Part shown: positions 1-64,000 of the stretch, piece by piece
Layout of the letters: the number at the start of each line of letters is the position of its first letter
How positions within the stretch are numbered: position 1 is the first letter of the stretch
Assembly (NCBI GenBank): GCA_002704825.1
Contig: PAIY01000246.1
Span: 1 to 64,000 of the forward strand
Source: Phycisphaeraceae bacterium
GTDB taxonomy: Bacteria; Planctomycetota; Phycisphaerae; Phycisphaerales; Phycisphaeraceae
Length of the DNA stretch: 64,000 nt
Reading direction: 5' to 3'
Position numbers and translations under genes: made by a program
The notes under the pieces: model-generated
What the model was told of the DNA's origin: nothing
The model's input: the letters and a program-made list of their open reading frames with translations, nothing else
Databases searched by the model: none

Positions 1-82
1 ACTCCCGCGCAGGCGGGAGTCCAGTGGAACCTGCAAGCGTCTACAGAATGCCACTGGATTCCCGCCTGCGCGGGAATGACGG
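1..82. repeat. Long inverted repeat (REP-like hairpin)
   Basis: Arms at 4-27 and 51-74 are reverse complements over 24 bases with one mismatch, separated by a 23-base spacer. Each arm carries the core CCCGCCTGCGCGGG or its complement. The same general sequence style (CCACTGGATTCCCGCC...) is common as intergenic palindromes in many bacteria. The left end may be cut by the window edge. Confidence 0.8.
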
Positions 83-142
83 ACTTAAGTCAACCACACA
101 TATGAGCATCGCAAAATACGTGATGACGGTAAAGATGAAATA

Positions 143-170
143 GGTTGCCATGAGCGACACGGCTTTGGTT
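143..170. repeat. Partial copy of the AAGCCGTG hairpin repeat family
   Basis: The stretch contains GGTTGCC followed by GAGCGACACGGCTTTGG. It matches part of the repeat seen at 45753-45787 and, on the other strand, at 61391-61422. It lies just beyond the stop codon of the membrane protein gene at 179-865, a position typical of intergenic repeats. Confidence 0.45.
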
Positions 171-178
171 GTTATACC

Positions 179-865
179 TCACGTCTCGTGATTGTCTTTC
201 TCCCACCCACACTCCGGGCAATGCTCCGGCGTGCCGGTGAGGTCGTAGTCGCATTTGGGGCAGCCGTTGGGATTTTTGAACTTCGCCCAACGTGATGTGA
301 AGATCGCGATCAAACATCCCACGCCAAAGCCAACCAATGCATTGAATGGCAGACCCACTGCAAAGCTGTACCACACTTGGTTATCGCCTGACAGGGTATC
401 TCCCCAGATAAACCACGCTTGGATGTGTCCGGGCCAAGCGAAAAAGCGAGCGACATACATCAGTATTGGATGACCGAGTAGCCAAGTGTCAAGATACTTC
501 AGAAGAATAAAAACTGCTGCAGTCACGCCACAGAAAAGATAGCAACTGATTCGGCCGAAATACCAGATGCGTTTACGGTGCTTCTGATCCAGTGGCACGC
601 TGGCCCACGCCATGAGCATGCCAAAGACACTCATAAAGGTCGTATTCAATAGCAATATTGTGAAAAGACTACGGATCAATTGTGTTTGAAAATCACCATT
701 TGCGTCACCGTAAAGCAGACCGCAAATTAAGGCACTCGGCCAGACCAATAATAGTCCACCAACAAAGTGGATAGTTGGTTCGAGTGTTGTATTCCAAAGC
801 TGCAATGCCGTGAATAGAAAGGTCAGTCCCCCTGACCAGAGTGCGTATTTGAGTGTGCGATTCAT
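179..865 (-). CDS. Membrane protein with C-terminal zinc ribbon
   Basis: A 228-residue protein with about five hydrophobic segments, for example residues 10-25, 32-50, 60-85, 100-122 and 155-190. The cytoplasmic-looking C-terminus has a four-cysteine zinc ribbon, CPKCDYDLTG...CPECGWE, at about residues 203-223. This tail is frequent in planctomycete membrane proteins and is often called a zinc-ribbon or double-zinc-ribbon domain. The start is ATG at 865. The gene stands alone between the left-edge repeat and lpxK. No function can be assigned; the ribbon suggests metal binding or protein contact. Confidence 0.75.
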   Translation of the reverse strand: MNRTLKYALWSGGLTFLFTALQLWNTTLEPTIHFVGGLLLVWPSALICGLLYGDANGDFQTQLIRSLFTILLLNTTFMSVFGMLMAWASVPLDQKHRKRIWYFGRISCYLFCGVTAAVFILLKYLDTWLLGHPILMYVARFFAWPGHIQAWFIWGDTLSGDNQVWYSFAVGLPFNALVGFGVGCLIAIFTSRWAKFKNPNGCPKCDYDLTGTPEHCPECGWEKDNHET

Positions 866-960
866 ATGTCCCCGTACCCCGTTCCCCGGAAGTCTTGCTT
901 GTGTTCAATCATTGCTATGCGTCGCATCCATTATGACAAGTTGCGTGTCGTATAGGCTTG

Positions 961-980
961 CATCGGATTAACATCCGGTG
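961..980. repeat. GCACCGG..TTAACA..CCGGTGC palindrome, copy 1
   Basis: An imperfect palindrome of the form CATCGGATTAACATCCGGTG followed by CTCA. It belongs to the same family as 8219-8240 and 8977-8998, which share the CCGGTGCTCA side and a TTAACA or TGTCAA centre. It lies just downstream of the lpxK stop codon. Confidence 0.55.
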
Positions 981-995
981 CTCAGGTGTCTGCGT

Positions 996-2060
996 TTATC
1001 TGTGTGCATCTGTGGCTAAGATGCCTTGCATCATTTCAATCAACGCATCCTGTTCAGTCGCATCGCCAAACCCCATGGCTAATTTCACGCGGTAGACCGG
1101 ATCGTCTGCGTTTAACTTCGGCCATTTGACGTAGTCTTTTTCCGTGGTCACCAATACCGCATTATCTGTCTTGGCATGTTCGATCAGCGCGGTGATTTCC
1201 TCGGCGGGCCATGCGTGATGGTCGGGTTGGATGATGATGTCTTTGATGTCCGACGCATGAGCACGCAGTGTGTTCCCAAACGCATCAGGATTACCAATGG
1301 CGATGGCGGCGTAACACGGCTTGCCGTTTAGCAATTGCAGGTCGAGTTCGTTGTCCTGTGTGTCGAGCAAGCCGGTCCATTGATGTGAAGCATGCGCGAT
1401 GGGTGCTTTGCCGGTAATGCGCTCGATGGTTTGATCGAGTTGTTTGACCACATCGGCTGACACTTGGTCGGCGCGGGTCACGATCACGGCATCGGCTCGC
1501 TTGAGCGCTGATACCGGTTCACGCATCAGGCCGCGTGGCAGCAGATGCCCATAGCCAAACGGATTGGTGGCATCGATCAAAACGATATCCAGATCGCGTT
1601 TGGCTTTGCGATGTTGAAAGCCATCATCCAACACGAAGCAGGTGCACCCCGGCAATTGTGCAAGGGCTTGTTGAGCGCCGTCTACGCGTGACGGATTGGC
1701 AATGACGGGGACTTGTTCGCCAAATTGTTTGATGTAGACAGCTGCTTCATCCGAGCCGTGATCGTCGGTGGACTTGTACCCGCGGAGGAGAATGGTGGGG
1801 CGGTGTCCCATGGCAAGTAAGCTTTGGACGAGAAAAGCGACCATTGGGGTTTTGCCGGTGCCCCCGGTGGTGAGATTTCCCACAGAGAGGGTGGGGCGTC
1901 CCAGTGCGTATGATTTTTTCAGCCCAGCATCGAAGAGCTTTTGCCGGACCCCGTTGGCGATGGCGTAGCCGGGGGTGAGCAGTGACAGCATGCCGCGCGT
2001 GAGGGACGCGGTGAGTGAGGTGTCTTTGCCACTGATGATGTCGATGATGCGTTGGGTCAT
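996..2060 (-). CDS. lpxK: Tetraacyldisaccharide 4'-kinase
   Basis: LpxK phosphorylates the 4' position of the lipid A disaccharide precursor with ATP at the inner membrane. The 354-residue length fits the family. The N-terminal region carries the characteristic P-loop with preceding strand, SVGNLTTGGTGKTP, at about residues 60-73, followed by PTILLRGY and the DDGFQHR motif at about residue 147, all hallmarks of LpxK. Starts at ATG 2060. It follows maf on the same strand after a repeat-bearing gap. Its presence, together with lptB, argues that the organism makes lipid A. Confidence 0.93.
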   Translation of the reverse strand: MTQRIIDIISGKDTSLTASLTRGMLSLLTPGYAIANGVRQKLFDAGLKKSYALGRPTLSVGNLTTGGTGKTPMVAFLVQSLLAMGHRPTILLRGYKSTDDHGSDEAAVYIKQFGEQVPVIANPSRVDGAQQALAQLPGCTCFVLDDGFQHRKAKRDLDIVLIDATNPFGYGHLLPRGLMREPVSALKRADAVIVTRADQVSADVVKQLDQTIERITGKAPIAHASHQWTGLLDTQDNELDLQLLNGKPCYAAIAIGNPDAFGNTLRAHASDIKDIIIQPDHHAWPAEEITALIEHAKTDNAVLVTTEKDYVKWPKLNADDPVYRVKLAMGFGDATEQDALIEMMQGILATDAHR

Positions 2061-2095
2061 GTGGGATCATTGTAAGGCGAATTGGTTCATTGGGT

Positions 2096-2242
2096 TTACC
2101 GCCAAGACGCCAAGTGCGCCAAGTTTCGGAGAGTAGAAGGATCACTTTGAGATGATCGCAAACATGACGCGCATCGCAAGCGATGCGGCTGAATTTTACA
2201 TTGCCTTTTAATCTCTCCTAACTTGGCGTCTTGGCGGTTAAA
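2096..2242. repeat. Inverted repeat of GCCAAGACGCCAAG type
   Basis: The left arm at about 2096-2114 reads TTTACCGCCAAGACGCCAAG-like sequence, and the right arm at about 2222-2242 is its near-exact reverse complement. Weaker pairing (GGAGAG with CTCTCC) extends inward. The arms consist of short repeated units, like the CACAGAG and CGAAG repeats elsewhere in the window. The right arm touches the maf stop codon. About 110 bases lie between the arms and show no gene. Confidence 0.65.
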
Positions 2243-2822
2243 AATTGTCTTGAAAGTAATCCTTAAGTAAACCCATCGGCAGGCCCACCACGGTGGTCTC
2301 ATCACCCTGAACCGTCACCGGCCAACCGGCTTTCTGGCGGTCAAACAGGTTGTAGCCACCGGCCTTTCCCTGCCATTGATTCGTGTCCAGATAGGCATTA
2401 AGTTCAGAATCCGGGATATTTCCCAGGGTCACCTGCGCCCGGTCTGCCAGTTGGATGGGGCCATTTTGACCGGGAATGAGCATGGTGACACCGGTAACCA
2501 CCCAGTAGGCGCAATTGAGCATATCGGTGATCTGCAGTCTGGCCTGGTCGCGTGTGACAGGGGTTCCCGCCAGTGATCCGTCGGGCATGACAATGAGCGT
2601 ATCGGCAGCCAAAATGTGCCGGTTGGGTATGATTTTTTGAACGCTAAGTGCTTTTTGAAACGATAATTGCATGGCAATCTGCTCGGGGCCCGCCCCCGTG
2701 TCCTCAGGGTGTGGTGGATCATTATACGGCGGCTTGATCGGCTGAAAATCCACCCCTGCCTCACTGAGTAATTGGGCGCGGCGGGGGGATTGGCTGGCCA
2801 GGATCCATGAAATTTTATGCAT
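2238..2822 (-). CDS. maf: Maf-family nucleoside triphosphate pyrophosphatase
   Basis: Maf proteins hydrolyse non-canonical or pyrimidine nucleoside triphosphates to monophosphates and are often treated as house-cleaning or septum-related enzymes. The N-terminal signature LASQSPRRAQLL is intact, as is the later AADTLI motif. A 194-residue product from ATG 2822 starts MHKISWILASQS, right at the family's usual beginning. A TTG ten codons upstream (2852) is the alternative but would add an atypical extension. lpxK lies 180 bases downstream on the same strand. Confidence 0.88.
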   Translation of the reverse strand: MHKISWILASQSPRRAQLLSEAGVDFQPIKPPYNDPPHPEDTGAGPEQIAMQLSFQKALSVQKIIPNRHILAADTLIVMPDGSLAGTPVTRDQARLQITDMLNCAYWVVTGVTMLIPGQNGPIQLADRAQVTLGNIPDSELNAYLDTNQWQGKAGGYNLFDRQKAGWPVTVQGDETTVVGLPMGLLKDYFQDNF

Positions 2823-3105
2823 GACTTTTTTCGCAAAAGGACTTATGTTCAATTCAAAGACCAGTAAAATGACAGATATTCACAAGTTATTCAAGGTTTC
2901 CAAGAGTCTTGCCCGATAATGAACATTGAACCAGAAGCGTAAGCATGTCGCTGAGGGGCAAACACAGCGCATGCATGGACATAAAATGTTGGGTGGTCAA
3001 CCCCCGGAAGTCTCGGAAACGTCCCATGTGAAAATGGGAGCAACCGGCCAAACGGGGGGAGCAGGCAAGGATGTCTGCTCGGAGAATTGATGCAAGGATA
3101 GCGCG

Positions 3106-4398
3106 TTGCGGACCATCGCCATCATTAACCAGAAAGGCGGCTGCGGGAAGACGACAGTGTCGATCAACCTGGCTGCTGTGCTTGCTGCTCAAGGGCAACG
3201 AACCCTGCTTGTGGATATGGACCCACAGGGCCATTGTGCATTAGGCCTTGCTGTCCCCGAAGCTCAGATCAATCAGTCTATGGCAGACATGATGATGGCA
3301 GGCCTCGACGGTTCACTGGCGATGGCTGACGTCGTCTGGCAAATCTCGCGCAACTTCGACCTGGCGCCGGCAACCACTGCCCTGGCGGGTGTCGAAGTCC
3401 AGCTGGCAAACGCTTCGGATCGTGATCGTCGCTTGGTTCAGGTGCTCAGCACGATTCAATCCAATTACGATATCTGCATTATTGACTGTCCCCCGTCGAT
3501 CGGGCTTTTGACCTTCAACGCGCTGCGTGCGTGTGACGAAGTGATCGTGCCTGTCGAAACGGGCTATTTCGCGTTGCAGGGCTCCTTCAAACAGGAAGCG
3601 ACCGTCGAAATGATGGTCCGCCGTACCGGTCATCAGGTTCGCCATAAAGTCTTGGCAACGATGTATGACGTGCGGACGAAACTGGCTCGCGAAATCTTAA
3701 GCGAACTCAAGAAACACTTCGGCGAATCACTCCTGCCGGTGGTGGTCAACTTCAACGCCAAACTCAAGGAAGCCGCCAGCTTCGGCCAGCCGATCACTGA
3801 GTATGATCCGACAAGCCGAGGCATGCAGGACTTTGAGCAGTTGACAGCATGGTTGCTTGCCAACCCCCCGATTCCCGCCACTGTGCCTGAGTCCGAAGAG
3901 GTAGAAGCGCCAGCCGCGAATCCAGCATTGAGTCGTGCCGCCGAACTCGTTGAACGTGCCCGCGCTTTGTCGGCTCGTACCGCCACTTTGGCCAATAAGA
4001 TTGCCTCAGATCCGGCCGTGGCTCGCACGGGTTTGATGCAGGAAGCCGAGCGTCAGCGTGAAGACCGTGCCCCGGACCCGGTGATCGTCTCGGAAAATGT
4101 GAAACGCATGGAACGCCTCTTTGGTGTCCGCAAGACTCAGCAAGGTGTTCTCTTTGTCCAGCCACAACAGACCGCCAGCCAGATCAGCGTTGCCGGTGAC
4201 TTTAACAATTGGTCACCCACCGCCACGCCGCTCAAGCGTGACACCGACCTGGGCGTTTGGCAGACCTGTGTCCCCATCCCGCCCGGTCGCTACCGCTACC
4301 GCGTGGTCATCGACGGACAATGGAAGCACGACCAATACAACTCGTCGATCGAAACCAATCCCTTCGGCGAACTGAACAGCATTTTGGAAGTTGGATAA
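3106..4398 (+). CDS. ParA-type ATPase fused to AMPK-beta-like glycogen-binding domain (CBM48)
   Basis: Residues 1-252 form a complete ParA/MinD-type ATPase: deviant Walker A KGGCGKTT at 10-17, VDMDPQGH at 37-43, and DCPPSIG at 128-133. ParA ATPases position plasmids, chromosomes or protein clusters on the nucleoid or poles. An Ala/Glu/Arg-rich linker (255-345) follows. Residues 350-430 match the AMPK-beta glycogen-binding domain, with GDFNNWS (Trp369), GVWQT (Trp385), YRYRVVIDGQW (Trp406) and ELNSI (Asn424), the equivalents of known glycogen-contacting residues. The start is TTG 3106: AAGGA ends 7 bases upstream and an in-frame stop lies at 3088-3090. The fusion is clear; the cargo (a polysaccharide granule or glycan-bearing structure) is inference. 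The next gene, 370 bases downstream, encodes a large acidic protein. Confidence 0.9.
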   Translation: MRTIAIINQKGGCGKTTVSINLAAVLAAQGQRTLLVDMDPQGHCALGLAVPEAQINQSMADMMMAGLDGSLAMADVVWQISRNFDLAPATTALAGVEVQLANASDRDRRLVQVLSTIQSNYDICIIDCPPSIGLLTFNALRACDEVIVPVETGYFALQGSFKQEATVEMMVRRTGHQVRHKVLATMYDVRTKLAREILSELKKHFGESLLPVVVNFNAKLKEAASFGQPITEYDPTSRGMQDFEQLTAWLLANPPIPATVPESEEVEAPAANPALSRAAELVERARALSARTATLANKIASDPAVARTGLMQEAERQREDRAPDPVIVSENVKRMERLFGVRKTQQGVLFVQPQQTASQISVAGDFNNWSPTATPLKRDTDLGVWQTCVPIPPGRYRYRVVIDGQWKHDQYNSSIETNPFGELNSILEVG

Positions 4399-4450
4399 GC
4401 AAGACATCCTGTTTTCAGGTGATGCATGTTTCAAGTGATCCGGATGGTGT

Positions 4451-4550
4451 TTAACCACAGAGTCACAGAGACACAGAGCCGGAAAACGAGATTCTGATTA
4501 ATGATAAGTTTTGCCTTGAATTCTCTGTGCCTCTGTGTCTCTGTGGTTAA
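4451..4550. repeat. CACAGAG-type inverted repeat
   Basis: Arms at 4451-4478 and 4523-4550 are reverse complements over 28 bases with two mismatches, beginning TTAACCACAGAG and made of iterated ACACAGAG units. The 44-base loop is unremarkable. A lone related arm (CTCTGTGCCTCTGTGGTT) occurs at about 57288-57307. The repeat fills much of the 371-base gap between the ParA fusion and the acidic protein gene. Confidence 0.8.
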
Positions 4551-4633
4551 GACGACAAGGACACGCAGGCACAAACCGGTTTTCAAAGTTTCATGGATGA
4601 GACGCGAAAATCGTTACAACAGGAACCGAAACG

Positions 4634-4664
4634 ATGATCCAGCAGGGCAGCGGATCATTTTTTT
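4634..4664 (+). terminator. Candidate rho-independent terminator
   Basis: A 7-bp stem, ATGATCC (4634-4640) with GGATCAT (4652-4658), an 11-base loop, and a run of seven T residues at 4658-4664. It could end transcription from the ParA-fusion gene before the downstream gene at 4770. The stem is short, so the call is tentative. Confidence 0.45.
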
Positions 4665-4769
4665 GAGCAATCAAACGTCCGGTAACTGTACAATAGGGGC
4701 GGATCGGGAAAGACGGCTGCGGAGTTGCGGCTGTGATTTGAGACGAAGACCCTGCAAGTAAAGGGCGTT

Positions 4770-7310
4770 GTGTTGGATCGACAACGCACCGATAAAGAGC
4801 TCGACGCATTGGCGGATTTGTACCTCACAGGTCCCGATGACACCGAAGATTCGTCCTCCAACACCGAGGCGATGGGTATCGGTGCGCAACGCGATTCGGC
4901 TTCCCAGCGACGCAAAGGTCCAGGCAAAGTTCAGGCTGCTGACAGCGCGGAGTCCTATGACCGTTACCCCGGCACGCGTTCCACGGGGTTGATGACCGAA
5001 CCTCAGCCGGCCAAACTTAATCCCAAAGTCACTACCCAAACCAACAAAACCAGGACCAACCCATCTGCTGGTGCGACTGCTTCGCCGTCTGACGAAGACC
5101 TGCTTGCCGAGCAGCTTGCTGAACTCTCTGACCAGACCAGGCGCGATGAGCCGACCCTGCGACTGGTGAATCTTGAACTTGAATCCGCCATGCCCGATTC
5201 CGATGATTCGCAAACGGATCAACAAACCTTCAATCAATCTTTCGACAATGCCCACGATGCCGATGACCCGCAGCATGCCGCCATGGATTTTCAGGCCGCC
5301 AAGTCTGCTTCGGCATCCGATGAGAAGGACGCGTCCATTCTCCAGATTGATGAACCCATTGCCATTGTCGATAAACGTGTCGAAGTGGTGTTCCTGGGTA
5401 ATCTCCCGGGCTTTGCTTCGCCATGGATGACGCAATACGCACAGCATGTCGCCCTTGAGTGTGGCGTGGTGGGGGTGTTGCACATTGATGATGAACAGAT
5501 CGACCTTGATTTTGTCACCACCCCCGCCAACCGCGTCAAGCTTGACAACCTGCACCGACAGGTGATGGCTTTCGATCAGGCTGACGACCTCATTGCTGTT
5601 TTGGATTTGCTTAACCAAGGTGCTGACCCCGTGGTCGGTGCCTGGCTGATTCATCTGGCCACACCTCTCACCGCCACCACCAAGACCATTGCCCGGTCGC
5701 TTCCAGTTTGGACGCTATTGTCAGGGGTTGATGAGGCGGCCGGTGCCCGGGCGATGGATTGGTTGTCCCATTGCATGAAAGTCGCTGACCCCGCGAGTAT
5801 GAGTCATGTCCAGTTCATGGGCATGGGCTGTGACATTGATCGCGCGGTCGCCCTGATTCGCCAACTCGATGAACGTGCCCTGGATCAGTGGGACACCTCC
5901 ATCGAACTCGTCGGCGTTCAGCGTCAGATGGTTCCGGTCCACCTGCAAACGCTTGGCAGCTTCCCGACCATGCTCGAACAGTGGCCGGTGATTGCACGCC
6001 TTGTTGCAGGCGATTCAGCCAGCTCGGATCACCGAAGCTCGCTGGTTACGCGAATTGATCCCTCAAGCCAACAGTCGCAAACCAAAGTCACGCCGCCGCA
6101 GCCGGAGTTGGATGACGATGATCAAACCATCGAAACATCCAAACCTGGCAGTCATGATTTTGAAGCCACCGTCACTGCTGAAGAAGCACGCAACCTGCTC
6201 ATGGCAGCCGCCAAGATGGACGGCATCAGCATCCAGGGTGTCGAACTCGAAGAGACAGAGAATGTCGAAGATGAGATCGAAGACGTGTTAACCGCGCCTT
6301 CGACGCAAGCAACACTGTCGGACATCGCCCCGTTGGAAGCATCTCACAGTGAAGATATGTCGGACACCGGTGCGTTTGATGCCCTGGCAGACGAGGATGC
6401 GGTCGATGAACTTGATGAGATGGAAGCCGAAGCGGTGCAGGTGGATGATGATGCCCAGTTGACCGGCCATGACATTGCCACCGATGCCGTCCCCGAACCG
6501 GAAGTGGTGTCGGAAACGGTCCGCAGTTTTGTCGAACGTCTCAAGCAACAGGAATTGGAAAAACGTCGTCAGGCCAAAACCGATGGTAAAGCGAATGTCG
6601 GTGCCGACGTCGCAGCCTCCGAGCCGGTGGATGATGAGATTGATGACGTTGATGATTCGGATACAGGTCATGATGTTGCAGAGCATACGCATGATCCGGA
6701 ACCTGCGATGACTGTTGCTCAGATTGCTCGCGAATCGCAACGTGGCGAGGATGTGCATGCTCATATTCTGCATCACCAGCCTAAGCAGCAGTCCGAACCC
6801 CAACCCAGCAAGCATAAGGCCCAGCCGACCACGCAGCGTGTGGTTGCCTCCAAGCCTCAATCCAAGCCGCGCCCGACTGCTGAGCCGGATCATGTGTATT
6901 CGCATGAGACTTCGCAGCCACATTTGGCCAGTTTCCTGCAGGAAGCGGGCATGATCAGTCTGACCGCCCGTTGTCCGCATCACCCGCAGGTGGAACTCAC
7001 CCTCGATGAGTCCGGCGGACTGCATTTACTGGCTCGTCATCAGCAAGCTGCTGGCAAGTCGATCAATGATGCCATTTACGAACTGCTCGATGCCCGCGGC
7101 TGGGTCGATCAGCATATCTCCCTCTTGAGCATGACCCAGAAGCAGCTGCGCTTTGACATGCAGATCCGCCCAGTGGTGCACCTGTTCACCGATGATGCCA
7201 AAGCCGGTGCGAAGTTGGTTGCCAACAGCGCCCGCTTTGTGAAGCTGCACCTGCTTTCGGAAGTGAAGGTCGGCCATGACAAAGCATTCTACTGCACCGA
7301 ACTCAACTGA
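4770..7310 (+). CDS. Large acidic protein of unknown function, ParA-fusion neighbour
   Basis: I do not recognise this 846-residue protein. It has an unstructured N-terminus (1-185, rich in Asp, Ser, Thr and Gln), a folded domain at about 190-390 beginning VEVVFLGNLPGFASPW with alternating hydrophobic strands and helices, a long low-complexity acidic region at 405-690 (many Asp/Glu, then His/Gln/Lys/Pro), and a folded C-terminal domain at about 725-846 beginning ISLTARCPHH. No signal peptide or membrane segment is seen. The start is GTG 4770; TTG 4773 is an alternative. A strong terminator follows. Its place between the ParA fusion and two bactofilins suggests a scaffold or adaptor, which is inference from context only. 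Confidence 0.75.
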   Translation: MLDRQRTDKELDALADLYLTGPDDTEDSSSNTEAMGIGAQRDSASQRRKGPGKVQAADSAESYDRYPGTRSTGLMTEPQPAKLNPKVTTQTNKTRTNPSAGATASPSDEDLLAEQLAELSDQTRRDEPTLRLVNLELESAMPDSDDSQTDQQTFNQSFDNAHDADDPQHAAMDFQAAKSASASDEKDASILQIDEPIAIVDKRVEVVFLGNLPGFASPWMTQYAQHVALECGVVGVLHIDDEQIDLDFVTTPANRVKLDNLHRQVMAFDQADDLIAVLDLLNQGADPVVGAWLIHLATPLTATTKTIARSLPVWTLLSGVDEAAGARAMDWLSHCMKVADPASMSHVQFMGMGCDIDRAVALIRQLDERALDQWDTSIELVGVQRQMVPVHLQTLGSFPTMLEQWPVIARLVAGDSASSDHRSSLVTRIDPSSQQSQTKVTPPQPELDDDDQTIETSKPGSHDFEATVTAEEARNLLMAAAKMDGISIQGVELEETENVEDEIEDVLTAPSTQATLSDIAPLEASHSEDMSDTGAFDALADEDAVDELDEMEAEAVQVDDDAQLTGHDIATDAVPEPEVVSETVRSFVERLKQQELEKRRQAKTDGKANVGADVAASEPVDDEIDDVDDSDTGHDVAEHTHDPEPAMTVAQIARESQRGEDVHAHILHHQPKQQSEPQPSKHKAQPTTQRVVASKPQSKPRPTAEPDHVYSHETSQPHLASFLQEAGMISLTARCPHHPQVELTLDESGGLHLLARHQQAAGKSINDAIYELLDARGWVDQHISLLSMTQKQLRFDMQIRPVVHLFTDDAKAGAKLVANSARFVKLHLLSEVKVGHDKAFYCTELN

Positions 7311-7337
7311 AATCAATTCATTGCGATTTGAACCAAC

Positions 7338-7364
7338 CCGTCCCTCAGGAGAGGGACGGCTTTT
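7338..7364 (+). terminator. Rho-independent terminator after the acidic protein gene
   Basis: A perfect 9-bp stem, CCGTCCCTC (7338-7346) with GAGGGACGG (7351-7359), an AGGA tetraloop, and then CTTTT. It begins 28 bases after the stop codon at 7310. The rest of the 311-base gap to the bactofilin gene at 7622 shows no gene or clear repeat. Confidence 0.88.
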
Positions 7365-7621
7365 GTGTTGTTGATTAAATTACGCACGTCCCTCACGGTT
7401 ACACGTCTGGCGTGTCGATCCACGAATTCCCACGATTTGTGGACGTCTGGTGGACAACTCTCAGTTTAGTCGTGGTTTTACGTCCGAGAACTCCACGAAA
7501 GCTGTTCATTTTCGGGCTGTTGGAGATTTGGTCGTGAAAGGGTCGATTCAATGGATCGAGGCACGACAATGTTTGTGGTGCCCTGAGTATTGAATTTTTC
7601 ACACTAGACGGAGTGGAAGCT

Positions 7622-8167
7622 GTGAGCGACAAACAAAATACCAAGACCGTTCTGGGCCCGGATGTCAAAATCAAGGGTCAGATTTCCCTGGACAACGATG
7701 CAGTGATCATGGGCGAAGTGTCCGGTCAGATTCGCGTCGGTGGCATGCTCGAATTGACTGAAACCTCCCGCGTCGAAGGTCTTGTCGTGGCAGGCGGTCT
7801 GCGTCTGGGCGGTCAGGCCAAGGCGGACATCGTGGCGGAACACGGCATGGAACTGCTGGCTTCGGCCCAGTTGACCGGCCAACTCTACACCTCGCGTCTT
7901 TCCGTCGTCGATGGTGCCATGTTCGAAGGTCACGTTGTCGTGGGTCCCAATGCGATGCAGGCGGCCAGCGATGTGATGCAGGGTGTCGAAGACATTCAGG
8001 TTGATACCAACCACGAACAGTTCACCCCAGCCAATGGTTCGAAGCCCGACATCAACACCGTGCCCCGTTCACTGGACGAAATCCTGGCACGCCGTCGCAG
8101 CAAGACCAACGGTCAGGCTGTTCCCCAACATGTCGGTGCTGGTGCAGCAGAAGAGACAGACGAGTAA
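7622..8167 (+). CDS. Bactofilin (polymer-forming cytoskeletal protein)
   Basis: Bactofilins are small beta-helical proteins that self-assemble without nucleotides into filaments that scaffold envelope synthesis or polarity proteins. The core at about residues 10-112 shows the repeated short strands with regular Gly and hydrophobic residues typical of the family (LGPDVKIKGQI, GEVSGQIRVGG, ADIVAEHGMELL). A disordered C-terminal tail of about 60 residues follows. The start is taken as GTG 7622, with GGAG 8 bases upstream; GTG 7613 would overlap that SD. A second bactofilin gene follows 142 bases downstream. Confidence 0.9.
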   Translation: MSDKQNTKTVLGPDVKIKGQISLDNDAVIMGEVSGQIRVGGMLELTETSRVEGLVVAGGLRLGGQAKADIVAEHGMELLASAQLTGQLYTSRLSVVDGAMFEGHVVVGPNAMQAASDVMQGVEDIQVDTNHEQFTPANGSKPDINTVPRSLDEILARRRSKTNGQAVPQHVGAGAAEETDE

Positions 8168-8218
8168 GACGCCCCCGGAACCCCGGATGTGATGCAAGGG
8201 TGATTGATTTTGCCCTGA

Positions 8219-8240
8219 GCACCAGATGTCAATCTGGTGC
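8219..8240. repeat. GCACCAG..CTGGTGC palindrome, copy 2
   Basis: A 22-base imperfect palindrome, GCACCAGATGTCAATCTGGTGC, flanked by GA/CC. It is of the same design as 961-980 and 8977-8998. It sits between the two bactofilin genes. Confidence 0.6.
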
Positions 8241-8309
8241 CCATTGTGACGCATATTTTCGTTCGTGGTATCACTGACATGTGATGCTCAAGAAAGTGTC
8301 GCAGAGGCT

Positions 8310-8795
8310 ATGCCGTTAAAGCCATCCATGTTGACGACGCACCCGCGCAAGCCTCAGCCGCGCGAGGTCCGGTCGCTGAGTTGCCCCAATTGCGGTGCGC
8401 CCATCCAGGTAAGCCGTCGGGCGATGAGCTATCGCTGTGGCAAGTGTTCGATGCCGATGAAGCTCGAAGATGTCACCGTGGATCAACTCAACAACACCCG
8501 GACGCTTAACACCATGGGGCACATCCACCTCACCGCTCACAGCAAGGTGGACGGCGAATTGCGATGTGGCGAACTGACCGTCAGCGGTTCCTACCATGGC
8601 AATGCCCACGTGCATGGCAAGGTTCACATGCAGTCACACAGTCACTGCTCCGGCGAGATCAATGCCCGGTCACTGACCATTGATGACGGTGCGAGCTTTG
8701 AAGGCCAACTCCGCATCGGCCCCAAAGCACGCATCGAAGCACCACAGCTCGAACCGCCGGAGTTTCACGATCCCATGATCGACCCGGCAGCCTAA
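8310..8795 (+). CDS. Zinc-ribbon bactofilin
   Basis: A second bactofilin-type beta-helix (about residues 60-150, with GHIHLTAHSKVDGEL and SYHGNAHVHGKVHM) carrying an N-terminal zinc ribbon, CPNC...CGKC, at about residues 28-51. The core is unusually rich in His. Ribbons fused to bactofilins occur in some planctomycetes; metal binding is inferred from the four cysteines. The start is uncertain: ATG 8310 is used here; GTG 8265 or ATG 8328 are alternatives, and none has a good SD. The gene is followed by a terminator and is probably part of the same functional cluster as the bactofilin upstream. Confidence 0.82.
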   Translation: MPLKPSMLTTHPRKPQPREVRSLSCPNCGAPIQVSRRAMSYRCGKCSMPMKLEDVTVDQLNNTRTLNTMGHIHLTAHSKVDGELRCGELTVSGSYHGNAHVHGKVHMQSHSHCSGEINARSLTIDDGASFEGQLRIGPKARIEAPQLEPPEFHDPMIDPAA

Positions 8796-8819
8796 AACAA
8801 CTATCAGGAAACTGGGAAT

Positions 8820-8856
8820 ACACCCTTGAGACAGCAATGTGTCGAGGGTGTTTTTT
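8820..8856 (+). terminator. Rho-independent terminator after the second bactofilin
   Basis: A 10-bp stem, ACACCCTTGA (8820-8829) with TCGAGGGTGT (8842-8851, one G-U pair), followed by six T residues at 8851-8856. It begins 25 bases after the stop codon. Confidence 0.85.
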
Positions 8857-8976
8857 CATGCGCCGGTTGATCCCCTCCCTGAAAATTGAACCAGGCTGTC
8901 TGGTTTCCCTTCGTCATGATTGGCTTTAGCAGAGCATGTCAATACAGTGCCCGTTTGAATGCGTGATACAAACCGG

Positions 8977-8998
8977 GCACCGGGTTAACACCCGGTGC
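8977..8998. repeat. GCACCGGGTTAACACCCGGTGC palindrome, copy 3
   Basis: A near-perfect 22-base palindrome followed by TCA. It is the most regular member of the family also seen at 961-980 and 8219-8240. It lies in the gap between the convergent bactofilin and infC genes. Confidence 0.65.
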
Positions 8999-9040
8999 TC
9001 AAATTCTCAAAAGAGGATTGGTGGGTGTTATCCAACCATC

Positions 9041-9074
9041 AAAAAAACGTGCTGCATGTTGGGATGCAGCACGT
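9041..9074 (-). terminator. Rho-independent terminator of infC
   Basis: Read on the minus strand: an 11-bp perfect stem, ACGTGCTGCAT/ATGCAGCACGT (9047-9057 and 9064-9074), a 6-base loop and seven T residues. It lies 28 bases after the infC stop, so infC is transcribed without rpmI and rplT behind it. Confidence 0.9.
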
Positions 9075-9101
9075 TTGAAATGTGTCGTTGTCCGGTGGCC
9101 T

Positions 9102-9734
9102 TTACGCCGTTTCGGCTTCAGCTTGCTTTTGGGCTTCGGGAGCCGGTGCAGCGGGTTTATCGCTCTTGCGTTTTTCGTTGGAAGCCACCTTGTCCGGTGC
9201 CAGGATCATCGTCATACGACGGCCTGCCATACGGGCGGGGGTTTCAACTTTGCTGATCGGGGCAAGCAGTTCGATGATGCCCTGCATGGTTCGCATACCC
9301 AGGTCCTGGTGAGCCATTTCGCGGCCACGGAAGAGCATGGTGAATTGAACCTTGTTACCAGCCTGCAGGAACTGCGTGGCCTTGTTGGTTTTGATCTCAA
9401 GGTCATGCGGGTCGATCTTGGGGCGCAGACGAACTTCCTTGAGTTCACTGGTTTTGGAGTGACTCTTGGCTTTCTGTTCTTTTTTACTCTGCTGATACTT
9501 CCACTTGCCGTAGTCCATGATACGGCAGACGGGCGGTTGAGCCTGAGGGGCGACTTCGACGAGGTCCAGACCGGCATCACGTGCACGGTTCTTGGCGACG
9601 TCAGTATTCACAACGCCGATTTTCTCGTTGTTTTCGTCGACCAGAAAGACAGTGGGGGTGCGAATGTAATCATTGACGCGGAGACGTTTGCTCGACGAAT
9701 CTTGATTTCGCGGACGAAATGATCTGCTAGCGAT
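9102..9734 (-). CDS. infC: Translation initiation factor IF-3, ATC start codon
   Basis: IF-3 binds the 30S subunit, blocks premature 50S joining and checks start-codon pairing. Both domains are present: the N-domain from RVNDYIRTPTVFLVDENNEKIG through PPVCRIMDYGKWKYQ, and the C-domain from EVRLRPKIDPHDLE onward. A 25-residue Ala/Lys/Glu/Pro tail is extra. The frame is open to ATG 9809, but that ATG is embedded in a TATAATG promoter-like box. A GGAGG (9743-9747) precedes an in-frame ATC at 9734-9732 by exactly 8 bases, giving a 210-residue protein (I/M)ASRSFRP. Non-AUG starts of infC (AUU in E. coli) are a known autoregulatory feature. A terminator follows, and the usual downstream rpmI-rplT are absent. 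Confidence 0.93.
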   Translation of the reverse strand: MASRSFRPRNQDSSSKRLRVNDYIRTPTVFLVDENNEKIGVVNTDVAKNRARDAGLDLVEVAPQAQPPVCRIMDYGKWKYQQSKKEQKAKSHSKTSELKEVRLRPKIDPHDLEIKTNKATQFLQAGNKVQFTMLFRGREMAHQDLGMRTMQGIIELLAPISKVETPARMAGRRMTMILAPDKVASNEKRKSDKPAAPAPEAQKQAEAETA

Positions 9735-9807
9735 GGCTTGTTCCTCCAAGCTCAACCAATAAACAAGTGACCGTCTACGGTGACGGTTGCTGACTTCATA
9801 TCGACAC

Positions 9808-9813
9808 ATTATA
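9808..9813 (-). promoter_or_regulatory. Candidate -10 box of infC
   Basis: On the minus strand the sequence reads TATAAT, followed by GTG. No good -35 is visible at 16-18 bases. If used, transcription would start near 9801, giving a leader of about 67 bases before the ATC start and leaving ATG 9809 outside the mRNA. Confidence 0.4.
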
Positions 9814-9979
9814 GGGGGGCAGACCAGTTAAATGCGAGTCGATTGGCCCAAAATCGCAGAAATTATGGGGTTTGGGGTTCCAAAATCATTGTTCAGGGCA
9901 ACAGATGACCGGTAAATTCCTGTTTGGCATCACATTGGACGGATGTTCAACCATTTGGCTGGTTCACCTCAAATCGTGA

Positions 9980-10933
9980 TCACAGGCCCGTGCCGTACCA
10001 GAGTAACCAGTACGCCAGCGGGGCGACGACCACCGGGGAGTCCACGACATCCAGCACGCCACCGAACCCGGGGATGGAATTGCCTGAGTCCTTGATGCCA
10101 GCATCACGCTTAAACAGGCTGGCGGTCAGATCACCAAACTGCCCGACCGCGCCCATGAGTAGACCCGCAGCAAAGGTCCGGGGCAGGTGAAAGTCATTGG
10201 AGACAAACGTGCGCACGCCGTCAATGGTGTGATAAATGCCCGCGACATCAAACTTGTTGGACAGGTAGGCCAAAAGCAGGGCGATACAGCCTGAAAACAG
10301 GACACCGCCGACGAGGCCTTCCCAGGTTTTACCCGGTGACAGCCAGGGGATGAGTTTGTGCTTGCCGATCGCACGGCCGGTGAAATACGCCCCGATGTCA
10401 CAGCTTTTGACCGCCAGCAGCACCGCCAGCAGGACCCATGGCGAATACCAACGCCGGATCGCAACCAGGAATCCGGGCATCAGCCCCATGTAAATCAACG
10501 CAAACATCGTCACTGCTGCCGCTGCCACCGCGCCGTCCGTCCGCTTGTGAATCCAGCATTGCTTGATCAGTGATAACACGAACAAAATACAGATCACCGT
10601 CCCGGCGACGGCCATCGTCATCTTCGCATCGGCGCTGTGTGGGATGGCATACATCATCATGCAGCCACTCATCCCAGCCAACGTCACCACCGACCGGCTG
10701 GCGGCAATGCCCTTGGCGTTGAAGATCCGACAGAGTTCGCCTGCGCCCAACAGGATCAGCAGGAAAATTGTCGCAAGCAAAATCAAACCCGATGGCAGAT
10801 ACGTCCGGCCTGCAAAGACATCCTGCAGGACGGTGCCGGTGATATCCAGCTGGTCGAGTTTGCTGTCCAGATAGAAGATCAGCAGCATGATCCCGATCAT
10901 GATCGGGCCAAATGTCAGGCGATACTTGAGCAT
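9980..10933 (-). CDS. cdsA: Phosphatidate cytidylyltransferase (CDP-diglyceride synthase)
   Basis: CdsA makes CDP-diacylglycerol from CTP and phosphatidic acid at the inner membrane, the branch point of phospholipid synthesis. The 317-residue protein is polytopic (about eight hydrophobic segments) and ends with the family signature SLFKRDAGIKDSGNSIPGFGG at about residues 272-292, plus GKTWEGLVGG at about 207. The start is ATG 10933. It lies upstream of infC on the same strand, separated by 245 bases that include the infC promoter candidate. Confidence 0.92.
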   Translation of the reverse strand: MLKYRLTFGPIMIGIMLLIFYLDSKLDQLDITGTVLQDVFAGRTYLPSGLILLATIFLLILLGAGELCRIFNAKGIAASRSVVTLAGMSGCMMMYAIPHSADAKMTMAVAGTVICILFVLSLIKQCWIHKRTDGAVAAAAVTMFALIYMGLMPGFLVAIRRWYSPWVLLAVLLAVKSCDIGAYFTGRAIGKHKLIPWLSPGKTWEGLVGGVLFSGCIALLLAYLSNKFDVAGIYHTIDGVRTFVSNDFHLPRTFAAGLLMGAVGQFGDLTASLFKRDAGIKDSGNSIPGFGGVLDVVDSPVVVAPLAYWLLWYGTGL

Positions 10934-10997
10934 GCCCGGTATGGTATCAAACCCACCTCAACTTAGCGCCCCCCGGATGTCCCCGGAAGTTTCCCTC

Positions 10998-11018
10998 AAA
11001 CCGCTTGCGGTTCAGCGC
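10998..11018. repeat. AACCGCTTGCGGTT repeat, copy 1
   Basis: AAACCGCTTGCGGTTCAGCGC, a short hairpin with an AACCGC/GCGGTT stem followed by the shared AGCGC tail. Four further copies occur at 28358-28380, 28423-28446, 40282-40303 and 49355-49376. It lies between the divergent cdsA and sigma factor genes. Confidence 0.6.
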
Positions 11019-11130
11019 ATCCCCATTTTCCCAAATTCAAGAAAAATCAGAACAATCTCACCGAACCTGAAACACCCACCATCTCATTCCGTCTATACAA
11101 TGGAAACCCAGCCATTCTAGGGGTGTCGCA

Positions 11131-11967
11131 ATGGGCGAAATGGATCGACAACTGCTTGAGGAATTCAGCCAGTGTGGCAATGAGCTTGCCTTTGCCCGGC
11201 TGGTCAATCGATACTCCGCGCTGGTGTACTCTGCCAGCTACCGCGTGCTCAACAATCATGCTCAGGCAGAGGAAGTCTGCCAGGAGACGTTTTTCAAACT
11301 CCTCAACCATTCCCGCCAGATCACCACATCGCTCTCGGGCTGGTTGTATCAAACCGCTGTCCGCCTTTCCATCGACATGATTCGATCCGATCAGGCACGC
11401 AATACACGCGAACGCAACTATGCTCACGATCAGTTCAAAGCCTCGCAACAGGTGACCAGTTGGAAGCAGCTCGAATCACACTTGGATGAAGCGTTGGACT
11501 TACTGCCCGATGATCAGCGCGACTTACTTGTTGAGCATTTTCTCCAGGGCATCAGTCAACGCCAGATCGCTGCCAAACATGGTTGGTCCACTGCGACAAC
11601 GCATCGCTACATCAAGCATGCCATCGAAAAACTCCGCGAACAACTCAACGAAAAACACCTCAGTGTCGCTGCGCTTCCAGCCATTCTCAGCAGCTACTCG
11701 CATATGGTCGTCCCACCTGAACTATCCATGAAACTTGGCAAGATGGCGTTAGCCAGCGGTTACGCCCAGGCAGCGATTGGCGGTGTTCCCAAAATCGTGC
11801 TGCTCTGGGGTTCGATCAACAAGTTCTGGCTGATCCTCAGTCTCGCCTTGGCCATGGCATTCGGCGTTGCCCTGTGGCGATCCGTCGACCATCAACCCGC
11901 TCCCCGCCCTGAACGTTCACAGACCATCAACCTTTTCGGGGAGACCACCACCATGCCCGGGCAATAG
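11131..11967 (+). CDS. ECF-type RNA polymerase sigma factor with C-terminal membrane helix
   Basis: Sigma-70 region 2 spans about residues 18-88 (FARLVNRYSALVYSASYRVL, EEVCQETFFKL) and region 4 about 112-165 (LDLLPDDQRDLLVEHFLQG, then the helix-turn-helix ISQRQIAAKHGWSTATTHRYI). A C-terminal extension of about 110 residues holds one hydrophobic segment at about 228-250 (FWLILSLALAMAFGVALW). Planctomycete ECF factors with membrane-bound tails are known; the tail is thought to take the place of a separate anti-sigma factor. The start is ATG 11131, with GGGGTG just upstream. A small membrane protein and then a secretion operon follow on the same strand, so these may be its targets (inference). 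Confidence 0.88.
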   Translation: MGEMDRQLLEEFSQCGNELAFARLVNRYSALVYSASYRVLNNHAQAEEVCQETFFKLLNHSRQITTSLSGWLYQTAVRLSIDMIRSDQARNTRERNYAHDQFKASQQVTSWKQLESHLDEALDLLPDDQRDLLVEHFLQGISQRQIAAKHGWSTATTHRYIKHAIEKLREQLNEKHLSVAALPAILSSYSHMVVPPELSMKLGKMALASGYAQAAIGGVPKIVLLWGSINKFWLILSLALAMAFGVALWRSVDHQPAPRPERSQTINLFGETTTMPGQ

Positions 11968-11989
11968 TTTGGGATAAGGGGGAACAACA

Positions 11990-12376
11990 TTGAAAAAACA
12001 GTTCAAACCAACGTCGGTGCTGGCAGTCCTTTTGATCGTGTCGCTTTTGTGTAATGCAGCCATGGCCATCCTGTGGATGCAGGAGCGATCGTACGCAATC
12101 AACAAAGTTCGGGAAAGTGCTGGATCGATTGGCTTTTTAAGGGCTCGGTTGGATTACCAGGATGGTCATCGACGTTTGTTTCAGATTCAAGATCGACCTG
12201 AATTTTCAAAACCGGGCGCACACGAATTAAACACCGGGGTCGTAAAAAATGGTTTGGAAATCTGGGCAGTAGGAAGCTACTCCGACAAACCCTATCTCTG
12301 CGACTTTGGGGATGGTTTTTTAAATGCCTATAACCAAACGATGAGGCGTTTGGTTGTTGAAAAGTCAGATCATTAA
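11990..12376 (+). CDS. Small signal-anchored protein
   Basis: A 128-residue protein with an N-terminal hydrophobic helix at about residues 10-30 after MKKQFK, consistent with a signal anchor or uncleaved signal peptide. The rest is soluble, with no recognised domain. TTG 11990 is the likely start because AAGGGGGA lies 6-13 bases upstream; no ATG exists near the N-terminus. It sits 22 bases after the sigma factor and 51 bases before the secretion ATPase, so it is probably cotranscribed and could be an accessory or regulator. No function is assigned. Confidence 0.65.
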   Translation: MKKQFKPTSVLAVLLIVSLLCNAAMAILWMQERSYAINKVRESAGSIGFLRARLDYQDGHRRLFQIQDRPEFSKPGAHELNTGVVKNGLEIWAVGSYSDKPYLCDFGDGFLNAYNQTMRRLVVEKSDH

Positions 12377-12427
12377 TTCTGGTTTGCTGTCACATTGCTC
12401 AACGATCAATCACCTTTCGGAGTACCC

Positions 12428-13528
12428 ATGTCCACAGACTTACGCAAGACGTTATCCGACACGCCGGACACACCGCTGCGTGTCACTGCCATGTTGCAGT
12501 TGGCCATCGACCAACAGGCGTCGGACATTCATCTTGAACCCATTGCCCATGGCTATGAGCTTCGCATGCGGGTTGATGGTTTACTTACCGTCATCGAGCA
12601 ATTCGAAACCGCGGTCGGCCGGAGCATGGTCACGCGCCTGATGGTGATGGCACAACTGCTCACTTACCGCCAGGACCTGCCCCAGGAAGGTCGCATTGAT
12701 GCATCGCTGCCCACGTTGGATAAGCCTTTGCAACTGCGACTGTCGATCATGCCGACCACACAGGGTTTGCGTGCGGTGGTGCGGATGCCTGCGGAATTGA
12801 TTCAACCTAAAAATCTCAATGAACTGGGGCTGCCTTCGTCGGTCAGTCATGCACTAAGCCGGTTCATCGCGCAGCAGCAGGGGATGCTTCTCATTACGGG
12901 CCCTTCCGGATCAGGGAAAACCACAAGCATCTACGCACTGCTCGATGAACTGGCTAACGTGCAGCCCGGTCAAAGCATCATCGCCCTGGAAGACCCCGTC
13001 GAACGTGACCTGCCGGGGGTGACACAGATACAGGTTCAACCGTTTGGTGAACTGACCTATGAGCGTGCATTACGCAGCGTTCTGAGGCAGGACCCGCAGG
13101 TGCTCATGCTCGGTGAGATTCGTGATCATACGACCGCTTCCATAGCGATGGGGGCTGCACTTTCCGGTCATCGTCTCATTGCCACGTTCCATGCCGGTTC
13201 ACCAGCGGGTGCGATTGCACGGTTGCTTGAGATGGACATCCCCGCCTATCAAATCACCAGCGCGGTGTATGCCGTCATGACCCAGCGCCTGTTACGCAGT
13301 CTGGACGACAGCGGTCAATATCATGGTCGATTGCCTGTCGCCCAGATCGCGATGATGGATGATGCGCTGCGTGCTGCGATTCTCAAGGGTGCTGATTTAC
13401 CAACACTCTCGCGCACCATTTCGCAACAAGCCGACCACCAACCCCTGCGCGAGATCGCCATGCAGATGGTCGCAGCAGGTCTAACGGATAACGCCGAAGT
13501 GCAACGCATTCTGGGAGATGATCAATGA
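12428..13528 (+). CDS. GspE/PilT-type secretion ATPase
   Basis: The AAA-type hexameric ATPase that powers pseudopilus or pilus assembly at the cytoplasmic membrane face. The 366-residue protein lacks the N-terminal N1 domain of classical GspE and is closer to PilT in size. It has QASDIHLEP at about residue 30, Walker A GPSGSGKTTS at about 158-167, Asp box ALEDPVERDLPGVTQIQV, Walker B VLMLGEIRD and His box LIATFHAG. The GspE tetracysteine zinc site is missing. ATG 12428 follows GGAG by 5 bases and is preferred to TTG 12395. The stop overlaps the next gene's start (ATGA). Confidence 0.9.
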   Translation: MSTDLRKTLSDTPDTPLRVTAMLQLAIDQQASDIHLEPIAHGYELRMRVDGLLTVIEQFETAVGRSMVTRLMVMAQLLTYRQDLPQEGRIDASLPTLDKPLQLRLSIMPTTQGLRAVVRMPAELIQPKNLNELGLPSSVSHALSRFIAQQQGMLLITGPSGSGKTTSIYALLDELANVQPGQSIIALEDPVERDLPGVTQIQVQPFGELTYERALRSVLRQDPQVLMLGEIRDHTTASIAMGAALSGHRLIATFHAGSPAGAIARLLEMDIPAYQITSAVYAVMTQRLLRSLDDSGQYHGRLPVAQIAMMDDALRAAILKGADLPTLSRTISQQADHQPLREIAMQMVAAGLTDNAEVQRILGDDQ

Positions 13529-14730
13529 GTCAATGTATGACCCTCCAATACCGGGCGCAAGGCCCTGACGGCAGTCCGTTCAACGGCACGCTTGAAGCAA
13601 CCGACGTGCAGGCCGCCCGCGAACAACTCGTGAGTCTGGGACTCACCGTGCTGGAAATGAAACCCACGGAGAAGTCGTTATTCAACTGGCCCCGCCGTGC
13701 GATCTCCGGCACGGATTTACACCTTTTTAACGAACAACTCATCAACCTCACCAAGTCCGGCATGCCCGTCGAACAAGGGCTTAAACTCATCGCTCAGGAC
13801 CTTCAATCTTCGCGCTTGAAAACGGCGGTCGAGCATGTCGTCTCCGAACTGAATCAAGGCCAATCCTTAGCTGATGCCTTCGAGTCCCAACGCCAGCATT
13901 TCCCCGTCATGTATGCCCGACTCATCGAAGTTGGCACCCAAACCGGTCGGCTTCCCGGCGTACTGTTTAATCTGGGACAACATCTCAAACTCGTCGGCCA
14001 ACTCAAAACCTCGTTGGCACGCGCCTTTGCCTATCCGATCATCGTGTTGCTGTTTTTCATTGCGATCATGGGGTTCATGTCGTTTTATGTCGGCCCGCAG
14101 TTTGAACACATCTATGAAGACTTTGATACCGATCTGCCTGGTTTGACAGTGATGATGCTTGCGTTTTTCAACATGGGTTACATCATCATCCCAACGCTGC
14201 TCATTGCCATCGGTTCGTTTGTTCTTGTGACCCTCACCATGCGATTCACACCATGGTGGCAGGACCTGCTTGACCGTGTGATGCGCTTTGTTCCCTTCGT
14301 CGGGCCGGTGTTACGACGTAATGCCATTGCGCGTTGGTGTGACAGTGTTCGCATGGGGATTAACGCTTCGATGGATTTGCCGCATGCGATGGCATTGTCG
14401 TCGGACCTCATTGGTTTACCCTCAGTCAAAACGGATACCCGCAAAGTCATTGACTGTGTTGAGCAGGGCCGTCCCTTTGCCAGCATTGAGACATTAACCG
14501 TCCTGCCACCGACGGTGTTGGCGACCATCGAGTTGGCGGAGAATGCTGCAGCACTTGAATCTTCGCTGGAGGATTTATCCAGCATGTACCGCCAGCAAGC
14601 TTACCTGCGCACGATGTCCATGGAGACCGTGCTCACACCGATCCTCATGATTGGCATGGGCCTGCTCATCGGATTCAGTGTGTTGGGATTGTTCCTGCCA
14701 CTGGTCAAGCTGCTGACGAATCTGACATGA
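13525..14730 (+). CDS. gspF: GspF-type inner membrane platform protein
   Basis: GspF/PilC proteins form the membrane platform that meets the secretion ATPase. The 401-residue length is canonical, with two cytoplasmic four-helix T2SSF domains (about 65-190 and 270-395) and three membrane helices near 168-190, 212-240 and 370-395. Typical motifs include DLHLFNEQLINLTKSGMPVEQGLKLI and the FAYPIIVLLFFIAIM helix. The N-terminal YRAQGPDGSPFNGTLEA matches the GspF start. ATG 13525 overlaps the ATPase stop by four bases, so translation is probably coupled. Confidence 0.93.
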   Translation: MSQCMTLQYRAQGPDGSPFNGTLEATDVQAAREQLVSLGLTVLEMKPTEKSLFNWPRRAISGTDLHLFNEQLINLTKSGMPVEQGLKLIAQDLQSSRLKTAVEHVVSELNQGQSLADAFESQRQHFPVMYARLIEVGTQTGRLPGVLFNLGQHLKLVGQLKTSLARAFAYPIIVLLFFIAIMGFMSFYVGPQFEHIYEDFDTDLPGLTVMMLAFFNMGYIIIPTLLIAIGSFVLVTLTMRFTPWWQDLLDRVMRFVPFVGPVLRRNAIARWCDSVRMGINASMDLPHAMALSSDLIGLPSVKTDTRKVIDCVEQGRPFASIETLTVLPPTVLATIELAENAAALESSLEDLSSMYRQQAYLRTMSMETVLTPILMIGMGLLIGFSVLGLFLPLVKLLTNLT

Positions 14731-14815
14731 TCAATGGTGATTGCTTGTGGTCGTTTGACAATCACTGCGACACGTCCCGAGGGTGTGTCGCTGATATCTT
14801 GGGAAAGCATGGATC

Positions 14816-16486
14816 ATGAATTACCTGTTTCGATATCTAAATATCACGCTTTGTGTAGGCTTGTTATTGATGGGCGTACGGTTGTTTGACATCAATGAGC
14901 CACGCCTTGCTTTAGCAACACTTTTGGGATTGTTGTTTTATCTTGTCTTGATTAGCCCTATGCCCAGTCGGTTTTTTCGGAATCTGCATGAGAAACGTTT
15001 TAATGTTTCGGTTCGCTTAGTAACCATTATCGGTGTAGTTGGCACATTGTTTTGGCAATATACTTTTCATCAGGCACGACCACCAATGGCAACGTATCAC
15101 GTTAGGCCCATTGAACTATTTCTTTTCAGTTTGTTTTCGATCTTGTTTAACAGCCTGTTAATTTTTGTAGTTTCGTTATTCCCCTGGCGGAGATTATTTA
15201 CCAGCGAAGCCTGGTCGGAGTTTCTCGAATTTATCTATGGCGGTTTGAAACTGGTGCTTTATGCCCTGGTGGCGGTTGAAGTGCTTTGTGTGTTGGCAGG
15301 GGTGTTGGCTTCGGTTGCGGATATTGGCGAAATTTTTGGCATCGTTTTTGTGTTCACCACGCTCTATATCCCCGGCATGCTTTTCCCGTTGTTGGTCTTG
15401 CATCCGACGGTGGTGCGGATTCGTCAGCGTCGGGTGATGCGTGTGCTCATGCATGTCAGACGCGCCCTTAATGCACGGTTACCGTTGGTGCATGTGCTTC
15501 AATCTGCAGCCAGGTCCGAGTATGGCAAACTCAGTCAACGTCTTGAATCTGTTGCTGTGCAGATTGAGCAGGGGTTGAGCATCAGTGATGCATTGGCGAT
15601 GAGCGTGCCGGAGATTCCCAGGCAGCAGATTCGTCTGCTTCAGGCATCGGATCGTATTGGTTACTTGCCCCAGGCGCTTGAGCGGTACCTGGATGAACAG
15701 ATGGTCAACCAGACCAACCGCATGACACATGGCGGGCCGGGTTGGCGGTACCTGATTTTAAATTTCTTCGTTGGCAGTTTTCTACTTTCAGCTTTGATGA
15801 TTTTCATTGTGCCCAAGTTCGAGAAAATCTTCGAGGACTTTGGCACGGAGTTACCGCCGATGACACAGTCGGTGATGAATTTATCACGGTGGTTGGGGGG
15901 CTCTTTGCCGGGGCAGGTTTTCCCGGGGTCGATTATGCTGATCCCGATTTTGGCAACGGTGTTGGTGCTTTGGTATGCACGCAATCGTGATGGGATTCTG
16001 GGAGCGTGTTCACAGTTTGTGGGTTGGTATTTGCCGGGCTTTCGTTCGGTACATCGGCCGGGTCAGTGGGCCAAGGCAGCTCACCAGATTGCTGACGGTT
16101 TGGCGGTGTCTTTACCATTACACCAGGCAGTAAGTCTGGCGCATGAGAGTTTGTCGCATGCGATTCTCAAACCCAAGCTCAAGCGATTTTTATTTTTTCT
16201 CAACCATGGAGAAGACGCGGTTCGGGCAGCCCGGTTTGCCGGTTTGCCCAAAACGTTCACCACCATGCTCAACAGTTCGACGCAACAGTATTCGCCACAA
16301 TCATTGCGCTATCTGGCGGAGTATTACACGGTGTTGGCACAGCAACGTCTGGTCTGGTTCAGTGCCATGACCGCGCCGGTGACAATCATGCTCATTGCCT
16401 TTCCAGTGGGGTGGATTTGCATCGGCATGTTCTCGCCGTTGGTTCACCTGATTCAACACTGTGCAGAATTTACGGGGATGTATTGA
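14816..16486 (+). CDS. Second GspF-like membrane protein with extra N-terminal membrane domain
   Basis: A 556-residue protein. The C-terminal 330 residues resemble GspF: helical T2SSF-like regions (LMHVRRALNARLPLVHVLQ, HQIADGLAVSLPLHQAVSLA) and the helix FFVGSFLLSALMIFIVPKFEKIFEDFGTEL, the last motif matching the FEHIYEDFDTDLP region of the preceding GspF. The first 210 residues contain about five hydrophobic segments not found in GspF. It starts at ATG 14816, 85 bases after gspF. The final TGATG overlaps the first pseudopilin start. It may be a second platform subunit or a diverged duplicate. Confidence 0.82.
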   Translation: MNYLFRYLNITLCVGLLLMGVRLFDINEPRLALATLLGLLFYLVLISPMPSRFFRNLHEKRFNVSVRLVTIIGVVGTLFWQYTFHQARPPMATYHVRPIELFLFSLFSILFNSLLIFVVSLFPWRRLFTSEAWSEFLEFIYGGLKLVLYALVAVEVLCVLAGVLASVADIGEIFGIVFVFTTLYIPGMLFPLLVLHPTVVRIRQRRVMRVLMHVRRALNARLPLVHVLQSAARSEYGKLSQRLESVAVQIEQGLSISDALAMSVPEIPRQQIRLLQASDRIGYLPQALERYLDEQMVNQTNRMTHGGPGWRYLILNFFVGSFLLSALMIFIVPKFEKIFEDFGTELPPMTQSVMNLSRWLGGSLPGQVFPGSIMLIPILATVLVLWYARNRDGILGACSQFVGWYLPGFRSVHRPGQWAKAAHQIADGLAVSLPLHQAVSLAHESLSHAILKPKLKRFLFFLNHGEDAVRAARFAGLPKTFTTMLNSSTQQYSPQSLRYLAEYYTVLAQQRLVWFSAMTAPVTIMLIAFPVGWICIGMFSPLVHLIQHCAEFTGMY

Positions 16487-16845
16487 TGCTAAAACCCAAA
16501 GGTCAATCGATTCGACATGGCTATGTCCTCATGGAGTTCATGGTGGGCTTGTCGGTGGTCATGTTCATGTTGGTGTTACTGCTGGCAACGCTCGGCAAAG
16601 TCCGCGAGTCGCAGATCATCATGGCAAGTCGTCGTCAGGCGGTGTACCTGGCTGAAGCACAGTTGGCGGACATGCAGTTGTCGGGGCAGACCGTCGTGCG
16701 CAGCGAATCAACCACCATGACATTGCTCGATGATCAGCCGGACGATCAACGCTATGCCTGGGTGCGTCTGACGGTGACACACGATGGGCAGCAGGCTTCA
16801 CTGGTCGGACTGATTCGCAGCGAGTATGTGGGAGTGATGCCATGA
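16486..16845 (+). CDS. Type II secretion minor pseudopilin (GspI-like)
   Basis: A 119-residue protein with a class III prepilin signal: a short basic leader ending RHG, then YVLMEFMVGLSVVMFMLVLL, with Glu at mature position 5 and a single N-terminal helix. Prepilin peptidase would cut after the Gly at about residue 12. The product is small with a beta-rich C-terminus, like the minor pseudopilins that form the pseudopilus tip. ATG 16486 overlaps the preceding TGA; a longer frame exists upstream inside the previous gene but is not likely to be used. Assignment to GspI is by order and size, not by specific motifs. Confidence 0.82.
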   Translation: MLKPKGQSIRHGYVLMEFMVGLSVVMFMLVLLLATLGKVRESQIIMASRRQAVYLAEAQLADMQLSGQTVVRSESTTMTLLDDQPDDQRYAWVRLTVTHDGQQASLVGLIRSEYVGVMP

Positions 16846-17300
16846 GACGACAACACGGTTACACGTTGATTGAAATGCTCTTTGTGATTGGCTTTTGCTT
16901 CTTGCTGTTGCTATTGACTTCATTCATCTTCACGACATCCACCAAATTGATCAAAGCTCAGCACACGGTGATCCCCGAACTCAAACAGGTTGATGCGATG
17001 GTCGACCAATTGCGGGAAGATGTCTGGGATGCAAAGACCGTTACGGTGGTGTCTGAGCATGAACTGCAATTGGCTACCGATGATGGATCAGTTCAGTGGT
17101 CATTGGATGATGCAGGCTTGCAATGGGTGCGAAAGCAGTCGGATCGTCAGCGGTACTTCCCAGGCAACATGGTTCAGATGAATTTCAAGATTGCACCAGC
17201 CGGTGTCACGGCTGTGATTGGCAATCAACTTTCACGGGATCCGGTGACCATGCGTTTACTCAGTGTGACAATGCTCAAGGAGATGCAACATGACAGGTAA
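16842..17300 (+). CDS. Type II secretion minor pseudopilin (GspJ-like)
   Basis: A 152-residue prepilin-like protein. MRRQHG is followed by YTLIEMLFVIGFCFLLLLLT, giving the cleavage Gly and Glu5 of the class III signal. The soluble part (about 40-152) has alternating strands and helices without a known motif. The start overlaps the previous stop by four bases (ATGA). Order after the first pseudopilin and before a shorter third one suggests GspJ, but this is inference. Confidence 0.82.
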   Translation: MRRQHGYTLIEMLFVIGFCFLLLLLTSFIFTTSTKLIKAQHTVIPELKQVDAMVDQLREDVWDAKTVTVVSEHELQLATDDGSVQWSLDDAGLQWVRKQSDRQRYFPGNMVQMNFKIAPAGVTAVIGNQLSRDPVTMRLLSVTMLKEMQHDR

Positions 17301-17526
17301 GTGTCAAACACGTCGTGTCACATCAAACAATCGTCGTGGATTCAGCATGCTTGTGGTGGTCGGTGTGGCAGGGATCATCACCTTGGCCGTCACCGCCATG
17401 TCCGCGATGTTTGCCCATCAGGCTCTACGGACTCGAACGTTGCATCAGCAGGCCCAGCAGCGTCAAATGGAGATTGCGCAGGTGTTGTTGGGGAACGAGC
17501 AGGTGCGTGTTCCAGAACAGGAATAG
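17290..17526 (+). CDS. Short third pseudopilin-like protein (GspK-position)
   Basis: Only 78 residues. The leader ends NNRRG and is followed by FSMLVVVGVAGIITLAVTAM; position 5 of the mature sequence is Val instead of Glu. From family knowledge, GspK-type minor pseudopilins lack Glu5, so this may be a strongly shortened GspK. GspK proteins are normally about 300 residues, so it could also be a truncated gene: a 470-bp palindromic element begins 25 bases after the stop. The start overlaps the previous gene by 11 bases. Confidence 0.65.
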   Translation: MTGKCQTRRVTSNNRRGFSMLVVVGVAGIITLAVTAMSAMFAHQALRTRTLHQQAQQRQMEIAQVLLGNEQVRVPEQE

Positions 17527-17550
17527 TGGTGTTTGATGAGGCGGGATTTT

Positions 17551-18020
17551 ACTGGCCAGGGAGCTTCGCCCCCCGGACCCCCTTGGGAGGGTGCTGTTAT
17601 CGGGCAAGATTTGTTTACGTCTTGCATTCAAATGATTGAAGACCAGAATTGCGATGGGGCTTTGCCCCAAACCCCACCAACGGGCAGCCGTTGGATCGCT
17701 GCCCCCGGAAGCCCCCCGGAAGCTGGAATGCTCGAGTGATTCAGAACATCAGTTCACAACGCGATCATCGATCGATGAACATGCCATGCGTGTTGGGTGT
17801 TCCAAACAATATCCGAATAAGCATTTTGATCTGCATACACCAGACATCCAAGGCCCAGCCCTTCCTGGGGGACGTGATCCAGCGGCGGAACGCTGGCGGG
17901 GTTTGGGGTAGCACCCCATCTCATGTTTGTCAGTCATTCCTTTGGATGCAAGCAGGCACCCACTTGCCAAGGTGTACCGAACTCGCAAGGGGGTCCGGGG
18001 GGCGGAGCTCCCTGGCCAGT
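17551..18020. repeat. 470-bp near-palindromic MITE-like element
   Basis: Terminal inverted repeats of exactly 35 bases (17551-17585 and 17986-18020) differ at one position; each begins ACTGGCCAGGGAGC from outside. Nested inside, 17653-17717 and 17856-17920 form a second, weaker inverted pair (GATGGGG..CCCCAAACCCC..). The centre (about 17720-17850) is not palindromic apart from a TCATCGATCGATGA core at 17765-17778. Long frames here are by-products of the GC-rich arms and look non-coding. No transposase is present. It most resembles a non-autonomous mobile element or a very large repetitive palindrome. No target-site duplication is obvious. Confidence 0.75.
17586..17985. other. Gene-free interior of the palindromic element
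   Basis: Reading frames of 60-170 codons run through this stretch, but they are rich in Pro, Ser, Cys and Arg, lack SD sites and merely follow the GC-rich inverted repeats. I see no gene here. Confidence 0.6.
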
Positions 18021-18173
18021 CATACAGATTCGTTAAACCCATATCACGCTGATCCCTCAATGCCTCACGCATTCATTGACTGCGATCCACAAGTCATCTC
18101 ATCCCATCCCATTTCAAACATATGGTTACATTTTCGGCATCTTGTTTGCATGTCTGTCTGTTGCATAAAATAA

Positions 18174-18241
18174 ATGCACCTGTCGCCCTGAAAACCGAGG
18201 CGTTTGTGTACGATCAACAGGCACGAGACCGACAGGTGCAT
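18174..18241. repeat. 12-bp perfect inverted repeat upstream of the DUF2126 gene
   Basis: ATGCACCTGTCG (18174-18185) and CGACAGGTGCAT (18230-18241) pair perfectly around a 44-base loop, ending 64 bases before the ATG at 18306. This could be a leader hairpin or a protein-binding site. Nothing more is visible in the gap from 18021 to 18305. Confidence 0.55.
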
Positions 18242-18305
18242 AAGAACTAGGCACTCCGACAAGGGTGTAACGCCTGTTGATTGGCTGTGAGGAACTTTTT
18301 CTGCC

Positions 18306-21300
18306 ATGACCATCCGCGTTGCGCTCAACCATAAGACTGAATATCACTATGACCGCCTTGTGGAACTTGGGCCCCAGGTAGTCCGACTCAGGCCGGCACC
18401 GCATTGTCGCACACCGATTGTCAGTTACTCGATGAAGGTCAAACCCGACGGCCACTTCATCAACTGGCAGCAGGACCCGCAGAGCAACTATCTTGCCCGA
18501 CTGGTCTTTCCTGAAAAGACGCGTTTGTTCAGTCTCGAAATTGACCTGATCACAGACATGACCGTCATCAACCCCTTTGACTTCTTCCTGGAGAAGGGAG
18601 CGGAGGAATACCCATTTACCTACTCCAAACAGGTGACGCGCGAACTTCGACCGTACTTCGCAAAGATGCCGCTACGTGGCCGGTTCCAGGAACTGTTTGA
18701 AAAAATTGATCTCAGCAAGCAAAAGACGATCGACTTTCTCGTTCAAGTCAACCAACTGGTCAACCAGTCCGTTGGCTATACCATCCGTATGGATCCGGGG
18801 GTCTACACGCCAGAACGTACACTCAGAGAAGGCAAGGGGTCGTGCCGCGACTTTGCCTGGCTGATGGTGAATCTTTTCCGGCGTGCTGGGGTGGCAGCCC
18901 GTTTTGTCTCAGGCTATTCCATCCAGCTTGCCCCCGATCTCAAACCCGTAGACCCCAATGCGCCCGCAGGGGTGGCGCATGACGTGTGTGATCTGCATGC
19001 ATGGTGTGAGGTGTACCTGCCCGGGGCCGGTTGGGTTGGACTTGATGGCACAAGCGGTCTTCTTTGCGGTGAGGGGCACATCCCCCTGGCCACCTCCGCC
19101 AACGCCATTGGCGCAGCACCCATCGAGGGTGGCGTCACCGAATCCAAGGTCGACTTCAATGTCGAGATGTCGGTCACCCGCATCCACGAAGACCCACGCG
19201 TCACCAAGCCTTACACCGAAGGCCAATGGCAATCCATTAATGAACTCGGTGACGTCGTCGATCAACGCCTGTTTAACAACGACGTCCGATTGACCATGGG
19301 CGGTGAACCGACATTCGTTTCCATCCTCGATCAGGAAGGCGAAGAATGGAACACCGGCGCGGTCGGCCCAACCAAAAAACCGATGGCAGACGAATTGATC
19401 AAACGCCTGCGCGCCAAGTTCGGCCCCGGTGGCTTGCTGCATTACGGTCAGGGCAAATGGTATCCCGGTGAACAACTGCCACGCTGGGCGTTGGGTTTGT
19501 ACTGGCGGCGTGACGGTGTTCCCATCTGGGAAGACGATTCGCTGATTGGTGATGAAACCAGGGACTATGGCTTGACGCATGAGGATGCGCTGAAGTTCAT
19601 GGTTGAGTTTGCAAGGCAGATGGAGGTCAAGGATCACTACATCATCCCGGCTTTCGAAGATCCGGTTAAGTATGCCCTGCGTGAACGTGAATTGCCGGTG
19701 AATGTTGATCCCAGTGACTCCAAGCTTGATGATGCTGAGGAACGTGCGCGCCTATTGCGTGTATTTGAGCGTGGGCTTGGGACACCGGTGGGATATGTCC
19801 TGCCGATTGAACGAAACTTCACCTATGACGGGCCGGCGTGGCATAGCGGTTTGTGGATGCTGCGTGGTCAACGGCTGTATCTGATCCCCGGTGACTCGCC
19901 GGTGGGACTTCGTTTGCCGCTTGAGTCACTACCCTGGGTCAAGGAGGAGGAGTACCCGTACCTGCATCCGGCGGACCCGATTGTACAGCGTCCTGCGTTG
20001 CCAACCCGTCGTGCGATGATCATGCCACAGAGCAAGCATCACCCCGGTGCGGTTTGGGAAGAGGAGATTGAAGAAGACGATCCATCAACACCCGGTAAAG
20101 GCAAGAAAGCTCAGAAAAACAGGCGTAAAATCACGCATGTGGGTCAGGGTTGGGATGAGCCGGAAGTGGTCCCCTATGGCTATGCCGAGTCGATCGACAA
20201 CGCGCCGTGGAACCGCATGCCCAAGCCCGGTGAGTCGGCTCACTGGGTGATGCGCACCGCGATTTGTACAGAAGCACGTGAGGGTCGGATGTATGTCTTC
20301 ATGCCACCGACCAAGACCATTGAGGATTATCTTGACCTGGTCGCTGCTGTCGAACACACCGCTGCCGTACTGGAGATGCCGGTCCTCATTGAAGGTTACA
20401 CACCGCCTTACGACAGTCGCGTGGACATGCTCAAGGTGACGCCGGACCCGGGTGTGATTGAAGTGAACATCCAGCCAACGCATTCATGGCGGCAAATGGT
20501 CGATGTGACCAATACCATCTATGACGAAGCACGCAACACGTACCTGGGTACCGAAAAATTCCAACTCGACGGGCGACACACCGGGACCGGTGGCGGTAAC
20601 CATATCGTCGTCGGCGGGCGCACCCCTGCAGACTCACCGTTCCTTCGCAGACCTGACCTGCTTAAATCCATGATCGGATACTGGGTCAATCACCCGTCAC
20701 TGAGTTACCTGTTTTCCAGCATGTTCATCGGCCCGACTTCCCAGGCACCGCGTGTGGATGAAGGTCGGCCCGATGCTGCGTACGAACTGGAGATCGCTTT
20801 TTCGCAGACACCCAAGCCAGGCGGGATGTACATGCCCCCGTGGATTGTCGACCGTCTGTATCGTCACCTGCTCACCGACCTGACCGGCAATACGCATCGT
20901 GCAGAGTTCTGTATTGACAAGCTGTATTCGCCCGACAGCGTGACGGGGCGACTGGGGTTACTGGAGCTGCGTGGTTTTGAGATGCCGCCTCATGCGCGGA
21001 TGTCACTGACACAGCAATTACTCATTCGTGCGCTCATTGCGCATTTCTGGGAGACACCATACACCGCGCCGTTGACACGGTGGGGGACCGCTTTGCATGA
21101 CCGGTACCTGCTGCCACATTATGTGCATGAGGATTTCAATCAGGTGTTGCGCGATCTGCATGATGCAGGCATGTCCTTCCACCCGGATTGGTTTGCAACG
21201 CATTTTGAGTTCCGTTACCCGGTGGTGGGGCGCGTGACCTATGACGGGGTGACCATTGAGTTGCGTCAAGCCATCGAGCCCTGGCTTGTCCTTGGTGAAG

Positions 21301-21764
21301 AAGCCACGCAGGGCGGGACCGCGCGATATGTCGATTCGTCATTGGAACGTGTGCAGGTCAAAGTCACAGGAATGATTGAAGGCCGTCATGCGGTGTCGGT
21401 TAATGGTGTTGAATTGCCGTTAACTCCGACTGGTGAACCGGGGACATTTGTTGCAGGCCTGCGTTTCAGAGCCTGGCAGCCGCCCAACTGTCTGCATCCG
21501 ACCATCCCGGTGCATGCGCCATTGGTCGTGGACCTGTTTGACCGTTACAACTCCCGCGCGATTGGTGGCTGTACGTATTACGTCTCGCATCCGGGTGGTC
21601 GTTCGCATGAAATCTTCCCCGTCAATGCCTTGGAAGCCGAGACCCGTCGCGTGGAACGCTTCCACAGCATCGGTCACACGCCTGGCCCGATTCAGGTCCG
21701 CCAACTTGAACGCAGCCCCGAGATGCCGGTGACACTCGACCTGCGACGTTTGCCGTTACAATGA
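18306..21764 (+). CDS. Transglutaminase-like / DUF2126 protein
   Basis: A 1152-residue protein. Residues 1-110 match the bacterial transglutaminase N-terminal domain; 150-255 form the papain-fold transglutaminase core with Cys180 (GKGSCRDFAW), His231 (DLHAWCEVY) and Asp247 (WVGLDGTSG). Residues 310-1150 are DUF2126, including MGGEPTF at about 336 and DGRHTGTGGGNHIVVGG at about 757-773, a Gly-rich His motif reminiscent of glutamine-synthetase-like ligases. Such proteins are typically encoded beside ATP-grasp/alpha-E proteins, as here, in a predicted peptide-ligating and peptide-cleaving system. No signal peptide is seen. Substrate unknown. ATG 18306 matches the family N-terminus. Confidence 0.9.
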   Translation: MTIRVALNHKTEYHYDRLVELGPQVVRLRPAPHCRTPIVSYSMKVKPDGHFINWQQDPQSNYLARLVFPEKTRLFSLEIDLITDMTVINPFDFFLEKGAEEYPFTYSKQVTRELRPYFAKMPLRGRFQELFEKIDLSKQKTIDFLVQVNQLVNQSVGYTIRMDPGVYTPERTLREGKGSCRDFAWLMVNLFRRAGVAARFVSGYSIQLAPDLKPVDPNAPAGVAHDVCDLHAWCEVYLPGAGWVGLDGTSGLLCGEGHIPLATSANAIGAAPIEGGVTESKVDFNVEMSVTRIHEDPRVTKPYTEGQWQSINELGDVVDQRLFNNDVRLTMGGEPTFVSILDQEGEEWNTGAVGPTKKPMADELIKRLRAKFGPGGLLHYGQGKWYPGEQLPRWALGLYWRRDGVPIWEDDSLIGDETRDYGLTHEDALKFMVEFARQMEVKDHYIIPAFEDPVKYALRERELPVNVDPSDSKLDDAEERARLLRVFERGLGTPVGYVLPIERNFTYDGPAWHSGLWMLRGQRLYLIPGDSPVGLRLPLESLPWVKEEEYPYLHPADPIVQRPALPTRRAMIMPQSKHHPGAVWEEEIEEDDPSTPGKGKKAQKNRRKITHVGQGWDEPEVVPYGYAESIDNAPWNRMPKPGESAHWVMRTAICTEAREGRMYVFMPPTKTIEDYLDLVAAVEHTAAVLEMPVLIEGYTPPYDSRVDMLKVTPDPGVIEVNIQPTHSWRQMVDVTNTIYDEARNTYLGTEKFQLDGRHTGTGGGNHIVVGGRTPADSPFLRRPDLLKSMIGYWVNHPSLSYLFSSMFIGPTSQAPRVDEGRPDAAYELEIAFSQTPKPGGMYMPPWIVDRLYRHLLTDLTGNTHRAEFCIDKLYSPDSVTGRLGLLELRGFEMPPHARMSLTQQLLIRALIAHFWETPYTAPLTRWGTALHDRYLLPHYVHEDFNQVLRDLHDAGMSFHPDWFATHFEFRYPVVGRVTYDGVTIELRQAIEPWLVLGEEATQGGTARYVDSSLERVQVKVTGMIEGRHAVSVNGVELPLTPTGEPGTFVAGLRFRAWQPPNCLHPTIPVHAPLVVDLFDRYNSRAIGGCTYYVSHPGGRSHEIFPVNALEAETRRVERFHSIGHTPGPIQVRQLERSPEMPVTLDLRRLPLQ

Positions 21765-21777
21765 TGGGGAAAGTGAG

Positions 21778-21885
21778 GGATTAGTGATTAGGAGTTTGGG
21801 ATTAGGGTAAGAAAAAAATGATGCCCAAGCGATTCCGATATTGAAATGCCTTTCCCCTAATCCCTAATGGCTAATCACGAATCCC
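21778..21885. repeat. CCTAATC-type inverted repeat, copy 1
   Basis: The left arm at 21778-21807 (GGGATTAGTGATTAGG...) and the right arm at about 21853-21885 (TCCCCTAATCCCTAATGG...) are imperfect reverse complements built of repeated CCTAATC units. It fills the gap between the DUF2126 and ATP-grasp genes, ending at the ATG. A second copy lies at 32769-32864. Confidence 0.75.
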
Positions 21886-21886
21886 T

Positions 21887-24448
21887 ATGACGAATACCAT
21901 GACCACACCTGTCACCACCTACAAACTCGAAGATGGGACGTTTGACGAGATGCTCGACGTGCGGGGGCAGATGCGCCCGCATTGGTCACGCTTCATCACC
22001 GGCTTGCAGCAATTGGATGTCCCTACGATCAACACCCGTTGGCAGAACGCTCAGCGATTGATCCAGGACAACGGTGTGACCTACAACGTCTACGGTGATC
22101 CGCGTGGCATGGAGCGTCCGTGGGTGCTTGATCCAATCCCGCTGGTCATTGGTCAAGATGAATGGGCGAAGCTGGAAAAAGCCTTGATCCAACGGGCGAC
22201 GGTGCTCAACCATGTTTTAACGGATCTGTATGGGCAACGAAAACTCATCCGTGAGAACGTCCTGCCTGCAGATCTGATTTATGGCAACCCGCATTACCTG
22301 CGACCCTGCAATGCGATTCGACCACGCAATGATCAGCATCTGGTGCTTTACGGCGTTGACCTGGCGCGAAACCCATCGGGCCAATGGTGGGTCGTCGATG
22401 ACCGAACGCAGGCGCCCTCCGGTGCAGGCTATGCGTTGGAGAATCGCGTGGTCATGTCCCGCACCTTCCCCGGACTCTTCCGCCAATGTGGTGTGCAGCG
22501 GTTAGCCATGTTCTTCTCCAAACTCCGTGAGACTTTGGCAAGATTGGCACCCCCGGGTCGCGACAACCCGCGCATCGTGCTGCTCACCCCCGGCCCTTAC
22601 AACGAAACCTATTTCGAACATGCATACCTTGCCCGCTATCTGGGTTTGACCCTCGTCGAGGGCGGTGACCTGGCGGTGCGGGATAACAAGGTGTATCTCA
22701 AAACGCTCAGTGGCTTGCAGCGCGTCGATGTGATTCTCCGACGTACCGATGATGAATACTGTGATCCACTGGAACTCCGCGCCGATTCACAATTGGGCAT
22801 CTCCGGGTTGGTTCAGGCAGCAGCAGCAGGCGAGGTGACCATTGCCAACGCGCTGGGTAGCGGTGTGATTGAAACCCCGTCGTTCATGCCGTTCTTCCGC
22901 CCGTTATGTCGAAAAATCACCGGTGAAGAAGCCATGCTCCCGAGTTTGGCAACGTGGTGGTGTGGTCATGTCAAAGAGCGTCAATACGTCCTGAAACATC
23001 TGAATCAACTGGTGATCAAGCCTGCATTCCAGGGACATCATGCCCGTCCGATTTTTGGTGAGACACTCAGCAAAGATGAGACCGATGACCTGCGCGAAAA
23101 GATTCTTGCCAAGCCCCATCACTACATCGGCCAGGAAAGTGTCACACTCTCAACCGCGCCCATCTGGCAGGACGGGCAACTGGTCCCAAGACATCTGATG
23201 CTGCGCGTGTATGTTGCTGCGACAGGCGATGGGGGATACACCGTCATGCCCGGCGGGCTCTCGCGTATCAGTTCCGCGCAGGATTCCAAGATCGTCTCCA
23301 TGCAGCAGGGCGGTGGTTCCAAGGACGCATGGGTGCTCTCCGACGGACCGGTCAATCCCTTCAGCATGCTCAACAGTGATGTGCACAACGTCAAACTCGC
23401 ACGCCAGACACAGGATTTGCCGTCCCGCGTAGCAGACACCATGTTCTGGTTGGGACGCTATGTCGAGCGTGCCGAATCACTGGTTCGACTGTCGCGGGCG
23501 ATGATGTATCGCATGGTCGAGCAGGCAGAGGAGATTTCCTGCCCTGAGTTGCCACACCTGTTTTTGCTCATGGGGCGCAAGACGTATGTGACACCCAAAG
23601 GCGGGCCGATCGATTCACCGTTGCAGGACTTTGATCGCTCGATGGCTTATCTGCAGTCGGTGATCTTCGATGAAGAGATGGACTTTGGCCTGCTGTCGAT
23701 TTGTCATCACATCCGTCGTTTGGGTGCGGTGGTGCGAGATCGTATCAGTCTGGACACCTGGCGGTTGCTCAGTCAGATTTACCGTCGATTGTCGGATGCC
23801 TCCAAATCAATTGATATGAGTGAACTGCTTGGACTTCTCGATGAGTTACTCGTGCCGTTCACCGCATTTGCCGGGTTCAGTCATGAGAGTATGACGCAGG
23901 GACAGGGTTGGCGATTTTTGATGATGGGTCGTCGCCTGGAACGTGCCGTTTTCACTGCGACGTTGCTTGATGAACTGGTGGTCCCGCAAGCCGAGCATGA
24001 GTTGCCGTTGCTTGATGCGGCATTGGAGATTGCCAGCAGTAACATGACTTACCGCAGCCGCTATCAGACCACGGTTGCCGCCATGCCGGTGCTCGACTTG
24101 TTGCTATTTGATGAGACCAATCCGCAAAGTGTCGGCTTTCAGTTCACGCAGCTATCGCAGCACATTGACACACTGCCCCACGAACCAATCGACGGTCAAC
24201 GCAGCAGTGAGCAAAGGCATATTCTCATGTTGCTCTCAGCGTTGCGTCTTGCAGATGTGCAGCAAATCTCCAAACGAGACAATCTCGGCCGACGTGAAGA
24301 ACTTTCGACACTGCTTAACCGACTGATCAGTGAATTGCCCGTGCTCAGTGACCAGTTAACGCAGCGGTATCTGGTGCATGCTCAGCCGGTCCAGTCGCTG
24401 TCACTGGCTTCGCAGAATCCCGCTTCACTGGGTATGGAAGCGGTTTAA
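21887..24448 (+). CDS. Circularly permuted ATP-grasp protein fused to alpha-E domain
   Basis: Residues 1-490 match the circularly permuted ATP-grasp family (DUF404/DUF407): YNVYGDPRGMERPW, LYGQRKLIREN, LTPGPYNETYFEHAYLARYLG, VDVILRRTDDEYCDPLELR and LVIKPAFQG are typical motifs. ATP-grasp enzymes form amide bonds through acyl-phosphates. Residues 505-830 match the alpha-E domain (DUF403), a helical domain beginning SRVADTMFWLGRYVERAESLVRL. The fusion of the two is known. The gene lies between two transglutaminase-type genes, suggesting that one module builds and another trims or crosslinks a peptide. Start ATG 21887; ATG 21899 is possible. No SD is visible because the CCTAATC repeat abuts the start. 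Confidence 0.92.
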   Translation: MTNTMTTPVTTYKLEDGTFDEMLDVRGQMRPHWSRFITGLQQLDVPTINTRWQNAQRLIQDNGVTYNVYGDPRGMERPWVLDPIPLVIGQDEWAKLEKALIQRATVLNHVLTDLYGQRKLIRENVLPADLIYGNPHYLRPCNAIRPRNDQHLVLYGVDLARNPSGQWWVVDDRTQAPSGAGYALENRVVMSRTFPGLFRQCGVQRLAMFFSKLRETLARLAPPGRDNPRIVLLTPGPYNETYFEHAYLARYLGLTLVEGGDLAVRDNKVYLKTLSGLQRVDVILRRTDDEYCDPLELRADSQLGISGLVQAAAAGEVTIANALGSGVIETPSFMPFFRPLCRKITGEEAMLPSLATWWCGHVKERQYVLKHLNQLVIKPAFQGHHARPIFGETLSKDETDDLREKILAKPHHYIGQESVTLSTAPIWQDGQLVPRHLMLRVYVAATGDGGYTVMPGGLSRISSAQDSKIVSMQQGGGSKDAWVLSDGPVNPFSMLNSDVHNVKLARQTQDLPSRVADTMFWLGRYVERAESLVRLSRAMMYRMVEQAEEISCPELPHLFLLMGRKTYVTPKGGPIDSPLQDFDRSMAYLQSVIFDEEMDFGLLSICHHIRRLGAVVRDRISLDTWRLLSQIYRRLSDASKSIDMSELLGLLDELLVPFTAFAGFSHESMTQGQGWRFLMMGRRLERAVFTATLLDELVVPQAEHELPLLDAALEIASSNMTYRSRYQTTVAAMPVLDLLLFDETNPQSVGFQFTQLSQHIDTLPHEPIDGQRSSEQRHILMLLSALRLADVQQISKRDNLGRREELSTLLNRLISELPVLSDQLTQRYLVHAQPVQSLSLASQNPASLGMEAV

Positions 24449-24631
24449 GCATCGGTTGTATCTCGCAGTCGTGTTGGTTTTCCCGAAGTTATTCATCAGT
24501 TCTGAATATCGGTGTTTGCGTTTTAAGCGTGGAACTCCGCGAAGCAGTAAAATACTTTGACCTTGCATTGCCGGATACGTTATGTCCTGCGATTGTTTAT
24601 TTGTGTTGGAACCGAATCAAGCTTCACCGCC

Positions 24632-25579
24632 ATGCTTTACCGCGTTACGCATATCACCGAGTATCACTACGGCCTGCCTGCCACAGTCAGCCACAGTGCT
24701 TTGCATATGCTCCCGCGCCCGGTCAAGAATCAGGATTGGCAAAGTTATGATCTGAGTATCACACCCCGGCCGGATGTGATTAATCGACGCAATGATTTTT
24801 TTGGCAATCGCATTGCCTTTGCTTCACTGGAACATCCGCACAACCAGATGATCGTCAAGTCCGTTGGCACGGTGCAGGTTCAACCCCGCCAACCGATGCT
24901 CCAGAATATGTCGCGTCCCTGGGAACAGGTTCGTGACAGCTTGATGAGCGATCTGACGGATGACGGGTTGGATGCTTACCAATACACGTTCGACTCTGCT
25001 TTGGCACCGGGCTTGGAATTGCTCTGTGACTACACGCTCCAATCCTTCACGCCCAATCGGCCGATTCTCGATGCAGCGCATGAACTGTGTGAACGCATTC
25101 ACGAGGACTTTAAGTTCGACCCGACCAGCACGACGATTTACACCACCGTGGATAAGGTCTTTGAACAGCGTAGTGGTGTCTGTCAGGACTTTGCACATTT
25201 GATGATTGCCTGCCTGCGGAGTTTGGATTTGCCCGCGCGGTATGTCAGTGGTTACCTGCGCACTATCCCACCACCGGGACAGCCGCGATTGGTCGGTGCG
25301 GATGCCTCACATGCCTGGGTTGCTGTGTACTGCCCGGACCAGGGATGGATCGACTTTGATCCGACCAACTCTGCTATCGTTAATGACCAGCACATTACCT
25401 TGGCCTGGGGTCGGGATTTTGAAGACGTTTCACCGGTCAAAGGCGTGGTCTTGGGCGGTGGGTTCCACAACATCAAAGTCAGTGTGGATGTCGAACCGCT
25501 CAATCAACCCATGCGCCTCAACACGCAAACGCAAACCAACAACGCTGGCCAGGTTCAGTCTCAATCCCAATCGCAGTGA
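24632..25579 (+). CDS. Transglutaminase-like cysteine peptidase
   Basis: A 315-residue protein with the bacterial transglutaminase N-domain (MLYRVTHITEYHYGLPA) at 1-90 and the core at about 140-250: Cys184 in RSGVCQDFAHLM, His227 in DASHAWVAVY and Asp243 in DFDPTN. Members are predicted amidases or peptidases. It is the third gene of the DUF2126/ATP-grasp cluster, 183 bases after the alpha-E gene. ATG 24632 is preferred to an upstream frame extension (24557) because it matches the family N-terminus. The last 30 residues are Gln/Asn-rich and probably disordered. Confidence 0.9.
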   Translation: MLYRVTHITEYHYGLPATVSHSALHMLPRPVKNQDWQSYDLSITPRPDVINRRNDFFGNRIAFASLEHPHNQMIVKSVGTVQVQPRQPMLQNMSRPWEQVRDSLMSDLTDDGLDAYQYTFDSALAPGLELLCDYTLQSFTPNRPILDAAHELCERIHEDFKFDPTSTTIYTTVDKVFEQRSGVCQDFAHLMIACLRSLDLPARYVSGYLRTIPPPGQPRLVGADASHAWVAVYCPDQGWIDFDPTNSAIVNDQHITLAWGRDFEDVSPVKGVVLGGGFHNIKVSVDVEPLNQPMRLNTQTQTNNAGQVQSQSQSQ

Positions 25580-25792
25580 TGCGTTTTTCTGCGTGATTCA
25601 TGCGACATTGCAGTTGATTGTCCCGTGATGATCACAGCTATCGTTTTGGCTGTGACCGTGATGATGATTTTTGCTGGCCTGATCAGTCGGTTCGTTGTAA
25701 GCCACCCAACCATGAAGAGATCGCTTGGGTGTTTCTGGTACTCATTGGTGTGGTGCTTGTTGAGATCGACCCGTCAGATTCATTCCCTGCGG

Positions 25793-26086
25793 TCATTCAT
25801 CTGGCGGCTTGCGATGGTTTGATCCAGTGTCCCGATACCGACGTTTAAGCACATACTTGCCAAAGTCGACAAGACCTGCGAATTTGAACTCGGGGTCGAT
25901 GTAGTGTTCGATGACGTAGAACACAAAGTAATACGCTCGCGCAAAGGCCCAGACCATTACGCCCAGCAGGATTGCCAGTCGCCAATCCGGGTAAAGCAGC
26001 AGTACGATTCCCGCTGCCAGCACACCCATTGCAAAGAACAAAAAACCCTTGAAATACAGCAGTTTGGGGCTTTTGATATCACCCAT
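25793..26086 (-). CDS. Small membrane protein, unknown
   Basis: A 97-residue protein with two closely spaced hydrophobic helices (about 12-29 and 33-55: LYFKGFLFFAMGVLAAGIVLL, then LAILLGVMVWAFARAYYFVF). The charged C-terminus is short. The start is taken as ATG 26086 with GGAG 5 bases upstream; the frame runs open to 26203 but without a better start. The gene follows the small gene at 26110-26352 on the same strand with a 23-base gap. No homology recognised. Confidence 0.65.
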   Translation of the reverse strand: MGDIKSPKLLYFKGFLFFAMGVLAAGIVLLLYPDWRLAILLGVMVWAFARAYYFVFYVIEHYIDPEFKFAGLVDFGKYVLKRRYRDTGSNHRKPPDE

Positions 26087-26109
26087 ACCAACTCCGGCAA
26101 ATTTGATGG

Positions 26110-26352
26110 TTATGCAATCCAAACACATGAGATAGCTACTGCAAGCAATCCGAGTAAGCCTGTTTTTGCGATGGGGCGCCATGTGTGATCGTCGCGGAAA
26201 CAAATCTTTCGAATCAATTGCCAGTCATTGCCATGGTAAAAGACAGCATGCAATCCTCTTGTGTTGGGGCTATGTCCATTGGATATGAAGATCAGAAACA
26301 TGGGGATCGCAATGAGGAATGTCACCAGAATTTTTTCAGTGAGATCAATCAT
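26110..26352 (-). CDS. Small membrane protein, unknown
   Basis: An 80-residue protein with an N-terminal helix (about 8-25: ILVTFLIAIPMFLIFIS) and a C-terminal helix (about 63-79: KTGLLGLLAVAISCVWIA). The linker is polar. It lies 18 bases after the cupin lipoprotein and 23 before another small membrane protein, consistent with one transcript. Coding status is plausible but not certain. Confidence 0.5.
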   Translation of the reverse strand: MIDLTEKILVTFLIAIPMFLIFISNGHSPNTRGLHAVFYHGNDWQLIRKICFRDDHTWRPIAKTGLLGLLAVAISCVWIA

Positions 26353-26370
26353 CTGACACCAACTTGTGAT

Positions 26371-26856
26371 TTACTGCCTCGGCACGTTCACGAAACGGAC
26401 GTCCTTCCCCTGAAAGGGAGGGGTGAAGACTGCGAAGGCTTCAGCGGGTGGGCCTGATGGGTTGAGGTTTTCGACCCAGTGCAGCGTGCCCCGAGGGATT
26501 TCCACGACATCGCCGGGGTTCAGGTCATAACTCTTCATGTTCAGGTGCAAACGGGTTTGTCCGCAGAGGACGGTGACCACCAGGTCATGTCTGTCATGGA
26601 CATGAGGTTTTTCTGATTTGTTGAGGCAGATCACGTGGTAGCTGGCATTGCGTGTGACGCGAATGGAACGTGTTGCCACGTCTTGCGAGAGTTCCGCTGC
26701 CGACCAGCGATGGGTGGTGTACACCTGACCGGGCGTGATCACACGGACGCGTGGGTGTTTGGTTGAATTGGTTGAACCGGTGGATTCACAACCTGTGAGA
26801 AAAAAAGCCAGTGACAATGTGGCAACGACAAAACCCAGGCCGGATCGATTGATCAT
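26371..26856 (-). CDS. Cupin-domain lipoprotein
   Basis: A 161-residue protein starting MINRSGLGFVVATLSLAFFLTGC, a signal peptide with lipobox LTGC (Cys at about residue 23). The mature part has a single cupin fold: KPHVHDRHDLVVTVLCG for motif 1 and GDVVEIPRGTLHWVEN for motif 2. Cupin lipoproteins are usually periplasmic metal-binding sensors or enzymes. ATG 26856 is preceded by GGGGA at 8 bases. A longer frame reaching 27183 overlaps ruvC and is not likely to be used. Probably first in a three-gene set with two small membrane proteins. Confidence 0.8.
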   Translation of the reverse strand: MINRSGLGFVVATLSLAFFLTGCESTGSTNSTKHPRVRVITPGQVYTTHRWSAAELSQDVATRSIRVTRNASYHVICLNKSEKPHVHDRHDLVVTVLCGQTRLHLNMKSYDLNPGDVVEIPRGTLHWVENLNPSGPPAEAFAVFTPPFQGKDVRFVNVPRQ

Positions 26857-27037
26857 CTCAAATTCCCCATGACAAGAAAATAGTAAACGCCCCCGACTTG
26901 CGGGTTTTCGTGATGAAAGCCCAAGAGCCAAGTACGATTCATCATACCCCAAGTTCTGCCCCGTGTCCGGGAAAATGTGCGGGTATTTTCTCAGGCATAA
27001 CGCGTTAAGGTATCCAATGCTTGCATTAGATGCTTGA

Positions 27038-27532
27038 TTACCCCAATTGTTCCACGGCAATGCGACGGGCATGTGTGGTGGCAATGGCAATGGCGTCGGC
27101 AACGTCCGGCGGGGAGGGGGGCTCGGGCAGGGAGTATTGGGTTTGAACCGCGAGTTGGATTTGTGATTTGGAAGCATGCCCATAGCCAGTGAAGGATTTT
27201 TTGACTTCCGTTGAAGGTAAGTCGATCACGGGTATCTTCACCTGCTTGGCGCAAAGCAGAATCACCCCGCGTGCATGGCCCATGAGGATGGCTGTCCGTG
27301 GATGCTTGTAATGGGCATAGAGTTTTTCGACCGCCATCTGGTCGGGTTTGATCTCGGTGATGAGGTCTGTGAGTTCCTCATGCAGTTGCATCAGGCGATC
27401 GGGGATGTCGGCCTTGGTGTTGAGTTTGATGATGCCTGCCTCGACAAGGGTCGGTTCGAGTGCTCCGCGTTCGATCTGGACGCACCCATAGCCACAGATT
27501 CGCAAGCCGGGATCAATACCGATGATTCGCAT
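27038..27532 (-). CDS. ruvC: Holliday junction endodeoxyribonuclease RuvC
   Basis: RuvC resolves Holliday junctions together with RuvAB in recombinational repair. The 164-residue product begins MRIIGIDPGLRICGYG, with catalytic Asp7, Glu69 in AVEKLY, and the C-terminal acidic cluster in PPDVADAIAIATTHA. Length and motifs are canonical. ruvA and ruvB are not in this window. ATG 27532. A repeat-filled gap separates it from the divergent pyrE gene. Confidence 0.95.
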   Translation of the reverse strand: MRIIGIDPGLRICGYGCVQIERGALEPTLVEAGIIKLNTKADIPDRLMQLHEELTDLITEIKPDQMAVEKLYAHYKHPRTAILMGHARGVILLCAKQVKIPVIDLPSTEVKKSFTGYGHASKSQIQLAVQTQYSLPEPPSPPDVADAIAIATTHARRIAVEQLG

Positions 27533-27556
27533 GTGACTAGTGTACCGTTATGTTCA

Positions 27557-27742
27557 AACCACAAAGACACGAAGAGCACGAAGGACACGAAGAAAATACA
27601 ACTTCAATGCCAGGACAAGTGAATTGATTTATTTGACCTTTGACAAACCATCCTTCAATTTAACCTAAACATTTTTGCCTTAACGGTTCAAACAGCCTTT
27701 AATAACTTCGTGTCCTTCGTGCTCTTCGTGCCGCTTCGTGGT
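27557..27742. repeat. CGAAGGACACGAAG-type inverted repeat, copy 1
   Basis: The left arm at 27557-27592 (AACCACAAAGACACGAAG...) and the right arm at 27706-27742 (CTTCGTGTCCTTCGTGC...) are near-perfect reverse complements of about 36 bases built from iterated CACGAAG units. They flank about 113 bases with no gene. A second copy lies at 33669-33827. Confidence 0.8.
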
Positions 27743-27767
27743 TAAATCAAAACGCATCAATTGGTTT

Positions 27768-27795
27768 TTTCAAATCACACAAAAAACCGTATACT
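27768..27795 (+). promoter_or_regulatory. Candidate pyrE promoter
   Basis: TTTTCA (27768-27773), 16 bases, then TATACT (27790-27795). Only seven bases separate TATACT from the ATG at 27803, so an mRNA from this promoter would be leaderless or nearly so. No SD precedes that ATG. Confidence 0.4.
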
Positions 27796-27802
27796 CTGGC
27801 CC

Positions 27803-28327
27803 ATGGAAACAGCACAACTCATCGAACGGATCTCTGAAGCGGCCCTTTTGCGTGGTGAATTCACCCTGCGCTCCGGTCGCAAGAGTAAGTACTATCTCGA
27901 CAAATATCTTTTCGAAACCCAGCCGGACATTCTCGCGGAACTGGGCAAGCGCTTTGCCGAGCATGTGGATGACTCGGTCGACCGCCTCGCCGGTGCCGAA
28001 CTCGGCGGGATTCCGCTGGTGGCCGCCACGTCCATGGCAACGGGGAAGCCCTCGATTCTCATCCGTAACCAGAAGAAAGACTACGGCACGGCCAAGCAAC
28101 TCGAAGGCAAGTTCGAAGAAGGCGACCGCGTCGTCATCGTCGAAGACATCGCCACCACTGGCGGTCAGGTCCTCGAAGCAGCCAAGCTGCTGACCTCGCT
28201 GGGTGTCACGGTTGTGAAGATCGTTGCTGTGATCGATCGTCAGGAAGGCGCCCGTGAAAACATCGAAGGTGCAGGCTTTGTCTTTGAGTCACTGCTGACC
28301 AAGGGCGATCTGGGCATCGACGAGTAA
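27803..28327 (+). CDS. pyrE: Orotate phosphoribosyltransferase
   Basis: PyrE converts orotate and PRPP to orotidine monophosphate in pyrimidine synthesis. The 174-residue protein has the orotate/PRPP signature VVIVEDIATTGGQVLEAA at about 110-127, the flexible-loop region IRNQKKDYGTAKQLEG at about 76-92, and N-terminal GEFTLRSGRKSKYYLDKY. ATG 27803 starts METAQLIE, the natural family start; no SD is visible. It is followed by a hairpin repeat with a T-rich tail that may terminate transcription. Confidence 0.95.
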   Translation: METAQLIERISEAALLRGEFTLRSGRKSKYYLDKYLFETQPDILAELGKRFAEHVDDSVDRLAGAELGGIPLVAATSMATGKPSILIRNQKKDYGTAKQLEGKFEEGDRVVIVEDIATTGGQVLEAAKLLTSLGVTVVKIVAVIDRQEGARENIEGAGFVFESLLTKGDLGIDE

Positions 28328-28357
28328 GACGGTTTCATTTCGGATTTTGAATTTTAA

Positions 28358-28446
28358 TAACCGCTTGCGGTTTAGCGCTACGTCTCGATGCGATATTGAT
28401 GGTATTCATTGATTCAGTGACTGCTAAACCGCAAGCGGTTTTTTTG
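28358..28446. repeat. AACCGC repeat pair (copies 2 and 3) forming a large hairpin, possible pyrE terminator
   Basis: Copies at 28358-28380 (TAACCGCTTGCGGTTTAGCG) and 28423-28446 (GCTAAACCGCAAGCGGTTT) are in opposite orientation, so they can pair with each other as well as fold singly. The second runs into a seven-T tract at 28439-28445. The pair starts 30 bases after the pyrE stop codon, consistent with a terminator. Confidence 0.65.
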
Positions 28447-28493
28447 TTTGTCCATTGAACGTATCCGTGAAACTTTTGGGGGACTCCCGGGGC

Positions 28494-30737
28494 TTACCCG
28501 ATCATTCCCGTTTTGCCTTCATCCTGTCCGCGGATGATCACGGATTCGAGTTGGGTTTCGATGACCACGCGGCAGACGTCTTCGTCACCGCCACAGTCCA
28601 CCACACACACCGGAATTTTGCCAGCTTTCCAGTCGGCGAGCGGTAGCAGTGGCCAACGTTGTGCATAACCGTGATCCGGGTCGACACTGATACGCGCACC
28701 ACCGGGGGCAAGACGGTCGATGGTCAAACGTGGGTAGGAGAGCAGGTAACCGAACGTGGTTGCGCCACGCGGGTAGAAGCTCAGATTGTTGGTGACATAG
28801 GTATCGACAAAGCCGTAGCATTGGCCGAACGTGTTGCTCATCACCTGCATGTCCCAGTAACCCTGTGCACGATTGGGACCTGAAGCACCGAGATAACGCA
28901 TCATGTGATCACGCCAGAGATTTTGCGAGATCCAGACGTTTTCGATTTCCTGATCGTTATGCCCACAGCCGTAATGTCCGAGTGTTTCGCGGACTGAGCT
29001 GACCAGGTCGCGACGGATTTTGCTTTCGGAAATGAGCCACGGTTGGCCGCACATCATCGGCAAAAGCAGGCCGTTGGACGAGTAAATGCTGTACGCATCA
29101 GCCCCGTCGATTTCATCATCCGTCAACGGGCGATTGGTCCACGCATCACGCACGCCCACGGTGGAGCGATCCACGCAGACCGCAAAGTGATCGCCACGCC
29201 ATGCCGTCTTCTCGACGATGGGCGAAAAGCGGTCGACGATATCCTGGTACATCTGCCCCAGTTCCGTCTTGTTGATCTGCATGAGCATGTCACTGACGGC
29301 TGCCAGGGCCGCAAGACGTTTGATGGCAAGGTAGGTCTGCTTGCGCGAATACTGCTGCGCTGCGGTGGCATCATCAATGGTGTTGGCAACGCCCTTGGAG
29401 GGAAAGCCGCTGTCATCCGTGTCTGTCCACAGCAGGTAGTCCGCCAATTTCAGAAGTAAATCTTCGTGCTTGCGGATTGGGATCAGATCACCCGTCCAAT
29501 GTGCATAGGCCTGCATCATCAGCAGGAAGTTGCAGTTCTCTTCCACCGGCATGTGATGGTCATAGCCCATTTTCGTCGCATCAAAACCGACACCCAAATC
29601 ATGTGCCAGGTACATACCATTGGATGCTTCATGCGTCTCGCCACGGGTTGCCCATTGGTCAAACTGCATGGCAAGTAAACTCGGCCACAGCGACAGGTAC
29701 ATCGGTGTGAGGTTGTATTCGACATCCAGCGTGGAGTGAAAGAAGCAGCTGCCTTCCCAGACGCTAAACCAATCCGTTCGGTCAGGCAGTTCGCACCAGA
29801 ATGTGTTGCTCAGATATTGCTGAAAACTCTGGTTAAGCAGATGGCGTTGAGCAGCACGCAAGGGCGCCTGCTCCAAGAGCTTTTCGAAGTTTCGTGATAA
29901 CACCAATCGTTCGTCACGGCCCTTGATCGCAGCATACATCACGTCATCAAGTGATGGCCAGATGGATGCATAACGAAACTTGGCGCGTTCGACTTCATTG
30001 CCTTGCTTGATGTTGAGAATCGGGTCACCGCAGAAGGCGCCCCAGACCAATCGCCATTTAATGCCACTGCCTTCTTCGCTGACAGGTAGCTCGATCTGCA
30101 AACCATCACCTTCGGATGTGGGTATGGCGCCGGGGTTCAGACTGATGATGCGCTCCGAGGCATGCACCTTGCGGCTGGCAGCAGCAAGCTTTTCGTCCAC
30201 CGGCAGGTGATCGAGCTTCGGCGTTAAGTCCACGTCATATTCAAGATCAATCCGACCGCCCAGTCCGTCCGACTCATTGGGGCAGAAAACCTGGATATCC
30301 GTGTCCGGCCGTTTGAGCTTGAGAAACAGCTTGACTTTTTTGGGGGTTGGGAATTTGGGTTTCACCCAGCGGATGGGCTTGCTGGGGTTGATGCGCATCT
30401 CAAGATAAATGGCAGGCAGCAGACACAGCGATTCATCCTGCGGGTAGAAGGCGCTGTGAATATTGAACTCAAATCGGAGTTGGTAATCGCTGGAGTAAGC
30501 ACGGAAGGTGATGGAGTTGGCACGCTCGAATTGCTCGACGGTGTGGAAGGATTCACCTTCCTGCGTAAAGGGCAACACGCGCACCTTCCCGTCGGGACCT
30601 TCCAGACCGACAGCCAGGTTCAGGGGTGCATCAAGGAAACGCCCCAGGGCGGAATGTCGCACGCGCTTGTGATGCGGCTCAAACAGCAGCCCGAACCGGC
30701 TACCCAGTCGCGCAATGGACCAACTCATCAACTGCAT
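28494..30737 (-). CDS. Large glycosidase-like protein of (alpha/alpha)6 type
   Basis: A 747-residue protein without signal peptide. The N-terminal half (about 1-290) is beta-rich. The C-terminal half (about 290-680) is helical, with motifs like VWEGSCFFHSTLDVEYNLTP, SLWPSLLAMQFDQWA and TDTDDSGFPSKG that recall the central domain of GH52/GH116 or DUF4965 glycosidases, but I cannot pick a family. Acidic residues in those motifs could be catalytic. ATG 30737 follows AGGAGGT by 9 bases; the frame is open to TTG 30764. A cytoplasmic role in oligosaccharide hydrolysis is inferred, not proven. Confidence 0.75.
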   Translation of the reverse strand: MQLMSWSIARLGSRFGLLFEPHHKRVRHSALGRFLDAPLNLAVGLEGPDGKVRVLPFTQEGESFHTVEQFERANSITFRAYSSDYQLRFEFNIHSAFYPQDESLCLLPAIYLEMRINPSKPIRWVKPKFPTPKKVKLFLKLKRPDTDIQVFCPNESDGLGGRIDLEYDVDLTPKLDHLPVDEKLAAASRKVHASERIISLNPGAIPTSEGDGLQIELPVSEEGSGIKWRLVWGAFCGDPILNIKQGNEVERAKFRYASIWPSLDDVMYAAIKGRDERLVLSRNFEKLLEQAPLRAAQRHLLNQSFQQYLSNTFWCELPDRTDWFSVWEGSCFFHSTLDVEYNLTPMYLSLWPSLLAMQFDQWATRGETHEASNGMYLAHDLGVGFDATKMGYDHHMPVEENCNFLLMMQAYAHWTGDLIPIRKHEDLLLKLADYLLWTDTDDSGFPSKGVANTIDDATAAQQYSRKQTYLAIKRLAALAAVSDMLMQINKTELGQMYQDIVDRFSPIVEKTAWRGDHFAVCVDRSTVGVRDAWTNRPLTDDEIDGADAYSIYSSNGLLLPMMCGQPWLISESKIRRDLVSSVRETLGHYGCGHNDQEIENVWISQNLWRDHMMRYLGASGPNRAQGYWDMQVMSNTFGQCYGFVDTYVTNNLSFYPRGATTFGYLLSYPRLTIDRLAPGGARISVDPDHGYAQRWPLLPLADWKAGKIPVCVVDCGGDEDVCRVVIETQLESVIIRGQDEGKTGMIG

Positions 30738-30938
30738 GTCGTCTAGACCTCCTGCCTTACTCAACCATATTGTGCGATATTGCCAACCCCGCGTAAAGCG
30801 AGGTATCGGTAATTGACAAAAGTGTCACTGGTTATGCGATCCGTGTTCACCCGATAGTCCCCGTAAACCGACCCATTACACACGGATCATACGGTATAAT
30901 CCAACCCCGATTCGCATCTCAAACGAAAGCCCGCGCTC

Positions 30939-31775
30939 ATGGCCGATCTTGCCCAATATGTCCAGCAACTCACACCGGTCTTCATCACCGCACCAACTGC
31001 GCGCAACGGTGTGACGCTGCTTCAACGTCTGATCAATTCGTCCAAACAGATGATCGTCTACGGCGAGAATACCAATTTTATGTCGGTGGTCCCCAAACTC
31101 GTCCACTCCTCGGTGCAGGTCCACAACGAACGTGGTGCCGAGTTCCAGGAAGCGAGAAAACAGTTCCTCGAACAAACCACCGAAGGCTGGACGAGTAATC
31201 TCTGGCCCGACCCCCAGCCGTTGATGATGGTGGCCTTTGAAGCGTTCTACAAGTCCGTCCTCGTCTACCAGCAATGCAGCGAAAAGTACGGTTACCAGCG
31301 TTGGGGAATCAAGAACCCGCTCAATGAGCCACAGATGATCGAACGCCTGCGCATTCTCATGCCCAAGGCAAGATATCTGTTTATCTATCGCAATCCCATT
31401 GATGTCATCAAGTCTGCCAAGAGTCGCAAGTTCATCACCACCACCGACCAACTCAAGCAATACGCAGCCCAATGGGCAGGCATTCTCACCACTGTGGTCA
31501 ACTACGGTTTTGAACAGGTCAAAGTCATCAAGTATGAAAACCTCATCAACAATCCCGATCCCATCATCGATCAGATCGAACGTTTCGCGGGCATCACCGG
31601 CATTGATCGCAGTGTCATGAAACGCAAGATCAACACCTTTGCTGTCTCCAGTGAATTGATGGCAGGTTCCAACGAAAAAGGCTACATCAAACCGGATGAC
31701 CTGAGTGCAGACGAAAAGAAAATGATCACCGACATTGCTGGCAACGTCATGCAGCAGTTTGGGTATTCAGTCTGA
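30939..31775 (+). CDS. Sulfotransferase family protein
   Basis: A 278-residue protein of the P-loop-like sulfotransferase fold. The 5'-phosphosulfate loop is ITAPTARNGVTLLQRLI at about 16-32, and the 3'-phosphate site is YLFIYRNPIDVIKSAKSRKF at about 145-164. These enzymes use PAPS to sulfate carbohydrates or other acceptors. No signal peptide. A TATAAT box lies at 30895-30900 without a clear -35. Sulfotransferases and sulfatases both occur in this window, which fits a genome active in sulfated glycans. Confidence 0.82.
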   Translation: MADLAQYVQQLTPVFITAPTARNGVTLLQRLINSSKQMIVYGENTNFMSVVPKLVHSSVQVHNERGAEFQEARKQFLEQTTEGWTSNLWPDPQPLMMVAFEAFYKSVLVYQQCSEKYGYQRWGIKNPLNEPQMIERLRILMPKARYLFIYRNPIDVIKSAKSRKFITTTDQLKQYAAQWAGILTTVVNYGFEQVKVIKYENLINNPDPIIDQIERFAGITGIDRSVMKRKINTFAVSSELMAGSNEKGYIKPDDLSADEKKMITDIAGNVMQQFGYSV

Positions 31776-31872
31776 AATCCGAGTAGAGACTTGTTGTAAT
31801 CAATCTGATTTGTTTCAGCTGTGATTAAACGGCAATCGCTGCGATATTTCCGTGGGCGTGTCGCTGATCATT

Positions 31873-32763
31873 TTACGCATCATTCTGCGATTGGGCTTTG
31901 GCCTGCTTGGCGGCTTTTTTCAGGCTGTTGATTTCTCGGGATTCGAGCATGCGCCAGTGGCCGGTGGCTAAGCCCTTGAGCACCAGCGGGCCGATACTCA
32001 CGCGTTCCAGGCGTCGGACTTTGTAGCCGATGCCTGCAATGAGGCGGCGGATTTCACGGTTTTGGCCTTCACGCAAGGTGATACTCACGTTGGTACGATC
32101 GCCACTGCCACCTCGACCAAAGTTCAGGAGTTTGACTTCCGTGGCATGGGCGCGTTTGACCTTCATGCCACGTGGCGCGCGATGAGCTAATACCAAACCT
32201 TTTTTGAGTTTCTCAATGTCCTCTGGCATCAGTTTTCCGCGGATCGAAACGTTGTATGTCTTGGGGACACCATAGCTGGGGTGCGTCAGTTGCTGCGCCA
32301 GATCACCGTCATTGGTCAGAAGCAGTAACCCCGTGGACTCGGCATCCAATCGCCCGATGGGGAACAGACGGGGCATGTTGTCGTACTGCACCATATCGAG
32401 CACCGTTCGCCGACCTTGTGGGTCATCTGATGTGCAAATGCAGTGACGGGGTTTATTGAGCATGATGCAGACTTTGCGTTCGTTGGCTTTGGTGTTGACG
32501 ATTTTGTGAATCGCCTTGCCATCGACACGGATGATATCTTCTTTCGGATCGACAAAGGCAGGCAGGGCGGTAATCAATTTCTTGTTCACCGAAATGCGAC
32601 CTTCTTCGATCATCTGCTCAGCTTCACGACGTGATGCCACGCCCGCGTCCGCCAGGGCTTTTTGCAGTCGGATACCACGCGCTGCATCAGTGAACTCCGT
32701 GGGTACACCTTTGCGGTTGTGGTCTTGCTTGGGACGTCGGGTTGTGGATTTTTTTTTGGTCAT
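31873..32763 (-). CDS. rluB: 23S rRNA pseudouridine synthase, RluB/RsuA family
   Basis: A 296-residue protein. The N-terminal S4 RNA-binding domain (RLQKALADAGVASRREAEQMI, about 31-75) is followed by the pseudouridine synthase domain with catalytic Asp in GRLDAESTGLLLLTNDG at about 137-153. The C-terminus is basic (KKAAKQAKAQSQ). Members modify 23S rRNA (RluB, RluE/F) or 16S rRNA (RsuA). RluB is the likeliest because of the N-terminal extension and S4 domain, but the exact site is inferred. ATG 32763. A repeat separates it from lptB upstream. Confidence 0.88.
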   Translation of the reverse strand: MTKKKSTTRRPKQDHNRKGVPTEFTDAARGIRLQKALADAGVASRREAEQMIEEGRISVNKKLITALPAFVDPKEDIIRVDGKAIHKIVNTKANERKVCIMLNKPRHCICTSDDPQGRRTVLDMVQYDNMPRLFPIGRLDAESTGLLLLTNDGDLAQQLTHPSYGVPKTYNVSIRGKLMPEDIEKLKKGLVLAHRAPRGMKVKRAHATEVKLLNFGRGGSGDRTNVSITLREGQNREIRRLIAGIGYKVRRLERVSIGPLVLKGLATGHWRMLESREINSLKKAAKQAKAQSQNDA

Positions 32764-32768
32764 GATTC

Positions 32769-32864
32769 GGGGATTAGTGATTAGGGATTTGGGATTAGGG
32801 GAAGAAAAATACTGGCAGCCGTTTGGATATCTGCCCTAATCCCTAATTACAAATCCCTAATCCC
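32769..32864. repeat. CCTAATC-type inverted repeat, copy 2
   Basis: The left arm at 32769-32801 (GGGGATTAGTGATTAGGG...) and the right arm at 32833-32864 (GCCCTAATCCCTAATTAC...) are imperfect reverse complements of about 32 bases. They resemble the repeat at 21778-21885, including a GAAGAAAAA-type sequence just inside the left arm. It occupies the whole gap between lptB and rluB. Confidence 0.78.
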
Positions 32865-32869
32865 TTTCA

Positions 32870-33616
32870 TTAATCGAACTCATCGCCCTTGAACGTCGAA
32901 CCCAGATACAGTTTCTTGACCTGCTCGTCGTTGATCAATTGTTTGGGTGTGCCTTCAGCGAAGACGGTGCCTTCGAAGATGACGTAAGCCCGGTCGACGA
33001 TTTCCAGGGTCCGCTGGACGTTGTGGTCGGTGACGAGGACTGCAATGTGATGTTCATCGCGCAGCCGTTTGATTTCGACCTGCAGTTCTTCGATGGTCAA
33101 CGGATCCACTGCGGAGAACGGTTCATCCAGAAAGATCAGTGACGGGTCAGTGACCAACGCACGGGCGATTTCGAGTTTACGTCGTTCACCGCCCGAGAGT
33201 GTGCGGGCCTGTTGGCGTCGGAGTTTGGTGAGGTTGAACTGTGCCATTAGTTCTTCAGCACGTTCGCGACGCTGGTGCTTGTCCATGTGTCGGGTTTCGA
33301 GGATGGCCATGAGGTTTTCCTCGACGGTGAGTCGCTGGAAGACCGACGGTTCCTGCGCCAGGTAGCCGATGCCGATCTGGGCTCGTCGGTACATGGGATG
33401 CTTGGTGATTTCCTGGCCATTGAAGTGCACATTACCGTTCTCAGGTCGGATCATGCCCATGACCATGCGAAAGCTGGTGGTTTTGCCCGCACCATTGGCA
33501 CCGAGCAGACCGACAATTTCCGCTTCACCGACATGAAACGAAACGTCCTTGACGACCGTGCGACCGTTGTAGACCTTGGTGAGATTGTTGGCAGCCAGAA
33601 TATCCATCTGCGACAT
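32870..33616 (-). CDS. lptB: LPS export ABC transporter ATP-binding protein LptB
   Basis: LptB powers extraction of lipopolysaccharide from the inner membrane with LptFGC. The 248-residue protein has Walker A LLGANGAGKTTS at about 36-47, the LSGGERRKLEIARAL signature at about 140-154, Walker B LIFLDEPFSAVDP and switch His in VLVTDHNVQRTL, all as in LptB. Partners LptF, G, C, A, D and E are not in the window. ATG 33616. Upstream lie a repeat and the regulator gene. Confidence 0.93.
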   Translation of the reverse strand: MSQMDILAANNLTKVYNGRTVVKDVSFHVGEAEIVGLLGANGAGKTTSFRMVMGMIRPENGNVHFNGQEITKHPMYRRAQIGIGYLAQEPSVFQRLTVEENLMAILETRHMDKHQRRERAEELMAQFNLTKLRRQQARTLSGGERRKLEIARALVTDPSLIFLDEPFSAVDPLTIEELQVEIKRLRDEHHIAVLVTDHNVQRTLEIVDRAYVIFEGTVFAEGTPKQLINDEQVKKLYLGSTFKGDEFD

Positions 33617-33668
33617 GATATCGGGTTACCGGCTTTGAGTCGATTCGCTGGTGATTGTTGGGTGAGGT

Positions 33669-33827
33669 TTAACGCGAAGACGTGAAGGACACGAAGTTCA
33701 CGAAGGACAAGGCATTGGGGTTTTGAATTTGAAAGATTTATAGCCACAAAGACATAGATAGATGCCTTGGGAAATACAAAGAAATCAATTCTTCGTGTCC
33801 TTCGTGCTCTTCGTGTCTTCGTGGTAA
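33669..33827. repeat. CGAAGGACACGAAG-type inverted repeat, copy 2
   Basis: The left arm at 33669-33711 (TTAACGCGAAGACGTGAAGG...) and the right arm at 33791-33827 (CTTCGTGTCCTTCGTGC...) are reverse complements with a few differences. It is the same family as 27557-27742. It fills the gap between the NtrC-type regulator and lptB, which are on the same strand. Confidence 0.78.
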
Positions 33828-33855
33828 AAATCAGCGGTCAATTGACAGGCAAGGC

Positions 33856-35304
33856 TCAGCCTTCAACCAGGTGATAGTGCTTGATCTTTTTGTACAGCGT
33901 GGTGCGGTTGATGTTGAGTTGTTTGGCGGTTTCCTGGCGGTTCCAGTCATTGGCTTTCAACGCAGCGAGCAGAATCTGACGCTCGGGTTCTTCCAACGCC
34001 TGTTGCAGGGGCATGGGGGTCCAGCCGTGATCCAGCGCGGGGATGACGGCGTTGGCATCGTCATCACTGTCCTTGCGACGGGTGGCAGCAATTGCTTCGT
34101 CAGCCATCTCGCGGATCGTCTGAGGCAGGTCATCAATATCAATCACCGGCCGACGACTGAGCACCACCGCGCGTTCAATCGCATTCTCCAACTCGCGGAC
34201 ATTGCCCGGCCAGTTGTGTTTCTGCAAAGCGCGATTGGCTTCGGCAGTCAGACTCGTGATCGTCTTGTTCATCTCCTTGCAGTACTTGCCCAGGAAATGC
34301 TCAGCAAGCAGCGAGATGTCGCCGGATCGTTCCCGCAGGGGGGGAAGCTCAATGTTCACCACGTTGATGCGGTAATACAAGTCTTCACGGAACGTGCCCG
34401 CATCAACCATCGCCTTAAGCGGCTTGTTGGTGGCAAGCACAAAACGCACATCCACTTCCTGCGTCTTGGTTGAGCCCAGTGGTTCGAACTGGCGTTCCTG
34501 GAGGACGCGCAGGAGTTTGAGCTGTAACGCAGGGGTGGCCGAGTTGATTTCGTCGATGAAAAGCGTGCCGCCGTTGGCTGCCATGATCTTGCCGAGCTTG
34601 TCGGATTCGGCGCCGGTGAAAGCCCCTTTGACATGGCCGAAGAGTTCGGATTCGAGCAGCGTCTCAGGGATCGAGCCACAGGAAAATGTGACAAACGGGC
34701 CGGAGTGCCGCTCGGACCGCTGATGCACTGCGCGGGCGACCAGTGATTTACCGGTACCTGAATCACCATCAATGAGCACGGTGGTTTTGCTGGGGGCAAC
34801 GGCTTCGATCAGGTCGTAAACCCGCTGCATACGGTAGTCGGTCCCGATGATTGACCCCATACCGTAACGCTCTGCAAGTTGAGCACGCAGGGATTTGTTC
34901 TCTGCAAGCAGGGCATGGTGTTGCATGGCCTTGTCGATGGAGATGCGCAGTTCCGAGTCGATGATCGGCTTGGTCAGATAGTCCACCGCGCCGAGTTTGA
35001 TCGACTCGACAGCGGTCTGGATTTTTGCATAGCCGGTGATGACGATGACGGAGAGATCGGGATAGTGTTTGCGGATTTTCTTGAGCAGTTCAATGCCATC
35101 ACATCGCGGCATGTTCATGTCGGTGATCACCAGGCCGTAATGCTGGTCCTGTCCCTGGTCCAGATGTTCCATGGCTTCATAACCATCGCCTGCGATGGCA
35201 GCGCTGATCCCATCGGTTGCCAGGAACTGTGCAAGACTTTCAGCGATGATCGGATCATCGTCGACAATCAGGGCTTTGGGCTTGTTGACGGGTTGTTCAC
35301 TCAC
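33856..35304 (-). CDS. NtrC-type sigma-54-dependent response regulator
   Basis: A 482-residue protein with three domains. Receiver (about 10-125): Asp-Asp-Asp in IVDDDP, phospho-acceptor Asp in VITDMNMPRCDG, Lys in YLTKPI. AAA+ sigma-54 interaction domain (about 150-380): Walker A DGDSGTGKSLVA, GAFTGAE loop, Walker B GGTLFIDEI. Fis-type helix-turn-helix at about 450-482. It should activate sigma-54 promoters when phosphorylated by a partner kinase. GTG 35304 overlaps the stop of the kinase gene, so the two are a pair. Confidence 0.93.
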   Translation of the reverse strand: MSEQPVNKPKALIVDDDPIIAESLAQFLATDGISAAIAGDGYEAMEHLDQGQDQHYGLVITDMNMPRCDGIELLKKIRKHYPDLSVIVITGYAKIQTAVESIKLGAVDYLTKPIIDSELRISIDKAMQHHALLAENKSLRAQLAERYGMGSIIGTDYRMQRVYDLIEAVAPSKTTVLIDGDSGTGKSLVARAVHQRSERHSGPFVTFSCGSIPETLLESELFGHVKGAFTGAESDKLGKIMAANGGTLFIDEINSATPALQLKLLRVLQERQFEPLGSTKTQEVDVRFVLATNKPLKAMVDAGTFREDLYYRINVVNIELPPLRERSGDISLLAEHFLGKYCKEMNKTITSLTAEANRALQKHNWPGNVRELENAIERAVVLSRRPVIDIDDLPQTIREMADEAIAATRRKDSDDDANAVIPALDHGWTPMPLQQALEEPERQILLAALKANDWNRQETAKQLNINRTTLYKKIKHYHLVEG

Positions 35305-36122
35305 CGGTCAAACTCCTGTAATTTGGCAGCAGGGAAACGGACGATCATCTCCGCCCCGCGATAGTCCGACGGTTCATCGGGCAGGCCGACATACATCTGA
35401 CCTCCCAGTCGGTCGACGATCTCTCGTGAGAGGGATAAGCCAAGTCCGTAGCCTGCATCTTTGGTGGTCACGCCGTAGCGAATCTGACCATTGGGATCGA
35501 GCAACGTCGGATCAAAGCCCGGGCCATTGTCACTGATGCGCAGGACAACCTGACCTTGCACCATCTCACCGCTGACCACGATATTGCCTCGCGATCGACC
35601 GGGTCGGTTGACCATGTCGGAGTTGATGGCTTCGATGCTGTTGCGCACCGCGTTGGCAATGATCGGGTAGATCGGGCCAGCAGGTAGTGACGCAATGCTC
35701 TGGTCGATTTCCGTAATGATGTCGATGTTACGTGACCGTGCTGCAGGCATGAGCAGTCGGATGGCATGATCGATGGTCTGCGTCAGTGTATGCGTCTGGG
35801 CGTGCAGTCGATCAGGCGTATGGGACCGCGTCATCCAACGGCGGATGAGCATGGCCATCTGCTGCATGGCATTGGATGCCACTTCCAGACGATGCTGTAC
35901 ATCCGCATCGTTCTGATGCTCCGCGTCGGTTTTGAGTGTGTTGATGGCAAGGCCGACATTTCGCAGTGAACCATCAAGCAGGTTGGCCAATTCGTGGGCC
36001 AGTCTTGCTGGTGCTTCGTCGGACTCAGGTAAAGCCGGAGCACCGCCACTCTTGCCATCCGAAGATTGGATGAAGCTGTCGGTGGTGAGTTTCAGGTTGG
36101 GTTGGTCATGCGACATCATCAT
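35301..36122 (-). CDS. Soluble histidine kinase, partner of the NtrC-type regulator
   Basis: A 273-residue protein without membrane helices or a recognisable sensor domain. The His box is RLAHELANLLDGSLRN (about 41-56), the N box NAVRNSIEA (about 158), the G1 box DNGPGFDP and the G2 box GYGLGLSLSREI. The pattern is that of NtrB-like kinases with a truncated or missing input domain. It overlaps the regulator by four bases. Start ATG 36122, with ATG 36119 and 36116 as alternatives. A GNAT gene lies 111 bases upstream on the same strand. Confidence 0.88.
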   Translation of the reverse strand: MMMSHDQPNLKLTTDSFIQSSDGKSGGAPALPESDEAPARLAHELANLLDGSLRNVGLAINTLKTDAEHQNDADVQHRLEVASNAMQQMAMLIRRWMTRSHTPDRLHAQTHTLTQTIDHAIRLLMPAARSRNIDIITEIDQSIASLPAGPIYPIIANAVRNSIEAINSDMVNRPGRSRGNIVVSGEMVQGQVVLRISDNGPGFDPTLLDPNGQIRYGVTTKDAGYGLGLSLSREIVDRLGGQMYVGLPDEPSDYRGAEMIVRFPAAKLQEFDR

Positions 36123-36233
36123 TTTGGATATCGTCGTAGGCTGCTCTGGTGTTAAGGTTGATGTTGTTTCGCTGCAACATTGGTTTGGATGCGGGTTGGT
36201 TTATGCCGATTGCAACAACGATGAATCAGGTGT

Positions 36234-36689
36234 TTACTGGACGGAGGCATAGTCGTATGCACAGGGGATTTCGCCTTCGACCGCTTCGGTCTGCCAAGTG
36301 GCTGCTTCCCAGAACGCATGGGGGTTGGGTGAACCGGGTCGGAGGCTGATGCGTGATTTGTAAAGTCCCTTGCGGTGCATTTTGCCCAGCGCTTCATCGA
36401 TGAGTTGGCGATCCAGGCCGGTGTTCTGATGGGAGGGTGAGATCGCCAATTGGTGCATGAGGCCACTGTTACCGGACGTTCCACAGAGGATCACGCCGAC
36501 CATTTCGCCTTCGTCACGTGCGACAATGCTCAGATTCGGGAAATGTGCCAGGAGTTTGGCCAAGGCAGCAGGGGAGGAGGTATCCAGTCGGACGCCTTCT
36601 GCGGTGCCGCTTGCCGTGTTGCAGGAAGCGCACAATGCAATGACTTCCTTAAACTCCGTGGGCTGAAGCTCGCTTAATAAAACTGACAA
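36234..36689 (-). CDS. GNAT-family N-acetyltransferase
   Basis: A 151-residue GNAT protein: VGVILCG strand at about 63-69, LMHQLAISPSHQNTGLDRQLIDEALGKM with the acetyl-CoA pyrophosphate loop at about 78-104, and a C-terminal strand-helix with PHAFWEAATWQ. The motif A loop is QNTGLD instead of the common Q-x-x-G-x-G/A, a mild oddity. The substrate is unknown. The start is TTG 36689 with AAAGGG upstream. The 325-base gap to the divergent dacB (37015) holds no recognisable gene or repeat, only promoter-sized space. Confidence 0.75.
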   Translation of the reverse strand: MSVLLSELQPTEFKEVIALCASCNTASGTAEGVRLDTSSPAALAKLLAHFPNLSIVARDEGEMVGVILCGTSGNSGLMHQLAISPSHQNTGLDRQLIDEALGKMHRKGLYKSRISLRPGSPNPHAFWEAATWQTEAVEGEIPCAYDYASVQ

Positions 36690-37014
36690 GTTCTTGCCCT
36701 TTCTTACTCACGTTGACGCAGCGGTTGCGCGTTGCAGTGCTGCTGTCTTAAACGGAGAATCGGCTTAATCGGCAGGTGAATTTGCTTAGACTGCTTGCTG
36801 CAACCATAAGATTTGTTGGACATATGGGATTATGCAAAGGGCGCGTTTTGTAGCGATCAGATGAGAACACCGATCACTTGTGCTGATTATGATGACTGGG
36901 CTGGCAAAGCAGGCTATGGTTATGTAAGTTTGTTGATCCGTCTGGATGTTTGTCCAAATGGGCGTGTTTTTGCCGATAGACAGTTTTACTCGAAAACACA
37001 GAAACAGGAAGTTG

Positions 37015-38502
37015 ATGATTTTGTTGCGTAAAACAGGTCAATTTTTATTCTTAGCGTTACTCACATGCCTGGTTACCACAACACAGGCCAATGTGCAGCA
37101 CGAAGCCGCCGCGTTGATCCGTACCGCCAATCTTGGGGGCGCGGATGTCGGACTCTATGCCATTGATCTGCAGACCGGCGAAGTACTCGTCAAGCTCAAT
37201 CCCAATGATCCGCTGATCCCGGCAAGTAACATGAAGTTACTCACCACGGCTTCGGCACTCAACGAGTTGGGGCCCGAGTTCCTCTTTAAAACCAAGCTCA
37301 AACTCACGCCCCCGGATCCGGTCATTGGCAAACCGTCCCTGATTCTCCAGGGCGATGGTGATCCGTCACTGGGTGACCCCGTACTGCTTGAAGCACATGG
37401 ACTGGATGTCGATCAACTCATCCAGCAGTGGGTTGCTGTCGTCCAGAAAACCGGTATCACCGAGTTTGACCAGTTGATCATTGATGACCGCATTTTTGAT
37501 CGCAACTTTGTTCATCCTGCTTGGCCTGAGGATCAACTTAACCGTTGGTACTGTGCCCAGGTTGCTGGGATCAATTTCCATGACAACTGTCTGGATATCT
37601 ACCCGCGTCCGACCCGTTCAGGTTTGGCACCCTTTCTGCGGATCAGTCCCGAATCACCGTTCCTGCGATTAAGCAATCGTGCGGTCTCCGGCTCGACCGA
37701 CTCCTTCTGGATTTACCGTCGCATGGAGACCAACGAAATGACTTTCCGTGGCGTGGTCAAGTATCCACGATCGAGCCCGGAAAATGTGACGCTGCATGAT
37801 CCGCCCAATTACCTGGCGATGCTGCTGCAACACAACCTGGCGCAAGCCGGGATCAAGGTGAATCATCTCTATCGCCCGCCGATGGATGAGATTCTGCCCC
37901 AGTCACGTGATCTGCATATCGTTCAGACCACCATTGACGTGGTGCTTAACCGCTGTAACAAAGACTCGCAAAATCTCTTTGCTGAAGCCTTGTTCAAGCG
38001 TGCCGGTCGTGAGATGACCGGCGTTCCCGGCAGTTGGGAAACCGGTCGCGCTGCCATGCGTATCTTCCTGCGATCCCGTTTGGGGTCCGCTGCTGCCAGT
38101 GTCGAAATTGATGACGGTAGTGGCATGAGCCGCAACAACAAAGTCAGCCCCAAGGCCATTGTCGACCTGCTGGTGAGTATGTACCGCGATCCCAGGCTCG
38201 GTTCGACTTACCTGCGTTCGCTCTCCGTCGGGGGCAAGGATGGGTCGTTACGCAAACGCTTCAAGGATCTGGATGTTACCGTGTTGGGTAAGACGGGCTA
38301 TATCCGATCGGTGAGTACACTCAGTGGCTTTGCCGTTCTGCCGCGACCTGATCATCCCGAAGGTCCGCGTGTTTTTGCGTTCTCGTTCATGTTCAACAAC
38401 TTCAAAGCGCCCGTCTATGTCTATCAGGTCAAAGCGCTGCAGGATAAACTTGTTGAACTGCTCGACAAGGAAGCCAGTTACCTGGTTGAGTCCGGCAAGT
38501 AA
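37015..38502 (+). CDS. dacB: D-alanyl-D-alanine carboxypeptidase/endopeptidase (PBP4, peptidase S13)
   Basis: A periplasmic penicillin-binding protein that trims peptide stems or cleaves crosslinks in peptidoglycan. The 495-residue protein has a Sec signal peptide (MILLRKTGQFLFLALLTCLVTTTQA), SxxK at SNMK (about 71-74), SxN as SRN in DGSGMSRNNK (about 369) and KTG in GKTGYIRS (about 424). ATG 37015 follows AGGAA by 4 bases; an upstream frame start at 36946 would destroy the signal peptide. Presence suggests a peptidoglycan sacculus. Confidence 0.92.
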   Translation: MILLRKTGQFLFLALLTCLVTTTQANVQHEAAALIRTANLGGADVGLYAIDLQTGEVLVKLNPNDPLIPASNMKLLTTASALNELGPEFLFKTKLKLTPPDPVIGKPSLILQGDGDPSLGDPVLLEAHGLDVDQLIQQWVAVVQKTGITEFDQLIIDDRIFDRNFVHPAWPEDQLNRWYCAQVAGINFHDNCLDIYPRPTRSGLAPFLRISPESPFLRLSNRAVSGSTDSFWIYRRMETNEMTFRGVVKYPRSSPENVTLHDPPNYLAMLLQHNLAQAGIKVNHLYRPPMDEILPQSRDLHIVQTTIDVVLNRCNKDSQNLFAEALFKRAGREMTGVPGSWETGRAAMRIFLRSRLGSAAASVEIDDGSGMSRNNKVSPKAIVDLLVSMYRDPRLGSTYLRSLSVGGKDGSLRKRFKDLDVTVLGKTGYIRSVSTLSGFAVLPRPDHPEGPRVFAFSFMFNNFKAPVYVYQVKALQDKLVELLDKEASYLVESGK

Positions 38503-38690
38503 TACCGCTTGATGACACATGACAAATCACACCAGTCAGATGCGCAGCACGAATCTGACCGGTATCATTCCACGACTTGACCGTATTGTGTCCAATCCCG
38601 CAGATGACTGTGTCGCATCCTGCCATTTTTGATTCAGGCGAGTTGCGTAAACGGTATTGAATTACTCTTTGGGCGCGGTACTTTGAAGGG

Positions 38691-40214
38691 ATGAAAACCA
38701 TTGTCCTCCTCTGCGATACACTCCGTCGGGATCACTGCACGCCCTACACACAAGGCAAACCCCTAAACCAATGCTGGGCTGACGGCGCGCCGGATTGGTC
38801 GGTGAAGACACCCAATATGCAGCGACTTGCTGACCGTGGGACTACCTTCGACAACGCGTGGTGCGGCTCGACACCGTGTATGCCTGCTCGCCGTGACATC
38901 TACACCGGCAAGTATGAATTTCTGCGGCGTGGTTGGGGGCCACTCACCGACGAAGAGCGCGATCTGCCACGCATGATCTCCGGTGAACCCAATGAGTCAA
39001 TCACCAAAATGCTCGCTGAAGGACGCAGTATTTCACAGTTGATCACCGACCATTTTCATCTTTGGGAACAAGGTGCGGGCAACTATCACATGGGCTACAC
39101 CGGCCATGAATTTATCCGTGGCATAGAGTCCGACGCCTACCGCACGGACTATCTCGAAGCAGGCATTTTCGACTGCCCCGGCCCACAGCTCATGTCCAAA
39201 AACGAACGTCACTATCGCAACATGCATCTGCTCGGTCGCAGTGAACACAAAGACTGGACTGCTGCCAGGACACTTGAAGCTGCCTCGACATGGCTTAAAC
39301 GCAATCATCAGTACGATGACTTTTATCTGCATATTGACTGTTTCCCACCGCATGAACCACTGGACCCGCCAGAGGATTTACTCAAGCAGTTCTATCCCAA
39401 AGGCTATGACGTTCCCGATGAATGGCGTGCCGGCTGGGGGTATGCACCGATCAAAGACCAGGGCTTTGAACCCGAGCGCGTGAAGTTCTGTCAGGCACTT
39501 TATGCAGCCAATGTCGTGCTGGTTGATCAGTGGATTGGTAAGTTCCTCGACACCATGGATGAACTGAATCTCTGGGAAGAGACACTGCTGATTTTCACCA
39601 CGGATCATGGCACATACAACGGTGATCACGGTCGGTTGGGTAAACTCCAAACGCATCAGCATGATGCAGTGGGGCATATCCCCTTGATCATGTGTCACCC
39701 GACATGGGGCCATGGGCAACGCCGTGATCAACTGGTGCAGTTGGTGGACATCTATCCGACGGTGTTAAGCGCGATGGGTAAGGATTTGCCTGCAGATGTG
39801 AAACTCGATGGCGTGGATTTATTGCCGGTGTTGGAAGATGACAACGCATCTACACGGGACTATCTGCTGGCAGGACAGTTCGGTAAAAGCATCACTATTA
39901 CCGATGGCAAATGGATTTTGCATCAATCGCCCAAGTCCCAGGACAATCAACCGCTCAACTGGTATGGCTATCATTTGAGCCGTTTTATGGGCGGGTATGA
40001 GCTGGGTGAATACGACGGAACCTCACGCCCTTGTCAGACTACCTCATGGGCAACGCAGACATGGCTGTCGGATAAACAAACTGATATCAATGAACTGAAA
40101 AACGTGGCATCGGATAATGTCGAGCAACTCAAACGGATGCAACAGGCGTTGCGTGAGAAGTTGATTGAATGTGATGCGCCAAGCGAACAACTCGAACGTC
40201 TTGGACTCAACTGA
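38691..40214 (+). CDS. Sulfatase, cytoplasmic-looking
   Basis: A 507-residue arylsulfatase-type alkaline-phosphatase-fold protein. The formylglycine site is CMPAR at 63-67, within STPCMPARRDIYTGKYEFLRRG. Later metal ligands are visible in FTTDHGTYNGDHGRLGK at about 303-319. It has no signal peptide, unlike most planctomycete sulfatases. It would need formylglycine modification of Cys63 by FGE or an anaerobic maturase; neither is in this window. ATG 38691 immediately begins the first strand, MKTIVLLCDTLRRD. The substrate is unknown; the family desulfates glycans, phosphonates or lipids. Confidence 0.88.
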   Translation: MKTIVLLCDTLRRDHCTPYTQGKPLNQCWADGAPDWSVKTPNMQRLADRGTTFDNAWCGSTPCMPARRDIYTGKYEFLRRGWGPLTDEERDLPRMISGEPNESITKMLAEGRSISQLITDHFHLWEQGAGNYHMGYTGHEFIRGIESDAYRTDYLEAGIFDCPGPQLMSKNERHYRNMHLLGRSEHKDWTAARTLEAASTWLKRNHQYDDFYLHIDCFPPHEPLDPPEDLLKQFYPKGYDVPDEWRAGWGYAPIKDQGFEPERVKFCQALYAANVVLVDQWIGKFLDTMDELNLWEETLLIFTTDHGTYNGDHGRLGKLQTHQHDAVGHIPLIMCHPTWGHGQRRDQLVQLVDIYPTVLSAMGKDLPADVKLDGVDLLPVLEDDNASTRDYLLAGQFGKSITITDGKWILHQSPKSQDNQPLNWYGYHLSRFMGGYELGEYDGTSRPCQTTSWATQTWLSDKQTDINELKNVASDNVEQLKRMQQALREKLIECDAPSEQLERLGLN

Positions 40215-40281
40215 GATTTGGCCGTATCGCTTGTGATGCGCGTCGCAGATACGGTTGGTTAGGCGATGTGGTTGGAAGTTT

Positions 40282-40303
40282 GCGCTAAACCGCAAGCGGT
40301 TTT
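40282..40303. repeat. AACCGC repeat, copy 4
   Basis: GCGCTAAACCGCAAGCGGTTTT, the same family as 10998, 28358, 28423 and 49355. It lies 68 bases after the sulfatase stop and just before the CGAAATC tandem repeat. Confidence 0.65.
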
Positions 40304-40313
40304 ACCATTCGGA

Positions 40314-40355
40314 CGAAATCCGAAATCCGAAATCCGAAATCCGAAATCCGAAATC
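40314..40355. repeat. Tandem heptamer (CGAAATC)x6
   Basis: Six exact, uninterrupted copies of the 7-base unit CGAAATC, 42 bases in all, followed by CC. Related single-copy sequence (GGAAATCGGAATTCGG...) occurs at about 47846-47873. The gap 40215-40508 holds only this and the AACCGC repeat. Confidence 0.92.
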
Positions 40356-40508
40356 CCACGCTCCTCCCGTTATCCCGGGCCTTCGACTTATCAGTGGTGT
40401 ATGGAGTGCAGTGTGAAACTGGTATCAAATCTACGTCTCGGTATGTATTGACCGTGACTGATAAGTCGGCAGGCCTCCGTCAATAACGGGATGGATGAGT
40501 CATTCAAA

Positions 40509-41573
40509 TCAGTTGTATTTCTCGGTAAGTTTCTGGATACCTTCCTGGTCGACGGGCATTTGGTAGAACGGGTTGGTTGCCAACAGGAAGCGTTCATCGC
40601 GATCCTGACGGGATACGAGGATCAGCTTCTGATGCACGACGCCACATTCGGGGCATGCTGGATAATCAGGCTGATTCTTGTGGTACTGAAGCTTGAAGTC
40701 CTTGGGGTGTACGTCATAGAACGAGTACTCTTCAAAGAGAGAACGCTTCAGTGAATACTTGTGATCACAATTGGTGCAGTAAGCGGTATAGCTGTTGGGA
40801 GCAGATTGGATTTCACCGCCGTTACCCATGACGGTGAGATTCGTTGCCAGCATCATGAACATCAAAGTCGCCAGGGTTGCCGCCTGCCATCGCTGCATCA
40901 AGAGTCCGTGCTGTTCGAGTTTCTTGCAGATCTTTTTAAGACTGATCGAATGGAACGCATCACGAAGACGCTGGATTGGGGTGCGGTCATCGCGATACAG
41001 TTCATTACGGACATTATGGCGCTTGGCCATGCGTGCTTCACGTGCCTTGCGTTGCTGACGTTGAAGCGGCGTTTCCTTGCGTTTGAGTTCTTCAATATAT
41101 TCCAGGCGTTTGCGTTCTTCTTCATCACGTTGGAGAAGAAACTGTGCATATTCCGAGTCATAACCCATCAGGTCATCGACTGCATCTTTGATATCACCGA
41201 CGATGCGTTCGCCGGTGCAGATGACTTCGTCCACCAATGAGTCGATATCAGCTTGCGTGCGTTCGACCTGCTGCAGAAGCTTGCGTTCAAGTGACTTGTG
41301 GTCGCGTGATTTGCGGCTTTTACGCATGGTTGATGATTCGGATTTTTGACTGCTGCGTGATGAGTGTTTGACCAACTCATTGGACTTGCTACTTGAACGC
41401 TTTTCACGAGAAGAGGTCTTGCTGCTGGATTCAACGGGTGCAGCAGACTTATCACTTGTCGTTGATTTGGAACGGCTGTTTGGTTGCGTGACACTACTTG
41501 ATGCCTTGACGCGTTTTTTCGTCGGGGCACTGCTGTGTGTGAGCGCGACATGAGGTGTTGCCGTCTGTGTCAT
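40509..41573 (-). CDS. Ser/Lys-rich single-pass protein with C-terminal zinc-ribbon-like domain
   Basis: A 354-residue protein, not recognised. The first 95 residues are low complexity (Ser, Lys, Thr, Arg) and probably disordered. About 96-230 is charged and helical, with coiled-coil character. One hydrophobic helix lies at about 236-253 (AATLATLMFMMLATNLTVMG). The C-terminal 90 residues hold four cysteines in two CxxC pairs, YCTNCDHKY and ACPECGVVH, plus Cys-free strands. It lies 14 bases after the pseudopilin-like gene (41588-42367), so they are probably cotranscribed. Confidence 0.7.
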   Translation of the reverse strand: MTQTATPHVALTHSSAPTKKRVKASSSVTQPNSRSKSTTSDKSAAPVESSSKTSSREKRSSSKSNELVKHSSRSSQKSESSTMRKSRKSRDHKSLERKLLQQVERTQADIDSLVDEVICTGERIVGDIKDAVDDLMGYDSEYAQFLLQRDEEERKRLEYIEELKRKETPLQRQQRKAREARMAKRHNVRNELYRDDRTPIQRLRDAFHSISLKKICKKLEQHGLLMQRWQAATLATLMFMMLATNLTVMGNGGEIQSAPNSYTAYCTNCDHKYSLKRSLFEEYSFYDVHPKDFKLQYHKNQPDYPACPECGVVHQKLILVSRQDRDERFLLATNPFYQMPVDQEGIQKLTEKYN

Positions 41574-41587
41574 GGTGGGTGCCTCGC

Positions 41588-42367
41588 TTAGGGGTTCATC
41601 AGTTCGGGAACATCATTTTCACTTCGGAGACTACGGTAGACGTTTCGCAGTCTTAACCAGTCCTCATTGCCCTGATCGTTGAGGTAAAACTGGTCATTGT
41701 AGGAAGCGTAAAGGGTGTCCTTGTCCTGCCAGTACCAGTATTCCATGTGACCGTCAGCAAAGCCCATGACGGTGCCATCACCGTGGAAGGTTGCCACGTA
41801 ATCGATCCACTGATACTTGCGACTTGCCCGTGCGTACATGATCCAGGAGCCCACATTCCAGCCGCGCATGTCCAGTTCTTCGAGCATGACCAGCTGTTTT
41901 GAGGGCGTGATGATTTCTGCAAAGTCGTCGGTCCCGTATTGCACCCATGAGTCATTGGGATTGCTCAGATGCCGATCCCATTTTTCCCCGCGCATCGGTG
42001 CGGTGATGGAGTAGCTGCGGGTGTTGCCTGCCTTGTCTTCTTCACAATGAAAGACGTCGGTGGTTTTGAGGTAGGGATACAGTTTGCCGTTTTCGATTGG
42101 TGCAACGCCGTCCCCGCGTTTGACCCAACCAATGTCGTCATCAGGCATGCCGTAGACGATCTTGTTGTTATTGTCTGCTGGGAAGGCGCTCCAGGCGACA
42201 GCCAGTTGGCGGACATTGGACATGCACCGGGTTTTCATGGCACTGCGTCGTGCGCCGTGCAATGCCGGGGACAGCAGGCTGATGAGCAGCCCGATGATCC
42301 CGATGACCACCAGCAGTTCAATCAGCGAGAATCCGTTGGTCTTGAGTTGTTTGCGTTCGTGTTTCAC
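41588..42367 (-). CDS. Prepilin-type (GspG/DUF1559-like) protein
   Basis: A 259-residue protein beginning with a basic leader and NG followed by FSLIELLVVIGIIGLLISLL, a textbook class III prepilin signal with Glu5. The next segment (ALHGARRSAMKTRCMSNVRQLAVAW) and the C-terminal FADGHMEYWYW resemble the planctomycete prepilin-type proteins with GspG-like or DUF1559-like C-termini. Such proteins are abundant in this phylum; the job of most is unknown. GTG 42367, preceded by GGAG at 5 bases, is preferred over TTG 42418. It should be processed by the same prepilin peptidase as the pseudopilins at 16486-17526. Confidence 0.85.
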   Translation of the reverse strand: MKHERKQLKTNGFSLIELLVVIGIIGLLISLLSPALHGARRSAMKTRCMSNVRQLAVAWSAFPADNNNKIVYGMPDDDIGWVKRGDGVAPIENGKLYPYLKTTDVFHCEEDKAGNTRSYSITAPMRGEKWDRHLSNPNDSWVQYGTDDFAEIITPSKQLVMLEELDMRGWNVGSWIMYARASRKYQWIDYVATFHGDGTVMGFADGHMEYWYWQDKDTLYASYNDQFYLNDQGNEDWLRLRNVYRSLRSENDVPELMNP

Positions 42368-42593
42368 GGTTGCTCCGGAAAGCAGGTTCAGTTGATCTGC
42401 GTGAAAATTACGATTCAATTCTCTCCATTGCCACTATTTTGCCTGTTTTATCACCTTGGTAACTGATTTTTCGGCTATCGGACGCACGAAGGCTTGCCTA
42501 ACCGTTACAGTCGTTGACACCGGTCCCGGAAAGTCCGACGATAAGCAGCATCAGTTCAATACTAATTTTCATCCAACTGGGTTGATACGCATC

Positions 42594-44786
42594 ATGCACA
42601 TTGAAAAACAGGTTCACTTTGAGCGGATCGGTCGCGTCGAACACTTGCAGATCACCGACTGCAAGGGCCTTGCTGGTGTTCTTGAAATTGACAAGGCACA
42701 CTGGATTGCAACCAGTGCCCCGGTCAGTGGCCTTCGCACGGATCCGGTGTTTCTGGGCTTGGTGGATACGGATCACAATGACCGCATCCGAGCTGATGAA
42801 ATCACCCAGGCCATCAAGTGGGTACTGGATCATCTCAAAGACCCCAAGGGCATTGATGAACAGACGTGCACCCTCCGACTTGATGCCATCGACACCACCA
42901 CCGACGATGGCGAAAAGATACTCACGCAAAGTCAGACCATCCTCGCGCAGTTGGGCAAGGAAGATCAATTGACCATCAGCCTTGAGGACATCCGCCAACT
43001 CAAAACCAAGATCGAGCAATCCAAGGTCTCCGAAGCGGGGATCGTACTCCCCGATGCCACCACGGACGAAACCGTCGTCAAGCTGTTGACCACCATCATT
43101 CTCGTCACCGGTGGCGCGGATCATCCCAGTGGCCAAAAAGGTGTCGGCTCAGCGCAACTATCCATGTTCCTTGCCGAAGTTCAGAAGTACGAAGCATGGC
43201 TTAACCGTGAAGCATCCGCCCGTGAATCGCTTGCCTGTTTTGGGGATCAACTTCCGCAGGCCTATGAACTCTACCGAACCCTTGCGCCCAAGTTTGACAG
43301 CTACTTTGCCCAGTGTCTTGCCTTGACGCAGGACCCGAATCTGGCTTCGCGTTTTGCGCTGCCTGCTGAGCGTGTGCAGGGCACAAACTTTGAGGATTTA
43401 AACTCCGTACGGTCTCTGCTACGTGATGCACCCATCGCCAAGGCAACGCCGGACCAGGTGTATCGCTTTGATCAACCGACCAACACCGTCTACATCAAGC
43501 AACTCAAACGCTTTGCCGATGAAATTCTTACACCCATGCAGATGGACACCGACGATGTCACCGCTAAGGAATGGCAACAGATTCACGAATCATTCAAAGA
43601 CTACGACCAATGGGTTACCGACAAGCCTGCCAGCGCCGTGGTCACCTTCAGCATCGATGAGCTTCTTCAACTCAGTCAGGACCATCACGTCCAATCCATA
43701 CGCGAGTTGATCGACACCAGTCTGGGTACGGCTATCGAACTCAACGAAATCCGCATGGTTGAAAAGCTGTCTCTTTACCAGGGAAAAATGATCGAGCTGG
43801 TTAACAACTTCGTGAGTTTTCCCTATCTCTATGATGGGGACAAACGCGCCATCTTCGAGCATGGCTCCTTGGTTATGGACGGTCGCTGGTTCAATATGGC
43901 CATCCAAACCGAAGACCGTAAGGAACATATCAAAGCCACCGAGCAAAGTGATATCTTCGTCATCTATGTCAAAGTCACTGGCATAAACGGTGAACCGGAT
44001 ATGGAGCTTGCTTTCCCTGTCACCTCGGGGGGCAAAGGAAATCTCTGCATCGGTAAACGCGGTATCTTTCATAATCTCAAGGGTGAGATGCGGGATGCGC
44101 AAATCGTGCACATCGTCGAAAACCCCATCAGTCTCGCCGAAGCACTCCTTTCACCCTTCAAACGTATCGCATCACTGATCACCGGCAAGATTGAAAAACT
44201 CACACAGTCCGCTGAGAAGAATCTGGACAAAGCCACCGATGACGCATTCAAACAAGTGCAGACCACCAGTGATACCCCCACAACGGAGAACAAGACCGCT
44301 GCACCCACCAATTCCAGCCTCGTCTCCGGCGGTGTCTTTGCTGCTGGCTCCGTGGCAGTTGCGGCATTGGGTTCGGCGACGGCGTACATCGCACAAATCT
44401 TCGCCAAGAACGGCACGCTGAAAATGCTCGGCGGACTCCTGGCTGCGGTCGTCGCAGTGATGATCCCCGTTGCCATCGTTGCATTGCTAAAACTCATGCG
44501 CCGTGACTTAAGCAGCATGCTCGAAGGGTCCGGCTGGGCAATTAACGCCCGCATGCGATTGACGCGTCTGCAAGCCGATCAATTCACACATCGCCCGTTG
44601 GTCCCCGGCGTGATTCATCGCTGGTTCATGTCGCCGATATTCCTGGGGACGATGTTGGTCCTGTTGGTGATCTGGTTACTGATCTTTTTTGAAGTCATGC
44701 CATCAAAAAGAACACCGACGTTGGACCCCTCTCAAATTCAGCCCAAAATACTCATTGAGAAGCCTGCTGATAGCAATGCGAAGTAA
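42594..44786 (+). CDS. Large C-terminally membrane-anchored protein with an EF-hand-like motif
   Basis: A 730-residue protein that I do not recognise. An EF-hand-like loop, DTDHNDRIRADEI, lies at about residues 57-69, as if calcium were bound. A long soluble region follows (70-520), with mixed alpha/beta character. The C-terminal quarter holds three hydrophobic segments at about 578-606, 613-640 and 680-700, so the protein is membrane-bound with its bulk on one side. No signal peptide is seen. ATG 42594 begins MHIEKQVHF; an upstream frame to 42456 looks non-coding. It is oriented away from the pseudopilin gene. Confidence 0.72.
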   Translation: MHIEKQVHFERIGRVEHLQITDCKGLAGVLEIDKAHWIATSAPVSGLRTDPVFLGLVDTDHNDRIRADEITQAIKWVLDHLKDPKGIDEQTCTLRLDAIDTTTDDGEKILTQSQTILAQLGKEDQLTISLEDIRQLKTKIEQSKVSEAGIVLPDATTDETVVKLLTTIILVTGGADHPSGQKGVGSAQLSMFLAEVQKYEAWLNREASARESLACFGDQLPQAYELYRTLAPKFDSYFAQCLALTQDPNLASRFALPAERVQGTNFEDLNSVRSLLRDAPIAKATPDQVYRFDQPTNTVYIKQLKRFADEILTPMQMDTDDVTAKEWQQIHESFKDYDQWVTDKPASAVVTFSIDELLQLSQDHHVQSIRELIDTSLGTAIELNEIRMVEKLSLYQGKMIELVNNFVSFPYLYDGDKRAIFEHGSLVMDGRWFNMAIQTEDRKEHIKATEQSDIFVIYVKVTGINGEPDMELAFPVTSGGKGNLCIGKRGIFHNLKGEMRDAQIVHIVENPISLAEALLSPFKRIASLITGKIEKLTQSAEKNLDKATDDAFKQVQTTSDTPTTENKTAAPTNSSLVSGGVFAAGSVAVAALGSATAYIAQIFAKNGTLKMLGGLLAAVVAVMIPVAIVALLKLMRRDLSSMLEGSGWAINARMRLTRLQADQFTHRPLVPGVIHRWFMSPIFLGTMLVLLVIWLLIFFEVMPSKRTPTLDPSQIQPKILIEKPADSNAK

Positions 44787-44793
44787 ATTTTCG

Positions 44794-44822
44794 TTGACAC
44801 GTGGTATGTGTGTCGGTATTCT
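44794..44822 (+). promoter_or_regulatory. Sigma-70-type promoter
   Basis: TTGACA (44794-44799), a 17-base spacer, then TATTCT (44817-44822). The -35 is a perfect match and the -10 has four of six consensus bases. It starts seven bases after the preceding gene's stop codon. The unit downstream is the small ORF 44877-44984 and a terminator. Confidence 0.7.
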
Positions 44823-44876
44823 CTGGCCTTCGTGAGTATAAAAGTCACTATCAAAACCAACATAGGTTCGTTTGAT

Positions 44877-44984
44877 ATGAAGTCGATGATGATCCAATTC
44901 AATACCAATGCCCAAGCCTGCTCTACCGAGCCGGTTCACGGTCTTGGTATGCGTATTGGTCGCTATCCCGGAGGATCATCGTAG
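44877..44984 (+). CDS. Candidate 35-residue small protein or part of a small RNA
   Basis: A 35-codon frame from ATG 44877, MKSMMIQFNTNAQACSTEPV onward, ending GRYPGGSS at TAG 44982-44984. It lies between a good promoter (44794-44822) and a terminator (45013-45049), a complete unit of about 220 transcribed bases. AGG at 44864 gives a poor SD with 10-base spacing. The same stretch could instead be a small RNA with an accidental frame. Nothing about the peptide is recognisable to me, and it is not hydrophobic. Confidence 0.4.
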   Translation: MKSMMIQFNTNAQACSTEPVHGLGMRIGRYPGGSS

Positions 44985-45012
44985 GTTTTGATTGAGTCTA
45001 TCAACTTTCTCA

Positions 45013-45049
45013 AGCCCTGCGGTGAATACATCATCGCAGGGCTTTTTTT
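45013..45049 (+). terminator. Rho-independent terminator of the mini-gene
   Basis: A 9-bp perfect stem, AGCCCTGCG (45013-45021) with CGCAGGGCT (45035-45043), a 13-base loop and seven T residues (45043-45049). It ends the unit that starts at the 44794 promoter. Confidence 0.9.
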
Positions 45050-45119
45050 GTTTTTTGGAGTTGCCGCCAAGCGTCCAATTTTCACCACACAGACAGCTAA
45101 TACATAAGGAGAATCAATC

Positions 45120-45698
45120 ATGTCTGTGATTTACTACAACGGGAATCGGTTGGCATTAAGTACCATCGAGCCACAGGATGAACCGAAGCTGCGCGCCTGG
45201 ATCAATGATCCTGAAATTTGGTCCACATTGGGTATGCGCCGACCGATCAACGGCCCGCAGGAAGCTAAAATTATCGAGCAGTTCAATACCAGCAATGAGG
45301 ATTTGATCTTTGGTATTTATCTCAAAGCTGAAGAAAAAATCATTGGTACTATCGGGATGCATCGGATTGATGCTGTGAGTCGCCGTGGTGTGATTGGAAT
45401 TTTCATTGGTGATAAAGACTATCAGAATGCGGGTTATGGTACTGAAGCGATGCGGCTGATGTTGCGTTATGGCTTTCGTGAGATGAACCTGCATCGCATT
45501 CTGCTGCATGTGTTTGGTGGTAATGACCGGGCGATTCATGTCTATGAAAAGGTGGGCTTTGTCCGCGAAGGGACGTTGCGTGATCATCTCTGGCGACATG
45601 GTCGTTGGAACGATGTGCACGTCTATGGCATGCTCGAATCCGAATGGTCGATGATGCAACACCAGGAAAAATGCATTGAAGCCGCTGCATTGGTGTGA
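45120..45698 (+). CDS. GNAT acetyltransferase, RimJ/RimL or SpeG-like
   Basis: A 192-residue protein of the RimJ/RimL (Acetyltransf_3) branch: RLALSTIEPQDEPKLRAWIND at the start, GTIGMHRID, IGDKDYQNAGYGTEAMRLMLRYGF with the acetyl-CoA loop QNAGYG at about 103-108, and NDRAIHVYEKVGFVREG near the end. Such enzymes acetylate protein N-termini or polyamines. AAGGAG lies 8 bases before ATG 45120. The bidirectional terminator at 45797-45838 separates it from the convergent sulfotransferase gene. Confidence 0.88.
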   Translation: MSVIYYNGNRLALSTIEPQDEPKLRAWINDPEIWSTLGMRRPINGPQEAKIIEQFNTSNEDLIFGIYLKAEEKIIGTIGMHRIDAVSRRGVIGIFIGDKDYQNAGYGTEAMRLMLRYGFREMNLHRILLHVFGGNDRAIHVYEKVGFVREGTLRDHLWRHGRWNDVHVYGMLESEWSMMQHQEKCIEAAALV

Positions 45699-45752
45699 AT
45701 GTCCAACGCGTGTTCCTCTTGGGCGCATGGGGTTGTGCTTGAGATATCGTAA

Positions 45753-45787
45753 GGCAACCCGTGCCGCAGGAGCGACACGGCTTTAAT
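45753..45787. repeat. AAGCCGTG repeat family, copy 2
   Basis: GGCAACCCGTGCCGCAGGAG followed by CGACACGGCTTTAAT. Its reverse complement matches 61391-61422 over about 32 bases with few differences, and 143-170 partly. The centre folds back on itself (CCGTG...CACGG). Confidence 0.7.
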
Positions 45788-45796
45788 ATTCCAAAA

Positions 45797-45838
45797 AATA
45801 AACCTCACCGTGATTCAATGATCGCGGTGAGGTTTATT
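45797..45838. terminator. Bidirectional terminator
   Basis: A perfect 14-bp stem, AATAAACCTCACCG (45797-45810) with CGGTGAGGTTTATT (45825-45838), a 14-base loop, A residues on the left and T residues on the right. It serves both the GNAT gene (+) and the sulfotransferase gene (-), which converge here. Confidence 0.88.
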
Positions 45839-45860
45839 ACTTTTTCAGAAGTGTGTTTGA

Positions 45861-46799
45861 TCAAGCAGAAGGTTGCTTGTTTTCTGGTTCGTTGAGGAGT
45901 TTATTGGTGATGCGTGGATGCACTGCCGGGTTAATGCCGCGTTGATCGCGTTGGTAACCCATCAGGTCCATGGCCGGTTTGCAGATGGTGTTGATGCGGT
46001 CGAGATTTTCTTGGCCAAAGAACTCGCCCCAATCCACTTTGCGATTGCCTTTGGATTGGTATTGCACATCGACCTGATCGCGGATGTCGTTGGTGACGGT
46101 GATTTTCATTTCCTGGCAGATTTGATGGATTTCACCGATCTTGTCCTGCAGGAAGTCTTCGTATCGACAGAGAAGCATTTCGTTTTTATGTGCCATGTAA
46201 GTCTGCACAAAGAGGACCCATCGCTGAGCGAGCATTTCGATGTAGTTCTTACCTTCCAGTCCACACCATGATCCGTCGAAGACCATGGGCCATGGGCCGA
46301 TGAGTCGTTGGTGGTGTTCAGGTTCGAGCGTTTGAAGATTGCCGGGGATTTTAAATCGGTTGAGGATGCTTCGGATGTTGTCGCGTGGATCACGGACGAT
46401 CATCATGAATTGGCCCAAGGGGAAGAACTTTTTGAGTTCTGTATAAAAGTGCGTGAGGTTGGGTTCTTTGATGATGGGGTTTGCAAATTCAATGCGGTTC
46501 ATCTCAAGGAACTTACGGAAGCTGACGGTTCGTGCATAGACGTCGTAATAGTCCGCAGGATGATTGTCATTAAAGTAGTTCAGATCCAGGGTGACTTCTC
46601 GGTTGGAAGCTTTACCCATGAGAGCAGCGATGATCGTCGTACCGGACTTCTGGTTACCCATGACGAAGATGGGGTTATCACAGATGCGTTTGCCCCTTGC
46701 ATTGACAGCCCGTTGGGCATCGATGCTTCCGACTTGCAGGCGATGTTTGACCGCCTGGACGGGGTTGCGCATGAACGTTTGGAGTTTGCGTGTCATCAT
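45861..46799 (-). CDS. Sulfotransferase family protein
   Basis: A 312-residue sulfotransferase. The PAPS 5'-phosphosulfate loop FVMGNQKSGTTIIAALMG is at about 45-62 and the 3'-phosphate motif MMIVRDPRDNIRSILNRF at about 130-147. These residues are closer to consensus than in the enzyme at 30939-31775. No signal peptide. The start is ATG 46799, with ATG 46796 adjacent; a longer frame to 46937 lacks a plausible start context. The 311-base gap upstream (46800-47110) holds no recognisable gene or repeat. Confidence 0.85.
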   Translation of the reverse strand: MMTRKLQTFMRNPVQAVKHRLQVGSIDAQRAVNARGKRICDNPIFVMGNQKSGTTIIAALMGKASNREVTLDLNYFNDNHPADYYDVYARTVSFRKFLEMNRIEFANPIIKEPNLTHFYTELKKFFPLGQFMMIVRDPRDNIRSILNRFKIPGNLQTLEPEHHQRLIGPWPMVFDGSWCGLEGKNYIEMLAQRWVLFVQTYMAHKNEMLLCRYEDFLQDKIGEIHQICQEMKITVTNDIRDQVDVQYQSKGNRKVDWGEFFGQENLDRINTICKPAMDLMGYQRDQRGINPAVHPRITNKLLNEPENKQPSA

Positions 46800-47110
46800 G
46801 ATATTTGGACCTATCCTTACGGGACAGATCGAACGATTACGGACACGCGATAAGCGAAGTGGACGGATTTGCACACGGTTTGGCGTCGGGGTGCTACTAC
46901 AAACGTTACAGGCGGTATGGTTGGTTGGGGGCGTCAATCATGAAGGTGTGGGGCTGAGTGAGTCGGGAATCCATCTTTCGTGTTTTTCTTGCTGCATGTG
47001 TCTTTGCCCGTGTCGATTTGCATCGACGATGCTCGCATCGCCTGCTTCAATCTCCGTGGCAAAGCTCCATTCGCTAACGACAAAGCCGCGACAATTGGAT
47101 TCGCAACGCT

Positions 47111-47824
47111 CTAAATGCTAACAGTGAGCTTCCATTGTCGGATCACAGGTTGATCATGTGCCACACACAAGCACGCTTCATAGTCCGGCGAAGGCGTTGG
47201 TGTGAGATTGTGCAGCGCCCAGGTTTCGGTGATGTGGTCGGGCTTGTGCATCAGGCATGCCGGTTCGTCGGGATCGACATTGACCGTGAATTGATCAAGC
47301 CCCAGCGTGATCCCTTTGGCGATGGCTTTGACGAAAGCTTCCTTGCGGGTCCAGATGGTATGGAAGGCTCGGAACTGCTTGTCAGCAGGCAGTTTCATCA
47401 AGGCATCAAACTCGGCGGGTGAGAAGAACCGTTTGGCCATTTTCTGGAAATTCTCACGCGGTCGATGGCATTCGATATCCACGCCGATTGCAAAGTCCGG
47501 ACTGACTGCAATCAAGGCCATGTCGGCTGAATGCGTGACATTAAAATGCACCGGGTGATCCGGGAGGTACGGCTTGCCATGCTCGGTATGGGCAAAGGCC
47601 ACGCTGGCTGGATCGCTGCGCAACACCGAGGCGACCACCATCCGAAGCAGGGCGCGCGTGATAGCAAATTCACCTTGTCTCTTTGGACTTTTGAATCGGT
47701 CGTGGCGTTTGCGTTCGGTTTCATCCAGCAGGTCCAACGCTCGCGCGCGGGTGATGGGTGGTGCGGTCAATGACAAGGCAAAGACATCAACACAACCGGA
47801 TTGAGCCTGCCAATTGTCGGGCAT
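47111..47824 (-). CDS. 4'-phosphopantetheinyl transferase, Sfp type
   Basis: Transfers the phosphopantetheine arm of CoA to a carrier-protein serine. The 237-residue length fits the Sfp/Gsp class. It has FNVTHSADMALIAVS at about 100, GVDIECHRP with the Mg-binding Asp and Glu at about 119-127, and WTRKEAFVKAIAKG at about 165-178. This larger type usually serves secondary metabolism, but can be the only such enzyme in a genome; no carrier protein or synthase is in this window. ATG 47824 is preferred; an upstream TTG (47896) extends into repeat-like sequence. Confidence 0.9.
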   Translation of the reverse strand: MPDNWQAQSGCVDVFALSLTAPPITRARALDLLDETERKRHDRFKSPKRQGEFAITRALLRMVVASVLRSDPASVAFAHTEHGKPYLPDHPVHFNVTHSADMALIAVSPDFAIGVDIECHRPRENFQKMAKRFFSPAEFDALMKLPADKQFRAFHTIWTRKEAFVKAIAKGITLGLDQFTVNVDPDEPACLMHKPDHITETWALHNLTPTPSPDYEACLCVAHDQPVIRQWKLTVSI

Positions 47825-47845
47825 GTTTGGCCATGGGCAACGTTG

Positions 47846-47873
47846 GAAATCGGAATTCGGATTTCGGATTGGA
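47846..47873. repeat. Short CGAAATC-type repeat remnant
   Basis: GGAAATCGGAATTCGGATTT and following CGGATTGG. The unit CGGATTTC is the reverse complement style of the CGAAATC heptamer at 40314-40355, and GGAATTCGGATTTCGG partly folds on itself. It overlaps only the alternative 5' extension of the phosphopantetheinyl transferase gene. Confidence 0.4.
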
Positions 47874-47942
47874 TTCAAGGTCGTTATCCCTGGCAATGTC
47901 CCTGCGGTTGCAGGTCAGAGGTTCCGAAATAGCGCGATGGAT

Positions 47943-49208
47943 TTAAGGGTACCAGACTTCGATGTTGTCGACCTGCGTCTGCGTGCCGGGTGTTCCCAGA
48001 AGTCGGAGTGTCACGTTTGCCGTGCTGCGTGGGTCCATGGAAGGACTGGTTGCCACGGGCAGTTCATTGACATACCAGAGAATGTTGTAGGGGGTTCGAC
48101 GGGCTCGGACGGTGATGCTTTTGCCGTCGGACGGGATCACGGGATACTCGGCTTGTGCAGCAGGTGGTGAGCCGGGCTTGGCTTCGCTGACAATGCCCTG
48201 GTCGGTGTGTTTGAGCGTGAGTCGGACACTGTCACTGGCCAGTGAGAGGACGAAGGTGGCCTTGGGCTGGAGTGTCACCGTCATGCGGACCTGCTGAATC
48301 GGTGCGTCGGATTGCATGGGGGTGTATTCCACGCGAGACTCACCGTTTTCTGACCCACCGATGACCATGTTGAGTTTCTGGTTGACGATGGTGGCGCCTT
48401 TGCCTGCGGTCGCGCGGACACGGAAGTTGTTGCTGAGAATTTCACTGTCAAAGTTTTCGCCAGCATGTGCTTTACCCAGGTCCTTGTCTTCGGGATTGGT
48501 GGATCTGGGTTTGCCGGTTTTGTTGGCCGGGTTGAGTTCCACCGCATCATCGGCTGGTTTGGGATCAATGACCGCGGTCTGGAACTGTTGGGTCTGCTGC
48601 TGATCGTCGCTGGAACCCATGATCATGACCACGCCAATGACAATGGCAATGACCAGCAAGAACAGGATCGACAGGGCGATGATGATGGCAGCAAAGGGAA
48701 TCGGTGATGAATTCTGGGCACGCGGTGCGTTGAGATCCGCTTCAACCTGAATCTCCGGCCCGTCCATCTCAGCCAGCGAGGCGTCGAGTGGACCCTGACC
48801 TGCCGGTGCCGGTGCGACATCGTCATCCAGTTCCAGTTCGTATGCCTGATCGTCTTCAAGGAGCGGCAGGAGATTCGACGGTGGGGGGACGTCCTTGGTG
48901 GGAACCTTGGTTCCCAATCGCTTGGACAGCAGTTGGTCGTAACGTTGGTAGTTCTTGGCATCACTCAGCGCAACGCGCGCGGTAGCCACCTCGTTCATCA
49001 TGCGGGTTGCCGTCTCACGCTTTTTGCGATCGGGGAGCATGGCAAATTGGTCCAGCTTCTCCAATCGCTGCTTGGCAGAGATTTCCACGGCACCGGGATG
49101 ATGACAGAAATGCGGTAAGCCCAACAATGTGTAATGATCCGGGGGCATGTCCGGTTCATGGGTACTGGGGTCAATTCCGAGCCACTCTTTGTAATAGTCT
49201 GCTGCCAT
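47943..49208 (-). CDS. Membrane protein with J-domain-like N-terminus
   Basis: A 421-residue protein. Residues 1-110 resemble a J domain in spacing (YYKEWLGIDPS, PDHYTLLGLPHF, then RVALSDAKNYQRYDQLL), but the HPD motif needed to stimulate Hsp70 is absent. An acidic, Pro-rich stretch follows, then one membrane helix at about 174-200. The part beyond (about 230-421) looks beta-sandwich-like and ends VDNIEVWYP, as in LamG or similar extracytoplasmic domains. The divergent Hsp70 gene lies just upstream, on the same strand. ATG 49208 is favoured over GTG 49232; neither has a strong SD. Confidence 0.78.
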   Translation of the reverse strand: MAADYYKEWLGIDPSTHEPDMPPDHYTLLGLPHFCHHPGAVEISAKQRLEKLDQFAMLPDRKKRETATRMMNEVATARVALSDAKNYQRYDQLLSKRLGTKVPTKDVPPPSNLLPLLEDDQAYELELDDDVAPAPAGQGPLDASLAEMDGPEIQVEADLNAPRAQNSSPIPFAAIIIALSILFLLVIAIVIGVVMIMGSSDDQQQTQQFQTAVIDPKPADDAVELNPANKTGKPRSTNPEDKDLGKAHAGENFDSEILSNNFRVRATAGKGATIVNQKLNMVIGGSENGESRVEYTPMQSDAPIQQVRMTVTLQPKATFVLSLASDSVRLTLKHTDQGIVSEAKPGSPPAAQAEYPVIPSDGKSITVRARRTPYNILWYVNELPVATSPSMDPRSTANVTLRLLGTPGTQTQVDNIEVWYP

Positions 49209-49354
49209 GGATCCAATCGTTACGCTAGTCACAAGCGGGTGCTAACAGTGTCATCGTGCATTTGCCCTATCAGCTTAACCGATTTGCACAAAGGGGACTA
49301 GGCATGAGCTATGGGGATGACGAACTTGATGTTATTGGACATTGCGGTATTGTC

Positions 49355-49376
49355 GCGCTAAACCGCAAGCGGTTAA
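49355..49376. repeat. AACCGC repeat, copy 5
   Basis: GCGCTAAACCGCAAGCGGTTAA, identical in its first 20 bases to 40282-40301. It lies in the 193-base gap between the J-like gene and the Hsp70 gene. Confidence 0.7.
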
Positions 49377-49401
49377 TCATTCACTCGAAATCCAACATTC
49401 A

Positions 49402-51246
49402 TCATCGGCTGCCACTGACAACCATTTTCTCCACAGCCTGCTTGGCCTGGCCGATTTCAGCCTGGTTCATCGCATTGGTCCGGTCAATGGCGGTTGATGC
49501 GCTGGCACCACTGGTGGCTTCCATGGCTTTGACATCCAGACGGCCGGAGTTGTCGTAGCTGAAGGTCACGTAAATGGTCGAACCCTTGCGAAGACCCCAG
49601 GGTAGCTTCTCAATGGTGCATTTACCGATGGGAATACACTGATCGGGATTGTCCGATTCGCCTTCGACGATGATGACCGAAACCGATGTCTGGTTGGGAA
49701 CCACCGTGCCATAGCGCTTGGTGACCGAGGTCGGTAATAAGGTGTTGGACGGGACGATGATGGAGTTGACCTTGGTTTTATCTTCGTTGGTCATCACCAC
49801 GCCGAGGCTGTGAGCGTTGACGTTGTGGGTTTGAATGGCGCGAAGCACGTCGGTGGCATCGTTGGCGTCGTACTGCTCCGATGGACTGATTTCTTCGAGT
49901 TCCGCTTCCGCAATCGTCGAACCATCCGATGAGATGGCAGGTGCGCTGAGCGTACTGGCGCCGCCTTCATGCGGTGCGATGCCATCGGAAACCGTTTCGG
50001 CATTAGGATCGACTTCGACCATCGGCAATGCCGCGTCGTCGTCCTTGATCTTCATCTCCGTCGGCGGGGCAGCAGACTTGGGCTTGGCAGCTTTGGCGGC
50101 CTGTTGTTGCGTCTGGTAACGCTTGAGTTGTTCAATGGCAGCGTGGATCGCAGCACCATGTGCCACCACTTCGTCGGGGGACAGGGAGGTGTTGGGCTTC
50201 TTGCCGGTGACACGTTCCAGAAGCTTGATGACCTGGGGCATACGCGTCGAACCGCCAACGGTTAAGACTTCGTCGACTTCGCTCCACGCCAAACCTGCGG
50301 CTTCGATGACGCGGACGATACGACTTTCCGTGCGGTAAAGCAGGTCGGAGGTGAGTTCTTCAAATTGCTGACGGGTCACGTCGATGTTCACGGGCTTGCC
50401 TGCGAAGGTGATCCCCATGCGCGCCTTGTCACGGGCGGATAACGCACGCTTGCAGTCTTCAGCAGCGACAAGCATTTGCTGGAACACATGCTCGTCATTG
50501 CGCGGGTCCACGCCATGCTTGGCCTTGAACGCCACGGCAGCGGCATTGAGCAGTTTCATGTCCCAGTCTTTGCCGCCCAGTTGCACATCACCGTCGGTGG
50601 CAAGCACGGTGAGATTGTTACCTTCAATGCGCAACACGGTTACGTCGAACGTACCACCACCCAGGTCATAGACCACGGCGATGCGCGCTTTGGACGTTTC
50701 GTCAGCCAGGCGAAGCACGTCGTCCTGGCCGTCACTTTTTCGTTTGATATCCCGGTAGGCAAAGGCCAAAGACGCTGCGGTCGGTTCGTTGAGAATGTCG
50801 AGTACTTCAAGACCGGCAATTTCACCGGCGGCTTGCGTGGCCTGGCGACGACCTTCGTCAAAATAGGCCGGTACCGTAATCACCGCGCCATCAATCGGGC
50901 CGAGCTTGGCTTCGGCATCCTGTTTGAGTTTTTTGAGGACCAACGCACTGATGGCCGGGGGCGGGAGTTTGCGACCCTGAATCGCCCGACTGTAAAAACG
51001 CTCGCCCATCTCACGTTTGACGCACTCGACGACGAGATCCGGATTTTCCACAGCAGCAGCGCGCGCTTCGGCACCAACCACCACCTGACCGCTGGGTTCG
51101 AAAAACACCACCGACGGCGTCGTCAGCGAACCTTCTGCATTGGGGATCGTCACCGGCGTACCATGCGCATCGACATAGGCCATCGCACTGAACGTGGTCC
51201 CCAAGTCGATACCGATATATCGCTTGGCCCGAGGCGATTCGCTCAT
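49402..51246 (-). CDS. Divergent Hsp70 (DnaK-like) chaperone
   Basis: A 614-residue Hsp70. The ATPase domain (1-370) is well conserved: IGIDLGTTFSAMAYV (11-25), VYDLGGGTFDVTVLR (192-206) and VGGSTRMP (330-337). In place of the usual short hydrophobic linker is an Ala/Asp/Glu/Ser-rich segment of about 90 residues (375-465). The beta substrate domain follows (470-590, with HSLGVVMTNEDK and VIIVEGESDNPDQCIPIG). The helical lid is nearly absent: the protein ends about 25 residues after the beta domain. It is therefore not the main DnaK. A TATAAT lies about 110 bases upstream. The J-like membrane protein gene is next downstream. Confidence 0.88.
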   Translation of the reverse strand: MSESPRAKRYIGIDLGTTFSAMAYVDAHGTPVTIPNAEGSLTTPSVVFFEPSGQVVVGAEARAAAVENPDLVVECVKREMGERFYSRAIQGRKLPPPAISALVLKKLKQDAEAKLGPIDGAVITVPAYFDEGRRQATQAAGEIAGLEVLDILNEPTAASLAFAYRDIKRKSDGQDDVLRLADETSKARIAVVYDLGGGTFDVTVLRIEGNNLTVLATDGDVQLGGKDWDMKLLNAAAVAFKAKHGVDPRNDEHVFQQMLVAAEDCKRALSARDKARMGITFAGKPVNIDVTRQQFEELTSDLLYRTESRIVRVIEAAGLAWSEVDEVLTVGGSTRMPQVIKLLERVTGKKPNTSLSPDEVVAHGAAIHAAIEQLKRYQTQQQAAKAAKPKSAAPPTEMKIKDDDAALPMVEVDPNAETVSDGIAPHEGGASTLSAPAISSDGSTIAEAELEEISPSEQYDANDATDVLRAIQTHNVNAHSLGVVMTNEDKTKVNSIIVPSNTLLPTSVTKRYGTVVPNQTSVSVIIVEGESDNPDQCIPIGKCTIEKLPWGLRKGSTIYVTFSYDNSGRLDVKAMEATSGASASTAIDRTNAMNQAEIGQAKQAVEKMVVSGSR

Positions 51247-51359
51247 GGCCAAAACTCCTTGCATTGAAACTCAAACTTAGCCTGTTGGCTGCCCTGGCTA
51301 CCCCACCACGCCGAAGCGCAGTACCCTGGACAGATCATCCTGACCTGCCGCAACCATTT

Positions 51360-51365
51360 ATTATA
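51360..51365 (-). promoter_or_regulatory. Candidate -10 box for the Hsp70 gene
   Basis: On the minus strand TATAAT, followed by AAATGG. No convincing -35 is found 16-18 bases upstream. The leader would be about 105 bases. The remaining 314-base gap between the divergent Hsp70 and glycosyltransferase genes shows nothing else. Confidence 0.35.
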
Positions 51366-51560
51366 CATCCAATTCATCGGCGCGACATCCAATTGTATTG
51401 ACAAGTCCGGCCAATCAAATCTCAATTCCTCAAACCTTCTTGACGGTTATGACGAATACGGTCCAACAATCCGATAAACTCTTGTCTAATCAGGTCAATA
51501 CCCGGTTCGAGCTTCCCGATAGTGATGATGCGTCAACCTGTACTCTCACAAGGATGAGCC

Positions 51561-52832
51561 GTGAACGATCAGGTCTCACAAAAACCACGATTGGCCTTTG
51601 TCCTTGATGCCTTCCCGGCATTGTCTGAGACATTTATTCTCAACCAGGTCACCGGTCTGTTGGATCGCGATGCCGATCTGGATCTCTATGCGATGATCCG
51701 GCGTGGTCCTGATCAGGCTCATGAGGACGTCCATCGGTATGGCCTGCTCGACAAAACAACCTACTGCCCGGACATGCCCCAGAACAAAGCTGCACGCATC
51801 GGGCTGGGAATGGTTTATTGGTTAAAGCTCTTTGCCAGGCAACCCTCCGCCGCCTTGGCAACACTCAGTTCCAAGCGTCATGGCCGACTGGCAACCAGTC
51901 TGAGACTGCTGTATGAAGTCTGCCCGTTTTTCACCCCCAAACGCTATGACCTGGTGCATTGTCACTTTGGTCACATCGGTGCCTCCATTGCGCGCATGCG
52001 ACAAATGAACTTGATGCCTGGGAAACTGGTGGTCACCTTCTACGGCTTTGATGTTTCCCAACGCCCCAAAATGGAACCGGCTGGCTACTACGACGCGCTC
52101 TTTGCCCAGGCGTCACGTGTGCTGGTCCTCAGCCAGAATATGAAAGAAAACGTGGCAGCCCTGGGTTGTCCTCAAGACAAAATCACCATCCATCACTTGG
52201 GGGTCGATTCGCGCAAGTTCCCCTTCAAAGCCCGATCACGACAGGGCGACGAACCCATCCGCCTGCTGAGTATCTCCAGACTCGAAGAGAAAAAAGGCCT
52301 GGCGTATGCCATCGCAGCATTGGGGCAGATCAAGCAGCAACGCGATGACTTTATTTACGAAATCGTCGGCGAAGGTTCACTGCGCGAGCCGCTGCAAAAA
52401 CAGATCAACGAATTAGGCTTGGAAAATCACATCAAGCTCCTCGGTTGGAAAACGCAGGATCAGGTCCGCGCGTTTCTGGACAAGACCCACATCATGCTCG
52501 CACCCAGTGTCACCGCTAAGGCCGGTGACCAGGAAGGCACACCCACCGCCATTGCCGAAGCCTTGATGATGGGGTTACCAGTCGTCAGCACGTTGCACAG
52601 CGGTATCCCGGAAATGATCCAACACGAAGTCAGTGGCTATCTCGCGCCCGAACGCGACGCGGACGCCTTGGCCCAATACCTGCTTAAGCTATTTAACGAA
52701 CCAGAAAGTTGGGCAACCATGGGCCGAGCAGGCAGTGACTATGCCCGACGTGAGTTTGATGTAAATCTACTCAATGATCAATTGCTCGAAATTTATCATC
52801 AGGTCCTTCACCCTGCCGAGGAATCACGGTAG
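51561..52832 (+). CDS. Glycosyltransferase family 4, WcaL/AmsK-like
   Basis: A 423-residue GT-B enzyme starting LAFVLDAFPALSETFILNQV (about 11-30), the typical opening of colanic-acid type WcaL glycosyltransferases. The C-terminal nucleotide-sugar domain has ISRLEEKKGLAYAI (about 232) and the E-x7-E-type region EGTPTAIAEALMMGLPVVST (about 325-344). GTG 51561, with AAGGA 7-12 bases upstream. First of a four-gene glycosyltransferase operon, probably for an exopolysaccharide or O-antigen. Confidence 0.88.
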   Translation: MNDQVSQKPRLAFVLDAFPALSETFILNQVTGLLDRDADLDLYAMIRRGPDQAHEDVHRYGLLDKTTYCPDMPQNKAARIGLGMVYWLKLFARQPSAALATLSSKRHGRLATSLRLLYEVCPFFTPKRYDLVHCHFGHIGASIARMRQMNLMPGKLVVTFYGFDVSQRPKMEPAGYYDALFAQASRVLVLSQNMKENVAALGCPQDKITIHHLGVDSRKFPFKARSRQGDEPIRLLSISRLEEKKGLAYAIAALGQIKQQRDDFIYEIVGEGSLREPLQKQINELGLENHIKLLGWKTQDQVRAFLDKTHIMLAPSVTAKAGDQEGTPTAIAEALMMGLPVVSTLHSGIPEMIQHEVSGYLAPERDADALAQYLLKLFNEPESWATMGRAGSDYARREFDVNLLNDQLLEIYHQVLHPAEESR

Positions 52833-52868
52833 GCAGCAACACCGTCCAATGTAACAGGCTTTGACCTC

Positions 52869-53837
52869 ATGAATTTCCCGGTCTGCGTCATCATTCCATG
52901 TCACAACGCCCAGCAGTGGCTCCCCGGCACGCTGGCATCGGTTGCTGCGCAGACGCATCGGCCGGATCAGGTGATTCTCATTGCAGACCGATGCAGTGAT
53001 GACTCAGTGAAGATCGCCCGTGAGTTTGATCTGCCCATCGACGTCCACGAATCAGACTTCGGCAATGCAGCCAGTGCCCGGAACCTGGGGATTGAGCATG
53101 CCAATTGCCCGTGGATCGCACTGCTTGATGCCGATGACCAGTGGTACCCGCACCACCTTGCCAATGCCGCCCAATTGCTCGCGAACACCGATCACGTGGC
53201 CTACTGTGCCAAGTACGACCTGATGGACAATGCTGACCATCGTCGCACGTTGACCGACTTTGAAGCCTTGCATTTTGCACAAAGCCAAACACAGCTTTCA
53301 CACATCGATTACACGGACCTGATGCTCAAGCATATTCCCTTTGGGCATCTGACGGTGATCTACAGGCGTGATCATATTCGCGAAGTGGGGGGCTTTAATC
53401 CGTCATTTATTCGCAGACATGACATCGACCTCTGGCTGCGTGCGATCTACAATCACACATGGGCGTTCCAATCACAGGTGGCCGCCTCCTATCGTGATCA
53501 GACACCCGGCGCCATTTCGCGCAACCGTGTTGAGGTGGCGTATTACGAGATGTTGGCCATGGTCACCAATCAGAAACAATACCAATGCCCGCAGCTGGAT
53601 CAGCTTATCCAGGGCTATGCCCGGCAGGCGATGAGTGCTGCGCTGTTGCAGGCGGATAAACCGTGGGCCGCCAAACTCCGCGAACTGGCTTGGCCGCATT
53701 TGGACCGTAAATACAAGCGTATTTACGCAACGCTTGGCCTATGCCCACCACTCCTTCGCAGCCTTGTGCATCTCAAACGCAAGCTGTCAGGTGCCGGTAC
53801 ACCAACAATAACAACGGACATGAAGGAGGTGGTTTGA
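52869..53837 (+). CDS. Glycosyltransferase family 2
   Basis: A 322-residue GT-A enzyme. VCVIIPCHNAQQWLPGTLASV begins at residue 5; the metal-binding DxD is in IALLDADDQWYP at about residue 84, preceded by ASARNLGIEHA. The distal acidic motif is RRHDIDLWLRAI at about 179. Starts at ATG 52869, 36 bases after the GT4 gene. Its stop overlaps the next start (TGATG). Confidence 0.88.
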   Translation: MNFPVCVIIPCHNAQQWLPGTLASVAAQTHRPDQVILIADRCSDDSVKIAREFDLPIDVHESDFGNAASARNLGIEHANCPWIALLDADDQWYPHHLANAAQLLANTDHVAYCAKYDLMDNADHRRTLTDFEALHFAQSQTQLSHIDYTDLMLKHIPFGHLTVIYRRDHIREVGGFNPSFIRRHDIDLWLRAIYNHTWAFQSQVAASYRDQTPGAISRNRVEVAYYEMLAMVTNQKQYQCPQLDQLIQGYARQAMSAALLQADKPWAAKLRELAWPHLDRKYKRIYATLGLCPPLLRSLVHLKRKLSGAGTPTITTDMKEVV

Positions 53838-54751
53838 TGAATGATCAAGCGGCACCTTTCTTCAGCGTGGTCATGCCTGCGTACAACCGTCACAAGCTCA
53901 TCGCCGAGTCCGTCGGTTCCGTGCTCAATCAGACATTCACTGATTTTGAACTCATCGTCGTCGATGACGGCAGCACGGATAACACCGTTGAGATCCTTGA
54001 GCAGATAGACGATCCACGCTTGACCGTTCTCAAGCAGACCAATGCCGGCCCCGGTGCTGCACGCAATCGCGGGATCGGTGTGGCACGCGGTGTGTATGTT
54101 GCCTTTCTGGATAGCGATGATTTGTATCTGCCCTGGACGTTGCAAACCTACCATGATGCCATCGCTGCGAACGATCAGCCGGGTTTAATCATCAGTCATG
54201 CCAACGATTTTCATCACACCGGCGAATTGACCACGATCAATCAGGAATCCATGCAGGTTCATCACTACGATGACTATTTCAAAGCCGCGGACCAGAACTT
54301 CTGGATCGGTGCCAGCGTTGTTGCCGTCAAGCGTGACGTGCTTTTGGCGTCCGGCGGATTCAATAATGCCAAGGTCAATCAGGAAGATTGTGATCTCTGG
54401 TTAAGACTTGGCAATACCCCCGGTTTTATCGCAATCCAAAAACCAATCTGTTCGGGCAGGCGTTGGCATGATCAAAACGTCTCACACGAAATGGACAAGA
54501 ACATCAAAGGCGTCCAGTACCTGCTTCACCAGGCCAAACTCGGTGCCTATCCCAAGTCCAATCCCAAGGCACTATTCACCATTCTCACCCGCCACATCCG
54601 GCCTGCATCACTGGATTGCATCAAACACGGGTATCGTGATATCGCCGTGCAGCTTTACATGAGCACACTGCTTTGGAACCTGCGCCTTGGACGCGTTCGT
54701 TACCTGCTTGGTTTCTGGCTCCGCTATCTCACCGGCAGGGGGTCGCGATGA
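53837..54751 (+). CDS. Glycosyltransferase family 2
   Basis: A 304-residue GT-A enzyme with FFSVVMPAYNRHKLIAESVGSVL at about 8-30, VVDDGSTDNT at about 44-53 and DxD in VAFLDSDDLYLP at about 90. The strong AGGAGG (53824-53829) lies 7 bases upstream of ATG 53837. The frame is open further upstream, within the previous gene, but that is not used. Its stop overlaps the next gene by ATGA. Confidence 0.88.
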   Translation: MNDQAAPFFSVVMPAYNRHKLIAESVGSVLNQTFTDFELIVVDDGSTDNTVEILEQIDDPRLTVLKQTNAGPGAARNRGIGVARGVYVAFLDSDDLYLPWTLQTYHDAIAANDQPGLIISHANDFHHTGELTTINQESMQVHHYDDYFKAADQNFWIGASVVAVKRDVLLASGGFNNAKVNQEDCDLWLRLGNTPGFIAIQKPICSGRRWHDQNVSHEMDKNIKGVQYLLHQAKLGAYPKSNPKALFTILTRHIRPASLDCIKHGYRDIAVQLYMSTLLWNLRLGRVRYLLGFWLRYLTGRGSR

Positions 54752-55851
54752 TCAACATCACCAGCTTCACGCACCTGCATCGCACACAAACACCCACCGG
54801 TGTTGGCGTGCACATCATTGAGATGCTCCGCGAATTGGCGTCACGTGATCAAGTCAATTTACAAATGCTCATCTCTGCCAAAGAGACCGATGGTCATGGG
54901 CAAATTAAACCCGAGTTTGCGCTGGGTGATCTGCCGTTCGTGACCTATCCCTTTTCTCGTCGCATCGCTGAAGGACTCTGGCGGACCGTGAATTGGCCCA
55001 GGATTGATCGCTATGTTGGCAAGACCGACGTGCTTTATTCTCCGACCGAAGCGGTGATTGCTTCGGAAAAGGTGCCTCAGGTTTTGACGATTCATGACAT
55101 GTATCTGATGGAACCTGACCTGCCCTGGTCGCAGTCAACGCAAAGTCGCAAAGCTGCGGTCAAATGGGAGAAACTCACGCGCAAGATGGTGGACCGGGCT
55201 TCGCGGATCGTCACCGTCTCCCAGTTCACCAAGCAGCGCATGGTGGAGTTACTCGGTGCGGACCCTGATCAGATTTTCGTGGTTGGTAATGGTATTGGTC
55301 AAGCTTATTTTGAACCGAATCTCAAAGCGGTCTTGCCGGTGAGTGAGCCTTATGTTTTGGTGGTTGGTGGTTTGACTCAACGCAAGAACGGTAGCGCGGT
55401 CTTTGCGGCCGCCCAGGCCTTGGAGCAGATGGATAGCCAGATCAAAATCATCGTCGCCGGTCACTGCCCGACGGTGTATGCCAACGAAGCCTCGCATCAT
55501 CCCAACATCCGTTTGCTGGGTTATGTCGATGATGACATCCTGCCTGCCTTGATGGCGCGGTCTGTCGCACTGCTGTTTCTCTCACGCTACGAGGGGTTTG
55601 GCATGCCAGCTGTCGAAGCCATGGCAGCGGGTACACCGGTCATCGTTTCGCCCTATGCATCACTACCCGAGATTGTCGGCGATGCGGGCTTGATCATGGA
55701 CCCCGATGACGAACACGCCATTGCCAGCCAAATCGTTTCGCTTGCTCGAACCCCACACAGTCGTGACCAACTCATCGCAAAAGGCAAGGCATGGGCTGAG
55801 CAGTACACGTGGGAACACTGTGTCGACCGACTGCTCAAGACGATGCATTGA
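54748..55851 (+). CDS. Glycosyltransferase family 4
   Basis: A 367-residue GT-B enzyme. The N-terminal THLHRTQTPTGVGVHIIEML resembles mannosyl- or rhamnosyltransferases acting on a polyprenyl or polysaccharide acceptor. The C-terminal domain has PYVLVVGGLTQRKNGSAVF (about 199) and FLSRYEGFGMPAVEAMAAGTPVI (about 275-297), the E-x7-E motif. ATG 54748 overlaps the preceding stop. Last gene of the operon. The acceptor and sugar are unknown. Confidence 0.88.
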   Translation: MINITSFTHLHRTQTPTGVGVHIIEMLRELASRDQVNLQMLISAKETDGHGQIKPEFALGDLPFVTYPFSRRIAEGLWRTVNWPRIDRYVGKTDVLYSPTEAVIASEKVPQVLTIHDMYLMEPDLPWSQSTQSRKAAVKWEKLTRKMVDRASRIVTVSQFTKQRMVELLGADPDQIFVVGNGIGQAYFEPNLKAVLPVSEPYVLVVGGLTQRKNGSAVFAAAQALEQMDSQIKIIVAGHCPTVYANEASHHPNIRLLGYVDDDILPALMARSVALLFLSRYEGFGMPAVEAMAAGTPVIVSPYASLPEIVGDAGLIMDPDDEHAIASQIVSLARTPHSRDQLIAKGKAWAEQYTWEHCVDRLLKTMH

Positions 55852-55953
55852 GTTTGACACGGTCATGAAAATTCACAATCACAGCGGACAGACCCCGGGC
55901 ATACTGGTATCCTTATAGCGATATCAACTCACAGACGATCAAGGATGCATCAC

Positions 55954-56604
55954 ATGAAACGACTCCCCCTTTTGCTGCTCGGATTTGCATTACTCACGCT
56001 CACGGGTTGTAACACGATGTATTACACCATGAGTGAATCGCTTTTCGGTGTTCAGAAGCGTGAGATCCTCGTTGATCGCGTCGAAGATGCACGCGATGAA
56101 CAAACCGAAGCCAAGGAGCAGTTCCAGACCACGCTTGAGAAGTTCAAGTCCGTTGTTGGTTTTGATGGTGGCGAACTGGAAACGCTCTACAAGGAACTCA
56201 AAGCCGAGTACGAACGCTGTGACAGCCAGGCCAAGGACGTCAAGTCACGCATCAGTTCCATTGAGAATGTTGCCAACGCCATGTTCGATGAATGGGAAAC
56301 CGAGTTGGGGCAGTACACCTCAGCCACACTCCGCCGTGCATCCGAACAGCAGCTTTCAGCCACAAAAGCACGGTATCAGCAGATGCTTGCAGCGATGATC
56401 ACCGCCCAGCAGAAAATGCAGCCGGTCCTCAACGCGTTTCATGATCAAGTGCTGTTTTTAAAGCATAATCTCAACGCCCAGGCGATCACATCACTTCAGA
56501 CCACCGTCGGCAGTTTACAGTCGGATGTGGATCGTTTGATCAAGGAAATGGAAACTTCCATCGATCAAGCCAATCGCTTCATCAGCGAATTGAAGACCGA
56601 TTGA
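55954..56604 (+). CDS. DUF2959-family lipoprotein
   Basis: A 216-residue protein with signal peptide MKRLPLLLLGFALLTLTGC and lipobox LTGC (Cys at about 19). The mature part is almost fully helical with heptad-like spacing (VDRVEDARDEQTEAKEQFQTTLEKFKSVV and onward), as in the DUF2959 family of unknown function. The start ATG 55954 has AAGGA 8 bases upstream; ATG 55945 overlaps that SD. Probably periplasmic and membrane-anchored. Confidence 0.87.
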   Translation: MKRLPLLLLGFALLTLTGCNTMYYTMSESLFGVQKREILVDRVEDARDEQTEAKEQFQTTLEKFKSVVGFDGGELETLYKELKAEYERCDSQAKDVKSRISSIENVANAMFDEWETELGQYTSATLRRASEQQLSATKARYQQMLAAMITAQQKMQPVLNAFHDQVLFLKHNLNAQAITSLQTTVGSLQSDVDRLIKEMETSIDQANRFISELKTD

Positions 56605-56670
56605 TTTTGAACTTTGTCCCATTTCAAGACGTACAGAAAATTGCAGATTAGTAATCCAAGGAATCCTCTC

Positions 56671-57270
56671 ATGTCCAAGCTACGCCATGTCATGCTTTTT
56701 GCTCTCATGATCACGGTCACCGCATTGACCGGTCTCTCTGCTTCTGCGCAGGAACCGGCAAAGGAAACACTCGTCGAACTGCAGACCAACTATGGCAACA
56801 TCACCATCAAGCTCTTCCCCGACAAAGCGCCCAAGACCGTCGAGAACTTTCTGGGCTATGTCGATGAGAAATTTTACGATGGCACGATTTTCCATCGCGT
56901 GATCCCCACCTTCATGATCCAGGGTGGTGGCCACACCGAAGACATGCGCGAGAAGAAAACCCGTGCTGCCATTGAGAATGAAGCAGACAACGGATTGAGC
57001 AATAAACGCGGCACGCTTGCCATGGCAAGAAAGTCCGACCCGGATTCAGCGACCGCCCAATTCTTCATTAATGTCAAAGACAATCAGAGTCTGGATCATC
57101 GCAGCAAAGCCAGCGGTCGGACGTGGGGCTATTGCGTGTTTGGCCAGGTCGTCAAAGGCATGAGCGTTGTTGATGACATCAAGAACGTGCCAACCACCAC
57201 GAAGGGCTATCACGAAAATGTGCCGGTCAAACCCGTGATCATTCAAAAGGCAATTCGCGTCAAGGAATAA
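56671..57270 (+). CDS. Secreted cyclophilin-type peptidyl-prolyl isomerase
   Basis: A 199-residue protein with Sec signal peptide ([24 protein letters not shown], cut near residue 27). The cyclophilin fold follows: [40 protein letters not shown] (catalytic Arg in FHRV), [13 protein letters not shown] and [12 protein letters not shown]. It would assist periplasmic protein folding. AAGGA precedes ATG 56671 by about 9 bases. The DUF2959 gene ends 66 bases upstream. Confidence 0.92.
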
Positions 57271-57287
57271 ATCAACTCGGTTTATCA

Positions 57288-57310
57288 GGCTCTGTGCCTC
57301 TGTGGTTCAG
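57288..57310. repeat. Single CACAGAG-type arm
   Basis: CTCTGTGCCTCTGTGGTTCA, close to the right arm of the repeat at 4523-4550 but with no partner nearby. It lies in the 64-base gap between the cyclophilin and the ABC ATPase genes and may be a decayed remnant. Confidence 0.6.
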
Positions 57311-57334
57311 TCAACTGGTCACGAAATCCAAAGC

Positions 57335-58090
57335 ATGCCCATGATTCTCGCTGACAACCTGACCAAGTCCTTCCCGACTCCCGACGGCTCTGAGAAGCAG
57401 GCGGTGGCCGGGTTGAGCTTTGCCGTGGAGCCTGGGCAGATTTACGGCTTACTCGGACCCAATGGAGCAGGCAAGACCACCACACTGCGCATGCTCTGCG
57501 GGTTGGTCACGCCGACATCAGGACGTGCGGTCATTGCCGACCATGATGTGCAGACCGATGCTCTGGCCGTCAAGCGTGTACTGGGTTTTCTCACCGCCAA
57601 TACCGGGTTGTACCAACGCCTTTCGGTCCGTGATGTGCTGGTCTACTTCGGTAAACTCCATGGCATGACCGCGAGTCAAGCTCGGGATCGTGCTGCCATA
57701 CTCATTGACATTTTCGATATGGCGGACTTCGCAAGTCTGCGTTGTGGCAGTCTCTCCACCGGACAAAAACAACGATGCAATATCGCCCGCGCCTTGGTCG
57801 CTGATCCGCCTGCCCTGATTCTCGATGAACCGACATTGGGTCTGGATGTGCTCTCCAATCGTGTGATGCTCAACTTCGTTCGTGACCAACGCGATGCGGG
57901 CAAAAGCATTATTCTCAGCACGCATTATCTGGATGAAGCAGAAACACTCTGCGACCGCATCGGCCTGATTCACCAAGGTCGACTCATCGCTGAAGGCAGT
58001 TTTCCCGAATTGCAACAACAGTCCGGCGAGCAGCGACTCAGTGACATCTTCCTCAAGCTTATTCACGAGGAGCCGGTGCACATCGTATGA
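57335..58090 (+). CDS. ABC transporter ATP-binding protein (NatA-like)
   Basis: A 251-residue ATPase. Walker [17 protein letters not shown] at about 38-53, signature [16 protein letters not shown] at about 133-148, Walker [13 protein letters not shown] at about 155-166 and switch His in STHYLDEAE. It resembles NatA of sodium efflux systems and other ABC-2 exporters. ATG 57335 or 57341 is the start; a longer frame to 57302 is unlikely. The stop overlaps the permease start by ATGA, so the two form one transporter. Confidence 0.9.
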
Positions 58091-60171
58091 ATCTCACACG
58101 CATCAAGACGATTTACTTCAAGGAACTCGTGGACCTGCTGCGGGATCGACGAACGGTCATTGCAACGATCATCGTCCCCGTGGTGCTCTACCCGATGCTC
58201 ATGTTGTTCTCCGTGCAGGCTGCATCGGTTCAAACGGGCAAAGTCGCAGTCGAGCAAATCACGCTCGGCGTCACCAGCCGTGATGATCAGAACACGATTC
58301 TCAAGCTGTTAGCCAACGAGCCAACACCAAAGGATGATGACGGCAAGCCGACCAAAGACTTCACACCTTTGATCAGCAGTGTGCAATTCAGAATCGTTAA
58401 TGATCTCAAAGAAGCCGTCCAAACCCATCAGGTCGGTTGTGGCGTTGAGATACTCAAAGTCGCGAATCCCAATGATCCGTTACATGAACAGTTCACGTTT
58501 GAGATATTCGTTCAGCCGGATCAGATTCGATCGCGCCTTGCTGCCAACCGGTTCGAGAATGCATTAACCCGTATCGGTCAATCACGTATCAATCAGCGAT
58601 TGGAATCGTTGGAAGTCAAACGTGATGTCATCGACCCGTTTTTTTTCAAACAGACCAACCTCACGACGTCCGGCTCGTTGCTCGGTTTAATTTTGCCGTT
58701 GCTGTTGGTGTTGATCACGTTGACCAGTGCGATTTATCCCGCGATTGATCTGACCGCAGGCGAGCGCGAGCGTGGCACGTTGGAGACGTTATTGGTTTGC
58801 CCGGTCCCAGCCGGCGAGTTGGTTGCAGGCAAGTTTCTCACCGTGGTGACCATCGCGCTCATGGGGGCGATGCTCAACCTGGGCAGTGTCGCAGCGACGG
58901 TTTACTTTGGTGGTCTGACGGACATGCTGGGCGCGATGGATCAGAATGCCGGTGACTTACCGCTATCAGCAATCCCGATTGTGCTCATTGCATTGGTCCC
59001 TTTTGCGGTGTTGACCTCTGCAATTCTGCTTGCGGTATGCGGCTTTGCCCGGAGTTTCAAGGAAGCTCAGAACTACATCACACCGGTGATCCTTGCGACA
59101 CTGATGCCCGGCATGATCGCCAATCTCCCCGGCACGCAACTGCAGGGTCCGATGCTGGTTTTACCGGTGGGCAACATGGTCTTACTCGTCCGCGATTTAC
59201 TCTCCGGCACGCAGTTGGCCGGCTTCCAGATCATGATGGTCCTGCTGTCGACAAGTCTCTATGCCGGCGGGGCGGTCGCTTTGGCAACGCAGATGTTCGG
59301 CCGTGAAGCCGTCATGTTCTCTGACAATGCTTCGATCAAGAGTTTACTCTCCCGTCGCATGATCCGGGCGGGAAAATACCCGTCAGCAGGGTTGGCTTGC
59401 CTGTATGTTGCCATTTTGTTTCCGGTTTGGTTCTATGTGCAGAATTTGCTTCAGCGACACTTTGCGCATGACTTTGTCAATGTACTGCGTTACACCGCGG
59501 TACTCATGCCGGTGTTCTTTGCGATCCTGCCCGCGTTGATGCTCTGGTATTTCAAACGTGAACTCAAACCGACATTGGCGTTGGAAAAAGCACCACCCCG
59601 ATATTGGCTGAGTGGTTTACTGCTTGGCTTGACGATGTGGGTGATCGGGGCGGAAGTGATTGCGTTTCAGGAGTATGTCCTGCCGATCCCCGAAGCCTTG
59701 ATTAAGCAGCAGGCTCCGATGGAAGCCCTGATGAAAGAGCAACCGTTGTGGTGGTTGCTGCTGGTGATGGCGGTGGTTCCTGCTGTGGTCGAGGAGATGT
59801 GTTTCCGTGGCATGCTTTTGAGTTCACTGCGAACCAACGGCAAACGTTGGCTTGCATTACTCGTCACCGCTGCTGCGTTTTCCATGTTCCATTTTCTGGT
59901 CTACCGGCTTGCGATCACATTCGTCCTGGGCCTGTTCCTGGCGTATCTCTGTTGGCAGAGTCGCAGTATCTGGCCTGGTGTGTTGGCACATTTCATGAAT
60001 AACGGCTTTGCAGTCATCCGCGCCCAATACCCCGATTTCATCAAGCTGTTGGGGATTGATCCGAGCAGTGAATCCAACCACATGCCGATTCACGTGGTGG
60101 TGATTGCGATTGTGATGATTGCTGCTGCGATTTGGATCAGTCGCAAGCCAAGGCCTGAAACTTTGGCTTGA
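58087..60171 (+). CDS. ABC-2 permease (NatB-like) fused to CPBP intramembrane protease
   Basis: A 694-residue protein. Residues 1-430 form an ABC-2 permease: a membrane helix at about 20-38, an extracytoplasmic region at 40-195, then helices with ERERGTLETLLVCPVPAGELVAGKF near 225-250, typical of NatB. Residues 500-680 add a CPBP (CAAX protease/bacteriocin-processing) domain with EEMCFRGMLLSSL (EExxxR), FSMFHFLV and HFMNNGFAV (HxxxN/B). CPBP proteases include CAAX proteases and bacteriocin-immunity enzymes. Fusion to an ABC permease is known in some bacteria and is clear here. Confidence 0.9.
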   Translation: MNLTRIKTIYFKELVDLLRDRRTVIATIIVPVVLYPMLMLFSVQAASVQTGKVAVEQITLGVTSRDDQNTILKLLANEPTPKDDDGKPTKDFTPLISSVQFRIVNDLKEAVQTHQVGCGVEILKVANPNDPLHEQFTFEIFVQPDQIRSRLAANRFENALTRIGQSRINQRLESLEVKRDVIDPFFFKQTNLTTSGSLLGLILPLLLVLITLTSAIYPAIDLTAGERERGTLETLLVCPVPAGELVAGKFLTVVTIALMGAMLNLGSVAATVYFGGLTDMLGAMDQNAGDLPLSAIPIVLIALVPFAVLTSAILLAVCGFARSFKEAQNYITPVILATLMPGMIANLPGTQLQGPMLVLPVGNMVLLVRDLLSGTQLAGFQIMMVLLSTSLYAGGAVALATQMFGREAVMFSDNASIKSLLSRRMIRAGKYPSAGLACLYVAILFPVWFYVQNLLQRHFAHDFVNVLRYTAVLMPVFFAILPALMLWYFKRELKPTLALEKAPPRYWLSGLLLGLTMWVIGAEVIAFQEYVLPIPEALIKQQAPMEALMKEQPLWWLLLVMAVVPAVVEEMCFRGMLLSSLRTNGKRWLALLVTAAAFSMFHFLVYRLAITFVLGLFLAYLCWQSRSIWPGVLAHFMNNGFAVIRAQYPDFIKLLGIDPSSESNHMPIHVVVIAIVMIAAAIWISRKPRPETLA

Positions 60172-60214
60172 AGGTCTTCAATCGCGTTGCCGATTTTGCA
60201 TTACAATACTCACT

Positions 60215-60703
60215 ATGCAAGCACAGATTCATGTAGCAATATGTGATGGTCCGGTGTCGATCGACACCATGAACTGGCCCGGAGATTGCGGGGCGGAGTG
60301 CATCTTCGTCGGACGCACGCGCGATGAAGTGCATGACGAATATGGCAAGCTTCTTCACCTGAGTTACGAAGTCTATGAACCCATGGCCATCAAACTCATG
60401 CAGGTGATGTGTGAAGAGATTGCTCAGCAATACGATGCTCGCGCGGTCCACATGATCCATAGCAAAGGCGATGTCGGACCCGGGCAGGGCAGTGTGGTGA
60501 TCCAGGTTGCAACGCCACATCGCAGTGAATCGTTCGTTGCCTGCAAGGCATTGATTGATCGACTTAAACATGAATTGCCGATCTGGAAGCGAGAAATTTG
60601 GGAGTGTGGCGAAACCTATGTTGAAGGCTGCTGCGCTCATCACCCATCAGATCGCAAACCTATTTCCGAACACCCGACCGCAGGACATCACACCCATGGC
60701 TGA
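60215..60703 (+). CDS. moaE: Molybdopterin synthase catalytic subunit
   Basis: MoaE converts precursor Z to molybdopterin using sulfur delivered by MoaD. The 162-residue protein has ECIFVGRTRDEVHDEYGK (about 27-44), the YEVYEPMAIKLM strand-helix and VIQVATPHRSESFVACKALIDRLKHELPIWKREIW (about 98-130), which holds the two conserved lysines. ATG 60215 matches the family start. No moaD is nearby. Its last eight bases overlap nth. It is the only molybdenum-cofactor gene in the window. Confidence 0.92.
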   Translation: MQAQIHVAICDGPVSIDTMNWPGDCGAECIFVGRTRDEVHDEYGKLLHLSYEVYEPMAIKLMQVMCEEIAQQYDARAVHMIHSKGDVGPGQGSVVIQVATPHRSESFVACKALIDRLKHELPIWKREIWECGETYVEGCCAHHPSDRKPISEHPTAGHHTHG

Positions 60704-61370
60704 TCGTAAACCGACCAAGGCTATCAAAGAGCGCGCTCAGAGAATTTATACCAAGCTTGAGCAGTTGTATCCCGATGCGCATTGTGCTTTGAATCACCGT
60801 AATGCGTTTGAGTTGTTGGTCGCAACGATCCTCTCTGCCCAATGCACGGACGAGCGCGTGAACATGGTGACGCCTGCATTATTCAAAAGGTATCCAACGC
60901 CGCAGAAGATGGCCAAGGCAACGCAGGGGCAGCTTGAAGAGTTGATTCGGACAACGGGTTTTTACCGCAATAAGGCGAAGAATATTCTTGGTGCTGCAAC
61001 GCGCATCGTTGAGACCTTTGATGGGAAAGTCCCTCAAAACATGGATGATTTACTCTCATTGCCGGGGGTCGCACGCAAGACAGCCAACGTGGTGTTGGGC
61101 AATGCCTTTGGGATTAATGTCGGGGTGGTTGTCGATACGCATGTCGGGCGATTGGCCTGGCGGATGGGTTTATTGCGTAATGCTCGGGACACCAAAGATG
61201 CTGTAAAGATCGAGAAAGATCTGATGCCACTGTTTGAGCAGGAGAATTGGACGATGCTGTCTCACCTGCTTATCTCACATGGTCGTGGTGTGTGCAACGC
61301 TCGCAAGCCTGACTGTGGAAATTGTCAGTTGGCTGATGACTGCAAGCAGAAAGACGTAAAGAAAAAGTAA
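60696..61370 (+). CDS. nth: Endonuclease III
   Basis: A base-excision DNA glycosylase/AP lyase that removes oxidised pyrimidines. The 224-residue protein has the helix-hairpin-helix with catalytic Lys in LPGVARKTANVVLGNAF (about 122-138), catalytic Asp in VDTHVGRLAWRMG (about 147-159) and a C-terminal [4Fe-4S] cluster motif, CNARKPDCGNCQLADDC. ATG 60696 lies within moaE, overlapping it by eight bases; a longer frame from 60555 is spurious. Confidence 0.94.
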   Translation: MADRKPTKAIKERAQRIYTKLEQLYPDAHCALNHRNAFELLVATILSAQCTDERVNMVTPALFKRYPTPQKMAKATQGQLEELIRTTGFYRNKAKNILGAATRIVETFDGKVPQNMDDLLSLPGVARKTANVVLGNAFGINVGVVVDTHVGRLAWRMGLLRNARDTKDAVKIEKDLMPLFEQENWTMLSHLLISHGRGVCNARKPDCGNCQLADDCKQKDVKKK

Positions 61371-61390
61371 TCACATAGTTGCATCAAGCC

Positions 61391-61483
61391 AAAGCCGTGC
61401 CACTCCTGCGGCACGGGTTGCCTTTCGTTTCTCACCCGTGTTACTCATACGCCCCGTGACTTGGGAGCGTCACGGCTTTGATT
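61391..61483. repeat. AAGCCGTG inverted repeat, copy 3
   Basis: The left arm at 61391-61422 (AAAGCCGTGCCACTCCTGCG...) and the right arm at about 61454-61483 (CCGTGACTTGGGAGCGTCAC...) share AAAGCCGTG/CACGGCTTT ends. Its left arm matches 45753-45787. It lies between the convergent nth and sulfatase genes and may terminate both. Confidence 0.7.
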
Positions 61484-61488
61484 GAAAA

Positions 61489-62799
61489 TTACCCTTGTTT
61501 TACAGCATCTTTCACCCATGGGATCAACTCGCATAATTGGGCATGCATCGCATTGACACGTTCTTGAAATGCTGGCTTGACCGCCAGATTTTCCACCTCG
61601 GGTAACGCTGCTTCCATATCATACAACTCGCATTGCTGTGCTTCGGTGAAGACGTACTTGTACTGCTTGTCACGCAGCATGGCCACACGCTGCTCAACGA
61701 CCGGTTTGACCCAGTTGGCTTCGTGGAACTCGCTGCTCACAACATCGCGGCCTGTTTCGGTATCATCCAATAAGTCACGCGTGGGCAGTGTCGCGGCATG
61801 TTCGTGATCCCCTGCAAGTTTGAGTAACGCAGCAGTGATGTCCTGCGTCTGCCAAAGTCGATCGTCTGTTTTGGCCTGCGTTTGACCGGGTAAATGGAGG
61901 ATGGCAGGGACGTGTACGAGTTGCTCGTACATCATCGGTCCCTTGTAAATCATTTTGTGATGGCCATTCATTTCGCCATGATCCGAGAGGAAGACGATGA
62001 CTGTATCACCGAGATCGACTTTTGCGATGAGCTTGCCGACAAAGTCATCGAGCATGGCGGTGTAGCCCCAGTAGGCTGCACGGATTCTCTGCCACTTGTC
62101 TTTGCGCCATGTCTGGCCCCACGCGCGACATCGGAAGTCCGATTGGATGGCAGGTTTGTTTTCAAAGGGTGTATCAAAGTCTTCGGGCAAGTCGATCGAC
62201 TCAGGATCAATCAGGTCATACCAGCGCTTGGGGATGTAGTACGGAGCATGCGGGCCGTAGAAGCTTGTCATCAATGCCCAGGGTTGGTTTTGCGATTGCA
62301 GTCGGTGTAGTTCACTGAGTGATTCGGTGTAGACGGTACCATCGAGATGGTCTTCGTCAGCATAGTCTGCACAGCCTTGATGCGGCGCGTTGATACCTGC
62401 CATGACAAAGTAGCCATGGTCGTGCCCGTTGTTGCGATTGCCCAGACTGTGATGTTGCCAGCCACGCGGGTTGGTGACATCCAGATGCCACTTGCCGACG
62501 TAGCTGGTGTTGTAGCCATGCTTGATCAGACGCTCGGGGAGCGTGGGCATGTCGGCTGTCATATTGCGGTCGTTACCCAGCACACCATGTTGCCAGATCG
62601 GGACACCCAGTTGGAAGCTGGCGCGCGTGGGCGTACAGATAGGTGCAGGGCAGTAGGCCTTGGTTAACTGCGTCGATGTGCTGGCAAGCTTGCGCAGATT
62701 CGGTAGCGATACCGGGCATGCGTCAATTGCTTGATCCAGCAACTGGGCCTGCATCTGGTCAACCATGATGACAAACATGTTCGGGGGCGTCGTGGACAT
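61489..62799 (-). CDS. Sulfatase, cytoplasmic-looking
   Basis: A 436-residue sulfatase. The formylglycine site is CTPTR at 55-59 (PICTPTRASFQLG), and the metal ligands show in MVDQMQ at 12-17 and VIVFLSDHGEMNGHHKM at about 268-284. GKWHLD at about 102-107 is the second family signature. As with the sulfatase at 38691, no signal peptide is present. ATG 62799. Substrate unknown. Sequence similarity to the first sulfatase is low outside the motifs, so they probably act on different substrates. Confidence 0.9.
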   Translation of the reverse strand: MSTTPPNMFVIMVDQMQAQLLDQAIDACPVSLPNLRKLASTSTQLTKAYCPAPICTPTRASFQLGVPIWQHGVLGNDRNMTADMPTLPERLIKHGYNTSYVGKWHLDVTNPRGWQHHSLGNRNNGHDHGYFVMAGINAPHQGCADYADEDHLDGTVYTESLSELHRLQSQNQPWALMTSFYGPHAPYYIPKRWYDLIDPESIDLPEDFDTPFENKPAIQSDFRCRAWGQTWRKDKWQRIRAAYWGYTAMLDDFVGKLIAKVDLGDTVIVFLSDHGEMNGHHKMIYKGPMMYEQLVHVPAILHLPGQTQAKTDDRLWQTQDITAALLKLAGDHEHAATLPTRDLLDDTETGRDVVSSEFHEANWVKPVVEQRVAMLRDKQYKYVFTEAQQCELYDMEAALPEVENLAVKPAFQERVNAMHAQLCELIPWVKDAVKQG

Positions 62800-63032
62800 G
62801 AACCTCTCCGTGGAATGGGCTATAATGGTGCTAAAATAGCATCAATAAGCAATAAGGCAATCCCGATTTCGCAACGATCAAACAAAAACACCGTCAATAG
62901 CCGATGGTAAACACAGGGCGATTGGTTATTGCCCCAATGATCATCTGGGCAAAGCATGAACATACCGTGTTCATTCACCTGCTGGCAGATAACAAAACTT
63001 ACCCACGGATCAACACGCAAGTGAGTCTGAGC

Positions 63033-63329
63033 ATGGCAGATCGTAAACTCGATATCAAGAACAAAATGTCACTGTACAACTGGTTTAAGAAGCTCGGTGA
63101 TCCGGTCCCCGTGGAGATGCTCCCCAAACTCACCAAGTCTGAACCCACACGCATTGCCAGGGCGATCCAGAAGGGTGATCTGAAAGTCCACACCTTCCGC
63201 GCGACCACGGGCAAGGTGTTCAAAGTTGTCACCATGCGCGATGTCAAACTCTTCCAGGAAAAACTCGTCGAAGAGAAAAAAATGCAGCAGGCCATGCTCA
63301 CCGTCTTTAAGCGTTGGGTCAACAGCTGA
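63033..63329 (+). CDS. Small basic protein, unknown
   Basis: A 98-residue basic protein beginning MADRKLDIKNKMSLYNWFKKLGDPVPVEM. The layout is helix-rich with a central RIARAIQKGDLKVHTFR segment and a C-terminal KKMQQAMLTVFKRW. It could bind nucleic acid, but no known motif is seen. ATG 63033 is used; the frame runs open to 62904 with no clear SD for any start. Confidence 0.55.
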   Translation: MADRKLDIKNKMSLYNWFKKLGDPVPVEMLPKLTKSEPTRIARAIQKGDLKVHTFRATTGKVFKVVTMRDVKLFQEKLVEEKKMQQAMLTVFKRWVNS

Positions 63330-63520
63330 TTTCACCAGTCACATCATTCACGCACAGTCAATGCGACCCATCGGGTTGATGCATCAATGATGCATGTGAA
63401 TCGACGCATATGCGGTGCGCCTTATCAACATTGGGAATAAAAACGGCACCTCAAACACTCGTTACAATGTCACGTGTTGCTAATAACACACCTTGATTAA
63501 CCGCCTGATGGAGGTGCATG

Positions 63521-63892
63521 ATGCTCGAACAAATTTTACTCGTTGGACACTGTGTCCCCGATACCTTTATGCTCAAGTCCAAGATGCAGCAGCTGTTCCC
63601 GGATGTCGCCGTCAACGCAACCAATGATCAATCGGATCTGGCTGCCAAAGCTGATGACAAAACCCTGCTATTGGTCAACCGTGTGCTCGATGGCATGTTT
63701 GATGTCGAAGGTGGCATTGAACTCATTGGCAAGATGGCCCAGGAGTCTACTGCTCCGAAGATGATGCTCATCTCCAACTTTGCAGAGTCCCAGGATCAGG
63801 CTGTGAATGTCGGAGCGATCAAGGGCTTTGGTAAATCGGAATTGGGCAGCCCCGAAACCGAAGACAAACTCAGGAAGGTCGTCCAAGCGTGA
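63521..63892 (+). CDS. Degenerate receiver-like small protein
   Basis: A 123-residue alpha/beta protein: ILLVGHCVPDTFMLKSKMQQLF, LLLVNRVLDGMFDVEGGIELIGKM, KMMLISNF and a Lys near GAIKGFGKSEL. The order resembles a response regulator receiver, but the phospho-acceptor Asp strand reads LLLVNRVLDG and the N-terminal acidic pair is replaced by GHC. GGAGG (63510-63514) lies 6 bases before ATG 63521; ATG 63518 is too close. The stop overlaps the next start (GTGA). Confidence 0.65.
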   Translation: MLEQILLVGHCVPDTFMLKSKMQQLFPDVAVNATNDQSDLAAKADDKTLLLVNRVLDGMFDVEGGIELIGKMAQESTAPKMMLISNFAESQDQAVNVGAIKGFGKSELGSPETEDKLRKVVQA

Positions 63893-64000
63893 TTGATTCA
63901 AGTTGGTATGTTCGTCCCGAAGGTGTGCCCGATCGACTTGCAGCAGGGGGCATTGTCGCTCGCCTGGAAGATGACAAGGTGCTCATCGCCCTGGGACAAC
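63889..64000 (+). CDS. NUDIX-like hydrolase, N-terminal part (cut by window edge)
   Basis: A frame from GTG 63889 runs open to the end of the window (37 residues): WYVRPEGVPDRLAAGGIVAR, then LEDDKVLIALGQ. The AAGGIVARLEDDKVLIAL pattern matches the first beta strands of NUDIX (MutT) proteins, ahead of the Nudix box, which would lie beyond the window. GTG overlaps the preceding TGA. Translational coupling is likely. Confidence 0.55.
   Translation, partial: MIDSSWYVRPEGVPDRLAAGGIVARLEDDKVLIALGQ

Follow-up and report, generated by a model that had tools for sequence, protein, structure and literature searches.

A ParA-type ATPase carrying an AMPK-beta-type glycogen-binding domain and its likely tagged, FlhG-like partner in Phycisphaerae and other bacteria

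The ParA-GBD gene and its ATPase domain

The window analysed here is a stretch of 64,000 nucleotides from a Phycisphaeraceae bacterium (contig PAIY01000246.1 of assembly GCA_002704825.1). An open reading frame on the forward strand (3106-4398), which starts with TTG just downstream of an AGGA box, encodes a protein of 430 amino acids, here called ParA-GBD. Pfam matches, conservation and an AlphaFold2 model were used to define its architecture. It consists of a complete Soj-like ParA domain (residues 1-252; 3106-3861), a helical linker (residues 273-318; 3922-4059) and a C-terminal glycogen-binding domain (GBD) of the AMPK beta type (residues about 340-429; 4123-4392), all on the forward strand. 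In the model the same three parts are seen, with ParA at 1-252, the linker at 273-318 and the GBD from 340; the mean pLDDT is 88.9 and most values in the GBD are 95-98. The original prediction had proposed that a ParA ATPase is joined here to an AMPK-beta-type GBD, and on this Pfam, phmmer searches of the PDB and the model agree. The fusion is not a chance join or an assembly error, because a sister genome carries the same protein (99%) on one contig and the full-length fusion is present in dozens of further genomes.

Residues 1-172 match Pfam AAA_31 (PF13614) at 1.2e-47. The deviant Walker A motif, KGGCGKTT (residues 10-17; 3133-3156, forward strand), conforms to KGGxGK[TS], and K10, G11, G12, G14, K15 and T16 are invariant in 39 ParA-GBD proteins. 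The best phmmer matches of the ParA part in the PDB are Soj/ParA 8ray (2e-50) and Soj 1wcv (6.9e-45), and Foldseek matched the model to Soj 9a6n (5e-28) and 2bek (5.3e-25) with a TM score of 0.93 normalised by Soj. The GBD is absent from the top 50 Foldseek matches because the ATPase dominates the search with the whole model. The phmmer alignment also shows that the DxRT stretch keeps its Arg. With an intact, invariant Walker motif and a Soj-like fold, the ATPase is complete, as had been claimed. ParA-GBD thus resembles ParA/Soj of the chromosomal ParABS system in fold, deviant Walker A motif and closest solved structures, but only ParA-GBD carries the C-terminal GBD.

The glycogen-binding domain

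Residues 354-429 match Pfam AMPK1_CBM (PF16561, related to CBM48) at 8.1e-13, with 48.8 bits against a curated cut-off of 26.8. When the C-terminus was compared to the PDB with phmmer, the GBDs of AMPK beta-2 and beta-1 (1z0m/1z0n, 1e-9) came ahead of other folds, which argues against an alternative E-set fold. In the alignment to these structures the sugar-contacting Trp, Trp and Asn of AMPK beta fall on the Trp residues of FNNW and DGQW and on an Asn in the last strand. In ParA-GBD these residues are Trp369 (4210-4212), Trp406 (4321-4323) and Asn424 (4375-4377), all on the forward strand, and their counterparts are taken to be Trp100, Trp133 and Asn150 in rat beta-1 numbering, to which Lys126 and Leu146 below also refer. 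The retention of the two Trp and the Asn, first noticed in the window, extends to the whole family: in 39 proteins from several phyla W369, W406 and N367 are invariant, and N424 is conserved in at least 90%.

The likeness to the AMPK beta GBD lies in the fold and in this Trp/Trp/Asn platform, but there the domain sits on a kinase scaffold and here on a ParA. A further difference is that the window GBD has Arg in place of Lys126 and Phe in place of Leu146; most ParA-GBD proteins have Arg and Phe or Tyr at these positions, and the Arg is conserved across the class Phycisphaerae. Conservation of the platform alone does not prove that ParA-GBD binds glucan, because many bacterial GBDs of other architectures keep it too. 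Judged from its sequence, the GBD probably does bind glucan. A second, short AMPK1_CBM protein (frame of 127 aa, 58.7 bits) is encoded in the window's own genome (locus L001, 1501-1743; contig C86 of genome G000).

The partner gene and its N-terminal tag

Among the neighbours of ParA-GBD in the class, the gene that follows it on the same strand is the best conserved. It was recognised by an HMM in 24 of 41 loci, and at the next-door position of the other 17 no match to this HMM was found. In the window the gene (4770-7310, forward strand) encodes a protein of 846 amino acids with an N-terminal tag, an FlhG-like domain, a long disordered stretch and a C-terminal alpha/beta domain. Between the two genes lies an imperfect inverted repeat (4451-4550) with 28-nt arms that are 93% complementary, TTAACCACAGAG...CTCTGTGGTTAA; it is the sole copy in the window and is covered by a small ORF.

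The tag, LDALADLYLT (residues 11-20; 4800-4829, forward strand), is a candidate ParA-contacting peptide, identified from motif scans, the model and the N-termini of ParB proteins. It is covered by a predicted helix (residues 4-19), and in most members it is preceded by basic residues. In its general form, LxxLAxLFLT / LGRGLEDISHLFLS, the tag is an extension of the ParB-type LGRGLxxL box, a core that the partner has in common with ParB of ParABS; the variant LGRGLEDVSHLFLS is a longer form of the LGRGLSALL box found in the ParBs of the same genomes. The tag starts with LG[RK]GL in several phyla, which is the core of the ParB N-termini (RLGRGLSALL) in these genomes. A similar tag opens the next gene in 11 of the 14 loci examined in other phyla.

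A non-circular test was made with a matrix derived from planctomycete partners only, which was then used to scan 743 ORFs from other phyla. Four of the top five were adjacent partners, and the fifth was another protein with the tag, from the L156 locus; the remaining partners scored lower, some of them within noise. With a combined matrix and 6907 ORFs, the training sequences included, the best matches were nearly all partners adjoining ParA-GBD, plus one DUF4912 protein, and scores reached 31 bits, compared to at most 16.2 for shuffled sequences. A tag match adjoining GlgB in L202 was discarded as a chance frame.

A short, positively charged N-terminus is the part by which partners of ParA/MinD ATPases contact and act on their ATPase (PMC10241942). 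McdA/McdB carboxysome positioning and other ParA/MinD cargo systems (PMC10241942) are similar to the present pair in that a ParA stands beside a divergent partner whose charged N-terminus is the contact peptide, but here the ATPase itself bears a carbohydrate-binding domain and the partner is FlhG-like. ParA-GBD has such an adjacent partner with a conserved N-terminal peptide, and contact between the two is predicted from the sequence; by analogy, the tag would touch ParA-GBD. The partner gene is the main evidence that ParA-GBD belongs to a positioning system.

Domains of the partner

The middle domain (residues 200-416; 5367-6017, forward strand) belongs to the MinD superfamily and resembles FlhG/FleN. 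Foldseek placed FlhG 4rz2 first for the window partner model (4.8e-7), and in hmmsearch the window partner family matched the same protein with an E-value of 0.004. The set of non-planctomycete partners, which aligns with the planctomycete set at 92%, matched PDB profiles of FleN and FlhG at about 1e-11. When the profile of the partner family was compared directly to ParA-GBD, the probability was only 5%; the link to FlhG comes from the PDB profiles and the model. The aligned partners show no Walker A motif, and the window partner has GNLPGFASPW at that position. Compared to FlhG/FleN, the partner shares the fold of this domain but lacks Walker A, carries an N-terminal tag and has no flagellar context that we could find. 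Pfam gave nothing in common for the window partner and 20 aligned relatives. The model has a mean pLDDT of 57, and most of both domains exceeds 70; overall confidence is low because half of the protein is disordered.

The C-terminal alpha/beta domain (residues 720-846; 6927-7307, forward strand) was defined from the model and from hhalign with separate proteins (70%, 4e-5). In some other phyla it is a third gene of its own, as in L147, L156, L164 and L175. It had no match in the PDB. The matches to NucS (0.073) and, for the L156 protein, to PADLOC PDC-S18 (3e-9) are weak signs of a nuclease-like domain, and kinship with PD-(D/E)XK proteins is only suggested. In PADLOC, ParA-GBD itself gave only weak ATPase matches and the window partner none.

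Two bactofilin genes (7613-8167 and 8265-8795, forward strand; PF04519, 4.5e-19 and 1.8e-14) directly follow the partner gene, the product of the second having a zinc-ribbon-like N-terminus. Bactofilin neighbours were seen only in the window's own genus. In Myxococcus, a ParA is tied to bactofilins via PadC. Of the upstream neighbours, LpxK and Maf were identified by Pfam and an HldE-like gene by eye; they have envelope or housekeeping roles, vary between loci and were rejected as a functional link. MerR-type genes lie upstream of ParA-GBD in L158 (4345-4902, by Pfam), L164 (5146-5601) and L174 (6392-6925), which are Deltaproteobacteria-/Myxococcota-like loci and a gammaproteobacterial one.

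Distribution and relation to the chromosomal ParA

Members of the ParA family were found in 123 of 198 sampled Phycisphaerae genomes, with one match each at a cut-off of 1e-60, and most of them extend through the GBD. The fusion is thus a single-copy gene in most of the class, and it is also present in a planctomycete of another class (L228). In the phylum sample more than 30 class members reach the end of the profile, and at least five (G066, G185, G155, G177 and G102) end before the GBD. Outside the planctomycetes at least 14 further loci carry the fusion, in Rokubacteria, Auribacter, Omnitrophota, genomes labelled as Deltaproteobacteria or Myxococcota, Zixibacteria and gammaproteobacteria. 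The architecture was absent from plasmid records. A plasmid origin is not supported, as the plasmid matches to the GBD region were few and weak, and the annotated ones were GlgB.

In a tree of 74 ParA domains, which is unrooted and does not include unfused ParAs of other phyla, fused and canonical ParAs fall on opposite sides of a branch with 100/99 support. The fused proteins group together in this sample, and no direction of change is implied by this grouping of sequences. The L094 protein (genome G189), which has no GBD, nests inside the fused clade. In this locus (gene at 9515-10588) the GBD was lost and the tagged partner is retained 35 bp downstream. A canonical ParA and ParB are encoded elsewhere in the same genomes as ParA-GBD, ParB having its own ParA there, and the protein adjoining ParA-GBD has no ParB domain and is not ParB.

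It had been stated that no characterised system of this kind is known, and our search of the open-licence literature agreed, as it yielded no description of the ParA-GBD system. ParA-GBD with its tagged FlhG-like partner is a real, widespread and apparently undescribed branch of ParA-type ATPases.

Alternative explanations

The original prediction went further and suggested glycogen granules, or another alpha-glucan structure, as the object that is positioned, or else control of a positioning system by glucan. The placement of a GBD on a ParA and the conservation of its platform stood up, and glycogen is a possible cargo. If it is the cargo, the granule would be held by the GBD and ParA would move on the nucleoid, in a cycle that the partner regulates. 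Consistent with it are the intact sugar platform and a GH57 1,4-alpha-glucan branching enzyme encoded about 5 kb from ParA-GBD in the sister genome, within the window's own genus; an alpha-glucan phosphorylase and a glycogen-synthase-like GT4 are close together in the same genome. The Omnitrophota locus L156 encodes, directly before a GH57 branching enzyme, a second tag-bearing protein, which has a DUF4912 domain. This protein (10876-12414) carries the tag KLGKGLEDISHLFLSS, a DUF4912 match of 1.5e-37 and a weak match to glucodextranase B. However, four carriers (G553, G556, G557 and G558) showed no matches, or weak partial ones, to GlgA, GlgB, phosphorylase and GH57, an absence that is uncertain in draft genomes such as these. 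The ParA family also does not track GH57, as it is present in 11 of 20 listed GH57-negative genomes compared to 123 of 198 overall, a comparison that counts all GH57 and not branching enzymes alone, among genomes that are not independent within a family. Furthermore, the GBD is absent in some relatives that retain GH57, and other DUF4912 proteins adjoining GH57 lack the tag. DUF4912 was rejected as a general cargo link since few carriers have it and it occurs with the tag solely in L156. A widespread system that positions or partitions alpha-glucan bodies, in which the ATPase is bound to the glucan and the cycle is completed by a tagged FlhG-like partner, is therefore a possible but rather unlikely explanation.

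A second explanation, which we likewise consider rather doubtful, is that the GBD has become a structural or protein-interaction E-set module that no longer binds glucan, and that the cargo of the system is of another kind. E-set domains are frequent mediators of contacts between proteins. The occurrence of ParA-GBD in carriers lacking known glycogen enzymes and the missing GBD of some relatives would fit such a role, but both Trp are invariant and the Asn is kept in at least 90% even in carriers without glycogen enzymes, and the class has a conserved Arg at the position of the AMPK Lys.

It is also conceivable, but improbable, that ParA-GBD and its partner place nothing and regulate an enzyme or transcription, as do BcsQ and FleN/FlhG. 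BcsQ supports cellulose secretion, and FleN/FlhG control FleQ and flagellar number. The FlhG/FleN-like fold of the partner, the presence of BcsQ among the next relatives of the ATPase and the MerR-type genes upstream in three of the other loci can be read in this way. Against it, the partner has no Walker A, its tag resembles the ParB box and not features of FlhG, and no bcs genes were found in the ParA-GBD neighbourhoods examined. Finally, the idea that ParA-GBD is the organism's chromosomal ParA with an appended domain, to which the closeness of its ATPase domain to Soj might point, is effectively ruled out by the separate canonical ParA and LGRGL-box ParB of the same genomes and by the split of the two groups in the tree.

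Proposed system

The cargoes that ParA/MinD ATPases position include plasmids, chromosomes, carboxysomes and chemoreceptors, and the field knows many orphan members without an assigned partner or cargo. We lean towards the view that ParA-GBD forms an additional ParA-type positioning or pattern-forming system apart from the chromosomal ParABS. ParA-GBD would dimerise with ATP and bind the nucleoid like Soj; the tag of the partner would dock on the dimer and, in the manner of the N-termini of ParB and other partners, trigger ATP hydrolysis; and the remainder of the partner would attach to the cargo. Through the GBD the ATPase may recognise alpha-glucan, by binding or sensing it, which would either tether the system to a glucan body or make glucan its switch. 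We consider such control or tethering by glucan the most likely reading; ParA and the partner would then form the working core, to which the GBD is an accessory. The GBD cannot be required for the core function because some relatives without it keep the ParA, and the partner where this was checked.

Sequence comparison across several phyla thus defines an orphan ATPase, its likely partner and a likely contact tag; the tag offers a handle for finding further cargo proteins. A glucan-binding module on a positioning ATPase would link storage metabolism to cell organisation.
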